Positions 1 through 64,000 of a stretch of 64,000 nt of DNA are shown here, piece after piece. Numbering within the stretch: position 1 is the first letter of the stretch; each line of letters starts with the position of its first letter. The DNA is from Craspedostauros australis (taxonomy: Eukaryota; Bacillariophyta; Bacillariophyceae; Mastogloiales; Achnanthaceae), in contig JAMXDE010000021.1 of assembly GCA_026770025.1 (NCBI GenBank), positions 248,001 through 312,000 on the forward strand, given 5' to 3'. The position numbers and the translations under genes are program-made. The notes under the pieces are model-generated. The model was given only the letters and a program-made list of their open reading frames with translations. It was not told where the DNA came from and made no database searches.

Positions 1-130
1 GGTATAATATATTATGTCTGAAGTTGTAGTGATGCCCTAGTCATGATGATCCTGTTATATTTCCCTTGCGTTATCATCCGCTGTGCCGGTCCACTCGTGC
101 CGCGATCGTCTATCACGCTCTCAAGAGCAT

Positions 131-1018
131 TCAAGCTGCCTTGGACATGAAGCCGATGGATCGTCCTGCCAGCACCCCAAACGCGCGAAACGTCGGTGTC
201 ATCATGCGCAGCACCCGACCTTCGTTCGGCTGTACCTGCGCTTTGCCGTTCGTGAAGTTGGGTGTGGGTGTGGTGGCCGTGTTGGGATTGTTATGAATCC
301 TGAGATTGCCTCGTTGCTGCTGATGTTGCTGATGTTCTTGACAGTACTGCTGGAACACGTATCCTTCATCTTCCAGCCCCATCCGATGGGCAAACTGTTG
401 CGAGGCGCTGGAGAATTCCTGATACACCTTGGCGATGCTGAGCACGGCTTCATCGTCCTGTTCATCGAACATGGGGATGTCGTTGCCGGTCTCGTGGCAC
501 TGCTGGATGCGTTGCTGCTGCTGCGCCCAGATACGGTCCTGTTCCAACAGCACGGCCTCGCGGGCGTACCGCTTCATGAAGGAGCGTCTTTCCCAGCCTT
601 CGGGGGTGCGGTACTCCAGTCCTCGCATGCAATGCTCTTCGGGATTGTAGACATCGTGATGTAACGGGAACGACGACGACGACGACGAAGATGATCCATT
701 CGTTTTGTTGAGGTTGTGCTGGCGTTGGCGGGTGTTGTGATTGTGAATCGTGACGATGTGTATCGTCATGAGGTAGTCTTCCTTGATGCGACGGATTTCC
801 TGCACATTGTACCATGCCGCTCTGGTCTCTGCTACGGTGAAGTCGCAATCCACATCGTACACAAACACGTTGGGATAGAATGTGACACCGCGCTTTTGTG
901 GTGGTGGCGGTGATGATGATGGGTGCTGTTGTTGCAGCTGGAAACGGCGCTGTTGCCTCTTGGTTGCGTTCGAGAGCGCAGACTTGAGAGGTGGATTGCC
1001 CATGGGAACGTCGTCCAT
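131..1018 (-). CDS. Conserved hypothetical protein, 295 aa, Gln/Ser-rich
   Basis: Single open frame from an ATG at 1018 to TGA at 131. An N-terminal low-complexity part (poly-Gln, a Ser-Pro run) precedes a region with recognisable order: a segment with VFVYDVDCDF followed by AAWY and RRIKEDY, then a MRGLEYRTPEGWERR motif near residue 133 and a helical, Gln-rich stretch with REAVLLEQ. This arrangement (aromatic WY, a charged IK/D motif, a conserved RGLE followed by a helical EQ-rich segment) resembles a large family of uncharacterised proteins common in diatom genomes; that resemblance is from memory and no function is known. A run of eight Ser codons (about 668-690) interrupts the domain. No signal peptide or membrane span is visible. 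Real-gene confidence rests on length, the ATG and non-random composition. Confidence 0.6.
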   Translation of the reverse strand: MDDVPMGNPPLKSALSNATKRQQRRFQLQQQHPSSSPPPPQKRGVTFYPNVFVYDVDCDFTVAETRAAWYNVQEIRRIKEDYLMTIHIVTIHNHNTRQRQHNLNKTNGSSSSSSSSFPLHHDVYNPEEHCMRGLEYRTPEGWERRSFMKRYAREAVLLEQDRIWAQQQQRIQQCHETGNDIPMFDEQDDEAVLSIAKVYQEFSSASQQFAHRMGLEDEGYVFQQYCQEHQQHQQQRGNLRIHNNPNTATTPTPNFTNGKAQVQPNEGRVLRMMTPTFRAFGVLAGRSIGFMSKAA

Positions 1019-1120
1019 GATTGTGATTGTTTGTGCTGGCTGTGCTATTAATGTTATTGGTGCTGCGTCTGCCGCCGCTCTTGTGTCCTGCTCGTCCTGG
1101 ATGCTAATGCTTGTGACAGG

Positions 1121-1152
<32 letters not shown>

Positions 1153-2928
1153 GGTTGTACAGCTGCTGCTGTTGTTGCTCTGTTGTAGGTGCAGAACGGC
1201 CTATCCGTACTCCACGAGTTTCCTGTTGGTGTGTTTGGTTGGGGAATCGATGGGACAGTCGATGATTTGATCCGTCTGCTTCCTTGTAGTTTTTGTGTTG
1301 ACGCGGTGGTCAGTCGACGAGAAAGATGAGGGGAAGAGTTGGAGATGGTTGATTGATCGGTTGATTGGCTGGTCGTTGCTGTTGTCACACACAAGAGAGG
1401 ATGTTGGATCGAAGGTGAGTTGGTTTTGTGGGCTCTCTGGCTGGAATAGTTCTCGGCCTTGCGGTTGGAAGAAGGACAACATCAAAAAGCGTGGCAGAAT
1501 GACCTGCAAAGTATCATCTCGGCCAAAGAGCCGAACCAAAGCACCGTACATAAAGTACTGACTTCTACGCACCAGAAGGGAAGAAGTTGATGGAATTTGG
1601 CTTCAATTGAGAACGCGCTGGGCCTTCACATTTTCTTACGCAAAGCGCTGAAAGCGAGGACTTGCTGTTGTCTCCGAAACAGAACTGTGAGGAACAGTGA
1701 GCGGCGGACGTCATTCATTACGTCCGCAAGCGTTGCCGCGCAATTCCTCGAACAACTACACGATCGCTCGCATCCAGCACCTCATGGAAGCATACATAGC
1801 TCGTAGAACACAATGCACGGATGCATACGCTCCGATTGCCGCCAACTTACGACTTTGCCAACTCACAACCTCAACCAAGTCCACGAAATGTGGAACTTAC
1901 GGGTCGCAAAAGCAAGAACAGAATTCGTTTGGAACTAAGCGATGCAAGGTCGGAGGAACGCAGAAAAGAGAAGGATGCTGCTTCATTCAAGACTGACGAC
2001 ATGGGTCTCGATCGTGGAGGATAAGTCGTTCAACGCCGTTGTATTCCTGGATTGTTAACCCATGGCACAACCGTGGAAACAACCTGACCACCAGATTGTG
2101 GCAAGAAGGAGCTGAGGAACAGAGTAAATAGCGGTTCATCCATTCCCCAATGACTCTTCGATCTGTGAGTTATCGTGGGTACGGTTGCTTCTGTTGACTC
2201 TGGCCCTCTCGCTGGAGAGAGTAGTCATCGTCGATCATACCAATAGTCGTACGTACGAGAGCCACGGCTCATAGAGACGGCAAGCGTGTTGCCTGATTGG
2301 AGTGCTGACATCGAACACGACAAGAGGCACACGAAGTCAGCCCGGTTGAAGTTGAGCTGACACTGTAGCACAAATGACAGAGAGAACCATTTGTGCCCTC
2401 GTGCCGACGATGTCGGAATGTGCCATCACTCGATGCTGATCTTGCACCAACGGACTTGTGCGCGTATGTATTGTATGGGAGGGAATTAGCCTACAGGTGT
2501 GTACAGATAGCTGGTGCAAATCATTCTCCTCCACTCTTCTCCACTCGGCTGAAGGCGCCTCCCACTTTGCCGCTCTTTCGAACTTCGCTCTGGCCTCGTT
2601 TAGAATCCTTCATGAATCGACATCCATCAGTATGATACTTCGGTGGAGCAAGATGCGAGTGCAGATAGCCTGTGTCCGGATCTCGTCCATCAGCTGAACC
2701 CACATGCGTGGCGCATATGCAATCATGCCAATAGTCGCAGCAGCTGTTGCGGCGCAATACGAGTTGGATGAATGTTTCGTCAGAAACTCAAGACAGAGCA
2801 CGCGCCCGTTCCTCTTTCTTGAGCGCAACAGTTTGGCAGCGACTGCAGGAATGCAGACTTGTAATGCCTTCCATCGGATTTATCGATCCCACACAATCGT
2901 ATTAGTGTGTGGGTGAGGCACTCGTAGA
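1019..2928. other. Intergenic stretch, no gene supported
   Basis: Only short overlapping open frames in all six frames, none with a recognisable domain or consistent composition. The part next to 1018 probably holds the promoter and 5' UTR of the minus-strand gene; a TTG/GGT trinucleotide tract lies within it. Nothing else is seen. Confidence 0.5.
1121..1155 (+). repeat. Trinucleotide microsatellite (TTG)n then (GGT)n
   Basis: About six TTG units are followed directly by about six GGT units. The tract is noncoding as annotated and sits roughly 100 bp upstream of the minus-strand gene starting at 1018. Confidence 0.8.
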
Positions 2929-5900
2929 TCACCCAGGGAATCTGAAATCGTCGTCGTCGTCCAGACAGTACTTGGAAGAGTGAGACTTGGCTGAGGACTT
3001 TCGATTTGGTGCTGTTGCTGACTTCCTCCGAGATCTTGTCTTCATCGTCGTGGTCGTCGTCGCCACAGGAAGAAAAGCTGTGGCCGATTTTTTCTTCCCC
3101 TTTCCTCTTGCTGCCGTTCGAGTCTTGATTGCCCCCGTGCCCTTGGCCTTTGCGGTTGAGGTTGCCTTCACGTGTGCTTTTGCCTTCGTCCTTGTCTTTG
3201 TTTCCGTCGTGGTGGTCGTCTTCATGGTCGCTCCCAGTACCTTAGTCCGTTTCGTCGCATCCCCGTTTCGGGTCCGTGTCCCTCCTGTTGGTGGTGGAAG
3301 GAGAGGACCCAAAGTTCGTTTGTTCTTTGCCTTGGTTGACGGGGCAGCGGCGGGTCGGAAGTTCTCAATGGCGCGGCGGGCAGCGCGTCGTGATGCCATC
3401 TTTGCCTCCCTGATGGGCGACGAGAAAGGCCGTAGCGGAGAGACGTGCACTGCCTTGGTGGAGTCGATCGTGATATCTCTCAGGATGAAAGACTCTTCAC
3501 AGTCATCGGCTTTCTCGGCTTTGAACCGCATCGGATGCGGTGCGAGTGGACGTGTGCGGGCAGGCAGTTGTGGCTGCGGACGTGCAGGTCGTCGTGGTTG
3601 CAGTTGTTGCGATGCAAATGGCAGTGGTGGCGTCCGCAAGCGCACCAGTGATGGTAGTTGTGGGCATGGCGTTGCCTTCGGGACGGGCACCGACTTGTGC
3701 AGTCGAATGCGGTTGGGCGCTGGAGGTTCTCCTCGATTGTCAATCACTTGCCCATCCCCGCTGGTTGATGAGGTCATGTTGCGTCTCTTGCACCCACGCG
3801 CAGTTGCATTGGCGCCCGCACTATCGTTCCGCGCCTTTATCTGCAGCTCGTCTTCGCAGAGGCTGCGACCGTCCTTGCTTCTCGTCGATGGTGCTGGTGC
3901 GGTCCCGGGGTATGACGGTTGGCTTTCATGAGGAGTGGCGAGTGACGGCCGGCCAATACCACGCTTGTTGCGGACCTCGCTTTGCACATGAGGGGCTGAA
4001 GTGTCCTGTTGCTCCCGCGAAAGTACGCGACCTTCAATCGAGATTGGCGGTAAGGTGGATAGCGAGGACTGTCGTGGATCCTTTGCAACGGTGTCCTTTG
4101 GTGTTGTGTCACTGGGATTGCGCTTGCGACTCTCGCGTTCCGCGCATGCACTTCCGCCCTTGACCAAATCTGGAGCAGTGGTTCGAACGATGTCTTTGCC
4201 TCCTTCTGCGTGGCGGTCTTTGCGACTTGTCGCGCTGCGGTTCGTCTGACCGCTTCCACCAAAGTTGAGCTTGCGTGCTGCTCGTGTTCGTTGCCCATAC
4301 GCATGTTCGGTTTTGGTGCTTGCTGCGGGATCGCACAGGTGAGGTCCATCGTGAAGGCGGCTGGCACACCCTTGAGCATGAGTATCCTCGGCGGCTTGGA
4401 CGTCAGTATCGGTGGCACCGACAACCTCGGTAGATGTGCACTTGTTGATATGCGTATCGTTTGTCGAGGTGCTGTCCTGAGCCAGCGGAGGCTTTGGTGG
4501 GACTCCCGTCGGGCTTTTCACACTGGATTGTGTTTGGCCTGATTCGTGCAGCTTCTTCGGTCGCTGCCTCTCTTCGTCACGATGGTGGTCGGCGCGTTCC
4601 TTCGGCGATGACACACCGGACGATGGAGGGTCGCCTTGGTGTTGGGGTACGGAGAGCTGCTCCATTCCCTTCTCTGAGGTCGTCTTGGAATCAGGGGCAG
4701 TCTCAATCTTGCTGCTGGAATGCGCCGAACCGAGTGAACTGGAGCCGCGTTGAATGGTCTGTTCATTCTTGAGGAGAGTCTTGAGTGTGGAGCGGACTGG
4801 GGTTGTGAATTGCGTGATGAAGTTCTGGGCCAGCTTTCGGCCTGTGGCCGCAAGTGTGAACGTGCCCTTCGACACTGCCTCTCCGATCGTCTTCGTGCTT
4901 TGATCGACAAGGCTCTGAACTGTCGTTTGGAGCTGATTCGTTCTGTCGTCAGCACCGACCGTCGCTTCCACCCGCGCCTTCTTCGCACTGTCCGCGATCG
5001 CCTGAATCGCTTCGTCCTTCCGCGCGTCGCATGAACCTTCAAACTTTCGCTTGCGATCCGCGCAATGCTCGTCGATGTCCTTGATTGCCTTACCCTTCGC
5101 AGCGGTGACGTGATCAGCAAGGTCAGTCTTTGCCGATGCAAGGCGTGTCTCGAGCTCTCCCATGAGCTTGTCGTACGTCTGCTTGAGTTGCTTCTCGCAG
5201 GATGCATTGAGCGTCTCCAGCTTCTTGGCGTCTTGATTCGCACGCTCGCGGTCGTTGGAACTGTGCTTGACATCGGAACTCGATCGGCTGGTTGTTGCAC
5301 CCGTGTTGTCGGAAGTGTTCTCCTTGAGAGCAGATGGCGGTTGGGACGACAAGCCAAAGATGGGGTGATGTCTCGATGCGATGCTGCCTCTCGAGGGTGT
5401 TGGACTTGCGCTTCGTCCGCGCGTTGCTGTCGTGGCAGCACCGCGAGTGTTGTCTGTGACCACCACCGAATTGAGCCGCGCTTGCCTCCTCGGTTGTGCT
5501 TGGACTCTGTGACCTCGCGGGCTTTTGACAGGCGACAAGTCCGGAAGCGGCTTCATGGAATGCAGCGCGCGCGAGCGACTGCGTGCGCTCAATATGCTCA
5601 CCGTGCTGCGATCGCCAAGGAAGACGGAAGATTCATCCGAACGGCGGAGGATCGAAAGTGGTCTTCTTTCGTTGCTTGGCTGCCTTGGCAAATGGTCCGC
5701 TTGGAAGTTGTTGGCTTCGCTGGCGTTGGTGGTCGCGTTGATGTTGATGTTGGCATTGGCGACGCGACTGGTTGAGTTGTTGGTGCGCATGAAATGGTGG
5801 GCATTGATGGATGGATCCTGAGGATGTGGCTGGCCTCGAAGAGCGTCTCGGTGCCAAGCGTCCGACGACCGTGAGCGCGATGATGACGCCACGCCTCCGG

Positions 5901-6303
5901 CTGTGGACTTGGAAGCTTGCGTCACGACAGGGAAGGCAGCAAATTGGACGTCGTGCTTCTGCGACAAGGGTGTTGGATGCAGCTGAGCGGCGCAGTCGTC
6001 AAACATGGGGCTGCCTTCCTGGCTCTGCAGGCTGTGGATGGTGGACTGCGTGAGCTGCGACATGGGGAGCACGTTGTTCTCCAGCTGAGCATTCACGACG
6101 AGCGGCTGCCGCGCCATTCTTGTTCTCAGCGGCATTTCCAACGGAGCAAGAATGGAGCGCGCGCCCATGCGGCGCGGCACTGAGTACTGTGGCTGCTGCG
6201 ATCTGCTGCGGCTCCTTGCTGGCGCTGACGAGCGCGCACCGTATCTGCCGTGGACGCGTGCGTGGTCGTCTTGGTTGGACCGTGGCATTCGAGATGATCG
6301 CAT
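2929..6303 (-). CDS. Large Ser/Arg/Lys-rich, probably nuclear protein of unknown function (1124 aa)
   Basis: One uninterrupted frame. The frame is open further upstream, but the first in-frame ATG is at 6303, so I start there; an upstream exon cannot be excluded. The N-terminal third is disordered (Arg/Ser/Pro/Gln). The middle has a charged helical segment with repeated Lys/Glu/Asp heptads (around nt 4870-5210), probably a coiled coil, including a Cys-containing HCADRKRK/FEGSCDARK stretch. The C-terminal part has Ser-Pro sites (SPLRPF, SSPIREAK) and then a very basic Lys/Thr/Ala tail rich in KTRT and RGKGKKKS. It ends in an acidic-aromatic tip, five Asp followed by FRFPG. The basic tail and SP sites suggest a chromatin- or chromosome-associated, cell-cycle-phosphorylated protein, but that is inference. 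I do not recognise a family. Confidence 0.65.
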   Translation of the reverse strand: MRSSRMPRSNQDDHARVHGRYGARSSAPARSRSRSQQPQYSVPRRMGARSILAPLEMPLRTRMARQPLVVNAQLENNVLPMSQLTQSTIHSLQSQEGSPMFDDCAAQLHPTPLSQKHDVQFAAFPVVTQASKSTAGGVASSSRSRSSDAWHRDALRGQPHPQDPSINAHHFMRTNNSTSRVANANININATTNASEANNFQADHLPRQPSNERRPLSILRRSDESSVFLGDRSTVSILSARSRSRALHSMKPLPDLSPVKSPRGHRVQAQPRRQARLNSVVVTDNTRGAATTATRGRSASPTPSRGSIASRHHPIFGLSSQPPSALKENTSDNTGATTSRSSSDVKHSSNDRERANQDAKKLETLNASCEKQLKQTYDKLMGELETRLASAKTDLADHVTAAKGKAIKDIDEHCADRKRKFEGSCDARKDEAIQAIADSAKKARVEATVGADDRTNQLQTTVQSLVDQSTKTIGEAVSKGTFTLAATGRKLAQNFITQFTTPVRSTLKTLLKNEQTIQRGSSSLGSAHSSSKIETAPDSKTTSEKGMEQLSVPQHQGDPPSSGVSSPKERADHHRDEERQRPKKLHESGQTQSSVKSPTGVPPKPPLAQDSTSTNDTHINKCTSTEVVGATDTDVQAAEDTHAQGCASRLHDGPHLCDPAASTKTEHAYGQRTRAARKLNFGGSGQTNRSATSRKDRHAEGGKDIVRTTAPDLVKGGSACAERESRKRNPSDTTPKDTVAKDPRQSSLSTLPPISIEGRVLSREQQDTSAPHVQSEVRNKRGIGRPSLATPHESQPSYPGTAPAPSTRSKDGRSLCEDELQIKARNDSAGANATARGCKRRNMTSSTSGDGQVIDNRGEPPAPNRIRLHKSVPVPKATPCPQLPSLVRLRTPPLPFASQQLQPRRPARPQPQLPARTRPLAPHPMRFKAEKADDCEESFILRDITIDSTKAVHVSPLRPFSSPIREAKMASRRAARRAIENFRPAAAPSTKAKNKRTLGPLLPPPTGGTRTRNGDATKRTKVLGATMKTTTTTETKTRTKAKAHVKATSTAKAKGTGAIKTRTAARGKGKKKSATAFLPVATTTTTMKTRSRRKSATAPNRKSSAKSHSSKYCLDDDDDFRFPG

Positions 6304-6795
6304 GATGGGATGTGCTGCTGCTGTGGCTGATGCATGCGATGGTTCGTGGATTCGCGCGCTTCCCTGTTGGACGATGTGGAGCGGCGCGTCGGCAAGATGG
6401 TTGCACAATGAGAGAGGAAGATCCGAAACGGGGCTGTCCTCACTTCGTTGCGATGTTGTGGTGGTGTGGTGGTGTTGATATCGATGTTGTGCGTCTTGCT
6501 GCTTTGACTTGTGAAGAATAGAAACGAAAATGGCAATGGTAATGGCCGCATGCGCAGAACTATGGCAAGAATCGGAGGGGTTGTGCGTCTGTGTGTCATG
6601 TGAACAACATGTGCGCCAGAATTGTGGGACGTTCGCAGAAAGATACGCTTCGTGTCACATTTTGTGGAGATGGAATCAATTTGCGCGCGAAATTGACTCC
6701 CTCGATCGCAAATGGCGAATGATTGAACACACCAAGGCGCACGAACGCAACTTGTGATGAACTTAGTGCATAGTTTTCTACCTGTGGGCAGCCGG
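6304..6795. other. Intergenic between the large basic gene and tRNA-Glu
   Basis: No supportable gene. It includes the 5' flank of the minus-strand gene (open frame continues to 6408 without an ATG) and the upstream flank of the tRNA. Confidence 0.5.
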
Positions 6796-6868
6796 TCCGA
6801 TATGATGTAGGTGGTTAGCATACTTGCCTTTCACGCAGGATACCCGGGTTCGAGTCCCGGTATCGGAA
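6796..6868 (+). tRNA. tRNA-Glu (anticodon TTC)
   Basis: A full 73-nt cloverleaf without encoded CCA. The acceptor stem TCCGATA / TATCGGA has seven pairs (6796-6802 with 6861-6867) and discriminator A at 6868. The anticodon stem CTTGC / GCAGG (6823-6827 with 6835-6839, one G-U) closes the loop CTTTCAC, giving anticodon TTC at 6830-6832. The T arm CCGGG-TTCGAGT-CCCGG carries the B box GGTTCGAGTCC. The D arm contains GGTGGTTAGCA, the A box. No intron. A T5 tract follows after four bases. The anticodon and the TTTCAC loop fit eukaryotic cytosolic tRNA-Glu. Confidence 0.97.
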
Positions 6869-6872
6869 CCCC

Positions 6873-6877
6873 TTTTT
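6873..6877 (+). terminator. RNA polymerase III T-tract terminator of tRNA-Glu
   Basis: TTTTT starts four bases after the tRNA discriminator base, the normal position for a pol III stop. Confidence 0.85.
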
Positions 6878-9800
6878 GTTTCGAACCCCAACACACGGTT
6901 GCTCCTCCCGCCACTTTTGCACGACGTGTCTGTTGGTGCCGAAAACAAGTCAGATCTCCGAGGATGCATCATCTGTTATACCTCGTGACGACGGCACCAC
7001 TCTGGGGAGTACGAGAAGACAAGAGGACACGACGATGGATGCCTCCAGACGCAAAGTAACGAATGAGTGTCACACTCGCACAAGTTCAGCACGGTACGAG
7101 TTGTCAGGCCGTCCTCCTTGTTTTTGTTTCCCGCTCCCCACATCTCCCCTTTTTGGTTTGCACAAGTTCGACAGGTTGGCGCACTCCCTCCCCAGAAAGA
7201 GCACCGCACTTCATTTGCGGCAGCTGTGTCGGTGGCTCTACGCTACTCCAATCGCACTCAACATCTGCACTCTGCATACTCTATTAGATTTCTGCATGCG
7301 ACCGCGATCGACGATATCATACTTTGCACTACTGCTATGCCTCCGCTAGATCTGCTCGCCCTCGGTGCTCTCATCCAAGTATCTGTGTGCCAAGAGATGT
7401 CGTGTCGTTTTGACCAGCCGGTGGCGCGAATGCCAATGATTCATGCACTTTTGGGTGCAACCTGTTCGTTCGCAACGTGCCAGATTGCAAATGCCGATAC
7501 TTGTACAGGTGATACGGATATGCAAGGTATTGCAGACTGATCGTACTAGTACAACAGAGGATGGGAGTACTCTATACGGTGCACCAATGGGATTCACCTT
7601 GCGAATACTGTGTGGCCCATGAGAATGTTGCCTGCAATCTTTGGAAGTACGATCAGAGACGAGACCGATTCCACCGCAGGGCAGATCTCGTGTAGGAACT
7701 GAGAGAGAAGACGGCACGTTGTACACCATCATAGCCCATCATAGCCAACCAGTTATTCGAAGAGCAGAGGCCACGGCAGCGTTGCCAGTGGCATCGGCAG
7801 TGACAATCGGAAACACTACACCAAAACGCATGCAACCTTGGTACGAAGGAGGCTGCAATCGATCTCTGTTGCTCTGATGGCTTCCGTACCAGTACTCTAC
7901 GTGGATTAATATGCCCGATGGTATTCTGCTGCAGATCGTTCTAGAATAGCCGGTGGCATGGGTCCAAGCCGAGGGTTCCACCCACGGAGCGTAACTTGCA
8001 ATCATGTACTCGTAGGAGCACTGCGCGTATGAAAGGAGCAAGAAAGCGAAGAAGGGCCAGGAGATCCAGGAGACTCAGGAGGAGACGATGTCTCGAAAGG
8101 CGAAGGAGGAGGCATCAAGCAGAAACATATGCATGGAGCGTGGCGATGTCGAGGCAAGTCAGCAGAACAGAACATGGACTATAAGTATGAGTAAACAGAC
8201 AGACAGAGAGAGAGCATGGTCTCCGCCGTCTTTTCCAGCGCTAATTTAGGATTTATTTGGAATGGAGGTGACGATACCACCAAAGTGCGAAATGGATTTA
8301 TTGATCCTCTCTCCATGTGAGAGATGAAGCTTGTTGACGTGGTTTGATGCGAAATGCGTACGAGCTAATCTGCTTCGCTTGACAACAACATCCCATCCTT
8401 GGCAGCAGGCAGAACCACGAAACGGTGGGAGAGTGATTGCGGTTTGGAAAGAGCGTGTCATGGAATACATTCGAAGCGTGCACGGAAGAGAGACGGAGAG
8501 TATCTGTGACCATGTCATCTTCTGCTTGGCCGCTTTCAGCCGTGAATGTTGGCTGTTTGCATCCTTGTGTCCGTGCAGACAAACTGGCGATCAGTGCCCA
8601 CTCAGCGATGCATCTGCGACTCCGTCGCATCTGCTGATGGAGCACAGTGGAGGGTACAGAGGATCCCGAATGGTGCTTTGGAACGTATAATATGTTCTAC
8701 GGACTTGTTTCTTCGTTCGTCCTCTTTGCAAAGCAAGAACACATGTGATTTCTTGATTGAGTGTCAGTCTGAGACCTGTATCGCGTGTGTAGGTATTTAC
8801 ATACACCCAGCCGCATGTAGTCGGAGAGGAGGGACGGAGTGACAGTGACACTCGTGGAGGAAGGAAGGGGGCTGGTCCTTTCGGAACACGCTCGTTGGTG
8901 AGCTCGCACCTTGTAGGTTGGCTGGGAAGGCTGTGCTGTGTTTGCTGTCTTTGTTGACTGGTACGGGATCTGGGTGAGCGACATAGCCAACTCGTGCGTA
9001 CCGGCAGAGTATGGCACGGGTAGTGTGGGAGCAGTGCTATAAATTGGTCGGAGTAGGAGTATGCATCAGCAGGCAGACTCAGACCATCTCACACGACGCA
9101 GCACAACACCTCCAGCTGCCCGGTTCACTTCCTTCCTTCTTTCATTGTGTGTTTTGGCTTGTGTTGCTTGGTTGTGCTGAACAAAGCACTTCTGACAACC
9201 ACCACACTCGTTGTTGATTTTGGGGTGAAACGCCTGTGCAGGGAGAAATCACCAGGCCGATTCGCGATGCTCTGGGCTTGTGGCATGGACGCCACCGTGC
9301 TGCGCTTCCACGGGTGTTGATGTTGCGAATGATGCAGGTATCGCTTATTGATGAGGTGTACGTCGAGTGAGGCAACATAGAATAGTACGGATAGTCACAT
9401 CGTACTCACAGATGGCTACCATGCGTCAAGGGCTTTGTGCAATCGTCATTGCGATAGTTCGTGCGGATACGCGAGAAGACTGCATCCCCAGGCGTTATGC
9501 GCACACATCTGCCATCCGCTGGCTGCCGGGTGGTGCTCTCCCTTGGTGGCTCCTCTGCCAATACCACTGTTCCGACAGGCCTCACTCTCACCTCTGCACG
9601 CAGAGTGGCAAACTCATACCGCGTCACGCAGGGGATCTTTGCTCCGTCTGGTCGCCGCCGTGTTGGTACACACACTCACATGGTGTTGGGTGACAGTCGC
9701 GACGCAGGCGGGTGCTTCGCTTCATCGATGGAGCCAGGAGTCGCAGCCCAAGCGGGTGTGTGAGTACCACCATGATGACACCACCCTCTCGCGCGCTGGG

Positions 9801-10922
9801 ACAAGAATGCATGAAACATGGCACGTGACAAGGGATACTCGTTGTCGCCTCTCCTTGTCATACCTCCTTGTTTCGTGTTGCAGAAAGCGAAGGAGAAGAA
9901 GAAGCATCATGACAGAATATCCTGAAGACGAGGTAAGAGCTCTGCGTGGAGTGATAGAGTTGATGATGTGGTCACGTCTCTTGTGCGTGACGCCGAAGAC
10001 AGCACAGCGGTTATACGACTACAAGTAGTGAAGTCGTACAATTCCGTTTGTGTAGGGGGCCACTGTGGCACCATGATGAGATGCAAAGAACAGCACGTCT
10101 CGGCCTCCATGGGGGGGGGGAAAGACGGTAATTTTGCATTTCCCATGATAAGGCAACAACAGTTTCTTCCATAATCAGCAGTTCAAAAGTCAAAAACCAA
10201 ACTGAAAATTTGCCATCTTTGAGCATTCTTCCTGTCAGTTGTTTGCACAATCATCCTGATTTATGCAAAACCCAGATTCGCGGCTCCATTTTTGACTTTT
10301 ACACCCTGTTGCCTGTTCGTGCGTCTGCGGCGCAGATGATGTCGTGCCGCGTTGTGCTTGCCAAGGCACGTGGAAAGTGTCGTACTTTGCCGCGAAAACG
10401 CCATCATCGCGCGATCGTCTCGCTGTGATGGCCATGGCGGCCATGGCATGCGCTGGTGTCTTGCACGCTTTCGGCGACAGAAACCCTTGTCCGTTCCGAT
10501 GCAAAAAAGAGTTCTCAAGATGCGATTTGAACGGGTCGGAAATGTCTTTGCATTCCTTGATACGATTAAAAACGTCACCACCAAGCAAGGGTGTACTGAA
10601 TTCAGGTACATACCACAGCAATGGGTGATAACAAAGGGAGGCATAAGCAATAAATTGCAATCATGACACATCAATCGCGGAATGGCAATACACAAAGATA
10701 ATTATTAATTCATATGAACCAGAAAATGCAATTAATACGATGTTAAATGCTAAACATGTCAAAGCGCATGACATGGACAGACAGAGAAGCTTACTTAACC
10801 AATGACATAATGACACAATAATGTTTAAGCTTCACTTGAACGCAATGAGTAAGGGTCATTGTTTGCTTATAAACCCACATTCTATACGCACAGTATCGAT
10901 CCTTCATGCACACTGCATTATC
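6878..10922. other. Four-kilobase stretch without a supportable gene
   Basis: Open frames up to about 200 codons occur on both strands, but they overlap each other, most lack ATG starts, and none shows a domain, signal peptide or biased composition. A ten-base G run lies at 10111-10120. Base composition becomes visibly AT-richer from about 10.1 kb onward. Noncoding transcripts or small spliced genes cannot be excluded. Confidence 0.45.
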
Positions 10923-11155
10923 GCGCTTGTGTTGAAGACCCAATTTGGTGCTCTGGGCATAACGCTTATTGTGCTTGTGTTAAAGACCCAATTTGGTGCT
11001 CTGGGCATAACGCTTATTGTGCTTGTGTGGAAGACCCAATTTGGTGCTCTGGGCATAACGCTTATTGCGCTTGTGTTGAAGACCCAATTTGGTGCTCTGG
11101 GCATAACGCTTATTGTGCTTGTGTGGAAGACCCAATTTGGTGCTCTGGGCATAAT
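10923..11155 (+). repeat. Tandem array A, 48-bp unit, about 4.9 copies
   Basis: The unit begins GCGCTTGTGT, contains GACCCAATTTGGTGCTCTGG and ends GCATAACGCTTATT. Copies differ at only a few positions, for example TTGAAG, TTAAAG or TGGAAG after the CTTGTG. Because 48 is divisible by three, all six frames stay open through the array and give spurious 16-residue repeat proteins on both strands. I regard it as a noncoding minisatellite. Confidence 0.9.
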
Positions 11156-11564
11156 GCACCTTTTCTTGCTTCAAGTGATGCAAGAATTGACGTTATGGGG
11201 CACTGCAAAGAATAAAAAACGCATCTATGCCGCCTTCAAGAGGGCGATTTCGGCCTTATGCATCGCTTTTAGGGGTCAGAATTGCGCTTATGAAAGCTCT
11301 ATAAGCGCTTTTCTTGCTGTTTGGATTGATGTCACGAAGCACTCCAAATGATGCCTTTGTGATGTGGCATGTTTTGGCCTTATACATAGGCCGATTTGGT
11401 CACATTCGACTCTCATAATGCTTCAAATTAAGTCGAAGTGGTCATTAGAATCCATTTGGTCTTATGAGCGCCCCATAGTGTCGAAAATGCCTCTATGGGT
11501 GACTAAAAAGCGCTACTTCAGTCCTTTTTAACGATTAATATGAGGACTAATATAGCCCTTTGTT
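11156..11564. other. Spacer between the two 48-bp arrays
   Basis: AT-rich, no gene. It contains scattered pieces such as CTATAAGCGCTTTT, GGCCTTAT and CATTTGGTC that look like diverged repeat material but do not form a clear periodic array. Confidence 0.4.
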
Positions 11565-11990
11565 GGAATAAGACTCATTTGGGATTTATTGATAGTGCAC
11601 AATTTGTTTTTTGGGATAAGACTCGTTTGGGCTCTATGGATAGTGCATAATTTGTTTCTTGGGATAAGACTCATTTGGGCTCTATGGATAGTGCATAATT
11701 TGTTTTTTGGGATAGGACTCATTTGGGCTTTATGGATAGTGCACAATTTGTTTTTTGGGATAGGGCTCATTTGGGCTCTATGGATAGTGCACAATTTGTT
11801 TTTTGGGATAGGGCTCATTCGGGCTTTATGGAAAGTGCACAATTTGTTTTTTGGGATAGGACTCATTTGGGCTCTATGGATAGTGCACAATTTGTTTTTT
11901 GGAATAAGACTCATTTGGGCTTTATGGAAAGTGCACAATTTGTTTTTTGGGATATGACTCATTCGGGCTTTATGGAAAGTGCACAAAGGG
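11565..11990 (+). repeat. Tandem array B, 48-bp unit, about 8.8 copies
   Basis: The unit runs from GCACAATTTGTTTTTTGGGA through TAAGACTCATTTGGGCTCTA to TGGATAGT. GCACAATTTG or GCATAATTTG recurs at 11597, 11645, 11693, 11741, 11789, 11837, 11885 and 11933, exactly 48 bp apart, with a final partial copy at 11981. The sequence is unrelated to array A although the period is identical. Open frames over it on both strands are produced by the period and are not annotated as genes. Confidence 0.92.
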
Positions 11991-11999
11991 AAGAAATGA

Positions 12000-12515
12000 A
12001 TCTGCATCTATTGGGATGAGCCTCATTTTGGCCTTAAGGATAGCGCATAAGGGTCAGAAACGCATCTGAATCTGTGCCATAGCCGCCGTTTTTGCCGTAT
12101 CGTTGGTGCATAAGGGCAGAACTGCACCTATTTCTGTGTGATAGGCACCGTTCCAACCATATAGATGGCGTTACAAGATCGAATCTGTGTCTGTGTGATA
12201 AACACTGTTTCAACCAAATGGAGTGCTTGCATAGATGAGCACGATTCTGTGTCAATGATTCATGCTGTTTCAACCCAATGAATAGCTAGTACGGATAAGG
12301 CTGAAAATTGTCATTGATAAAAGCCGTTTCTACGATTTGAAGGGGATAATGCTGAATATTTGTCATTGATAAAAGCTGTTTCAACGAATTGGAGGGCTTG
12401 CTTAGATGAGCACGCTTCTGTGTCAATGATTCATGCTGTTTCAACCCAATGAATAGCTAGTACAGATAAGGCTGAATATTTGTCATTGATAAAAGTTGCT
12501 TCAACAATGTTCGAG
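12000..12515 (+). repeat. Degenerate repeat zone downstream of array B
   Basis: Recurring motifs CTGTTTCAACC, TGTCAATGATTCATGCTG, TAGATGAGCACG and TGTCATTGATAAAAG. A block of roughly 105 bp beginning TAGATGAGCACG occurs at about 12232 and again at about 12403 with few differences. The zone looks like an older, decayed tandem array. Confidence 0.7.
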
Positions 12516-15505
12516 GAAGAAGAAAATGATCCGTGACAACTAACTCAAACAGAACAGCACACGAATGCTCTCATCAGCTAACGAATCACAGAGACAAAAA
12601 CAGTGTTCCTTGTGTTCTGCGAAATCGTGCAATGCAAGTGGTTCATGTGCGAAGCAGCAAGGAGGCGTAATCTGCTCCTCGACATGGCGACGTTGATACG
12701 CACAGCGAACACGGACACAGTGTAAAGTGCACAAAAGGAGCAACAGCGAAGAGCGAGAGGACACCGACCAAATTCTGCGGAAAAGCACCAATTATCCAAA
12801 AAAGAACGAAAATTATATATTATTCCGTCGAGGATAAGAACTAGGCGGAAACAAGTGATTTATGACTTAAGCGCTATGGAATAGAGCAAATTATTGCATT
12901 TTGAACTGCCCCCCATGGTGTTCTCTTCTCTCTTTTTGGCAATCCCTCCCATCCCTGGTTGTGTGTTCTGCGTGTTTTATTGCGTGGGTGGCCTCTTCGG
13001 ACGCGCGCAATCTGAGTGAACCTCTGCCTCTTGTTTTGGTGTCCTTGTGCTGCATTGACAACATCAACAAAGCAATTGGGTACAAAACGAAAACAGAGCA
13101 GCGCAAGGCGAAACATGCACAAGGCACAGGGGCGCACACCACAAGGACAGAAGCTGAGTGATGATGCCCTGTTGGGAATGGTGGCGACGTGACATGGTGT
13201 GACATCGCGTGGCGGGAGGCTATGCAGCATTCGATAACACGATTCATTTGTCAGCGTGTTTGCTTCTATTTCTCGTTGTTTCGCGACCACGAATTCGATT
13301 GTCGGTCCCAGCACCATCCTCAGTTCGCAATCGCCTGATGGGCACAAGAGAGTGGAACAGCTCGTGGTCGTCGTGTTCGGCGCTCGCAGGTGTCTTCGAG
13401 AGAGGGCTCCTTGCTCCTGTACCAATACTGCAAGGAAGAGACACATGGACTAATCGTGCTCCTCGTACGAGCGCCACCAACAATAGCAAAAACGATACCA
13501 ATGACGAGAGAGAGAGAAAGAGATGGAGAGCGAAGCAGAGCACTTTTTGTATCTTGCCTGTGGTGCCACGGTTTCATAGCTGCCTCTTCTGGTGTGCGGA
13601 CTGCACTCCATCTCTTTCCTTGCCCTCTCTGGCGTTTTCCGCATCCGACTGAGACGCGTCGCGTTGAACCGATGAACTCTGCGATCGAAGCGTTTCCACA
13701 TGGATCAAGTTGGGCCTGGTTATTCTGTTGCGTTCTTATCGTGCACTCGGCTGAAAGGCGACGCAGAGTGCCGTTCCATACCACACAGGCCCTGTAGAAC
13801 AGAGTGCGAGCTTGTGTGGAACAGACTCTCGCAATCTTACTTGTGGGTCGTGGAGCTAAGCAGCGTTTGCGGTCAGCAATGATAACCGCAGCCGCAACCG
13901 CAACCATGACTGAAGCCAACACTGCACAAGTCACAGCCTTGGTTGGGGCAAGGCACAAGTGCTCCTGCTTCGTCTAAGTCACACGGTACTCCTGTTCTAT
14001 TATTTATGATAAACATGAATATGGATATGATGATTCCAGTGGTGAATATGATATTAATTTTCGTCGCAGAAGACGTCGTCCCGGAGTCGTGGACAGAAGT
14101 GAAAAGCGACACATATTGGGTTCTGTGCAGTTTTGCAGTCATTTGGGCCTTGTCTTCACAACTTTCCTGCATGCAACCATCTCGGCTTTTTTGGTGCGGG
14201 GCGGAACAGAAACAAGGCGAAACACCTCAGACAAACGCCAAGGAAACGAGACAATCCGCAGTGGCGGGACACCACCCTCCCCCTTCTTGTGCGTTGACGT
14301 GGAGTGCCTCGTCAAAGGGCGCCCGATTCTTCCACCCTCAGCAAGGCCTCCGCAAGGCTGTTTCCCATTGAATCAGCTGACACAACCTTGGCTCAATCAT
14401 CTTCACGATCACCAACCAACATTCACAACATTCACTCCATCCACTCCATCAACACCTCAGTCACAATCTTGCCATACGGGTACAACCGACCTCCAAGGCA
14501 ACGTTCCATTCAGTTCAGATCGATTCAGTTGGGATCAGATCAGTTCCCCACCTGTTCTGCCATAATAATTCACTTCACGCAAGAGCCCTCAAGAGGACAC
14601 ACACCAAGCAATCAAGCAACCGAACAATCAAGCAACCAAGCAATCAATCACCCAAAACGAACTTGACGGCTTCGTGTTCTTATTGGCACCATACGCTTCC
14701 TCTTGCGATTGCCCGCTGCCCACTTCAGCATAGAACAGAACTGAATAGAGTACAGCAGATCGAAGCAGATCGAAACACAGCACACCACCAGCAGAGCAGA
14801 CCACCTGACTGCCTCCAACAGTACTCGACCCAACTCCACCCGCCACTTGGTTCCCATACTTCCCGACTGCAGCCCGATTCAACATCAGCATCGACTTTGA
14901 CTTTGACTTCGTGAGAAAAGCAAGATTAAAGTCCACCTCACCATCAACCCTATCTGCGATACACACAAGTGCGAAAGCGAGACACGTCCATCCGCTCATC
15001 CGATCTCCAGAAAGTGCACAGAGAAAAAACGGGTCGTGAAGAGAGGCATCAACCACTCCCGACTTTGATCTTGAGACTCGAGGCAACCTCGCTACCAGTT
15101 CACATCACCAGAGCAATCGCAACCACACAAGAAGGGGACAATCAAGACTCCTCTTTTTTCTTTGGGTCAGAACGTCGGCGTCTCCACCATCAGGCAATCA
15201 GCATCACGCACCAACACGGGGGCTTTTCTGCATTGCGACATTGACACTGCACAGCCATCATCGCCTTTGTCTGAAATCGAACAAGCAGCCGGCATCTCTC
15301 GCACAGCACCTGCAGTTACCACGACTGTGCCGTACTCGTAGTAGCGCAACCGCCATTCCTGCAGTCCCAGCAACAACAAACAAACCAGAACAGAACCGCC
15401 GCAACCCGAGCTCATCCTCGTTTTCTGTGTTCAGCGACATTCCTCACATCGACATTCCCCACATCGACTTCAGCACAGACTTCAGCACAAATAAAAAACA
15501 TTGCC
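12516..15505. other. Three-kilobase stretch without a supportable gene; 3' part is the HD-gene 5' flank
   Basis: Open frames of up to 212 codons (for example on the minus strand at 13.3-13.96 kb) lack recognisable domains and overlap others. From about 14.36 kb the plus strand becomes rich in short CAACAC/CATCAC motifs and poor in G, a pyrimidine/adenine-rich composition that continues to the ATG at 15506 and is consistent with a promoter and 5' UTR. No further feature is seen. Confidence 0.4.
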
Positions 15506-17008
15506 ATGACCGCATCGACCATCATCATGAACAGCGCCACCGCAACGAGCACAGCCACGACCACCACCGAAACTCACAAGAGCGCGGGCATGGACGCTGC
15601 GGTGGACACCAACCAGGAGCTCTCCTCCTACTTCCCAAATGACTTCGTTCTGGGCCTGATACCCAAGGAGAAGCACTTCGACAGGCTCGCCTCCATGCTG
15701 CGCTCCACCCTCGATAGGCTGCGCACCACGCGCCCGCTCGACGATGACAGGATCGAGACCATGACGAGCCTTATCTACACCTCCATGACGACGAGGGGCC
15801 GCGTCTACCATTCCATGCAGCACGTCTTCGACATCTCCAAGGAGATGGACGACGCCGAGGTTGTGCTGTCAGCGCTCTTCCACGACGTCATCTACTACAC
15901 CATCGACAAGCACTTTTCACCACAGCAGGACGAGATCCTCAGGGATTGCCTCGACCCGCCAAGGGAGGGCGACCTCTACCCCATCCTCTCAGAACGCGTC
16001 ATGGACGAGCCGGTCTCGGCCATGGTCGTCAACATGTACGGCTTCCAGGTCGGCGCTGCGCTGCCAAAGTTCGGCACCAACGAGTTCCTCTCGGCCATGG
16101 TGGCCGTGCTCGTGCTCAAGGACTTCCTGCACTGGGACCATCTGGTGCGCATCGCGGCCTGCATCGAGGCCACCATCCCATTCCGGGGCACTGACGCCAA
16201 CGGCAAGAACCCCATGGACAGACTCTACGACCGCCTGCTCCCGATATGCGAGGGCAAGTCCCAGGAATGGATCGTCGCCACCGTCGAGAAGGGCGTGACC
16301 ACGGCCAACTGGGATCTGGGCTCGTTCAACACCGAGGATCGCGACTACTTCCTCGACAGCACATGGAAGCTCATGCCGGAGGGCCGACCCGCCCTCATGC
16401 GCGAGGACTGCCCCATGAGCGAGTACATCGAGGAGTTCAAGTCGCTCCTCGTCCGCAGCCGCAAAATGCCCGTCCCCATCATCTTCCAGTGCTTCCGCAA
16501 TTTCCCAACGTCAGAAGAGATGGACGCCAAGCGAAGGATGACGTACGCGAACCTAGACTTTGTCTGCGACTACGGCAAGGTCCGGCTGCTGCAGCTGCTG
16601 GTCCTCAGGGACTTCGCAGAGCTGATGGGGGAGAACGCAGCCACCCTTCCCATGAGACCGCTCCTGCGCATGGACATACCCGTGTCGAGGGAGAGCATCA
16701 ACGAGGCCTCGCTGTCGCCGACCGAGAAGGAGATCCGATCGCTGCTCGCCAAGGGCCGGCGGACGAACTTCTCCTGGGATCCAGCATGCTCGGACCTCGC
16801 CGTGCTGCTGTTTGATGCCCTCGGCACCGACGGCGTCTCAAGAGCGTTGGATCTTGCCAACGCCCAGCAGCCCGACAGCCAGGATCTGCTCAAGTCCCTG
16901 CCTTCCGGGCTCGTGACGACGCTTGCGGTCCGCCTTGGTTCCGTGTTGCCTGACCGGGTTGAGGGCATCATGAAAGTGCCAGAGAAATTGGGGATTCTCG
17001 CACAGTAA
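15506..17008 (+). CDS. HD-domain metal-dependent phosphohydrolase-like protein (500 aa)
   Basis: Single exon from ATG at 15506 (context TTGCCATGA) to TAA. An HD-superfamily signature is visible: YHSMQHVFD (His102, His106), then ALFHDVIYY (His126-Asp127), the H...HD arrangement that binds metal in predicted phosphohydrolases. The sequence around it (RVYHSMQHV, LSALFHDVIYYT) resembles bacterial predicted HD phosphohydrolases that have no proven substrate. The remaining 350 residues contain no domain I recognise; a PVPIIFQCFRNF segment and a helical C-terminus are predicted soluble. There is no membrane span. GC content is clearly higher than in the flanks, with strong C/G third positions, typical of a well-expressed gene. 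It converges with RAD54. The substrate is unknown. Confidence 0.85.
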   Translation: MTASTIIMNSATATSTATTTTETHKSAGMDAAVDTNQELSSYFPNDFVLGLIPKEKHFDRLASMLRSTLDRLRTTRPLDDDRIETMTSLIYTSMTTRGRVYHSMQHVFDISKEMDDAEVVLSALFHDVIYYTIDKHFSPQQDEILRDCLDPPREGDLYPILSERVMDEPVSAMVVNMYGFQVGAALPKFGTNEFLSAMVAVLVLKDFLHWDHLVRIAACIEATIPFRGTDANGKNPMDRLYDRLLPICEGKSQEWIVATVEKGVTTANWDLGSFNTEDRDYFLDSTWKLMPEGRPALMREDCPMSEYIEEFKSLLVRSRKMPVPIIFQCFRNFPTSEEMDAKRRMTYANLDFVCDYGKVRLLQLLVLRDFAELMGENAATLPMRPLLRMDIPVSRESINEASLSPTEKEIRSLLAKGRRTNFSWDPACSDLAVLLFDALGTDGVSRALDLANAQQPDSQDLLKSLPSGLVTTLAVRLGSVLPDRVEGIMKVPEKLGILAQ

Positions 17009-18135
17009 CAACCAAACAGCAAGAGCAGCGGCAGAAGCAGAAGCAGCGACAAGCACAACAGGGATACCAAGACATGACAGCGCAGCACACGCACAAGGGC
17101 AACAAAAGCACAGCACAGCACACAACGATGCACAGCGTGGCACGGCGCAACACACGCACAGAGCAACGACACTGTTGACATGGTACGAGTACAGAAGAAC
17201 GGAACATACGAAGAGTGGCATGAGACCATCGGGACGACAGATCATTCCATCTGTGAGATGACGAAGGCCCATGAACCAGCCAAGAAAGGAGTCAACTAGT
17301 GAGGACATCAAACGGATACATCGATTACAATAATAATAATAAAGACGAAACAAACACAAAGATCCATCATCTTCTTCAGTGTCGTACTTATACTCACGTG
17401 TTCTTGATGGATGCGCTCGTACTCGTATCGTGGGCGAGTTTGTCCTCTATCAAAGGATTGTTGCGGATTGCGAGTGCGATTTTCGATTTCTTTTGTCCAT
17501 GTCATGCCGCCGGGTCATGGCAACGCAGTTGCGACCGACGAACAACTTAACAAACACTCAAGACATCAAACATCAACATCACCACGAACCGGGCATAGAG
17601 TGCTGTGTTGAAGATCGTCTACTTCTCTTCTTGGTTGGAATGTACCCTTCTGCGCACGCTGTTCGTGTGAAGAGGTCATCGTACGTCAGCCACAACTCCC
17701 TTCATTTCGCTCAGATCTGTCCACCTCTGCCGATACATTGGGCGTTTTTTGTCACTACGACCACCCCTTCACAGGCACAATCGGACTTGGATGCTGCGAG
17801 CCACGCGTGATACACGCCTCCGCATCGTCATCGTCTCTCTCTGTCTTCGCGACATGGTGCAACGGATAATAGAATAAAGCTGTGCTAAAATGGATCTCTA
17901 CGTTATGGAATGCAATACTATGTGGGTGTTCGTGCATGGAGTGGACTGTGTTATTGCTTTGCTGCACCACACATGCTAGTAGTTGAGTGACTTGCTATGT
18001 GTCACAGAAGAGACTCTGGGGACGAGCAGCACGTGCCTTTGGTATAGGCAGTCTTGTTGCTCGCATAAATAGTATTCTGCGAGAGAAGGCAAAGAAAGAT
18101 GGTGCCGTGATGTTTCGTCATGGTGGTAGATGGCC
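17009..18135. other. Convergent intergenic region, HD gene / RAD54
   Basis: Holds the 3' ends of both convergent genes. An AATAAA hexamer occurs at 17338-17343, far (about 330 bp) from the HD-gene stop. No gene is supported. Confidence 0.5.
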
Positions 18136-21100
18136 TCATGTCTTGCGACTTCGCCTCCTTGGTTTCGCTTTGCCGCAGGCTCCGCATTTGCGGGCTGACA
18201 GCTCGTTGACGAAGGTGCACTTGGGACAGTCCCATGTCGATCCATCATCCTGGCTTGGCAACAAGGATCCGTCCGCCGTTCCCGAAGAAAGAGATTGGCT
18301 GTTGGATATCGTCGTTTCCTGAGTGGAGCCATCGTGATTCTTCGCTGTCATTGCGGGATCTTGGCCGCCATCGTTGTCGTCTTCGTCTTCTTCGTCATCC
18401 ATGCCGTCGCCCTCTTCTTCCTCCTCCACCACATCCATGTCATCATCGTCATCGTCGTCATCCTCCTCCTCCACTTCTTGGTCATCACCATCATCGTCAT
18501 CGCCGTCCTCTTCGATGAAGTCCTTCAGGTCCTCACCGTCGTCATCGTCATCCTCTTCCTCATCATCGGATGCGTCGTGCATGGATGTTTTCGATTTGGA
18601 CTTCTTTCCACCCTTGCTCTTGCTCTTGATCTTGTTCTTGCTTTTGGATTGCGCAGTTTCGTCGCCATCGTGGCCACCATTGCTGTCACCATCCGCATCG
18701 GCCATGTCGTTTTCGTCGTTTTCATCGTCGAGCTCCTCGATCGTCTCCATCTCCTCCAGCGCCTTGCGCTCTTCCTCTTCCTGCTGCCGTTGCTGGATCA
18801 AAGACCACGTGACTTCGAGGCCGAACACGAACGACACGGCATCGGTGCCACGCATGGCGGCGCGGAACACAGGGTCGTCGACGGTGTCGGAGGTGTGGTG
18901 ATGGGACCATGATCTCATGTTCTCCTCATCGGGCATGCCGATCTGTTCCTGGTAGTCATCGCCACGTTCGTTCTGGATGGCCACGCACTGGTTCATCATA
19001 TCGTCGTGATCGTCACCTTCCCCGGCGCCATGCTTGACAAGAGCCTCATCGTCATCGCCCCTCATGGTCATGAGGACGGGAACGAGCTCCGTCCAACGCG
19101 TCACCCACCAGCTCTGCAGCTTGCGGGCAGCGTCGGCGATGGGATCGCCCGGCGACCACACTCTCATGACGTTGGAGAATATGCGGTTGACGTCCTTGGC
19201 CAGGCCGGAGATGTTCTTGTACGATGCCGCTTGGCCTTCCACCATGCCAAGCCGCGTTTGCACGACCAGCAGATCCATCGGTTGCTTGACGATCTTCTCG
19301 TACTTCTCCTTAGTGACGTCGTGCTCTTCAGGATCGAGGTGCTTCTTGAAGAACTCGGCATCCTCCTGCTCCAGCATCTCCTCCACCAGCTTCGCGCAGC
19401 AAGCCAGCTTCTTCGGCAGCGCCTTCATGTCTTCGGCCTCGGCGTTGTCCGTGATGATCTTGCATCGTTTGCACTTGAGCTTGTCGTGGGTGTCCGACGG
19501 CGTTCCGTGCCGCAGCTTGAACAGATTCCTCAAATCCTTCGTGCTGAGGGCGTTGACCTGCTGCTTGTCATCGACGACGGACTGCAGGCCTTCCTTCGAC
19601 AGCTGGCGCTGGAAGATCTTCTCCTCCACCGTCCCCGTTGCCAGGAAGCGGTAGGTGAAGCACCGCTTCTTCTGTCCGTCGCGCCAGCACCGTGCCGCGG
19701 CCTGCTTGTCGACGGCGGGATTCCAGTCGGGATCGAAGAGCACCAGCCGATTGCCACCGATGAGATTCAACCCGCAGCCGCCGGCCTTGCTGGAGAGCAG
19801 GAAGGCGACGAGGGGGCTCGTGGGATCGTTGAACTCGTCGACCATCTTCTGGCGCTTCTTCATCGAGATGCTGCCATCCAGGCGGCAGAAGCCCCACGAG
19901 TTCTGCCGGCACATGCGGCCGATGAGATCGAGGGACTGCGTGTAGTTCGACACGATGACGATCTTGTCGTTGCCGTTGCCTGGCCTCCGCATCTCTCTCA
20001 TGAGACGGAACAGGACATACATCTTGCCGCTCCATTCCGGATGCACCGGCTCGTTGTGACCGCGGCCGCCGCCGCCCTCCGAGAACGGCAGGAACTTGCT
20101 GACGCCGTCGGCTCCTGGCGCTGCCGATGGCTTGTCGTCGTCATCCGTGTACCGCACGTTCCTCGAGGCAGCGCGTCTCCCCGACGACTTGGTCGACTTG
20201 GTGCTGTGCCCTTGCTCTTCGTCGGCGATCAGCTTGGGGTGGTTGCACAGCTTCATCAGCATCTGGATCGATCCCAGACAGTTGACCTGCTTGCCATCCA
20301 GCACATGCTGCATGGCCTTGCTGTTGACCAGGTGTTGGTACATGTTCTGCTGGATCTCCGTGAGGTTGCAGCACACCACCTGTACCAGCTTGGGCGGCAA
20401 GTGCTGGGCGTTGAGCGTGTTCACCCGACGCAGGATGAACTCGTTGACGGTGGAGCTCATCTCCTCCTGCACCTCGCACATGCGCTTCTTCTGCGCTTCG
20501 GTGGCATCCGGCTCGCGGCCGCGCAGGATGGGGAACAGGACGCTCTTGCGGAACTCCTCCTGCGTGCCGAGGATGCCAGGGTTGGTGAAGTCCACCATGG
20601 CGTAGAACTCCTGCAGGTCGTTTTGCATGGGCGTTCCTGTGAGCAGCACTCGCCGCTTGACGGGCAGCGAGTTCAACGCTCGCGATGTCTGGTTGTCCTT
20701 GTTCTTCAGTCGGTGGGCCTCGTCGCAGACCAGCAGGTCGCAGCAGTTGTCCTTCTTGAGCAGCCGCTTGACGTGAGTTCGGAGGCATTCGTAGCTGCAG
20801 ATGAGGATGTTGAAGAGTTTCGTGTTGACGAAGGCGTCGAGGTCCTTCTCGACCTTCTTGCGATCTGCTTCCGCCAGCGCTAAAGACTTCACACCGCGTG
20901 GGCCCAGCCACTTGACGAACTCGTTGTCCCAATTCTTGACCAGGGAACAGGGGCAGACGACGATGACGCGCTTGGCTGTCGCGGAGCCGTTGCTCATGAT
21001 GCCGGTCTGCAGCAGGGTGTAGATGAGGGCGACGGACTGCAGGGTCTTGCCCAACCCCATGTCATCGGCGAGGATGCATCCCTGGCCTTTGAAATCGCGA

Positions 21101-22062
21101 AGTCCCATGACGCACTCGTACATGAACTTGACACCCTCGCGCTGATGGGGCCGCAGCCACTTGGCCAGGACGGGTGGCACGTAGACATCGTGTTTGGTGT
21201 AGCTGGACAGCTTGGCTGGTTGCAACACCGACACCGTCTCCTCGATTCCGTACTCATCCGTCCGCGCTTCCATCACGCTGTCATGAACCATGAATGTGAA
21301 TGTGTGGCGTGACGTGCATGTGTGCGTGGATGTGTATTGATATGTACATGAGTACGGCCGAATGGAGACATTGCATGGAAAGATAGAAGCAAGGAGAGAC
21401 AACGTGAGTTCCAGTTGGAGTTCTAGTCCGAGCCCGAGTAAGAGAACCAGTAAGTGCAGAAGTGCGCAAGTGCAGAACCCATCATGTGTGGCATGGAACC
21501 AAGCCTTCCCAGAACACTGGACTCTCGAAGCATAATACGCAGTTTGAAAAACTCACAGTCGCGATGGCAATCCCTTGAGTTCGCCACCTTGATGGGGACT
21601 CTGCCACACCATCAATGGATCGAAGGGACGGTCCTCTTCCTTCTCGTCTTCCGATTGCTCCGAGTCGCTGCCCTCGCCATCACCGTCGCCATGATCTTGC
21701 CTCCTGCCCGTTGGCATGAAGTGCAGCCCCTTGCCGGCCCTGGCCAACAACCGCGCCATGCCGTCATGCCGCGCACGCGTCCCCAAGCTGCTTCGTTTCA
21801 GCGCCGCATCCGCGTTCTTGCCATAGGCACGGCGTTTCATCATGGGGCGCTGAAACTTCTTCTGGTACAGATTCGTGCTGACGGTCAGCCCCGACATGAT
21901 GGGCGCTCGTGTCACGCGCACCACCTTGCCCGGCGAGAACAGGCTGTTCTTCACGGGACGGCGTGGTTTGCGACATATCTTGACTGGTGTTTGGAATCCG
22001 CAAACTCTGCGTCCGTTGGTTCCAAACGACGACGGCTTCCTCGTGCTGCCCTTGATCATCAT
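18136..22062 (-). CDS. RAD54: RAD54-family DNA translocase with added bromodomain-like segment and RanBP2 zinc finger; two exons
   Basis: Spliced as complement(join(18136..21277, 21557..22062)), 1215 aa. The intron (21278-21556, 279 nt) has donor GTGAGT and acceptor ACAG and keeps frame. Rad54 is a Swi2/Snf2 ATPase that remodels DNA and stimulates Rad51 strand exchange in the nucleus. Visible motifs: LRPHQREGVKF; Walker A DDMGLGKT near residues 240-247; DEAH at 354-357; LTGTPMQND; SSKAGGCGLNLIGGNR; the Rad54-typical WRDGQKK; and SDTHDKLKCKRC, which matches the Rad54 C-terminal zinc region. After this, residues about 792-902 look like a bromodomain (FFKKHLDP, KQPMDL, KDVNRIFSNV). The Rad54-like FVF segment follows, then a long Asp/Glu tract and a terminal zinc finger (WDCPKCTF, CGACGKAK). 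Exon 1 is basic and carries the N-terminal recombination part. The long antisense frame at 19.0-20.9 kb is a shadow. Confidence 0.93.
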
Positions 22063-22924
22063 CTTGGCTGTTTGTATGGCAGTGTGCTATAGTCTGGTGT
22101 GTGCACTTGTAGTGTCTGTAGTTGGTGCTCTCGTTTCCTTCCCTTCCCTTTCCTTCCTTTCGTTCGTTTTTCGACTTCCTGGCTTGACGCTGTCTCTTCG
22201 TGCAGCGTGGATTGCTGTGTGCTCGTATCCTCCTGTTCCGTCGTTTCGCACAACAACCAAATGGATGTCTTGTCTTGTCTTGTGTTGCGTTGGTTTTGTG
22301 AGCGAATTCCAATGCGCTCTCTTGTTCTTGGTGCCGTTCTTTCGTCTCTCTCTTCTTCAAATCGCTTCAAGCTGCCTCCGATGGGTCCGACTCTGTCAGC
22401 GCTTCAGCTTGTCGTTCGTCCAATGTCCCAAACAATGGAGAATGGTGGTTGGGCCATGCGAGTGCTTCGTTTGCTGTGTTGGTCTTCCCTTTCTCACTCC
22501 GACTGTGTTGGTGTCATGTTTTGGCGTTTGCGGTTGTGCCTCTCTTCTTGCTTGGTGATTTGCCGCCGATGTTGCCGCCATGGTCGTCCAAAATGCAAAA
22601 CGACCCCACGGTGTTCTTCGTGGCCTCTCCGTCGTGTTACTCTACGCGCAAACAACAACAACAAAAGCGTCGCCACCACAAGAACACGCGCAGAACTCCA
22701 ACAGAATTGTCCGCCCGTGACGTGGATTCAGTACTGCAAATCGTCGCACAAAATGAAGACGAAGTGGCATCAACTTTTGAATCAACTCGAATCCGATCAT
22801 TCGACTCGCATTGTGTTGTCGAGCTGTCATTAAACGGACAAATTCACGGACACTCCATTGCTTTCAAAAACAACGTCAATATAACGTTAATGGCATCTGA
22901 CCGTGTGGATCGCCATTTCAAGAC
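22063..22924. other. Intergenic, RAD54 upstream flank to transposon
   Basis: Presumed RAD54 promoter on the minus strand. Plus-strand frames here are G/T-rich and lack convincing ATG starts. One of them (22449-22934, TTG start) ends inside the transposon LTR. Confidence 0.45.
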
Positions 22925-22929
22925 GAAAT
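22925..22929 (+). repeat. Target site duplication GAAAT, left copy
   Basis: GAAAT directly precedes the TG of the left LTR and is repeated directly after the CA of the right LTR. Confidence 0.95.
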
Positions 22930-23041
22930 TGTGATAATCCCTTGCACAAAAGAAGAAGGAACCGAATTTATGAGGTTACCTTGTGTGTGTGTGTCATTGT
23001 TCCTCCACCCACATGGAAGGACAGAAGGACAGACGCTGACA
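22930..23041 (-). repeat. 3' LTR (112 bp)
   Basis: Starts TGTGATAATCC and ends GACGCTGACA on the plus strand. By eye it matches 30164-30275 over all 112 bases. It contains a short GT run. Confidence 0.95.
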
Positions 23042-23051
23042 CCCCCCCCTC
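23042..23051 (-). promoter_or_regulatory. Polypurine tract of the retrotransposon
   Basis: On the coding (minus) strand GAGGGGGGGG lies immediately before the TGTCAGC start of the 3' LTR, the expected position of the plus-strand primer for reverse transcription. Confidence 0.8.
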
Positions 23052-23069
23052 GGTCCCAACTGCCAGACA

Positions 23070-24043
23070 CTAGTGCCTCAAACAAACGGCTGTAGCCAAC
23101 GCCATTGGCGATTTTTGGCGATTTTTGGATCACGAAAAATGGTCTGTAGAATCTAGTACATTTTCTACGTAAGTCCCGAACGAAAACAGGCCAGAAACAG
23201 CATCAACCGTGGTCCAACTCTCCGCACTCAGCTCGTATGGGCCATCCTGTACTCATATTTAAGTTATAGTATCGAATAGTGTTTATATATACCATCCTTA
23301 AGTTTGGTGGCTGTTGCTCTCTTTCTCGGTGAGCACTGATGCCATCCATCAAGCACCCCCATCATTCACGGACGTTTTTTGGCTTCTGGTTGGCGTGTTT
23401 TCATGGTCGAGTTGTTCCAAAGAAGTGTCCCAACCGTCCATGACGTCATAATGACGCAAGCGTTGGAACCAGAATTGACCAAACTTGCCACCGAAATTGG
23501 GGATCCGAGTGGTCAAATATCAATCCGACCTCCATGGGAGCACTAAACGCAAGCATACCTCCATACCATCGCACTCAAACATAATATAGATCATATAGTT
23601 GTGACCGCCTCGGAGAGAGTATTCTGAAATGATATCTATTGTACAGATTGAGCCAAAGAATGCTCAGCGCGGAGACTTCAAAGATGGAGGGTCGAATTTC
23701 TCGAAACAAGAGGCCAGATCCTACCAGACCCCTGTAGAATCCTACTTGTAGCCAAATGTAGCCAATGAAAACCCGGTCCGTCCTTCGTCCGAAGGCAAAA
23801 CCACACCAAGGGGGTCAACAAACACAAAAAGATCGATGAGATGGTAGTAACAACATTATAATGTTAACACTTGCCTGGATAGCCCTGGCTCTTAAGTTTA
23901 CGTAGATGTGAAGAGATGTTGGATTGAGTGTCTATAAAACGAAGGCGGAGTTTGGGAAAAACTGATCCAAAATCTGTAGCCAACTGTAGCCAATAATCGC
24001 CAATAATCGCCAATTTTTGGGGTCCGTTTGTTTGAGGCACTAG
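23070..24043. mobile_element. Possible nested inverted-repeat element in the 3' noncoding part of the copia element
   Basis: CTAGTGCCTCAAACAAACGG at 23070-23089 is repeated as its reverse complement at 24024-24043. Inside, both arms carry copies of GGCGATTWTTGG, so the inverted similarity extends to about 60 bp with gaps. GTAGCCAA recurs several times, near 23091, 23748, 23757, 23977 and 23986. No transposase frame lies between the arms. I could not find a convincing target duplication, so this could instead be structured 3' sequence belonging to the retrotransposon. Confidence 0.45.
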
Positions 24044-24089
24044 ACTGGCGCTTTGTGGACCGAAAAGAAGAAGCAAACACAAGAGAAGT

Positions 24090-24247
24090 CCCCGCGCTAT
24101 TCGCGGGGTGTGTCAGAACCCACGCTAATCGTGGGACCGCCTCACCGTTCGCGCTAATCGCGAAACGCCGTTGTATCCGCGCTAACCGCAGAACTGGCCT
24201 CCGACCGCGCTAACCGCGGTGTCGGCGCTCACCCGTGTGACTCACGG
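24090..24247 (-). repeat. Array of six stem-loops with 28-29 nt spacing at the end of pol
   Basis: Stem-loops occupy 24090-24108, 24119-24135, 24148-24164, 24176-24192, 24204-24220 and 24233-24247. Plus-strand loops are CTATT, CTAAT, CTAAT, CTAAC, CTAAC and TGACT, with loop centres 28 or 29 nt apart. Stems are 5-7 bp and differ in sequence while remaining paired (CCCCGCG/CGCGGGG, CCCACG/CGTGGG, TTCGCG/CGCGAA, ACCGCG/CGCGGT); one stem has a single mismatch. The sixth covers the last pol codons and the other five lie in the 3' UTR. Confidence 0.9.
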
Positions 24248-27200
24248 ACTTGGACCGCCGGTGCGTTGTCCCGGCTTGCACTTCGCGCTGAGGCCCAGAG
24301 CGGCATCAACCGCCCAGTAATGTTATCCATGTGACGAAGGAAGAGCCTCGCCATCACCTGTTTTGTTTCCGCGTCCGCCGCGTTGAGATCGGACGCGATC
24401 TGCTGAAGGACCAGAAAGTCTTGATCCACCCAGTCCTGCAGTGCAAACACTTTTATGTCGATGTGACGAGTGTGCTTGGTGGATTGTCCCGCATTAGACA
24501 CCAGGACCGCCCCTCTATTGTCCTCGTATAGTACTGTTGGCGTGGTCTGTACATGCCCAATTTCGGAGAGGATTGCGCGGAGACACATGGCCATCCTGCC
24601 CGCATCCGCAGCGCATATCAGCTCCGCCTCCGTCGAGGAGTGCGCAACCACGGTTTGCACCCTGCATTTCCATGCGACTGCAGCCCCGGCTAACTTGAAT
24701 GTGACGCCTGAGATGGACCTGCGATGTGTCGTGTCCATTGCCCAGTCACTGTCGGCATACCCGTAGAGCTCCACAGGTGCAAAACGAGAAATGGCATCCT
24801 CATGGACGTCATCGTGGGGCTCACTGGCTCGCGCCGGCGGTGGCTCCTCTGGTAACCCTTCCGCCGGTGTCTGTCGCCAGAATGTTAGCCCTGCCCTTGT
24901 GTCCTTCTTGAGGTATCGAAACACCTTCTTGGCGGCTTCGTAGTGTTTCACCCCAGGGCGATTTGAGAACTGTGAAAGCTTCACCACGGGGAACGCTATA
25001 TCCGGGCGGCACGTTACCGCTGGCCAGATGAGTTCCCCCATCGCCTGTCTGTATCGAAATCGCTTGGCTTCAGCAACGCGTTTCTCCTGTTCGTTCAATG
25101 CCGGCTCTTCGTCAAGCTCCCGCATGTACGAGTTACTGCTCTGCATCGGCATCTGTTGTGGGTTGAGATCCTGCCACGAGTGCCGCTCGAACACCTTTTC
25201 CAGGTAAGTTTGAGCGTGGATGTGGATGAAGTGCCTGGTTTGCACGAAATCCAGCCCATTGAAATGCACGACTTGATAGAAGCGCTTGAGCGGAGACGAT
25301 AGCCGTTGGTCGATTTCATCACAAACTCTGTCGAAATCTGCCCGCCGAGCAGTCGCAACTGCGATGTCGTCGACCTGCCGGATAAGATACATGCACCTCC
25401 CCTGAATTGATCGTCGGTATAGGCATTTTGCATGCGTGGTCGGGATGAATCCAAGGTCTTGGAGAATCCTGTCGATGTGTTTCGCCCACTGACGTGGAGC
25501 TTCCGGATGTCCCTGTAGGTTCTTCAACACTGGGATGACACATCCATAGGGAATCGGCGCTCGTCCTTTCTGCGCCCACCAATCCTGGAACTGCTTATCC
25601 ACCCGCATGAAGTACTCCTGTTCGCCTCTGTCGGCCTCTGCGAATGCATTGCTCACGTCGGCGCTGTACAGAGTCATTCCTGCTGTGGCCGCCAAGGCCA
25701 CAAAGAGCCTCATATCCGTCTGATCTGGAGTAGGCGTGTACGTCTGCCCGGTGATCTTGGCTTGTCCCGCTCGAGGTGACCCATCACACGCCGTTCGCGC
25801 TTTGCGTCTTGTTTCAGTGGGGTTCTCCTTCAGGACGTAGATCCAAACCCAGTGGAATGCCAGCATGCCTGGTTGCATGGACGTCGGAGCACCAAACATG
25901 CCCTGAGACTCGTACTGGTCCAGTTGCTTGTGTTCCGCCGCTCTCCACAGCTCCCACTCGGCACTTGCGGCGAGGTCGGATCGCTTGAGCTTGAGGACCG
26001 CACGCGTGCTTCGTGCGGCATCTCGCGCTTGATGCCGTATGTCGCGAATATCCCTCCACTGATCAAAGTACAGATGCATGAGACCTGTGGCGCCCATTGC
26101 ATTTCGAACATCGTCATGGGCGAACGTCGCCTCAACGGCGCCTTGTCCAGCCTTGCGCGCCTCAGAGATCGCGTCCTTCACATCTGTCTCGGTACGGACC
26201 TCCACGCCTCCAACGCGGAGCAGGTACGCCATGCGCAGCCGACTTCTCCATCGTGGAATGTGTCGAGCAGCCGTGCCGACAGCGATGTCCACCAGCTGCA
26301 CGCGGCGACGTTGTGGGTCCTCTTGTAGAACCATGCCCGCGTATTCATGATCATTGCCGACGTTCCACTCCTGTCCAAAAGAGAAGACAAACGGATCATC
26401 AGAGACCTCGATCGTTGCGACGTCCCGTATGGACCACTCCGATCCTGCGCGCGCGGGCGTCTCCACCGTCGCTGCTGATGCATGCGCCGGCATCGACACC
26501 ACCTCTCCAAACGGTAGCTGGGTCATCAGCGCCTCCTTCGGCGTCTTCACCATGGCACGCGGGACTATCGCGGGCACAACGGGTGTTCCGGAGGTTTCTG
26601 CCGTTGCCCGGGGTTCGTTGCTGACCGCACCCTCCATCTCACGCATCCCGAGGTTGTACAGGAACTGCGCAGCGGGCGGGCGGCTCGCCAGGGAGTAGTG
26701 TGACTCATCGAAGGAGAATGTTGCCCCTGTCTTGACCACGCCCGAGAGGATGTCGAGATACCGCATGTTGGCACCATCGCCGCTGAAACCCAAGAACACA
26801 CCCGTGTAGGTGTGCTTGTCAAGCTTTGCAGCCGGCATGTTGGGCTTCCGTTCAAGTACGCGAGCACCAAACACGCGAAGATGTGCGATGTTGGGTTTGT
26901 GACCATTCCATGCCTCGTACGGGGACATGTCAATGGCAGAATGCCAAAGACGGTTCTTCAGGTACACCGCATGAGTGAGTGCCGCTGACCAGTACTGCGG
27001 AGGCAGCCCTGCGCCATAAAGAAGCGCTCGTACCTGCACCGAGAATGTCCGATTTAGACGTTCCACCTTGCCGTTGCGGTGATGTACACCTGCACCAGTG
27101 GGCTCCACACAGTATCCAGCGTCCGCCACGGCCTGCAGTACCTGCTGCGACCCATAGAGCTCCCCACCATGATCAATCCGGATGCTCCGGTATCCATCAG

Positions 27201-28341
27201 GTAAGCCAAATCTTTTCAGATGTTGGCTGAGGATGTCCACGGGTGGCTTCTTGCCGACCGTTGGAAAAACCCACGAGTACCTTGTCTTCGCATCGACGAC
27301 GACGAGATACGCTGTGCACCCGTCAAACGACCGCACCACGCGCTGGCCCTTGCGTCCCACGCCGTAAGCATTGGAACTCGCGCGCATGAACCCGAAATCC
27401 ACGTGAAATCTGGACCCCGGGCGTAGTGAATCTGTTGAAACTGTTGGCCCTCGCGCCGGCCTCACCGCATGCGCTTCCACGCAAATGGGACAGTACCGGT
27501 GCGGATGCGAACAACGATGGAGGCCGTCTGGCACGCCGTCTGCCGCACCCTGTATGTGCTGCATCTGAGTGGCGCCCGGGTGCCCGAGTCGTTGATGCCA
27601 CAGCTCGTACTTGAGCATGGACTCTCCCGCCTGAGTTGACTGCACCACAGCACTCTCGGAGCTCAGCGGTTCAAAGTAGAAGAGCCCATTGTGTTGTACG
27701 AGCGCCGCACGAGCAAGGACAGCATCCGACCTGTCTCGAAACGCGAGGCTTGATCGCTCTGGACGTATGTCGATGACAAAGGAGTGGAACTCTCTCTCAT
27801 GATCACAGATGGCTTGCGGGGACAAGATGGTCCCGCTCACCCGAGGGCTGTAGTGTACCCTCGCGTTCACCTGTCGAAGCCCCGTCACCGGGAGGTGCAC
27901 CGTGCCAATCTCTCGACATACCACGTCCGGGCTGGACGAGTCCATGCCAGAGACGCGCAGAGGAACACCGAGTGTTGTGACCCCATGCAGAATGTTGCGA
28001 TTGTTAGTGACCGAGACGTTCGCTCCCAGGTCACACTGACCTTGCTGGCTCCGTCGAACACCGACCAAGTGAACCGTCGATGAGTGATTGGCTTGAGTCT
28101 CGTCTGCGAGAAGGAAGCTAGGATGATGATCCCCGGGGTCCCACGTCATCCTACACGCGTGAGCGACGGGCGCGGGTCCTGCCGTGGACACGTGTTCGGC
28201 CTGCATCATCGGCGGCGCCCGGAGCTCCTTGCTTGCTGGAGCTGCGGCCATGGGCCCGCAGTTTCCCAATAAAAGCCGTTCACCACCCTGGATTGCGGGC
28301 GGCCGGCTTACGGAAAATGTTGTTCGTGGAAGACCATCCAC
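24229..28341 (-). CDS. pol: Copia pol polyprotein: protease, integrase, reverse transcriptase, RNase H
   Basis: Reading frame of about 1370 codons, open from 28353, in the -1 frame relative to gag and overlapping its end by about 45 nt. The listed start is a GTG, so synthesis presumably needs frameshifting from gag. Order: protease with CDLGANV (Asp near residue 104); the GAG-pre-integrase zinc site (WHQRLGH, then CPICVEAH); integrase core with HVDFGF, RIDHGGE and KVERLNRTF supplying the D, D, E residues; reverse transcriptase with SADVSNAFAEA and the VDD box RQVDDIAVA near residue 989; RNase H (YADSDWA, HSSTEAEL, YEDNRGA) from about 1190 to 1330. No internal stop is present. The stop lies within the stem-loop array. 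Confidence 0.95.
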   Translation of the reverse strand: MDGLPRTTFSVSRPPAIQGGERLLLGNCGPMAAAPASKELRAPPMMQAEHVSTAGPAPVAHACRMTWDPGDHHPSFLLADETQANHSSTVHLVGVRRSQQGQCDLGANVSVTNNRNILHGVTTLGVPLRVSGMDSSSPDVVCREIGTVHLPVTGLRQVNARVHYSPRVSGTILSPQAICDHEREFHSFVIDIRPERSSLAFRDRSDAVLARAALVQHNGLFYFEPLSSESAVVQSTQAGESMLKYELWHQRLGHPGATQMQHIQGAADGVPDGLHRCSHPHRYCPICVEAHAVRPARGPTVSTDSLRPGSRFHVDFGFMRASSNAYGVGRKGQRVVRSFDGCTAYLVVVDAKTRYSWVFPTVGKKPPVDILSQHLKRFGLPDGYRSIRIDHGGELYGSQQVLQAVADAGYCVEPTGAGVHHRNGKVERLNRTFSVQVRALLYGAGLPPQYWSAALTHAVYLKNRLWHSAIDMSPYEAWNGHKPNIAHLRVFGARVLERKPNMPAAKLDKHTYTGVFLGFSGDGANMRYLDILSGVVKTGATFSFDESHYSLASRPPAAQFLYNLGMREMEGAVSNEPRATAETSGTPVVPAIVPRAMVKTPKEALMTQLPFGEVVSMPAHASAATVETPARAGSEWSIRDVATIEVSDDPFVFSFGQEWNVGNDHEYAGMVLQEDPQRRRVQLVDIAVGTAARHIPRWRSRLRMAYLLRVGGVEVRTETDVKDAISEARKAGQGAVEATFAHDDVRNAMGATGLMHLYFDQWRDIRDIRHQARDAARSTRAVLKLKRSDLAASAEWELWRAAEHKQLDQYESQGMFGAPTSMQPGMLAFHWVWIYVLKENPTETRRKARTACDGSPRAGQAKITGQTYTPTPDQTDMRLFVALAATAGMTLYSADVSNAFAEADRGEQEYFMRVDKQFQDWWAQKGRAPIPYGCVIPVLKNLQGHPEAPRQWAKHIDRILQDLGFIPTTHAKCLYRRSIQGRCMYLIRQVDDIAVATARRADFDRVCDEIDQRLSSPLKRFYQVVHFNGLDFVQTRHFIHIHAQTYLEKVFERHSWQDLNPQQMPMQSSNSYMRELDEEPALNEQEKRVAEAKRFRYRQAMGELIWPAVTCRPDIAFPVVKLSQFSNRPGVKHYEAAKKVFRYLKKDTRAGLTFWRQTPAEGLPEEPPPARASEPHDDVHEDAISRFAPVELYGYADSDWAMDTTHRRSISGVTFKLAGAAVAWKCRVQTVVAHSSTEAELICAADAGRMAMCLRAILSEIGHVQTTPTVLYEDNRGAVLVSNAGQSTKHTRHIDIKVFALQDWVDQDFLVLQQIASDLNAADAETKQVMARLFLRHMDNITGRLMPLWASARSASRDNAPAVQVRESHG

Positions 28342-30089
28342 GCCATCAGTGCCTCATCGGAGTCCTCATCAGCGCCGGCTGCAACGATTTTTCGCACTGC
28401 AGCCTTGCGATCATCCTTGGAGTAGTATGCCTTGAGGTGTGCTGCGAGCTTGTTGGCGAGTTCCCCGTTCTTCTGGTGGAAGTCGGACATCACGGCGAAC
28501 CGAGCAAGGTATATGCACGATGTGGCCTCATGACCTTTCCGGTTGCATGCCGCACAGAGGGCGCCAGGCACCGGTTGTCGGAAAGGATTGTCTGTGGTCG
28601 TCTTGTCTCTGCCTGCGGTAGGCTTAGTTGCCTTCTCGTCTGGGCCTCTCTTGGAGTATGGATTCGTGAGCTTGTGCACACGTGCATCACCCTTGTTGAC
28701 TCGTTGGACTTCCGTAGTCATGGCCATCACACCGAACGTGCTTGGCAGGCTGTCGCCAGGTGGGATCGCGTCCAAATCGAGCTGCAAGCGGCCCACGTCA
28801 AGGCCGTGTCCCCTGACTTCTTGCAGAAAATGTATAGCTGCTTGTCGGTCGGTGAACCCACCCTGGGACCCATGATCCTGCATGTAGTCCATCAGACGGG
28901 ATGCAAAGTCCACCACACTGGTGCCACTTGACAACGTTGGCACCTGTGGGAGCCCAGCGTTACCTCGTTGTTGCTCCGCATGCACCAGCACTTGATGGAT
29001 GAAGTCGAACGCCGCGAGGTTCCCAGTGGCGTTGTGCACCATGTGGTGCTTGTAGAACAGCTGGAGCCACGGGGCTTCAGCGTCGACGTTTCCAGTGGCC
29101 ATGAACTTCATCTTGAGCGCAGTGTTCATGGCGGTGACCTTGTGGGACGGGCGATTGGGAAACACCACGTACTTCGGGTCGAATTGGCTGAACGGAATCA
29201 GCTCTATGCCGTATGTATCGGCGATGACATGCAGCCGCTCGTACCAATGCTTGATGCCTTGGTACGTACCGTCGGAGAGACGTGCGACCTCAGCCTTGCC
29301 AAAGTTCTCCGCTTGGACAACGACGTTGCGCTGAGCGTCCACTTTCCATTGCGGATGTGGTGCGAGGGCCGCGCCGTACAGCGCACGTGGCTTCCCAGAG
29401 CTGTCAGCCGAGGATGCGTCGTTGATGACATCCTCGAAGTAGCTTCTGGAGAATGCGCTGGTGTCACGCCGCTCGGAGCGTGTGGCGCCGCGATCGCGAC
29501 CGCCTTCAGCCACCACAGTGCGTCCTGTCATGGTCTGGGCGCCTGCGTTGGCGCGTGTCTCACGGCGCACACCGATGCGGACAGTGGTCTCATTGCCGTT
29601 GTTGTCGTGGTTGTCAGTGATGGTGGTGTCGTCAGAGAATGCAGTGGTAGAGGCGATGGGGACGCCACCATTGTAGTACGCACTGTCGAACGACGACCAG
29701 TCGAAGCCCGCTCCAAAACCCGTGCTTCGCCACCATTTGGCGAACGTGACAAGCCAGTACTTGGCAGGGCCCGAGATTTCTATGGAGTGCACCTCCAGCA
29801 TCTGGCTGATGCCTGCAGTGTCAAGATTGAGTACGTGGTTGAGGCGACCGTAGAACGAGGCTGGTTGGGTTTCACTTTCAAAAAGGGGCAGTACCATGAG
29901 GATGGCATCCGCGGGAACAGACGCGACTCGAAGAATGCGCCGTGCTTCGGCTCGAGGGTCAAACGCCGTGGGCGCGCCATTGCGGGCAGCAAGCGACGGG
30001 ACATCGTTGTTGCCCTCACCAACACGAGGTGGAGGTGGGCTGGACCCGTCACCGTCGGTTGAAGACGTAGCGGACCGGGTGGCCACCAT
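28308..30089 (-). CDS. gag: Copia Gag polyprotein (593 aa)
   Basis: First in-frame ATG is at 30089 (the frame is open to 30131 without ATG). The N-terminal part is Ser/Pro/Asp-rich. The central helical region is the expected particle-forming Gag. Near the C-terminus is one zinc knuckle of form CX2CX4HX4C (CAACNRKGHEATSC), which binds RNA. Stop TAA is at 28308. There is no canonical slippery heptamer in the overlap with pol. The antisense frame at 28968-30062 is a shadow. Confidence 0.9.
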   Translation of the reverse strand: MVATRSATSSTDGDGSSPPPPRVGEGNNDVPSLAARNGAPTAFDPRAEARRILRVASVPADAILMVLPLFESETQPASFYGRLNHVLNLDTAGISQMLEVHSIEISGPAKYWLVTFAKWWRSTGFGAGFDWSSFDSAYYNGGVPIASTTAFSDDTTITDNHDNNGNETTVRIGVRRETRANAGAQTMTGRTVVAEGGRDRGATRSERRDTSAFSRSYFEDVINDASSADSSGKPRALYGAALAPHPQWKVDAQRNVVVQAENFGKAEVARLSDGTYQGIKHWYERLHVIADTYGIELIPFSQFDPKYVVFPNRPSHKVTAMNTALKMKFMATGNVDAEAPWLQLFYKHHMVHNATGNLAAFDFIHQVLVHAEQQRGNAGLPQVPTLSSGTSVVDFASRLMDYMQDHGSQGGFTDRQAAIHFLQEVRGHGLDVGRLQLDLDAIPPGDSLPSTFGVMAMTTEVQRVNKGDARVHKLTNPYSKRGPDEKATKPTAGRDKTTTDNPFRQPVPGALCAACNRKGHEATSCIYLARFAVMSDFHQKNGELANKLAAHLKAYYSKDDRKAAVRKIVAAGADEDSDEALMAWMVFHEQHFP

Positions 30090-30163
30090 CTTGAAGAAGA
30101 GGAGGTGGAAGAGGAAGAGTTGTTGTTGCAATGCTGCGAAGCCTTGAAAGAAAGGCCAAAACC

Positions 30164-30275
30164 TGTGATAATCCCTTGCACAAAAGAAGAAGGAACCGAA
30201 TTTATGAGGTTACCTTGTGTGTGTGTGTCATTGTTCCTCCACCCACATGGAAGGACAGAAGGACAGACGCTGACA
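30164..30275 (-). repeat. 5' LTR (112 bp)
   Basis: Identical by eye to 22930-23041. It lies upstream of gag on the coding strand and should contain the element's promoter. Confidence 0.95.
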
Positions 30276-30280
30276 GAAAT
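30276..30280 (+). repeat. Target site duplication GAAAT, right copy
   Basis: Directly follows the terminal CA of the right LTR and matches 22925-22929. Confidence 0.95.
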
Positions 30281-30640
30281 GTACTTCCGAGAAATCGCAA
30301 ACACGAATGGACGTTGTTGGGAAAGTTTGTGTTGACAACAGTGATGAATCGGAACGATGACAACTTTGGCAACATGGCGCATTCTTTGCTCGCTCTGCGA
30401 TCATCACATCTTTGACACAATCATGAAAGGAGGGACAAACACACAACAACGAATTGTCGATGCAGGCAAAAGATCGTGCAGCACTACCGTCCTTCTCACC
30501 GTACTCTCCTGTTCTGTTCTATACCATACTGTCGCCGCAACAGCACTTGCAGAGTATCCGTGGAGTATAGCAGAGCGGAGCGAAGGAAAGCAGACGCCTC
30601 TCTGCCGCACATGCACCACGGAGAATAACGAAGTGCAGAC
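30281..30640. other. 5' flank of GH99-like gene 1
   Basis: Only 360 bp separate the transposon from the ATG at 30641, so this holds the promoter and 5' UTR. GCAGAGTATCC and GGAGTATAGCAGAGC occur about 70-90 bp upstream of the ATG; similar TACTCTGC strings recur near other genes in the window. Confidence 0.5.
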
Positions 30641-32355
30641 ATGGCGGGTTCAGCTGGAGCGTACGAACGCAAGAAGAAGCGCAGGCGGTTGCTTTGGGCG
30701 GCCATTGCGCTGGTGGTCCTCATCATCATCTTTGGATTGGTGATCGGCATCGTTGTCACGCGAGGCAAGGATGGCAATGGTTCTGCGTCGGATGCTGCTC
30801 GTGGTGATAGCGACAGTGATCAGAATGGTGGCGAGGCTGCGAATGGTGCGAAGGACAGCGATGATGGTGCTGGCAAGAAGGATAGTGCCGACGACGCAGG
30901 CGCAGCCGGAGGCAACGGCAGCGATGATGGAAGCGGCGATGGAGGCGGTAGTAACGACAACAGCAACAACAGCAACAACAGCAACGATGCTGACTCGGAT
31001 GAAGATGCGAAGCAGAAACGAGCTGAGGAGATCCAGGAGTGGTTGGACAACTTTGATTGGAACATCACGGTCGCATCGGACATGCTCGTCGGCACATACT
31101 ACTATCCTTGGCACGGAGATGACTTCCACTATGGTCAGAGCTACTTGCGTGAGCAGCTGGATCCGATCCAACTTCCCACGCTGGGGGAGTACGACGATTC
31201 CGATCCCAGGATCGTGGCGCAGCACCTTGCGTGGAGTCGGCAGGCGAACATCGGGCTGTGGGTGACCAGCTGGTGGGGCGAAGGCGGACGTGACGACACC
31301 ACGATTCGCAACACCATCCTGCCCCATCAGCATCTCGGGGATCACAAGATCGCGCTCTTCTACGAAACGACAAGCCGCGTGAAGAGATCGGAGAACTACA
31401 CCATCCAGCGGGTCGGTCCTGACATGGAGTTCATGTGTGCCGAGTACTTCAATCATTCCAACTACCTCACAATCGATGGCAGACCAGTCCTCTTCGTCTA
31501 CCTCTCTCGTGTGCTGTGGCAAGTTGACGCATTGGGTCCCGTCGTGGCCGAGATGAAAGCGACCGTCAAGGCCACATGTGGCAAAGACCTCTACGTCGTC
31601 GGAGATCACACCTTTCGCGGACCACCATCGCTGGATGAGGAATACGGCGCGTTCGACATCCTGGATGCGGCAACATCCTACGATGTCTACGGCGGCATGA
31701 CGCAACAGCAGCATTATGCCGGTATCGAAGCCGTGGACAAATACTACAGCAACAGGCAGCTCAAGTGGAAGGCATTGGCCGATGCCCACAATTGTACTTA
31801 CATTCCCGCCGCATCGCCCGGCTTCAACGATCTCGGAGTCCGGCTCGAAGCAGACCATCCTCCGCTGTCACGCCGCCTCACCCCGGAGATGGAGGAGGGT
31901 ACATTGTTCCGCGCGGGTCTATCGAGGGCCACGAAGATGACGGATCCAGCAGCGCGCAACATGATCATGATCAACTCGTTCAATGGTAAGTGACGCAGTA
32001 CAAGCCGAAGATGTACTGGATGAATGTGAAGCACGAAGCACACCATTGAAGAGGTCGACGGAGCACACGCACTCAATCCTCACACTGCGTTCTCTGATTT
32101 GCAATCCCGAATCCTATTCACAACAACAACATCAACAAATGGCATGGCATGACATGATATGAAACCAAACTTCTGTACGTTCTCCGAGCAGAATGGCATG
32201 AGGATACCCAGATTGAACCTACAACCGGCGGTGTGACCACATCACCCGAGCTTCTCACCCGTGGGGTCGAATACGACGGGTACGGAGAGCTGTATCTTGA
32301 CATCCTCCGAGAGTGCACAACTCCCAACTCAGTATGTTTCAATGCGACATCATGA
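30641..32355 (+). CDS. GH99-like membrane-anchored glycosidase, gene 1 of 5; two exons (502 aa)
   Basis: Spliced as join(30641..31985, 32192..32355). Intron of 206 nt, GTAAGT..GCAG, phase 1. GH99 enzymes cleave internal alpha-mannosidic links (endo-alpha-mannosidase of the Golgi, or endomannanases). N-terminus: a basic patch (KKKRRR), then a hydrophobic span at about residues 18-39, a type II signal anchor. A Ser/Asn/Asp/Gly-rich stalk follows to about residue 125. The domain shows TYYYPWHGDDFH, GEYDDSDP, LWVTSWWGEGG, ALFYETTSR, DGRPVLFVYLSR and, across the splice, NSFNEWHEDTQIEP. In GH99 the two Glu of NEWHE are, from memory of human MANEA and bacterial GH99 structures, the catalytic pair. 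Exon 2 begins with the last two bases of the first of these Glu codons. The true substrate in this organism is not known. Confidence 0.88.
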
Positions 32356-33511
32356 GCCCCGCACTCTGCCACAGGACAAATACAAATGCAGCAACACTCC
32401 CGTCACTCTAATCCAATGCAGAGCAGAGTGTATGTTGTGTATAGTACAACGCTATTCTTACCTCGTAACTCGTATTCGAATAGTCTCGCCGAGTTCGATG
32501 AAGATCTTACGGGCATACTCGTCGCAGAAGAGGAGAATGTGCCGTATGAGTTCTGTGACAGGTCGACGTACAGGCCATTGACATGATATCCATGACTCAG
32601 AAATTCATGACTCAGCTGACCTGGTCATGTCAGTCGTGACTTCGTGGGATCCGATATAGCCGTTACGATGAAAACGACGGAGTTGGAATACAAATCGTCC
32701 ACTTAACCCAGTGTAAATGTCGTTGCTATGTTTGTTTTCAAAAAGCTTCGCCAGAGTTCTCCAAGGTCCTCCAAAGCGCTATTGAGTGCGTACAGGGACT
32801 ACAGCTCGTGTTCAAATCGGCGCGATTAACACGTGAGGAACCAAACAGAGGAAGTCGATTTGACGACATAATTCAACAACGGACAGATGACGTAAGCACT
32901 TGCGATCAGTCCAACACTACTTAGGCAAGGCAAGATCCAACCGAAAGTTCGCACGATCTGGATCGTGCGCAGGCGTGTTGGTTGGTATGCCCAACACGTC
33001 AATCGAGGCGAGTAGTCGTGGATATTAAAGATCTGTGATTGGTCCGGCAGTTTGCTCAATCTTCCAATCCACCGCCACCACACAATCATCCACGTCTGTT
33101 CTCTCATTTTGCAACTCCGTTTCTCAGAACGTCCATCACAAAGACAAATTCTCTCTTGGATCCAACCAGCACCACCATCATCACAAGTTTGGCACAGAGG
33201 AGAACCAATGATGAAACTTGCCTCACTCACCTCGCCCAAATTCTCGTCCCATCCCTGGTCGTGGCTGCTGGCACAAAGTACCACACTCCACAATTATTCT
33301 CATTCCGTTGTCTTTTTGGTCCATTGGAGGACCGGTCAATCGATGCCACAGCTACTACTAATCGACGCCACAGCGCGTTTGCATCACTGGCATAGTCAAC
33401 CAAACTGGCACAAACCGACCGAACGGAAACACAAACGACGAGATGAGATCATAATTCATCACAACCAAGAACCTCATCAACAACAGCACAACACCAAACA
33501 AGCAAAGTAAG
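32356..33511. other. Intergenic between GH99-like genes 1 and 2
   Basis: No gene supported. Just upstream of 33512 the plus strand is CA-rich (CAACACCAAACAAGCAAAG), typical of a 5' UTR here. Confidence 0.5.
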
Positions 33512-36040
33512 ATGGCAGGTCCGGTCGGAGGCGACGAACGCAGAACTAAGCGCAGGGGGGTGCTTTGTTTGGCTCTCATCCTGGTGGTTTTAATTGTGCT
33601 CATCGGAGTGGTCGCCGGCATCGTGGTGTCGCAGCAAGATAACGGAAAGGGTTCTCTTGCCGATGTTGTTCTGGATGACAATGACATCGAGAGCGTCGCC
33701 AGGGATATCCCTGGCGTGGACATTAATGGCGATACAGGAAACGACAGCACCACAGATGAGGTGGTTGTTGATGATGCCAATGGCGGTGCCAGTGGCGACG
33801 TTGAGGATACTGATGAAGATGGTACCAAGAACAGCACGGATGGCTCTGGAACGGAGGACGGTACTGACGGCAACAACGGTGACAGCGGAAGTGATGGCGG
33901 AAGTGATGCGGATGATGTCAACGATGGTAGCAATGGCAACACCGACGACAAAGATGAAGACGAAGACACAGATGAGATTATCAACAGCATGGATGGTTCG
34001 GGCGTCACGGACAATACTGACGAAGACAGCGATGCTGTTGATGATACCAATGGCTCCAGCAACTCTACTGACGCTGACGAAGACATCGATGCTGGCGATG
34101 ATACCAACGGTGCCAACAACTCTACTGATTCCGACGAAGATATCGATGGTGCCAACAACGCAACCGATATCGATGGTGCCAACACTACCGACGTCGACAT
34201 CGATGATGCCAACAACACAACCGATACCGACGGTGCCAACACTACCGATGCGGACATCGATGGCACCAACACAACTGACGCAGACGGTGCCAACACTACC
34301 GATGTGGACGTCGATGGCACCAACACAACTAACACAGACAGTAACAACACTACCGACGTGGATGTCGATGATGCCAACAACGCAACCGATACCGACGGTG
34401 CCAACACTACCGACGTCGACATCGATGATGCCAACAATACAACAGACGCGGACGAAGATGTGGATGCCGCCAACAACACAACAGATGCTGACGAAGATGC
34501 CGATGCTGACGAAGATGTCGATGATACCAGCGATGCCAATGACACAGATGAAAACGACGTCGATGATGCAAACGATGCAACCGATGCTGACGATGCTGAT
34601 GATGCTGTCGACGATTCCAATGGTGCTGGAGGAGAAAACGATGGCAACAGCAATGGAAACAACAATCCCAATACCGAAGAGAATCGGGCGCGCGGGGAGA
34701 AAGTTGAGAACTTCTTGAAGAATTTTAACTGGGATACCACCATCTCACCCGACATGTTGGTTGGCGCATACTACTATCCGTGGCACGGGGACAACTTCCA
34801 CTACGGCCAGACTTACTTGCGCCACCAGCTGGATCCAATCCAACTCCCCACGCTGGGTGAGTACGACGACTCCAAGCCCGAGACCGTGGCGCAGCACCTT
34901 GCGTGGAGTCGGCAGGCGAACATCGGGCTGTGGGTTACCAGCTGGTGGGGCGAAGGTGGACGCGACGATTGGACCATCCGCAACACCATCCTCCCTCACG
35001 AAGACCTCGGGGATCACAAGATCTCTCTCCTCTACGAAACCACAAGCCGCGTGAAGCACGCAGAGAACTACACCATCCAGCGTGTCGGTCCCGACATGGA
35101 GTTCATGTGCGAGAACTTCTTCGACCACCCCAACTACCTCACGATCGACGACCGGCCCGTGCTCTTCATCTACCTCAGCCGAGTGCTGTGGCAGGTTGGA
35201 GCCCTCGGGGCCGTCGTTGCCAAGATGAAAGAAACCGTCAAGGCCAAATGCGGCAAAGACCTGTACGTCGTCGGCGACCACACCTTCCGCGGACCGCCGT
35301 TGCTTTACTTGGAATACGGCGCGTTCAACATCCTGGATGCTGCAACGTCATACGACGTCTACGGCGGCATGACTCAACAGGAGTACTACGCCGGCATCAA
35401 GAATGTCGACAAGTACTACATCAGGCAGCTGAGGTGGATGGCGTTGGCCGATACGCACAACTGCACTTACATCCCCGGCGTGACTCCAGGATTCAACGAC
35501 CTGGGTGTCCGGCTCGAAGCCGCCCATCCGCCACTGTCACGCCGTCTCACTCCAGAGATGGACGAGGGCACCCTGCTCCGCGCTGCCCTTTCGAGGGCCA
35601 TGAAGATGACGAATAAGGCATCGAAGCACATCCTCATGGTCAATTCATTCAATGGTAAGTGTAACCCTGCGTATGTACATGGATTGGCGGAAACGAACGA
35701 GCGCTTGGCTGATGCACAAGCATGTGCTTGATCTACTTGTCTGCTTGCCGCGTTCGGTTTGTGTCCACAGCTTCTCAACTGCAAAATCTGCCTTGCTCTG
35801 CTCATTCGCACACCACCACCACCACCAACAACAACAACAACGATGGCCACGACAACCACAGAATGGCATGAGGATACCCAGATCGAACCAACGGCCGGAA
35901 ATGTGACCACATCGCCTTTCGAACTCACCCGTGGCATCGAATACGACGGGTACGGAGAGCTGTACCTTGACATCCTCCGAGAGTGCACGTTGGGTGGCTC
36001 AACGTGCTTCAATTCGTCGACGCCGTCGACAACGTACTGA
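33512..36040 (+). CDS. GH99-like membrane-anchored glycosidase with acidic, sequon-rich stalk, gene 2 of 5 (773 aa)
   Basis: Spliced as join(33512..35654, 35862..36040). Intron of 207 nt, GTAAGT..ACAG, phase 1, at the same codon as in gene 1. A type II anchor at about residues 16-40 is followed by a stalk of roughly 340 residues made almost only of Asp, Asn, Thr, Ala and Gly, with repeats such as GANTTDVDI and DDANNTTD. The many N-T-T and N-N-T strings make this a dense run of potential N-glycosylation sites, assuming it faces the secretory lumen. The GH99 domain is very similar to gene 1 (AYYYPWHGDNFH, GEYDDSKPE, SWWGEGGRDD, LLYETTSR, NSFN|EWHEDTQIEP, GYGELYLDILRECT). Downstream AATAAA lies at 36117. 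The 465-codon antisense frame over the stalk is a composition artefact. Confidence 0.88.
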
Positions 36041-36600
36041 AGAGAGGAATAGAATCGCACCATAGAACAGTCCCGCCGAATTGAGAATGGTTGGTGATAT
36101 ACCATACAATTTAGAAAATAAAAGCACATAGAAGCACAGTGCTTTACTTACTCTATTCCGTCGTCCTTGCACCATGCCCATGAAGAGTCGGGAGGTGTGA
36201 CTTCGGCACAACAGATCGAAAAGTGTTTCCGCTGCCTCGATTTTGTGAGTGAAGAAAAACACACTCATGATTGAGACGATCCACGACTCAGACATGAAAC
36301 GCAAAGGAAATGGCGCCGAAATAACGCTAAATAACGGTATATGTCTCAATGACACTTGTTCTTTCGCCAAACTGATCGCATTCGAAGAAAAGAGAAACTC
36401 TGCGACATGATCGTGGATGTGCGGACACGCGTCGACAAAATCGTTCCATTTCTCCCATTGTTCACCAGCGTGAGAAATCCCGGATCGTCACATTTTTGTG
36501 ACAAGAACAGGACAGGAAAACATCGCACAAGCAACCAAACGAGCTGGGTATCAAGCGAAGAAGCCAGCAAGTGAAGAGACTTTCTGAGAACGACTGCAAC
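36041..36600. other. Intergenic between GH99-like genes 2 and 3
   Basis: Contains the putative polyadenylation signal of gene 2 and the 5' flank of gene 3. No gene is supported. Confidence 0.5.
36117..36122 (+). promoter_or_regulatory. Putative polyadenylation signal AATAAA of GH99-like gene 2
   Basis: AATAAA lies 77 bases after the stop codon at 36040. Position and motif fit a poly(A) signal, but diatom signals are loosely defined. Confidence 0.4.
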
Positions 36601-38125
36601 ATGTTGGGTGCCATGGGAAGTCACGAGCGCAAGAGCGGTCGCAAGCGGTTGTTTTGGTCGGGGGTCACCCTGATGGTATGCGTGGTGATCTTCGGGTCGG
36701 TAGCTGCCTACGTCGTGACTCAACGCAACACCGCGGCCGCCGAAGCCAGCGGCAAGAGAGTTGAAGATGTCGACGTTGAAGCGAGGAATCAGAAGCGCGC
36801 CGATAGCATTGAGGCCTGGTTGGACAACTTCAGATGGAACGCGACGATCTCGCCCGACATACTCGTCGGCGCCTACTACTACCCCTGGCATTCGGATGAT
36901 TTCCATCGCGGTCAGGGATACCTGCGCGAACAGCTGGACCCCCTCCAAGCACCCACACTGGGCGAATACGATGACTCGAAGCCCGAGACCGTGACGCAGC
37001 ACCTTGTCTGGAGTCGGCAGGCAAACATCGGGCTCTGGGTGACGAGTTGGTGGGGCGAAGGAGAGCGAGAAGACACCACGATACGCAACACCATTCTGGC
37101 GCACGAAGATCTGCAAGATCACAAGATCGCTCTGTTCTACGAGACCACCAACCGTGTGAAGAAGTCGGAGGACTACAGCACGCAGCGCATCCGTCCTGAC
37201 TTGAAATTCATGTGCGCCGAGTACTTCGATCATCCCAACTACCTCACGATCGATGGCAGGCCAGTCCTCTTCGTCTACCTATCACGCGTGCTGTGGCGAG
37301 TGGACAAGCTGTCAACAGTCGTTGATGAGATGAGAGCTGGCGTGACAGAAGCATGCGGTAAGAAGATCTACATCGTCGGCGACCACACATTCCGCGCTCC
37401 ACCTTCGGAGGATGGGGAATACGGTCCATTCAACATCCTGGATGCGGTTACGACGTACGATGTCTACGGTGGCATGACCTACCAAGAATCGTACGCCGGC
37501 TTGGAAGCCCTGGACAAGTACTACGACAGACAGCTGCAGTGGAAGGCACAAGCGCTGGCGCACAATTGCAGCTACATTCCGGCGGCATCTCCAGGATTCA
37601 ACGATCTCGGTGTACGGCCAGATGCAGACCATCATCCGCTGTCCCGTCGTCTCACGGCGCAGATGGAGGAGGGGAGCTTGTTCCGTGCCACACTGTCGAG
37701 AGCCACGAAGCTGGCGGATTCGACCGCAAACAACATTCTCATGATCAATTCATTCAACGGTAAGTTCGTTGTGCGAAGCAATGGAACAGTGTGCATGGTA
37801 TGGCATGTCTCCTTTCTCGCACAGTCTCTCACCAAACGGCTCTTGCGTGCTGCGCGTGTATGTACCATACTCTACGCCACTCCACATCACTCGAATCTGT
37901 TCTACGACTATTGCCGTCTCTTTTCAATACTGCCAACACAACACGTTGTGGACATTGATACTAGTAGAATGGCATGAGGATACCCAGATTGAACCGACAT
38001 CTGGCGAAGTGACAACCTCGCCCGGATCCGTCACCCGCGGTATCTCCTACGATGGATACGGAGAACTGTACCTCGACATTCTCCGATCTTGCACGGTGCC
38101 TGATGGAGCTTGCTTTGACATGTGA
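36601..38125 (+). CDS. GH99-like membrane-anchored glycosidase, short stalk, gene 3 of 5 (438 aa)
   Basis: Spliced as join(36601..37759, 37968..38125). Intron of 208 nt, GTAAGT..GTAG, phase 1. The frame is open upstream to 36571 (GTG), but the first ATG is at 36601, giving MLGAMGSHERK. A basic segment and hydrophobic anchor at about residues 17-40 are followed by a stalk of only about 25 residues, so this is the most compact of the plus-strand copies. Domain motifs: AYYYPWHSDDFH, GEYDDSKPE, SWWGEGERED, ALFYETTNR, DGRPVLFVYLSR, NSFN|EWHEDTQIEP. Both Glu of the NEWHE motif are kept. It converges with gene 4 across 290 bp. Confidence 0.88.
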
Positions 38126-38415
38126 GTAGATGATGATTTCGATAGGCGAGTAGCCAGTCTAATGGAATGCGGACTAGTACTATGCAAGGAGAGTACTTGA
38201 GTTCAGAAGACTCCATGAGGCCCAACTGAATTGAGGTATCGTCTTCACGGTCTTCACGGTCTTCGGGCCATTTCCTGCGAATGACGGAGTGGACGCATCA
38301 CGAAGTCTCGGACAAATGTGGATCCATCAAAACACTTTGCTGGGTTGCATCACACTCAAACTGCATGGGCATCGACATGGACATGACTTCTGCAAATGAC
38401 CATGGCGATGCTGGT

Positions 38416-40653
38416 TTATTCAGTCACCGTCTCGTCACGCAAGATGTTCAAGTACAGCTCTCCATAAGCCTCGTACTCAACACCCTTTGTCATGTCGAAT
38501 GGTTCGCTGGCGCTGGCTGGACCAACGGCAACAGGCTCGATCTGACTGTCCTCATGCCATTCTGCAAAAATAGGAGAAAACAGGACGTGTGCAAGGCCAA
38601 GATATCAATGAATGTCCATTATGTGTGAGTATGCAGTCATACGTATTACCTGTTGTGTGACGTAGCAAACAATAGAAGAAAGTACTATCTATCCACACAA
38701 GCAGACGATTCCACACGACACCGAAGACATTGAAACCAACAAAGCCCATCGAGACTCACCATTGAAAGAGTTGATCAGAATCAAGTTGTCCGAAGTCTCA
38801 TCGACCGTGTGTCTCGCCTTCCGCAATGCGTACCGGAAGAGGCTGCCTGGCTCGGAATCTGGCGTCAACCGCCTCGACAGCGGCTGATGATCCACCTCCA
38901 ACCGCACGCCTCTGTCATTGAAGCCAGGACTGACGGCCGGAATGTAGGCGCAGTTGTGTTCGCGGGCTCGCGTGCGCCATTGGTTCTGCACGTCAAAGTA
39001 GGCGTTGACGACATCTTCGCCAGCATAGTACGTTGGACTGCGCATGGCGCCGTAGACGTCGTAATTGGTGACGCCGTCGAGGTAGAGAAGGGGCAAGTAG
39101 GGTCCGTCCGACGGAGGTGGCGAGTTGAAGACGTGATCGCCGATGAGGTAGACACCCGTGCCGCAGTACTCCCCGGCCGCCCGCATCTGGCTGATCAATT
39201 CGGAGAGCAACCCCCGGTTCTCGACCCATCGCGTGATGTAGAGGACGAGGACCGGGCGGCCATCGATGTGGTAGTAGTTGGGATGGGAGAAGTAGTTGTC
39301 GCACATGTAGATGATATCATCGAAGGCCCTGTCCGTGTTGTACCCACCCAGGTTGTCCTTCATGCGGCCGGTCGTCTCGTAATGCAAGGCGATCTTCATA
39401 TCCCCCAGATCCTCGTGCGGCAAAATGACGTCCTTCGTCGTCTTATCTTCGCGGCTGTCGGGACCCCACCAGCTGGTGACCCACAGATTGACGTTAGCCT
39501 GCCGGCTCCATTTGAGATGCTGCGTGACGGTCTCCGGTTTGGAGTCGTCGTACTCGCCCAGCTCAGGAAAATGCCGAGGTTGCAAGTATTGTCGCAAGTA
39601 GCGTCTGCCATGAAAGTTGTTGCCATGCCAGGGGTAGTAGTACACGCCGACGGTTAGCTCCGCCCCGGACGATTTGAAAGCCGTCGGCCTCGTGGTGGGT
39701 GAACTCGTTGGCATGGATGTTGGCCGCTGCGTTGGTGTGGCCGTCGGTTGACTGGTTGGCCTCGTGGTGGGTGAACTCGTTGGCATGGATGTTGGCCGCT
39801 GCGTTGGTGTGGCCGTCGGTTGACTGGTTGGACTCGTTGTCGGTCGCTTCGTTGGCATCGTCGTCGGATTGCTGGTTGGCAACGCCGTTGGATTATTTGT
39901 TGGGGCACTTGTTGGAACGGATGACACTTCCCGCGAACCAGAACTTGTTGTGCCCGTGCTCGTAGGGCTCAATGTTGGCTGATCGGTGTTTGCGTCGTCG
40001 GGATCCTTGTCTTTCCCCTCCCCCTTGCCATCATTGGCACCATCTTCCCCATTCCCCTCTCCCTCATTGTCACTATTGTCAGTGTTGGTGTCAATGCCAC
40101 CAACGTTATCGTTGTCATTACTGCCATTGCTGTCAGTGTTGCTGTTATCCTCTCCCGCTGGCTCTTCGATGCCGCCCCTTGCCCCAGCGACTGTGGTTTT
40201 AGAAACCGAGTTCCGACGATGCAGCACACCGACGGTGACCCCCGTGGCGATTGCTGCCAGAAGCAGGACGAGAAGCATCCATTTGAGGAACCTCGACGTG
40301 CAGCAGCAACAGAAGAACCCGCAAACGATGTCGCCTTCGCTCTTATCATCATCGTCAGGAACATGCTTGGCGTACATCACGTACGTATCGCAGGAGATGT
40401 CGTTGGGATTGGGCTTGGCGATGGTCGTTTCGATGGCCACGTTGGTTTCACTGCGGTCGTCGAAGCTGGGAGCACCATCTTCGCGGCTCCATTCGTCTTC
40501 TTCGAATGCCGATGCGCCATTGCGGATCCTCACAATCTCGGCCGCATCATAGTGAATGTGCATGCCGCGACCCTCCTCCTCGTCGTTGTGCGAGTTGGCG
40601 TTGGGAGAATTCAAGCCATCTTCCGATTGGGAGAAGAACGAGAACGACGCCAT
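38416..40653 (-). CDS. GH99-like membrane-anchored glycosidase with Pro/Thr/Ser mucin-like stalk, gene 4 of 5 (679 aa)
   Basis: Spliced as complement(join(38416..38561, 38760..40653)). Intron of 198 nt, GTGAGT..GCAG, phase 1, same position as in genes 1-3. The frame is open above 40653 but the first ATG is there (MASFSFFSQ). About 120 cytosolic residues precede a Cys-rich patch (FFCCCC) and a hydrophobic span (KWMLLVLLLAAIATG). Then comes an Asp/Asn/Gly-rich part and a Pro/Thr/Ser stalk (PTSQPTATPTQRPTS units), which could be heavily O-glycosylated. The domain shows VYYYPWHGNNFH, GEYDDSKPE, SWWGPDSRED, ALHYETTGR, DGRPVLVLYITR, NSFN|EWHEDSQIEP. The stalk includes a perfect 72-bp tandem duplication. 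Confidence 0.88.
39687..39830 (-). repeat. Perfect 72-bp coding tandem duplication in the stalk of GH99-like gene 4
   Basis: 39687-39758 and 39759-39830 are identical by eye over 72 bp (24 codons of Pro/Thr/Ser repeats). Perfect identity indicates a recent stalk-length change. Confidence 0.9.
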
Positions 40654-41446
40654 CGTGGTGATGTTCAATGAGGCAGAGTATAGTACCACTAGAGTAGTAT
40701 GTTGCTCTGTTATTCCAATGGATTAGAGCAGAGTATCCAATGGTTGAGTGTGAGTATGAGTGTGAGTGTGAGGGTGAGCACTCTGCCCCACCTCACTCTC
40801 TTCCACTGCGCTCTGCTCTGCTCACACAATCGCCACCACTGCGCACGCCGCCATCTTCAACGGCCATTGATCACATCCACAATCGTCGCCATGTTCCACA
40901 TGGATGTTCACAAATTTGTCACCAAAATTATGACCACCTGTCTCTCGATGGGCGCCATGGCGACGAATCTAATTAAGGCAGCAGCTATTATACACGACCC
41001 CAACCGACCGCAAAGCCACAAGGGCGACTTCGCATGAATCATCATTGGTTGTCATCTCTTCGCATTTTTTGCCAATGGAACCCGTTGTGTTCATCATTTG
41101 GTATCATCACACACGCAGCTCGACTACGCACAATGCTCCACTTCACACCATCCGAACACATGGGAAAACGCTTCACTCAGGGTCCAAACATCCAATGATG
41201 TTCCGTGGTGTCCTCACTTGGCGGGATGAAATAAAATAGGTACGGTGCCATGCCGATAGCACTCTGGAGGGGAGTATTCCATCGCGGGTGACATTGGTTG
41301 TTGTTGTTGTTTCAATGGTGTGCCTATTCTACTGTTGGTATTTGTAGTAGTAGGACAATGCATTACAAATTCAATCCTTCACTTCAAAACAAAAGAAGCA
41401 CATGCAATTCCCTTCCCTCCCCTCCTCTTCCCGATTGATTCGTTTT
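40654..41446. other. Intergenic between GH99-like genes 4 and 5
   Basis: Just upstream of gene 4 (coding on minus) are ACTATACTCTGCC at about 40673-40685 and two CCAAT strings on the plus strand near 40715 and 40737. No gene is supported. Confidence 0.5.
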
Positions 41447-43560
41447 TCAACGCATCTGCCCTTCCGTGCGTTCATTCAGAATGTTCAAGTACTGCTCGCG
41501 GTACGCCTCGTAGTCGATCCCCTGCGTCAAGCTTTCGACACCCGATAACGGCGCGCCGGTGACCGGCTCGATCTGCGTGTCGTCGATCCAATGATTGAAA
41601 GAGTTGACCAGCAGGAGGTTGTTGGTGCCTTGTGTCACCTGCCGCCGGGCTTCTCCCAGCGCGAAACGGAACGTGCTGCCAGAGTCCGAGAGGGAAGTCA
41701 GCTTGCGTGCCATGGGCGTGAGGGAAGACTGCGGGTCGAATGCGCGGTTGTTGAAGCCGGGCGTGACGGACGGGATGAAGCCGATCTTGCTCAGCACAGT
41801 GTGCAGCTTCCAATTGGACTGCTCCAAGTAGTAGTTCTCAATGGTGTCCTCGCCAACGTAGTTATCCACAGTCATCATGCCACCGTACACGTCATGGTTC
41901 GTGATGGCGTCCAGGGAGTCGAATGCTACGGATTGGTGGCCGATATCCGGAGCCAGCTGGAAGGCATGATCGCCGATGAGGTAGGGGTCGCAGCCATCGA
42001 TGGATCGCATGATCGAGATCACATCAGCCAGCGCCTCGTGACGTTCCAGAACTCTGGTGAGGGCGATGACGACGATCGGCCGGCCATCGATGCGGTAATA
42101 GTTTGCACGGTTGAAGTAGTTGTCGCACATGTACTGCATGTCATTCTTGACACGCTGCGTGGTGTATCCCTCGGACGCCTTCACTCGTTCCATCGATTCG
42201 TACATCAGGGCAATCCGCATGTCGCGGAGGTTCTCATGCTTCAAGATGGTTTGCTGCAGTGCCACATCCTCCGGGGTTCCTTCACCACGGTACGACGTGA
42301 CCCAGAGGCCGATGTTGGCCTTGCGGCTCCACTCAAGATGCCGTCTGACGGTTTCAGGATCGTTGCTGCTGTAATCGCCCAGCGTCGGCCGTTGGCCAAT
42401 GCTATCCCTCAAGTAGTCGTCTGGCGTGAAGAGACCATTCTGACCGTAATTCGCGTAGTAGTACACACCCACGGTGATTCTGGAACCAGAGCGCGTTGGG
42501 AAAGACGTTGGTTCCGTCGTTGGCACCGGTGTTGCCTTTGATGGAGCGGCTGTTGGCGAAGACGTCGAGAGGACTTGCTGTTCTGTTGGTGCAGAGGTCA
42601 GTTTCGAGCTCGGATTCAGCGTTGGCTGAGACGTCGGCTGAGACGTCGGCTGCGAGGTTGGTTGTGAAGTCGGTTGTGAAGTTGTTTGTGACATTGGTGT
42701 CGGAGATGGTTGCGAAGTTGGTGAAAGAGTGGGCCGCAGAGTCGGCTACAAATGTGGATTGAGACGGTGTGAGTGACAAATGAAGAGCGATGAATGATGA
42801 GGATTGTTCTGTTGTTTCCAACTCTCCGATGCTCTCCGCAAGATGGGCTATGCTCGCAAAGTGTCGCCCCTCAAGCACGCAGTTTGCATTGCATTGCATG
42901 GCATTGCGCTTGCGTCTGCGGCAGTTTGTGAGCAGAGTATCAAATATCAGGACTCACATGCGTGGTGCCCTCAATGGGACTCACAGTTGGTGCGCCAGTT
43001 GCTGCGCTTGGCATTGCGGTTGGCTCAGCTGTCTCCTCCTCCTTCTGAACAGGCGCGGAAGTTGGGCTTGCCGTGATGATGATGTCGCGATCCTGCTGCA
43101 CGGCTTCGTTGCCGGTCGTGTCAGGTGCATCATCGTCCTCCCTCCTTGCTCTGGCCGCAATGGCGAATGCTCCACCGATGATGGCGCCCACGACAAGGAG
43201 CCACAGGAAGGCAAACTTGCGACGACGTCCGCCGCGTTCGGGCTGGGGCTCGACGCTCTTGATGACCCCGTTGCTGCCGTAGGTGGGCTCGGAGTAGAAG
43301 GTGTCATCTATCGTGTCCCCGTGCTCGCTCGTCTTGTTGCCATGGCCATAACCTTGCTCGACCCCTTCCGAAGCTCCGTACTCCATGGAGCTGAAGCGGC
43401 CATCATCGTCCAAGTCATCGTACGAATTGCTGGTGCCAAATTCACTAAAAATAGGCGAGTCTTTGTCCAGGATGGGTTGCGGATCATCGTCGATGTGGAT
43501 GTACTCCCGTATCAGGTCGTCGCAGGCGGCTGCGCCCATGCTGGTTGGATCGCACGTCAT
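41447..43560 (-). CDS. Divergent GH99-like membrane protein lacking both motif glutamates, gene 5 of 5 (633 aa)
   Basis: Spliced as complement(join(41447..42745, 42958..43560)). Intron of 212 nt, GTGAGT..TGTAG, phase 0, joining Pro/Thr-rich stalk sequence on both sides. Start ATG at 43560. About 115 acidic cytosolic residues, a basic GGRRRK patch and a hydrophobic span (FLWLLVVGAIIGGAF) give a type II topology, followed by a Thr/Pro/Ser stalk with TSQP repeats. The domain keeps the fold markers VYYYANYGQNG, LWVTSYRGEG, ALMYESMER and DGRPIVVIALTR. However, the active-site segment reads NSFNHWIDDTQIEP: the NEWHE glutamates are His and Asp, and the intron found at this point in genes 1-4 is absent. 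Probably non-hydrolytic or of changed chemistry; lectin-like or regulatory use is possible. No frameshift is seen, so not a pseudogene. Confidence 0.85.
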
Positions 43561-44666
43561 GTCTGTGTCTGGCGATTGTGATTGTGATTGTGGATGTGGT
43601 TACAGCACTGGTGTTCGAGAAAGTCTCAGTGGAGTCTCAGTTTGTATCCAAATGAAGATGCGAGTAGAGAAAGTAGAGTCAAGTAGAGTATGTTAGTGTG
43701 TTAAAGTCGCTCGGCTTCTGAGTGTGGAATGAATGGGGAGGAAGATGGATGAATGGGGTGGAATGAGTTAGTCGTCTCCAGAGTGAATGAGGGTGATGGC
43801 AGTTGTGCACAAGACAACACTGATAGGCGAATCAGTTGCGACGAAGTCTGGAGGTTGCACGAACTCAAGGTCGACCAACATCCATGGCACACATGTGCCG
43901 GGATGGGCATTGTTGTCCACACGACGACCGTTGCTCTCTGACACTCTCTGCGATCCTCGTGTCTTCTGTTGTCACAACTTGTTGCTTCAGTTGCCGCCGA
44001 CACCTACTGCCACCACTGGTATTGCACGTATGATGCATCCAAGATGCATGCAACGGAGGAGGCTTCACACGTTGTGTGGGCTTTGGTTGGGGGGAGGTTG
44101 GGTTCAAATTGTGGGTGGCGCCAAGACTCTTTCTAAGTGAATCCCGCAGTGACCATGTTGCTTTCCGTTCACAATTCCAGGAATTCAAATCTCGGCGCAC
44201 AATCGTCTTTGTTCCATTCTCATAATAACCGTTATTAACCGCCATATTGATCAATTTTTACAAGTCGTCTCCGTGATCACCATCATCCACGATTCAATCG
44301 TTGCGATTGCGTGACTGGATACATGTATGTCTGTTAGTATTGAATGTCCATTGTATTTACATATATGTATGTCTGTTTGTAGTGTCTGTCTATGATGTTG
44401 ATCTTGTTTTGTCTGTCCAGTTTCAACACATGGATCTGCGGTAAACATGGCACAACAAATTATATTCGTAAAAAATTGTGATTGGAAGTCACGGTGAAAT
44501 ACATAATACTTGCATATTTACAATGTGGTTTCGGCTTGAAAATGGGATCAACGGACGACTTCACCAAGGCATACTCTATTGTTTCACCATCCACATTCTG
44601 CTTCACTCTACTCTACTCTGCTCTGCTCCGTCTCCAGATACATCAGCACCTCTCGATCGCATTGCG
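43561..44666. other. Intergenic between GH99-like gene 5 and LIG4
   Basis: Holds the 5' flank of gene 5 and the 3' flank of LIG4. Short frames only. No gene is supported. Confidence 0.5.
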
Positions 44667-47600
44667 TCATCCTTCTGTCGACGGCCACTTGGAGCGCACC
44701 CACGAGGGCGACACCAGCATGAACTTGGCCGCGGGATCGTCTTGGCGCAACTGCGACAAGCAACGCAGGAGCTTTGCGCCTCTGCTCCTGTCCCGGAACA
44801 TGACGACATGCGTTGACGTCGGGTCATAGTCTGCCCAGGAGATGTCATCATCCAGATCGCACAAGATGTGAGTGACCTTCTGGTGCAACTGGTACGTGGT
44901 TGCGGCGCCCATCGCGCGTGCCAAGTGCACGCATGCCATCAAGTGATCCAATTCGGGATCGATTCGGTGCGGTCCTCCATCTTCGGCGGCTCCGGGATTG
45001 GGGGTGGGACTCCGCCGGGCCTTCTTGGATGGGGATGCCGTTGCGTTGCTGGTGTCGTCGAAATGGAAGGGATGATCATGGGCGTCCACGAAGATGTCAG
45101 GGTACAGGGTCACGAAGCTAGCTTGCTTCCACTCATGCCGCACATCAGGTTGAGGCCAGAATGGCTGGTACGAGGTGCCCAAGGAACACATATCATCGCC
45201 AGTGAGATGAGACGTCATACTCGACTGGATGCTCCACCGCCATGTTCCAACTCCGCTGCTGCTGCTGCCGTTGCTGCTGCTGCTGTTCTGTCTCTTTCTG
45301 GCGACATCTTCGATGGACCTCGTGAGGTCAAAGATCGATATTGGTTGGTTGCTTTCGCCGTCGTAGATGGCATCGTCTTCGTCGTCATCATCGCTGCCAC
45401 CGTTGATCGACTTGCTTCGGGCCAAGAAGTCATGTCGGCGTGGGATGAGCAGATGGGGGTAGTGATCCTTGATGGTTCTTGTGAGGGGTTCTTCGGTGTC
45501 GATCTCCTCTACTTCTTGCAGGTACTTCTTGACGATCGAATAGAGGAACGTCCACTTCAGGATGCCATCAAACTCGGCCACCTTCAAGATTTGCTCCTCC
45601 TTCTTGCTGCAGCTGCGCTTTGCTCGCAGCGCATTCACTTGGCTTCGCGCAGAGTTGATCGCTCTCATGTTGACGACGACCTTCGCATCCTTTTCCCGAC
45701 CACCGATCACAAGCGCGTCGCTTCCATCTGCGACCACGTACACCTTCCCACCATGCAGCTGGATGAACCGCATGACGTCTTCCTTGCGCCTCACAAGCGA
45801 CGCCGCATACAGCCATCCCTCCTCCTTGCCCTCTCGAGCATCGACGCTGTCAAGAGGCATCCGGTACATCCCATCCAGCACCGCCACGTTGACGCCCAGC
45901 AACGCGCACGAAGTTCTGTCGTTCTCCTTGGGCACCGTCGAGAATGATGTCGCAGCGCGACGCCGGCGCTTCTTCTTGATCTGCATGTACTCTTCTGGTG
46001 TGAGGAATCTCGTCACGGAAGACAAAATCTGAAGAGGGTCCATCCGAGCGGAATTCTGGCTTTGTGACGACGATGTAATCACCTTTTGCCATTGATTCTT
46101 CGTCTCCTCATTCTCGCGGAACATTTTGAATAGCTCCTTCTCGTCGTGGATCTCCTCCACGGGTTTCTCATCGCCGTCAATTCGAACCTTCGCGATGCGA
46201 GGAAAGCGTAACGTGAGGCCGCAGGAAAATAATTTGGAGACAGTCAGTTCGGCCCCGCCCACAGTCAGCACCACCGAATCATCCGGATTGATCCAGAGAT
46301 CAGGATAGGTCTTGGTGAGGCTGAAGCCCCAACCATGGTAATCGCCCTCGGAGGAACGTTCCAAGGACCGTTCCGAAATGAAATCAGGCAACCCCTTTCC
46401 ATGATCTTCGTGGCGGTACCATTTGCCGAGTTCGGCATCGTGATTTCTGGATGCTGTCTTGAAGCCCGTCAATCCCAGGATCATGTCCAACGTATCGTAG
46501 TCGGTCGTCAAGCCGTTGACCTTGAAGCATGTCATGTACGTCGAAGGCTGCTTGGAGTCGCGGCATCCGCAAAGAAACCGCGACGGCTTGCCCGAAGTCT
46601 TCATGCCGCATGCAAAGTAGGCACCCAGGATGACAACGTCAATATCTGTCGCACCAGTCTTCTCGTAATCCGGCTTGTACTTCCACCAGAACTTCCTGCC
46701 CCTCGATGCCTCTCCCAGCACGTACGGTGATGCCAGGTCTTTCATGACGAGACCTTCCATCTGGTACTTCTCAACAACCTCCTTGTAGAATGCATCGATG
46801 GCATTGGATCGCATCATGGAGATTTCCGTCGTGCTCCTGCGCTGACGACGCTGGTCGTCGATGGCGAGAAGGTCTGAGATATCTTCGCGGAAGGTTTCCT
46901 GCGTAAGATCGAGCTTCCACACGGGATGTCCGCACTCCGTCAGTTCCTTGTCCGTTGAGAAGTACTGCTCGCCATCGATGTGGTCACCGGTGGGGCGTAT
47001 GACCATAGACTTGCAGATCTCCACCTCGTGCGGCTGCTCTTCGATGAGCGTGTGCAGGATTCTCTTGCGGTGCATCGCTGGCAAGTGGAGGATGGAGCCG
47101 GTCGCAGAACGTCCTCCCTTGTCTGTGGGCGGGATGCTGCAAAGCTCCAGCAACCGTTTGGAATCCTTGCCTTTGAGGTACAGAATATCAAATGAGACCA
47201 GCATGAGCCAGCACTTCTCGCCAGGATCATCATCTTCTGCGTTGTGCGAGTTGTCTTTTATGTACGAGAATTTGAAATCATCCTTCTCGGTCATAACCAA
47301 TACGTTTCTGGGCGCATCGCTGTGCAGATTGTGATCGATGTCTTCCGCCAAGCCCATTCTGCGCATGTATGCACGTCGAGCAAAGGCGACGGAGCGGTTG
47401 CCACCAAATGGAACAACTTCCTGGCGCATGTCGTCCCATGCGATGACTTCGCTATCGAGGATGACGTCGAGATTTTTGAATCGGCGCATCGATCTGCGAA
47501 TGGCCGGGCCGAGGACTGGCGAATACAGCTGGCTGTACCAATTGCCTCGCCTGGTTTGCATCGTGACGGTGCCGTGTGAGATGTGGACGATGAAACGCTC

Positions 47601-49303
47601 TCCATCCAACTTGATTTCGGAGCAGATGGGTGGGAATCGCAGCGTGAGCAACTTGCCCCGCTTCTTCTTATCGACGTGGTTGCTGATGTACTTTCCGTGA
47701 TTCAGCTGCAAGCTGGTCATGCATTTGGCGAAGGATACTCTGCTGGAGAGCATTGGCGAGATGGTGTTGTGCAGGACCACCGGTTCGACTTGCGGCTCCC
47801 ACCTGGAGGCGTTGCCTTCCATGATCTCCTGCTGCAGCTTGCGCTGAGCTTCTCTGCGCGCGTGGTAATCGGGATCGGCAAGCTGGTCGCACAAGCTCTT
47901 GAGGTCGTTGTGCGCATTCCAAAGCTCAATTGCGAATGGACTATACCACTGCAGCACGTTCCATTCCGTTCGGTTGCGTTGCGATGAGTGGGTAGGTTGG
48001 AGTACGATGGCAAAAGAGAGTGGAGTGAGCGTGTGGAAGGCGTTGAATGAGAATGGAGAGCACGGCATTTCCATTCGCAGAATCTTCCGATGGATATCTA
48101 CTCAATCCAACCTCATCCAATGCAATGTGCCATACTACGATGTATTGTCACACAATCCAATAGGGTAGAGTATGGTGTTGCGATCAAGTTGCTTACCTTC
48201 AGTATGGATCTCCACGAAACACCAAATTCGAGCGTCTGGAGAAGGATGCGAACGAGCCACTTATGTTCCAACGGGCACAGTCCATGGCTCTTGACCTTTT
48301 GCAACCAGTTTTGGCGCATGATCTTCTTGCTGCGCCGCTGACTCGAGGATGCTGGGGTCGCCGAGGATCCTCTGTTGATGTTCGTGTTGGTCTCCAGCGC
48401 CGACAGCAATCCCTGGCTCAGCATATTGCAGGTCATGCCTTGCGAGGCGGACATCACCTGACTTTGCGAGAGGCCTTCGAGAGATGAGTAGATGCCCTGC
48501 GCCTGCGATGCCCTCAAGGTCTGGTTCTGGCTGGATCGTTGCCACGGCGGCTTGGTGTCTCCCGAGTCATCCGCGTTGCCGCGCCGCGCAGACGGCGGTT
48601 TCGCCAACTCGACGAGCTCATCCAGCAATGCGTTGATCTCGCCCACGGTGATGGAGGAGAACTGCTGAGGCACCCTGTCCGTCACCGCGTGCTGCACCAC
48701 CAGCGACAGATCGCCGGCCATGAGCTCCTTCGGCACCTTGTGCGGGTTGGTGTAGTTGCGCAGCATGTCCCCCGCAGCAGAACCTTCGCGAAAGCCCATG
48801 CAATCGCAGTACGCCGCGATGATGTTGCGCTCCTTCATGCCCATGTGCATGCGCGCCGAATCAATATCCGGCATGAGCAATCGCAGGAAGGGATAGATGG
48901 ATTGGCCGTCCATCATCTCGAGGAGCTTGGCCGGCATGATGTGAGTGAGGATTTCCGTGTGCTTGAGCCTCTTCTTTTGGTTGATGGAATGGCGGCCGTG
49001 TCGGTGCTTCCAGCAGTTCTCCAGCCTTCTGCAGATCTCGGCGAACTTGAGTTCGTTGGCCTTGTCTGTGTCGGGCTCCTGTCCTCGTGTCACTTCGCTC
49101 GATGTCGACTTGTCATCGTCATCTTGCATACCATCATGGGGATCGCCATCATTGTTGCTATCAGACATCACCACGATGTCATCATCATTGTCATCATCAT
49201 GATCATTGTCATCATCGTCATCGCGGTCTTGAGTATCACCACCATCGTCGCCAAGATCCAACAGATCGACAAAGCCGCCGACGGCGCGTTGCGATATGCT
49301 CAT
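44667..49303 (-). CDS. LIG4: DNA ligase IV, two exons (1462 aa)
   Basis: Spliced as complement(join(44667..47948, 48197..49303)). Intron of 248 nt, GTAAGC..GCAG, phase 0, joining SILK to WYSPF. ATP-dependent ligase of non-homologous end joining, partner of XRCC4. Exon 1 has an acidic N-terminal tract, then the helical ligase DNA-binding domain (FAEICRRLENCWK, ARMHMGMKERNII). Exon 2 carries the nucleotidyl-transferase motif EIKLDGERF with adenylated Lys near residue 482, DSEVIAWD, YQMEGLVMKD and WWKYKPDYEK, then the OB-fold LTLRFPRIAKVR. The first BRCT-like region contains HGGKVYVVADGSDALVIGG; the second, at the very end, contains KVTHILCDLD and MLVSPSWVRSKW. The two BRCT domains and the spacing identify Lig4 rather than Lig1 or Lig3. 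At about 1460 residues it is much longer than human LIG4 (about 910), because of the acidic N-terminus and insertions. Confidence 0.94.
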
Positions 49304-50394
49304 GCTGGGATCTTCAAGAAGGACAGCATCCTCGTTGATTCCATGATGATTGTGGGATGATGGACGCGTGTTTCTTCACTCCACAATCTTCACACAAGAG
49401 AAGAGAGATGTCTGTTTCGTGATCTGCCAGAATTTGTCGCGCGCATTCGTTCGCTCTGGATGTCATCGTGATTGAGATTCACCCATGAATCAACAATAAT
49501 ATATATGGAGTGGCGGTGAAATATATAATAAAACAAGTATTCTGCATTCAGAAATGGAAGCCATGGTAAAATAGGTTTGTTGAATTCATATTGCGACTTG
49601 AGGTTGAAAACGGGATCGGCGTGCAACTTCGCCGCGGTTTCGCGTCTTGTTTTCATCATCTTGGTTGCAATGGATACAACAAGCAACAATGCTCCCAATC
49701 CGCTCCACAGGCACTTTGGACATGACGACAATCGCTTCTCGGCAAAGAGGCAGAGACAAAAACAAAAAACGCAAAGGTCCATGCGGCACAGAGAAATCGA
49801 ACGATGACGCCCCTTGAACCAAGGAAGAGACCCGCCGTCAGACACAATTGGACGAGGCGGAAATCAAGAGCAGAAGGCCGCTGCACAAATCACGTGTGAT
49901 GGGTGACGAGTGCGTTGATGATGGGACGGAGCGTGTTCTTGTCAAAGATAGAATGTCCTTTGTTGTTTTGTTGTGCGAGACAAACTGTTGGGGAGACGGA
50001 AGACGACGGAAGGATTGCTTGTTGGGGGTTCGCAATGGATGGAGAAGACTCGAATCTACAAAAGCAAGCTGTCGCGCGAGTTCTTCGAAGGACTCCAATC
50101 ACGGTCATTGCGAAGAAGGAGGGAACTTTGTCAATGCGATGTTACGTCACTTTTGGTTGGTCCTCGAAGAGCTCATGAGTCAGAATTAAAGGCCCAGGTA
50201 ATTATCACTATAACCTCGATTGGTCGAATGAATCGACGCTACATAATTTGTGGCAGGAATGGGGCAGCACCAACAATGTTCACAAAGGCACGCTCACAAC
50301 AATACGAACACCAAGGGCCAAGCAAGAGATACAACACGAGCGAGAGAGCGAGAGAGAGAGGTGCATGACGTGACAAACGACAAACCAAGGGATC

Positions 50395-50417
50395 AGAGAG
50401 AGAGAGAGAGAGAGAGA
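50395..50417 (+). repeat. (AG)n microsatellite
   Basis: An uninterrupted AG run of about 23 bp. A second, imperfect GA-rich tract lies just upstream at 50340-50360. Confidence 0.9.
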
Positions 50418-51179
50418 AAAGGAGCAAGGGACGGAGGAATCGGACAGCATCAACATCACCAACGGCAACGGTAACATCAACGGTAGCCGCGTGACCACCA
50501 GTTGCAAGGAGACTGACTCTGCTTGTCTCCAACATCATTGGGTGGATTGGTTTGTTCTGCCATCGCCAGCAGATCTTCGGTTTTATTGACAGAGTATCAC
50601 ACGATCGCTCGTAGGTTGCATCCGTGCGGACTATCGGTACACTCCCAACTCCGGAGCCGAAGGTACGAAGAGAATGTTTCCTGTCCTTGTGGGTGGTTTG
50701 AACAGATGGAGGCATTGACCGGGGCAACATAAAATAAATGCCCAACCCAGTGCGTGTTGTTGGATCAAACCGGCGGATTGCAACTGCGTGCATCCTATTA
50801 TACTATATTGGATGGATGTAATTGGATGGATGGTTCCCTGAACATGACCAAGCATCATCATGGGAGTGTTGTGAAGTGACTGTCCTTTCCAATTCGTTTT
50901 CTCACAACATCAATCGTCTTCCTCTCTTTCGGCATCAACGACATCAACGACATCAACGGCATCAACGGCATCCGCATTGATTGATTGGTTGACCTTACCA
51001 AACCACTCTTGTGCACAACAGACTCATTGCTCGTACAGGCACCCACACTCATAGTTGTACTTCACGTACGAGCGACAGAAAGCATTGCATCCCATCGCGC
51101 TTTTGTTCCTCTCTTCCCTTCGATTAGTCGTACAGGCGCTGATAGAGCAGAGAACTTGGATCATATCCGTAGATCGTAC

Positions 51180-51195
51180 TACGACTATAGTCGTA
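51180..51195. promoter_or_regulatory. 16-bp perfect palindrome upstream of the nucleotide cyclase
   Basis: TACGACTATAGTCGTA equals its own reverse complement. It lies 325 bp before the ATG at 51520, within a cluster of related CGTAC/GTACG strings (51040-51220). It could be a dimeric transcription-factor site, but function is inference. Confidence 0.35.
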
Positions 51196-51519
51196 TTCGT
51201 GCTGTACTCGTAAATACCATCGCGGCTGTGATCGTCAGGCTCTTGCGGAACAAATCGACAAACCGGCCTCAGTCAAATAGAGTGAAGCGCCCACGGAGCA
51301 ACGCAGAGAAGCAGTCGGCGTCGAAAGGACTTCGGGCTCCCCACTGACCCATCGCAGGAGCATCTCGTTGGGACAATCGAAGGTCATTGTGCCACAATCG
51401 CGACCGCAACTTCGCTCTGATCCAAAGTCGAGGCCAAAGTCAAGGTCACGCAGAATCGAACTGTCTCATTTCCACAAAGACAGCCACTGCCGTATCAGGT
51501 CATACCATACGCTAACCAT

Positions 51520-54500
51520 ATGTCAACCATGATGCCAACTCCCCAAATGCAGGAACAACTCGACTGGCGCCAGCATCATCAGAGGCACAAGGCATTGCTA
51601 CCCAGCTCGTCGGCTGCCGCTGTTGCGAATACGGGAGTTCCGACGGTCGCTGCCGCTGCTATGGCTGCTGCAGCTGCATCAAGAGGGAGGAATGGAGATA
51701 CCGCAGCCACACCGCCGATGGCAACGATAACGACAACATCCAACACCCTCGTCAAGACGTCGCCGGCATTCAGCCCAAAATCTATCACGCCGACTCTGAT
51801 TCCCAGAACGATGGACTATGGGGCGGATTTGGAAGATGGAATAGAGTACCCCAGCAGCATCCATGACAACGCCATGACAGGCATGAACCTTGCATCGCAA
51901 TCAAATGCCGATGTGCGCACAAACTCGAATGCGACCACGGGCAACAGCAGGGTCATGGACATCGGCGGAGGTTCCCCGTCCATGCCCACCTTTGTACCGC
52001 CCTCGTCTGCCATCATCCTGCCGCGTTCGGCAAAGCGGTTCAACCACCACCAGCCTGGCAGCCCCGGCACCAACCCTCTCTCGCAGTCACATTCGCAAGC
52101 GCAGGCGCAAGTCCGAGCGCAGCCCGATGCCTTGCTGCCGTCACGTCCGGCGCCGTGGTCCATGGGACGCAAACGACCGCAACTGCAACCCCAGCGACAG
52201 CCAAGCCAGCGGCGGCTCAGAGACCGTTCCAAGTTTTTGCGCAAGGCATCGGGCAGCCGTTCCTTGAGCTTGCAGTCCTCCGGCTCGTCGCCAACCTCGT
52301 CGTCACCTCCCATATCGGCGCAGGCCAGCCAGGTTCTCAACGCCAACGCCGATACGGGCGACGACAAGGTCCGGACCAGCGGCAATAGCAGGGATGCCGG
52401 CACGAACGGCATATACTCCAGCCATATCAGCCACAGACAAACCTCCTTCCCCAACAGCGAACGTTGGCTCACGTACCAAGAGTACAGCGAATCCGAAGAA
52501 TCGTCCTACGATCTGCACAACAATTTCGACGACGCATCCAGCTACATGGACGAGGAGGCCATCAACATCATGGGCCGCAAGGACACGAAGCGCGCCGCGA
52601 TACTGCGCTGCATCGTCATCATGCTATTCATCAGCATGTCCATCGGGGCGCCCATCATCATCCACGACACGATTCGAGACTCGCAGCAAGATCAGCTCAA
52701 TCGGCACTTCGATTCCAGCCTGCTCCTGGATCATTTCGCAACGCAGTACCAGCAATGGAAGACATCGATGGAGGCCATGAGCATCTCCATCACGCTCAGC
52801 AGCAGCGCCATGGAAGACTCCATCGTTGCCATCGCGAATGTCAATAATCGAACCACGCTGTGGCCCTTTCAAAATATTCCAAACTTCGACTATCACGCGG
52901 AGATTCTGCGAGACAGCTTGCCGTACCTATCCGTCAGTCTGCTGCCAATTCTGGATGACGGCGAGAAGGAATTGTGGCAGACGTACTCGCAAGATGCTGC
53001 GCAGGCGTGGGTTGCGGATGCTTCATCGTATGTCTCGTGGTATCCCTATTCGGTTGCAGAGGATGCCGCCACAATTACGCACACGATTCGGGAGTACGAT
53101 GGTGCGCAGACGACAACGACAACGGAGATATTGCCGACGTGGCAAACCGTGCCGACGATAGGTTCCAATATCAACCTCGACCAGTTGTCCGTGCCTTTCC
53201 AGTCCAACGCGCTGCAGCAGACTTTGCAGCAATCCAAACTGTCCATGACGCGAGTTCTACCAACAGATTTCGTCAACAACTATTTCCAGCACTTGCAAAT
53301 TGGAGAAGGTGATGATGGCAACAATGCGGAGACTGGCAAAAAGGAGCATCCCATGATTACCATGAACATTCCAGTGTTCAATTCGCTTGATGCCTCGGAA
53401 CGCGAGATCGTGGCCATTCTTTCTGCCACGGCATCGTTCGATGAGCTCCTCTCGTTGCAAATCAGCGACATGGCAGACACTGACAATGGCGACGCACCCA
53501 CGATGGTCGTTGTGGAGAATGCATGTGGTGACGTCTTCTCGTACCACGTGACATCCACGAGTACGACGTTTCTGGATAATTCGGATCGGCATCACAGCAA
53601 ATTCAACGGTTTGGAGCAGTCCATCACGTGGGAAACTGGCATCGATGACAACGGCGCCGATTCACTGTGTCCCAACTACAATATCCGCATCTACCCCACA
53701 GGCTCCATGGAGGATCAATTCACCTCGTCGCTGCCGCTGACATTGGCGCTCAGCTTGGCGGCATTGGTCGTGCTCATCGCCGTCATGGCCATGACGTACG
53801 ATTACTTCGTGCAACGACGCATGTGGAATGCCGTCAAGTCCGCACGCGAGAGCCGTGCCATCGTCTCCTCTCTCTTCCCCGCCAACGTCCGTGACCGACT
53901 GCTTCAGGAGGAGGAAGAAAAAGCCACGGAGATTGAACGCAACGCGAACATGACGCAGCCATTGCGACGCATGAGCATGTCGCTGCTGGGCGCTGGCGCA
54001 GGTGGGTCTGTCAACGGCAGCGTGAACGGAGGTAAAGATCACAGCACTAGCCACTACGGCGGCAACGGAGGCGGTACGGAACGACGCAAGAGCTTCGATC
54101 AGGGCATTGCGACCAACGGCAACAGCAACAACGGCAACAGCAACAGCAACGGCAGCATCAATTACCACCACAAGGCAGGCCGCCGCCGTTCTAACGACTC
54201 TAGTGGCCGACGGCGATCCAATGACTCCGGTGGACGACGGCGATCCAACGATTCCGGCAGTCGCCGACGCAGCAACGACTCTGGCAGCCGCCGTCGATCG
54301 AATGACTCGGGGCACCGCAGCAATTCCGATTCCAACAATGTCGCGCCACGACGTGCCAGCATGCATCAGGACAAGATCTTCAAGGGTGTCCCCGATATGC
54401 TGTTCTCGGGTGCCATGGCAGGTTTCGCCGCGTTGGCGCCACCCAAGCTGAGGTTGAAGTTCGTGCTAAACCAGGATCACAGCAGGCATTCCGAACGCGA

Positions 54501-57500
54501 CGATGTGCCTGACGATGATTCCTTTGAGTTGGTGCTGCCCGACAAGCCCATCGCAGATCTGTTCCCTAACTGCACCGTCCTCTTTGGAGATATTTCTGGA
54601 TTCACCGCCTGGAGCAGCGAACGTGAACCGGAACAGGTGAGTGACAGATGGTGTTGTATTGTATTGTATTGAGTTGGGCTGGATTGTGGTGTGTGCGCGT
54701 GTATGTGCACTTGCATTGGTGCGTCGGTGCGTTGACGTGAGCTGCATCTTTTTGTGCCAACTCATTCCCAAACAATGGATAATCAATGGCACACGGAAGG
54801 CGCGTTGATTTTTTTTTTTGTTACATTGCGTATACGAGTGCGAGAACTACGGATATGTTGTTCACCATCTTCTAACAATATTCTGATGCGTTTCCTTTCA
54901 TTTCATTTCATTCTTCTCCAATCCATCATCCGTCGCCGATTGCAGGTATTCACGCTCTTGCAAACCATCTTCCAATCATTTGACATCCTAGCGAGACGTC
55001 GCGCTGTGTACAAGGTGGAGGTATGTTCTACTCGTACGGTGTGATTGCCTCGTTTTCTTTTGCTTTGTCTGCTCTCGTCATGTTGTGCTTGCTCACTTGG
55101 TTGGTTGGTGGGTTGGTGTCGTTTCCTCACAAGCAACGTCATGTGGGACGTCCAGCAACTTGATACAATTTGACTATCAAGTTCGTCTGCTGCATGCTCT
55201 ACTAATGTGCAAAACGACTCATGCACATCTCGGTCCATTCATGCATGCATCCGTACACTCACTCACTCAATCATTCACCTATCCATCTGTTCGTTCGTTC
55301 CTCCATTCGTTTATTCGGGGTGTTCCCACCACACACGTACTGTTGCATTTTGTTTTGTGTTGTTTCGTCTTTCAGACGATTGGAGACTGCTACGTTGCAG
55401 TCACTGGATGTCCTGATCGTCAAGATGGTAAGTACCACCACCCATTATCATGCTGTGCTGGACGATGTTGTTCTGCACTGCACTGCATTTAACATATTAC
55501 TACACCACGAAAGCGACAACCAGCGATGATTCGCAGCAGCGCTACGCCTGTACTGTTTGTAAATCTATCGAATGTGATGACATGCAGCCGTCCTCTCTCA
55601 CACGCACTTCTGTCTTGTCCATCATCATCGTGACAACGACGATGAACGGACATACCTCAAACACGAATGAAATGCTCAACTCTCCCAAACCCTCCATTCT
55701 TCACAATACTCGTATGACGCTTTACTCTATTCAGACCACGCCGTGAGAATGACGAAATTCGCACGTGCTTGCATGCAAAAGGTGGCGAAGATTACGAAGA
55801 AACTGGAGGTGCAGCTTGGACCGGGCACCGGTGATTTGACGATGAGGTTTGGCTTGCACAGCGGACCAGTCACCGCAGGTGTTTTGCGCGGCGAGAAGTC
55901 TCGCTTCCAGCTATTTGGTGACACGGTGAATACGGCGTCGCGTATGGAGAGCACAGGGATGAGGAGCCGGATCCAGATCTCGAACACCACCGCGGACCAG
56001 CTCATCCAGGCTGGCAAGGCCAACTGGATCTTGGAACGCAGCGACGTTGTGTATGCCAAGGGCAAGGGTGCGGTGAAAACATACTGGGTGCTAACGGCGA
56101 GGGAACCGAAAGACGGCAGCGAACGAAGCGCCATCAAGAAGGCATCGATTCGTCCGTCTCGCTACAACCAGATCGATGAGACGTCGGACGAAGGCAGCTT
56201 GATGAGCGACAATGGATCGGTATGGGGCTTCGACGAGAACATCACAGAGCAAGTCAGCGACACGATGAATTCGCAGCTTGCATTGAAGTACGGGCGGTGG
56301 ATTGACTGGCAGGTGGATCTGTTCGCCAAGCTGCTGAAGCAACTGTCCGCCGGTCGCAGGAGAGACATGTCGAATCCTATGGAGGATCCGGCCAACGTCG
56401 TCACCCGAGGAGAGCCAGTAGTCGACGAGGTGTCTGAAACGATCAACATGCCGCAGTTCGATCCTCGGGCTGCGAAGGCCAGAGCTCGTCCAACCACGAT
56501 CCAACTCCCCAAGGAGGTCATGTCAGAGCTCCGCGAGTACGTCACTCGCATCGCGGCTCTGTACCACGAAGGCAACCCGTTCCATAACTTTGCGCACGCA
56601 TCGCACGTCTGCATGTCGGCCAGCAAGCTGCTGAGCCGAATTGTGAAGCCTGAAGATGTGAACTACCACCGCAGCTCCGTGAAGGCCATCGCATCCGATC
56701 TTCATGACTACACCTTCGGCATTACGTCAGATCCGTTGACGCACGTCGCAATTATGTTTTCCGCGCTCGTGCACGACGTTGATCACTCTGGCGTTTCCAA
56801 TGCTCAGCTCGGCAAGGAGAATCCTGGGATGGCAGAGAAGTACAGATCGCGCAGCATCGCCGAATCCAACTCGATCGACATTGCCTGGGACATGCTGACG
56901 GATTCCGCATTCAGCAATCTGCAGCAGTGCATGTTCGCGGATGAATCGGAACTGATGCGTTTCCGTCAGATGGTCGTGAACATGGTGATCTCCACCGACA
57001 TCTTCGACAAGGCTGGAAAGGAAATGCAGAAGAACCGATGGGAGAAGGCGTTCCATCCAGACAACCAGGATGCCGACCTGAAGGCCTCCATCGTCATCGA
57101 AGCAATCATCCAGGCGGCAGACGTCGCCCACACCATGCAACGTAAGTTCGACTTCTTGCTCTCAATGCTCGTTATCCGCTTGGCGAATACTTCTCGATAC
57201 ATCCAATGATAATTGCACATCAATGAATGTTCGGTTGTTGTTGTTGGCTTCCAATTGACGAATGCGCGTCTTCCATTCACTCAATCACTTACTCACTGGC
57301 TCGCTCACCTATTTTACCCATGTTGTTCTCCATTTTACCACTGCAGACTGGCAAGTGTACACCAGGTGGAATGAAAAGCTGTTCCAAGAGATGTACAGAG
57401 CGTACGAGAACGGACGCGCCATGAAGGACCCATCGCTCGGCTGGTACAAGGGCGAGCTGTGGTTCTTCGACAACTACATCATCCCGTTGGCCGGCAAGCT

Positions 57501-57918
57501 GGAGAAGTGCGGCATCTTCGGCGTAAGCATCGACGAATGTCTGAACTACGCCATCGACAACCGCAGGGAATGGGCCGACAAGGGCGAAGCCATCGTGGAG
57601 AGAATGGTGCGGCGCTACAAAGAATCCAAATGCGCTGAGGTGGACACCGCGGTCGTACTGCACAGCCAGGAGGAGGTGATTCTCTTCAACAACAGCAACA
57701 GCAAGGACGACACGTCATCGAACAAGTCGACGAAGGCCAGCACGGTGGTCGAGGACGACACGTTGAACATCGACATGACGCCGACCCTGAAACCCAAGAG
57801 CACCGTGTCCAGGGGCTCGGTGGCAACGGCCGACATCCGCCCGCCCACCTTGACAGATGAAACGGTGGACGATGTTTCCATCGCCTTTTCCACCGACTCG
57901 GAGGAGGTGGATTGCTGA
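51520..57918 (+). CDS. Transmembrane class III nucleotide cyclase fused to a cyclic-nucleotide phosphodiesterase, five exons (1740 aa)
   Basis: Spliced as join(51520..54636, 54946..55020, 55376..55427, 55735..57141, 57347..57918). All introns are GT..AG and the frame closes to TGA. Makes and destroys a cyclic nucleotide at a membrane, apparently under control of an outside domain. Order: disordered Ser/Gln-rich N-terminus; membrane span about 357-380; extracytoplasmic helical domain to about 735, CHASE-like in position; second span about 738-762; SLFPANVRDRLL linker helix; a Ser/Arg insert with RRRSNDSG repeats; cyclase domain with metal Asp in LFGDISGFT and in TIGDCYVAV, and FGDTVNTASRMES; then a class I PDE with NPFHNFAHASHV, HDVDHSG and ADVAHTMQHW (the last His spans the final intron). 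The purine-choice residues are mixed: KVE before TIGD is guanylate cyclase-like, but the usual Cys before LFGD is Gln, so cAMP versus cGMP is undecided. Confidence 0.93.
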
Positions 57919-58462
57919 TAGCATGGCTGATCCATATCACGGCTGGAAGCCAATACACTATTTGTACCATACGCAAACATGCACATTAACAGTTGAATCG
58001 AGCATAATAGAACACATTGTTTAGATACGAATAGAGTAGGTACATGTAACAAGAGTACGTGGGCATCATTGATCAAGCAAACATTGGCAAGGAACCACTG
58101 CAGAGCACTCCGAATACAGGAAGGGCGATATCTCTACTCTGCGCAGAGCAGTCTAAGACCTTCTTCGACATCGACGGTTGAATGACAGACAGAAGAAGGG
58201 ACTTCGACTAACTGGAGTAAAAGCAGCACAATGGCAGAAAACAACGCGAACGGCACGAACGGCACAGGCGCTACGTTCATTGCGAGAGTCGCAACAAGGC
58301 GATGCCTACCGTACTGTTGCGCCTTCTTGGTTGGTGAGATTCGTGTTGTTCTTGCCTGGTTTGGCAGCTGCCAAGCAACTCAAGAACATCAACACCATCA
58401 ACACCATCGTCAACACCATCGTCAAGAACGACGTAACAAGAAGCTCGACTCTGTTGCACACG
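57919..58462. other. Intergenic, cyclase 3' flank and NDUFS4 5' flank
   Basis: The NDUFS4 reading frame is open from 58178 but without an ATG until 58463; this part is treated as 5' UTR. No other gene is supported. Confidence 0.5.
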
Positions 58463-59254
58463 ATGTTGTCCTCCATCGCACGCAGTTCCGCCGCCGCACG
58501 CGCCACGAAGGCCTGCACGAACGCCCTGATCGGATCGCGGCGCACGGCCGTGAGCGTGAAGAAGGGCCTCATCAAGGCCGGCGAGATCGAGGAGCCCGAG
58601 GATGCCCTGGCCGTCGAGAAGCGCATGGAGCAGATGGCCGACAAGGACGTCGCCATGGTGTTCGACTCCGGCGACATCATCGAGGCCCCCGTCCTGCCCG
58701 AGAACCCGGCCGAGGTCACCGCGCTGGACCCCGCCCATCTGCGCAGCCAGCGTCAGCCCGACGGCCGCAAGCGCATGGTGATCATCAAGCAGCTGCGCGC
58801 GCGGCCCAACCAGTCTCCGCTCAACCCGGAGAGCGTGTGGAAGATCTCCTTCAACGACGACGGAGCCGTCGCCGATCGATGGACCAACCAGCTGATGGGC
58901 TGGAACTCCACCGCCGACACCATGGGATGCGACACGCCCCTGCACTTCAGCAACGCCCAAGACGCCGTCTACTTCGCCAAGAAGCGCGGCTGGAGCTTCA
59001 TGGTCAAGGAGCCGGTCATCCGCAAGCTGCGCGACGACGATGCGCAGTACCAGGACAACTTCCTCCCGCAGGCCATCGCCAACACCGTCAAGCGCGAGGG
59101 CAGATCCTGCGCTCAGTGGGAGCGCAAGGAGGCCGGAACGTCCCATTACTTCCGACCGCTCAAGTACCACGGTAACGGCACTGTGCGCCAGCACGGACCC
59201 CACCCGATGCAGAAGTCCGCCAGCGACGTCGCCGGGTACTACAAGATCAGGTAA
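58463..59254 (+). CDS. NDUFS4: NADH dehydrogenase (complex I) subunit NDUFS4, mitochondrial (263 aa)
   Basis: Accessory 18-kDa subunit of the peripheral arm of respiratory complex I. The first in-frame ATG is at 58463. The first 35 residues (MLSSIARSSAAARATK and on) are rich in Ser, Ala and Arg with no acidic residue, a good mitochondrial presequence. The conserved family block is at about residues 130-190: VWKISFN, RWTNQLMGWNSTADT, LHFSNAQDAVYFAKKRGW and FMVKEPV, matching the RWENPLMGW / EDAVSFAEKNGW pattern of animal NDUFS4. It is longer than animal NDUFS4 (about 175) because of a linker after the presequence and a C-terminal extension of about 60 residues. Strong G/C third positions suggest high expression. 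The antisense 337-codon frame is a shadow. Confidence 0.92.
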   Translation: MLSSIARSSAAARATKACTNALIGSRRTAVSVKKGLIKAGEIEEPEDALAVEKRMEQMADKDVAMVFDSGDIIEAPVLPENPAEVTALDPAHLRSQRQPDGRKRMVIIKQLRARPNQSPLNPESVWKISFNDDGAVADRWTNQLMGWNSTADTMGCDTPLHFSNAQDAVYFAKKRGWSFMVKEPVIRKLRDDDAQYQDNFLPQAIANTVKREGRSCAQWERKEAGTSHYFRPLKYHGNGTVRQHGPHPMQKSASDVAGYYKIR

Positions 59255-60216
59255 ACCAGCCTCCGCTGCAGTGCAATGCAATGCATGCAATGCGACCTAT
59301 CCATGCACCAATAACAACGAAAGCACAACCCTGGAGCGGTGCCAACGATGGATCGCAATAAGATTAGCTGAACAGAATGATTGAAGGAACACATGAGAGC
59401 ACAACCTAGTGTTTGGATGCACGCTCCCTTGCTGGCTTGTCCTGTATCGCATGGACTTGTGCCATGATGACGCTGATCTTCCTGCGATTGCTGCCTGCTC
59501 TGGACATCAAGTTGCGTCGATCTTGGCGCCGAAGATGTCCAGTCTGGAGACGGGCAGCGACTCAGCTGCATCCAACGTGACACCACAATGCATCAAATGC
59601 AAGGCCGTATCAATACTGGCAACGTCGTCTGCTGCACTCTACAGGTGCCATAGGTCGTACCATGCAATGCACGTGGATACTCATGCTTCATTGGGATCCG
59701 AATATTTATACTTTTATTGTTCATTCATATTTTTGATTGGTTTGTGTTTGTGTGTGCGTCGTCTGTGCTATCCATGACGTTTGCAATCGTTCTCAATTCG
59801 TTGAGCATTCTGAAAGGGGGCGCCTCGGCAAATACCATGGTGGTTCATGAATATGCGAAACATGAGCAAGAAGAAGGCAATCGCCAGGTTGGGAATGCAC
59901 AAGAGAGAACAGGATGAAGTGATCTTGTCGAATGTGACGGGTCAACTTCCCCAGGTACCCAAGCATGGCACTCCCCAACTGTCGGAAGCTTCAATGCGAC
60001 GTATACAGTACGTTGCGTTTTCGATTTGTCGTGGAAGCTGTTCATCGTTATGCATCCTGCATGGATTCTTTGACGTGGAGTACCAAACATCAAACGCACA
60101 ACGATTGCCGCTGAATCGGTAAATGGGCCGACAACACGTTGGCTTCGTTTGTCCGTTCTGAAAATCGCAAGGGTATCCGTCACGTTGACATGTTGGCGCA
60201 CCGGCAGCCGCTGCAT
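59255..60216. other. Convergent intergenic region, NDUFS4 / RAB1
   Basis: Three-prime flanks of both genes. No gene is supported. Confidence 0.5.
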
Positions 60217-61892
60217 TTAGCAGCATCCCTGGTTCTGCTTGACCTGCTGTCCACGGAGTGGGAGTCCTCCCTTTCCACTCTGGGCGCCCGCCGCTGTTGG
60301 CTGGGTCTTCATTCGGGCCTTGATCTGGCTGGCCATGGTCAAGAAAGCCTGCTCGACATTGTCAGCAGTCTTGGCAGATGTCTCGAGGAACTCGATTCCG
60401 AGGCTCTCGGCGAACTCCTTTCCTTGTTCCGTCGAAACGACGCGCTTTGCTGTGAGATCAGACTTGTTACCGACCAAGAGCTTGTTGACGTTCTCTGCGG
60501 CGTATCTGTCGATTTCGTGGAGCCATTGCTTGACGTTGTTGAAGGATTCGTTGTCTGTCACGTCGTAGACAACGATGATTCCGTGGGCACCGCGATAGTA
60601 CGACGATGTGATTGTGCGGAAGCGTTCCTGGCCAGCGGTATCCCAGATCTGAAGCTTGATGGTCTTTCCATCGAGCTCGATGGTGCGGATTTTCTGATAT
60701 TTGGTGCGCACGGAAGGAGATGGAGCGGAAGATTGGGGTGGCGGGTGCAGGAAAGATTGTAATGGGATGGGATGAAATGAAGTTGATGCATGCGTTGAGT
60801 TAGTTGGTTGTTGTGACCGAAATGGACGAATTTCACCAGAGCATCGTCGATGCCGACTTTTGGCGTAACGAACCGGTGCGCGCTTAGTCATTGCAGGCGA
60901 CGCTACCGGTGACACTAGCAACAACGACAACAACAACGATTACGTTGATGCTGTCGAGATCTGCGGCACCTCCTCCAACATCACTGTTGCACGAGCGTTT
61001 TCCAGAGACACACGTGATGCGCATGTTGCGTCAAAAGGGCATGCGGAACCGAACTTACGAAATCAACACCGATTGTGGAGATGTACGACTCAGTGTAAGT
61101 GTCGTCGGCGAATCGGAGAAGCAGACAGGACTTTCCGACACCGGAGTCTCCGATGAGGAGGAGTTTGAAGAGGTAATCGCTGTGGTTGCAGTCATGTGGT
61201 GATGATGGTGATCGTCGTCGGGTGCAGAGCGTGGGTTCCAGATTTGGATGACAGGTGTCGCGTGTCGTCAGTCAATTGCAGAAAACAGGGGAGATGAAGA
61301 TGGATGCAACAGAGGAGAGGAAGTGGAGTGGTGCATTCGGTTAGTCTTGGTTGAGAATGCCATGGGATTGAAGGCAAGCTCGGGAAGAGAGATGAATTCG
61401 GAGATCATGACATGCATCACACATGCTCATCGAAGTGCCACGTCGCTGTTGCGTTGACATGATTCATGGTCCGCGTGTGCTGTTGCCACGATATCCAGCT
61501 TGCATGTTCTCCGTATTCATCAGCCGCCAGGTGCAATGACGCTGTGGGAGACTGCATTCGAATGTGGACGCTCGTTGCGACGGCACCCATCGCCATTGTC
61601 GAGTGGGATCGGCTCTCCTCTCCCTCCGTCTGCGTGAGGAGTTGCCCGCAGATGGATGCTCTGCGAACTGTTTTGAAAATGCTGGTTCCGCTTCGCACGG
61701 CGTGGATGTTGGCTAAAAAATTCGCCACGAGAACATGCAGAGCAACCCTTCTGTTTTGCGGTGCTTTGCGTCAAGTCGTGCTGTTGACACAGTCATGGCG
61801 ATGGCCATGGTCGATGTCTGCGCTGTTTGCCTCCATTGATGCAAGTCCATTGCATGTACGAGTATGCAGAGCACTTACTATTCTGGGTTCAT
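60217..61892 (-). CDS. RAB1: Rab1/Ypt1 small GTPase, three exons (203 aa)
   Basis: Spliced as complement(join(60217..60693, 61059..61179, 61879..61892)). Directs ER-to-Golgi vesicle traffic. Exon 1 is only 14 nt (ATGAACCCAGAATA, MNPE plus two bases of Tyr) followed by GTAAGT. It was placed because Rab1 proteins begin [16 protein letters not shown] and because it restores this frame exactly. Introns of 699 nt (phase 2) and 365 nt (phase 0, after GVDF). Motifs: P-loop GDSGVGKS, switch [39 protein letters not shown], and C-terminal QGCC for double geranylgeranylation. [20 protein letters not shown] is practically the animal Rab1 sequence. The unspliced frame reads 5' of 60693 into intron, giving a false N-terminus. 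RAB1 and the gene at 62976 are divergent. Confidence 0.96.
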
Positions 61893-62975
61893 CTTGGTGG
61901 TCCTGGTTTGTTCCTTTGTTGTTTGTTTGTTTGTTTGTTTGTGGAGCTGTGTGTTCGTGTGGTTGCTGATTTCGTATGGGCACGAAGACTTGCAATGAGA
62001 TGTGTGCTTGAGAGTGTGGCAGTGTGGGTGTGTACGATGCGCGCGGGAGTGTGATGCGGCTGTGCGCTCTTCGTCTTTGCTGTCACTTTCGTTGTTGTTC
62101 TGTTCGTGTTGTTTCGATCTCTTTTTCTTGGTGACTTTGCACACACAAGAGGCGACCACGAGCAACAACGTTCATCGAAGAAGACCGTTGGGTTTTTTCG
62201 CTGCACATCATTGGGTTTGAATCGGGTTGTTCGAAGGCAACCGGAGCAACCACGTTTCATTTGAACGGCGGGACTGGGGGCTCCGACAGAAACAGGAATG
62301 AAACCACGTCTAGGTACGATCGAAGTGGTCAAATTGGTTCGCGGCGGAAACAATTCGAACGAACAAGTTTTCGTCCAGATTGGAGACGTCGACCATGTGT
62401 GTCACATGGGCGGCCGGATGTGTGCGTCGCATCGTTTCACAGCATGGCGAGCCAGCGTGTTCGTTCGTGTCACACGAAATTGCAGGTCAACCCAAAACGC
62501 GAGAGTTTGGTTGGCGTTTCCGTTACTGCTTGAAACTGATGAACGAGACAAATGGCATGTCATACAATCGCGTTGGCGGGAGGGTGATTGGAAAATTTTC
62601 GGGAAAATGACGAGGATGGTGGGGTATGTGGTTGCTCTGCCGTCGTGCAGCCAGGTTTCGGCCAAATTTTAGTTTGTTGTGATGATGTGCATCTGGGCCT
62701 TGTTTCGTGCTTTGTGGTGCCTTCTTGGCCTTGTTGATGGTTGCTCCATGGCTCTGTTGGCCTCACTTTCATCACATGGGCGAGCATTCTATTCGCGGAA
62801 CGGAGTACTATAATCGTCGAGCACAGCATTGCATCGCATCGCATCGTACCAAGTCGCGGCGAAGCGCCACAGACACAGCTATTGGCGACCAGTTGAGATC
62901 CCATTGATATACAGCTCATACTCGTTCACAACTCGTGCACAACTCGACTCATATTGCATCGCAGCGCAGCTGGAG
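61893..62975. other. Divergent promoter region, RAB1 / gene at 62976
   Basis: About 1.1 kb between two divergent starts. It contains four tandem GTTT units near 61920. No gene is supported, although short frames exist. Confidence 0.5.
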
Positions 62976-64000
62976 ATGACAATGCGCGTGGAAGTGCTCT
63001 TGGATGAATCAACGTTGCAGCACAAGTACCCATCATACAATCAGATGCCGCCGCAAGCCCACGTTGACTCGTACTCGAGTGCGTATCCGCCATCTTCACA
63101 GGCTCAGCACGTGAAGATGCAGCAGCGATCGAAAGGTGGCGCGAGTGCCAACCAGCGCGGCTCGAGAGCGCAGCAGACTCGCGCGAGCAAGAGTGGAAGG
63201 GACCATGTGATTACCAACCTCTCCACCACATCAATGGCGAGCAGCAAGCGCGGCACGAGCAACAGCAGCGCGAGCAGCAGTCGCAAGAGCGATCGTCGCT
63301 TTGGCAAACCCCGGCAGCTGCTGAAGCGCCTCATTTGCAAGAAGGTCAAGGAGGAGGATTTCCATGATGCGATGGACGTTGGAGATTCCTTCACAACGGT
63401 ATCGAGCCACTCCGATGCCAACCACGCCGCAAGTCCGCAACGTTCGACCGGGGATGCGTCCGAGCCAATGATCTTCAATTCGTTCCTATCGACCGAGGTC
63501 GCGTATCTGACATCGGGCGGTGCCAAACAGGGACCAAAGCCGGCTGCCCCAGTGCAGCAACCCACGAAGGATGAGATGATCAACGAGGTGTTGTCCACGC
63601 TGCGGATGGTGCATGACAAGCGACTTAGGGGCAGCAGATCGCACGACAACAGCGTGAACCAATCACAACAGCAGCAAGCCACCCCGGCCGTAGTCACGCC
63701 AACGAAACAACAACCCCGCAACGCCCACAGAGCTTCACCGTTCGGCTCGCAAGACACGGCAGCTCTGCAACGCATGAATGGCAACGGATCGGATCTGTTC
63801 AATACTAGACCGACAGCCTTGGAATCGCGGACGCTCACCTACACCGAAATGCGCAAGCCAACTCCGATGAGCAGGAACGAGACCATGATACTGGAGAGAA
63901 GGGCCATGGATCGATCTCACAACCATGCGCAAGAACATGGCTCATTTGATGTTCATCAACATCGCCAGCGTCAGCAACACAAGCAACAGCAGCAACAACA
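62976..64000 (+). CDS. Gln/Ser-rich protein of unknown function, 3' truncated by the window end
   Basis: The frame is open from ATG at 62976 (a second in-frame ATG follows at 62982) to the end of the window, 341 codons with no stop. N-terminal part: Gln/Ser/Ala/Arg-rich and basic. A denser region follows (RRFGKPRQLLKRLICKK, then VKEEDFHDAMDVGDSF). Further on are MIFNSFLSTEVAYLTSGG and KDEMINEVLSTLRMVHDKR, which could be short helices of a conserved domain. It ends in poly-Gln/His-Gln. The antisense 244-codon frame is less likely because the plus frame has an ATG after a plausible divergent promoter and a consistent disordered-then-ordered composition. No family is recognised; the rest of the gene lies beyond 64000. 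Confidence 0.6.
   Translation, partial: MTMRVEVLLDESTLQHKYPSYNQMPPQAHVDSYSSAYPPSSQAQHVKMQQRSKGGASANQRGSRAQQTRASKSGRDHVITNLSTTSMASSKRGTSNSSASSSRKSDRRFGKPRQLLKRLICKKVKEEDFHDAMDVGDSFTTVSSHSDANHAASPQRSTGDASEPMIFNSFLSTEVAYLTSGGAKQGPKPAAPVQQPTKDEMINEVLSTLRMVHDKRLRGSRSHDNSVNQSQQQQATPAVVTPTKQQPRNAHRASPFGSQDTAALQRMNGNGSDLFNTRPTALESRTLTYTEMRKPTPMSRNETMILERRAMDRSHNHAQEHGSFDVHQHRQRQQHKQQQQQ

Follow-up and report, generated by a model that had tools for sequence, protein, structure and literature searches.

The window analysed here is a stretch of 64,000 nucleotides from the diatom Craspedostauros australis. On its minus strand, at positions 22930-30275, lies a Copia-type LTR retrotransposon, the element that carries the hairpin array described below (Table 1). 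The element shows the features of a Copia (Pseudoviridae-type) element, including LTRs, a target duplication, integrase ahead of reverse transcriptase, and an RVT_2 domain. The order of the Pfam domains in pol (gag_pre-integrs, SH3_retrovirus, RVT_2) is that of Copia, with the gag_pre-integrs match (E 6.3e-6) falling below the Pfam cut-off. A comparison of gag with Pfam found no family; one match to the pattern CX2CX4HX4C, identified by the pattern alone, is present at 28515-28556. The gag and pol frames overlap by 46 nt (window 28308-28353) with pol in the -1 frame, an arrangement that suggests a frameshift. Since the two LTRs are identical and both ORFs are open, the array is carried by a lineage that was recently able to move. 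In the genome, searched over 74.8 Mb in 90 contigs, the family is represented by this single full element and by a solo LTR that matches at 91% over 104 bp and is flanked on either side by CATTC, as judged by eye; no further copies of the same family were found.

Table 1. Features of the retrotransposon and of its 3′ region, with positions in the window.
Feature	Position	Strand	Remarks
5-bp target duplication GAAAT	22925-22929 and 30276-30280		both flanks of the Copia element
3′ LTR	22930..23041	-	112 bp; identical to 5′ LTR
Polypurine tract (PPT)	23042..23049	-	eight G in sense strand; abuts 3′ LTR
PPT hairpin, 3′ arm	23051..23066	-	inner CTGGC, outer GGACCG
DNA transposon with terminal inverted repeats	23074..24039	.	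966 bp; in PPT hairpin loop
PPT hairpin, 5′ arm	24045..24062	-	outer CGGTCC, inner GCCAG
Hairpin 6	24090..24108	-	loop AAUAG 24097-24101; 7 bp
Hairpin 5	24119..24135	-	loop AUUAG 24125-24129
Hairpin 4	24148..24164	-	loop AUUAG 24154-24158
Hairpin 3	24176..24192	-	loop GUUAG 24182-24186; one U-G pair
Hairpin 2	24204..24220	-	loop GUUAG 24210-24214
pol stop codon	24229..24231	-	separates hairpins 1 and 2
Hairpin 1	24232..24248	-	loop AGUCA 24238-24242; outermost pair U-G; covers final pol codons
pol ORF	24229..28341	-	open; gag_pre-integrs, SH3_retrovirus, RVT_2 (Pfam)
gag ORF	28308..30131	-	open; 607 aa
5′ LTR	30164..30275	-	112 bp

The array consists of six hairpins with 5-nt loops at 24090-24248, read in the sense RNA (minus strand), at spacings of 28, 28, 28, 29 and 28 nt. 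The stems contain 6-7 pairs when G-U pairs are counted, and the inner 5 bp of the arms differ in five of the six units. Four of the loops have the sequence RUUAG, while the other two depart from it. The array straddles the pol stop and extends into the 3′ untranslated region, with hairpins 2-6 (five of six) located past the stop. An earlier note on this DNA had described, where a copia pol ends, stem-loops of changing stem and CTAAY-like loop (RTTAG in the RNA, in four of six), with the final codons inside the end hairpin, and this description is borne out. The loop centres that it gave (24099, 24127, 24156, 24184, 24212 and 24240) agree exactly with the computed minus-strand loop starts (24242, 24214, 24186, 24158, 24129 and 24101), the loop count is the same, and the array does lie where the note had put it. 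A protein-coding tandem repeat was considered and rejected, because the phase is not divisible by three and only hairpin 1 is located ahead of the stop.

With the six units aligned on their loops, the stems change as the earlier note had claimed and still pair. All 36 cells pair, a figure that is partly circular since the units were picked for pairing, and four of the six pairs show two-sided changes between units; the innermost stem pair is invariant. The covariation score amounts to 0.633 against a mean of 0.295 for shuffled data, where none of 500 shuffles scored as high, and it does not exceed 0.222 when the partner is slid out of register. Mean identity is 67% for the hairpins and 28% for the linkers, the latter compared with 26% for shuffled linkers. 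The gapped score of the linkers, of which there are only five, is slightly above that of the shuffles, 9% of which score as high. By these patterns the array looks like a selected RNA structure. A kept loop on a varying stem is what is expected of loop recognition, and is the opposite of what is expected of a dyad site for a DNA-binding protein.

A chance origin of the six phased hairpins is excluded. Six such hairpins appeared in 3 of 20,000 dinucleotide shuffles of the 163-nt stretch, and the longest regularly spaced chain, six in the observed sequence, was three in 3000 shuffles (reached in 16 of them). No other 163-nt stretch with six such hairpins was found on either strand of the 64-kb window, and two other places, at 10284-10482 and 29650-29817, hold five.

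Folding energies were lower than for most shuffles in each form considered, with z-scores of -2.75 for the sense RNA (3 of 200 shuffles as good), -1.55 for the antisense RNA (11 of 200) and -3.84 for the plus strand folded as DNA (0 of 200), the DNA fold covering this strand alone. In view of the last value, the energies alone do not decide between RNA and DNA. Units 1 and 3 contain G-U pairs, which can form in the sense strand alone and favour sense RNA over DNA as the acting form. In the minimum-free-energy folds of the whole stretch the hairpins are kept, with some linkers re-paired into extra pairs, and in the sense-RNA fold hairpin 4 is reduced to its four inner pairs. Kissing-loop partners were also sought; three sense-strand pairings with CTAAY-containing loops at two places (24888 and 28007) have weak stems and were dropped.

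The array is known from one copy. A DNA search of the genome for the array matched the window copy alone, and the pattern TTAGCGN{18,26}TTAGCG gave eight matches in the genome, three of which belong to the array; the other five loci have no chains of four or more hairpins. Relatives of the element were defined as matches to its RNase H region; from 1511 initial candidates, 150 relatives were scored, and the 3′ tails of 69 of these were examined. None of the tails contains the array, and a covariance model of a hairpin pair gave no credible match in them, the single one obtained having E 9.3. In the window the same model gave three strong matches that span the six hairpins, together with one weak antisense match, window matches being obtained by construction because the model was derived from the window's own units. 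The earlier note had counted related copies without the hairpins against its reading; such absence is indeed found, but the 69 relatives represent other families, with a best non-self RNase H identity of 54% at the amino acid level. Absence from the relatives means that the array is not a general requirement of the element group. As judged from these comparisons, it is specific to its lineage and was added to a 3′ region that is itself structured. Rfam 15 covariance models over 22900-24400 gave no matches up to E 1.

The RNase H piece has no relative among the viral contigs searched. Repeated TTAGCG (triple pattern) occurs at a minimum of 120 loci in viral contigs, 120 of which were examined. 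Among the 120 contigs listed, 19 have chains of at least four hairpins; one stem is used throughout in 14 of these chains and two stems in four, while the sole chain that uses four stems also uses four different loops. Thus none among the 120 listed has stems that change round a kept loop. One of the contigs (L152) holds ten hairpins with an identical stem and the loop TTAG at a period of ~29, a plain tandem repeat.

A second structure is found beside the PPT. Downstream of pol, 49 of the 69 relatives (L003-L031 and L060-L079) have a PPT with a run of at least five G, and an upstream hairpin lies at or near the PPT in all 49. The hairpin ends 0-1 nt from the G-run in 45 of them and 9-11 nt away in L060 and L069-L071. 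The length of the G-run in the relatives ranges from 5 to 31. The hairpin contains an interior loop in L005-L010 and L074. Perfect stems of six or more pairs within 2 nt are present in 17 of 26 distinct segments, compared with 35 of 10,400 shuffles. For the main form, in which six distinct types of stem were compared, 41 of 42 cells pair and two-sided changes occur at three pairs; column shuffles attained these two values in 17 and 86 of 5000 cases, respectively. Covariation was counted on the stems themselves, as a MAFFT alignment gapped the stem and was excluded. The remaining 20 tails (L080-L099), which have no G-run of six, were excluded from the count of PPT hairpins. By eye, decayed forms of the hairpin are recognizable in L086-L090 and L092-L094, but none in L095-L099.

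In the window element the two arms of the PPT hairpin are separated by ~1 kb of DNA transposon, which thereby also parts the array from the 3′ LTR. Neither this transposon nor the PPT hairpin of the relatives figures in the earlier note. Joining of the transposon flanks restores a hairpin, CGGTCC-...-GGACCG, that adjoins the eight-G PPT. The transposon has the terminal inverted repeats TGCCTCAAACAAACGG, and its target duplication, the 4 bp CTAG, occupies 23070-23073 and 24040-24043. The segment 23070-24043 matches at least 41 other places in the genome over ~795 bp or more. Both exact ends are present in 10 of 20 fetched copies, the window's included, and all ten have matching 4-bp flanks; the target duplications are close to CTAG. 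The near identity to other transposon copies suggests that the transposon was inserted after the retrotransposon.

Taken together, the data are best accommodated by a sense-RNA hairpin array that serves as a multivalent loop-binding platform for an RNA-binding protein, a tentative reading to which a probability of about 0.4 is assigned. The array may have originated when a unit of ~28 nt was duplicated several times, after which selection would have kept the pairing, the loop and the spacing while the letters of the linkers drifted. Each loop would bind one molecule of the protein, and the six phased copies suggest that binding to the genomic RNA is multivalent. The first candidate for the binder is the element's own Gag, in view of the CCHC pattern match in gag, with a putative role in packaging or particle assembly; the second is a host protein that could act in export or stability. 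Counting against the platform are the single copy, the two of six loops that depart from the common sequence, and the plus-strand DNA fold. Retroviral constitutive transport elements, which present hairpins whose protein-binding loops recur within the 3′ untranslated region of a genomic RNA, resemble the array in form; the comparison for matches was made through Rfam only, and none was found.

In the group of Copia elements, a hairpin as a conserved cis element has been described for the fungal GalEa elements, in which a Conserved Hairpin Site located just after the 5′ LTR replaces the primer binding site (PMC5445492). The array shares with this site the use of hairpins, but the GalEa hairpin is single and lies beside the 5′ LTR, whereas the array has six hairpins at the 3′ end. 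The main text of the diatom Copia paper PMC2806351 contains no mention of hairpin, stem-loop, polypurine, PPT, secondary structure or untranslated, and a literature search, thin in subscription journals, found no published description of the array or the PPT hairpin in diatoms. It is conceivable, albeit with the odds clearly on the other side, that the array represents an undescribed type of retroelement cis element, in which phased hairpins of constant loop, with stems that covary freely, dock several copies of one protein on the genomic RNA, in a diatom Copia group whose PPT is also marked by a separate covarying hairpin.

Alternatively, the array could be a functionless relic of tandem copies of a palindromic unit, the stems of which have not yet decayed. 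Its presence as a single copy, absent in the relatives, would fit such an origin, and the identical LTRs leave little time for decay since insertion. Moreover, unneeded structures in this group do decay, as indicated by relatives with a broken pol, where the PPT hairpin has only 5, 4 and 3 of its 7 pairs left (L086-L088, respectively). However, drift that erased the likeness of the linkers would have broken the stems as well, and yet these pair in every cell and show two-sided changes. A relic is considered unlikely.

A further explanation regards the array as an enlarged pre-PPT structure that positions or times plus-strand priming, for instance by pausing reverse transcriptase or exposing the PPT. 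The hairpin at or near the PPT in all relatives with a G-run, with its compensatory stem changes, agrees with this, as do the PPT hairpin of the window element itself and, in L019 and L023-L025, additional small hairpins located past the stop and upstream of the PPT hairpin. In Sireviruses an inverted repeat spans the PPT/LTR junction, with its right arm in the 3′ LTR and the PPT in the loop (PMC2829016). There, as in the diatom elements, an arm of the structure borders the PPT, but in the diatom relatives both arms are upstream of the PPT; when the 25 nt upstream were compared with the first 60 nt of the LTR for a right arm in the 3′ LTR, the longest match was 4-5 nt in all 26 distinct segments from the relatives. 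In the window element the PPT hairpin is additional to the array, at a distance of at least 50 nt, and differs from it in stem and in loop. The relatives prime without an array, and the PPT hairpin of L019 has one mismatch, A-C in the sense strand. A role of the array in priming is rather doubtful.

The dyads might instead work at the level of DNA, regulating transcription or chromatin as CpG-rich boxes or as sites of binding, in the manner of the repeated motifs (RM boxes) of Sireviruses, which are palindromic, occur in LTRs and linkers and have arms that are often more than 85% identical (PMC2829016). RM boxes resemble the array in belonging to the Copia superfamily and in forming several palindromic boxes with GC-rich cores in non-coding regions, among them the linker from pol to the 3′ LTR, but they keep their arms within an element, have a CGG-CCG core and are found mainly in LTRs or before an envelope gene. 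In the array, on the other hand, it is the arms that vary and the 5-nt centre that stays, at a phase of 28-29 nt; the cores are GCG/CGC or ACG/CGT, and all six hairpins lie outside the 112-bp LTRs. The plus-strand DNA fold and the CG-rich palindromic boxes in the linker downstream of pol speak for action as DNA; the varied inner arms and the G-U pairs speak against it, and this explanation is regarded as improbable. Similarly improbable is a role of the hairpins in protecting or processing the RNA 3′ end or in translation termination. The placement of the stop codon between the first two hairpins is in its favour, since exonucleases or ribosomes can be stalled by GC-rich stems that closely follow a stop, but the kept loop and phase would be left unexplained and the relatives do without the array.

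Returning to the protein-binding platform, the choice for packaging, the export and the priming of Copia genomic RNAs outside yeast are, in our judgement, little known. The units of the array may be viewed as a natural mutagenesis, in which stems were changed and loops kept, and could offer an easy handle on the protein that reads them. The hairpin beside the PPT provides a second and better replicated lead, on plus-strand priming in diatom elements. Apart from the retrotransposon, the genome contains 61 matches to the light-harvesting family PF00504 and 88 to PF03842, the family of silicon transporters, which mark the host as a diatom. More than 25 of these 88 are near full length, and their large number points to an apparent gene expansion.
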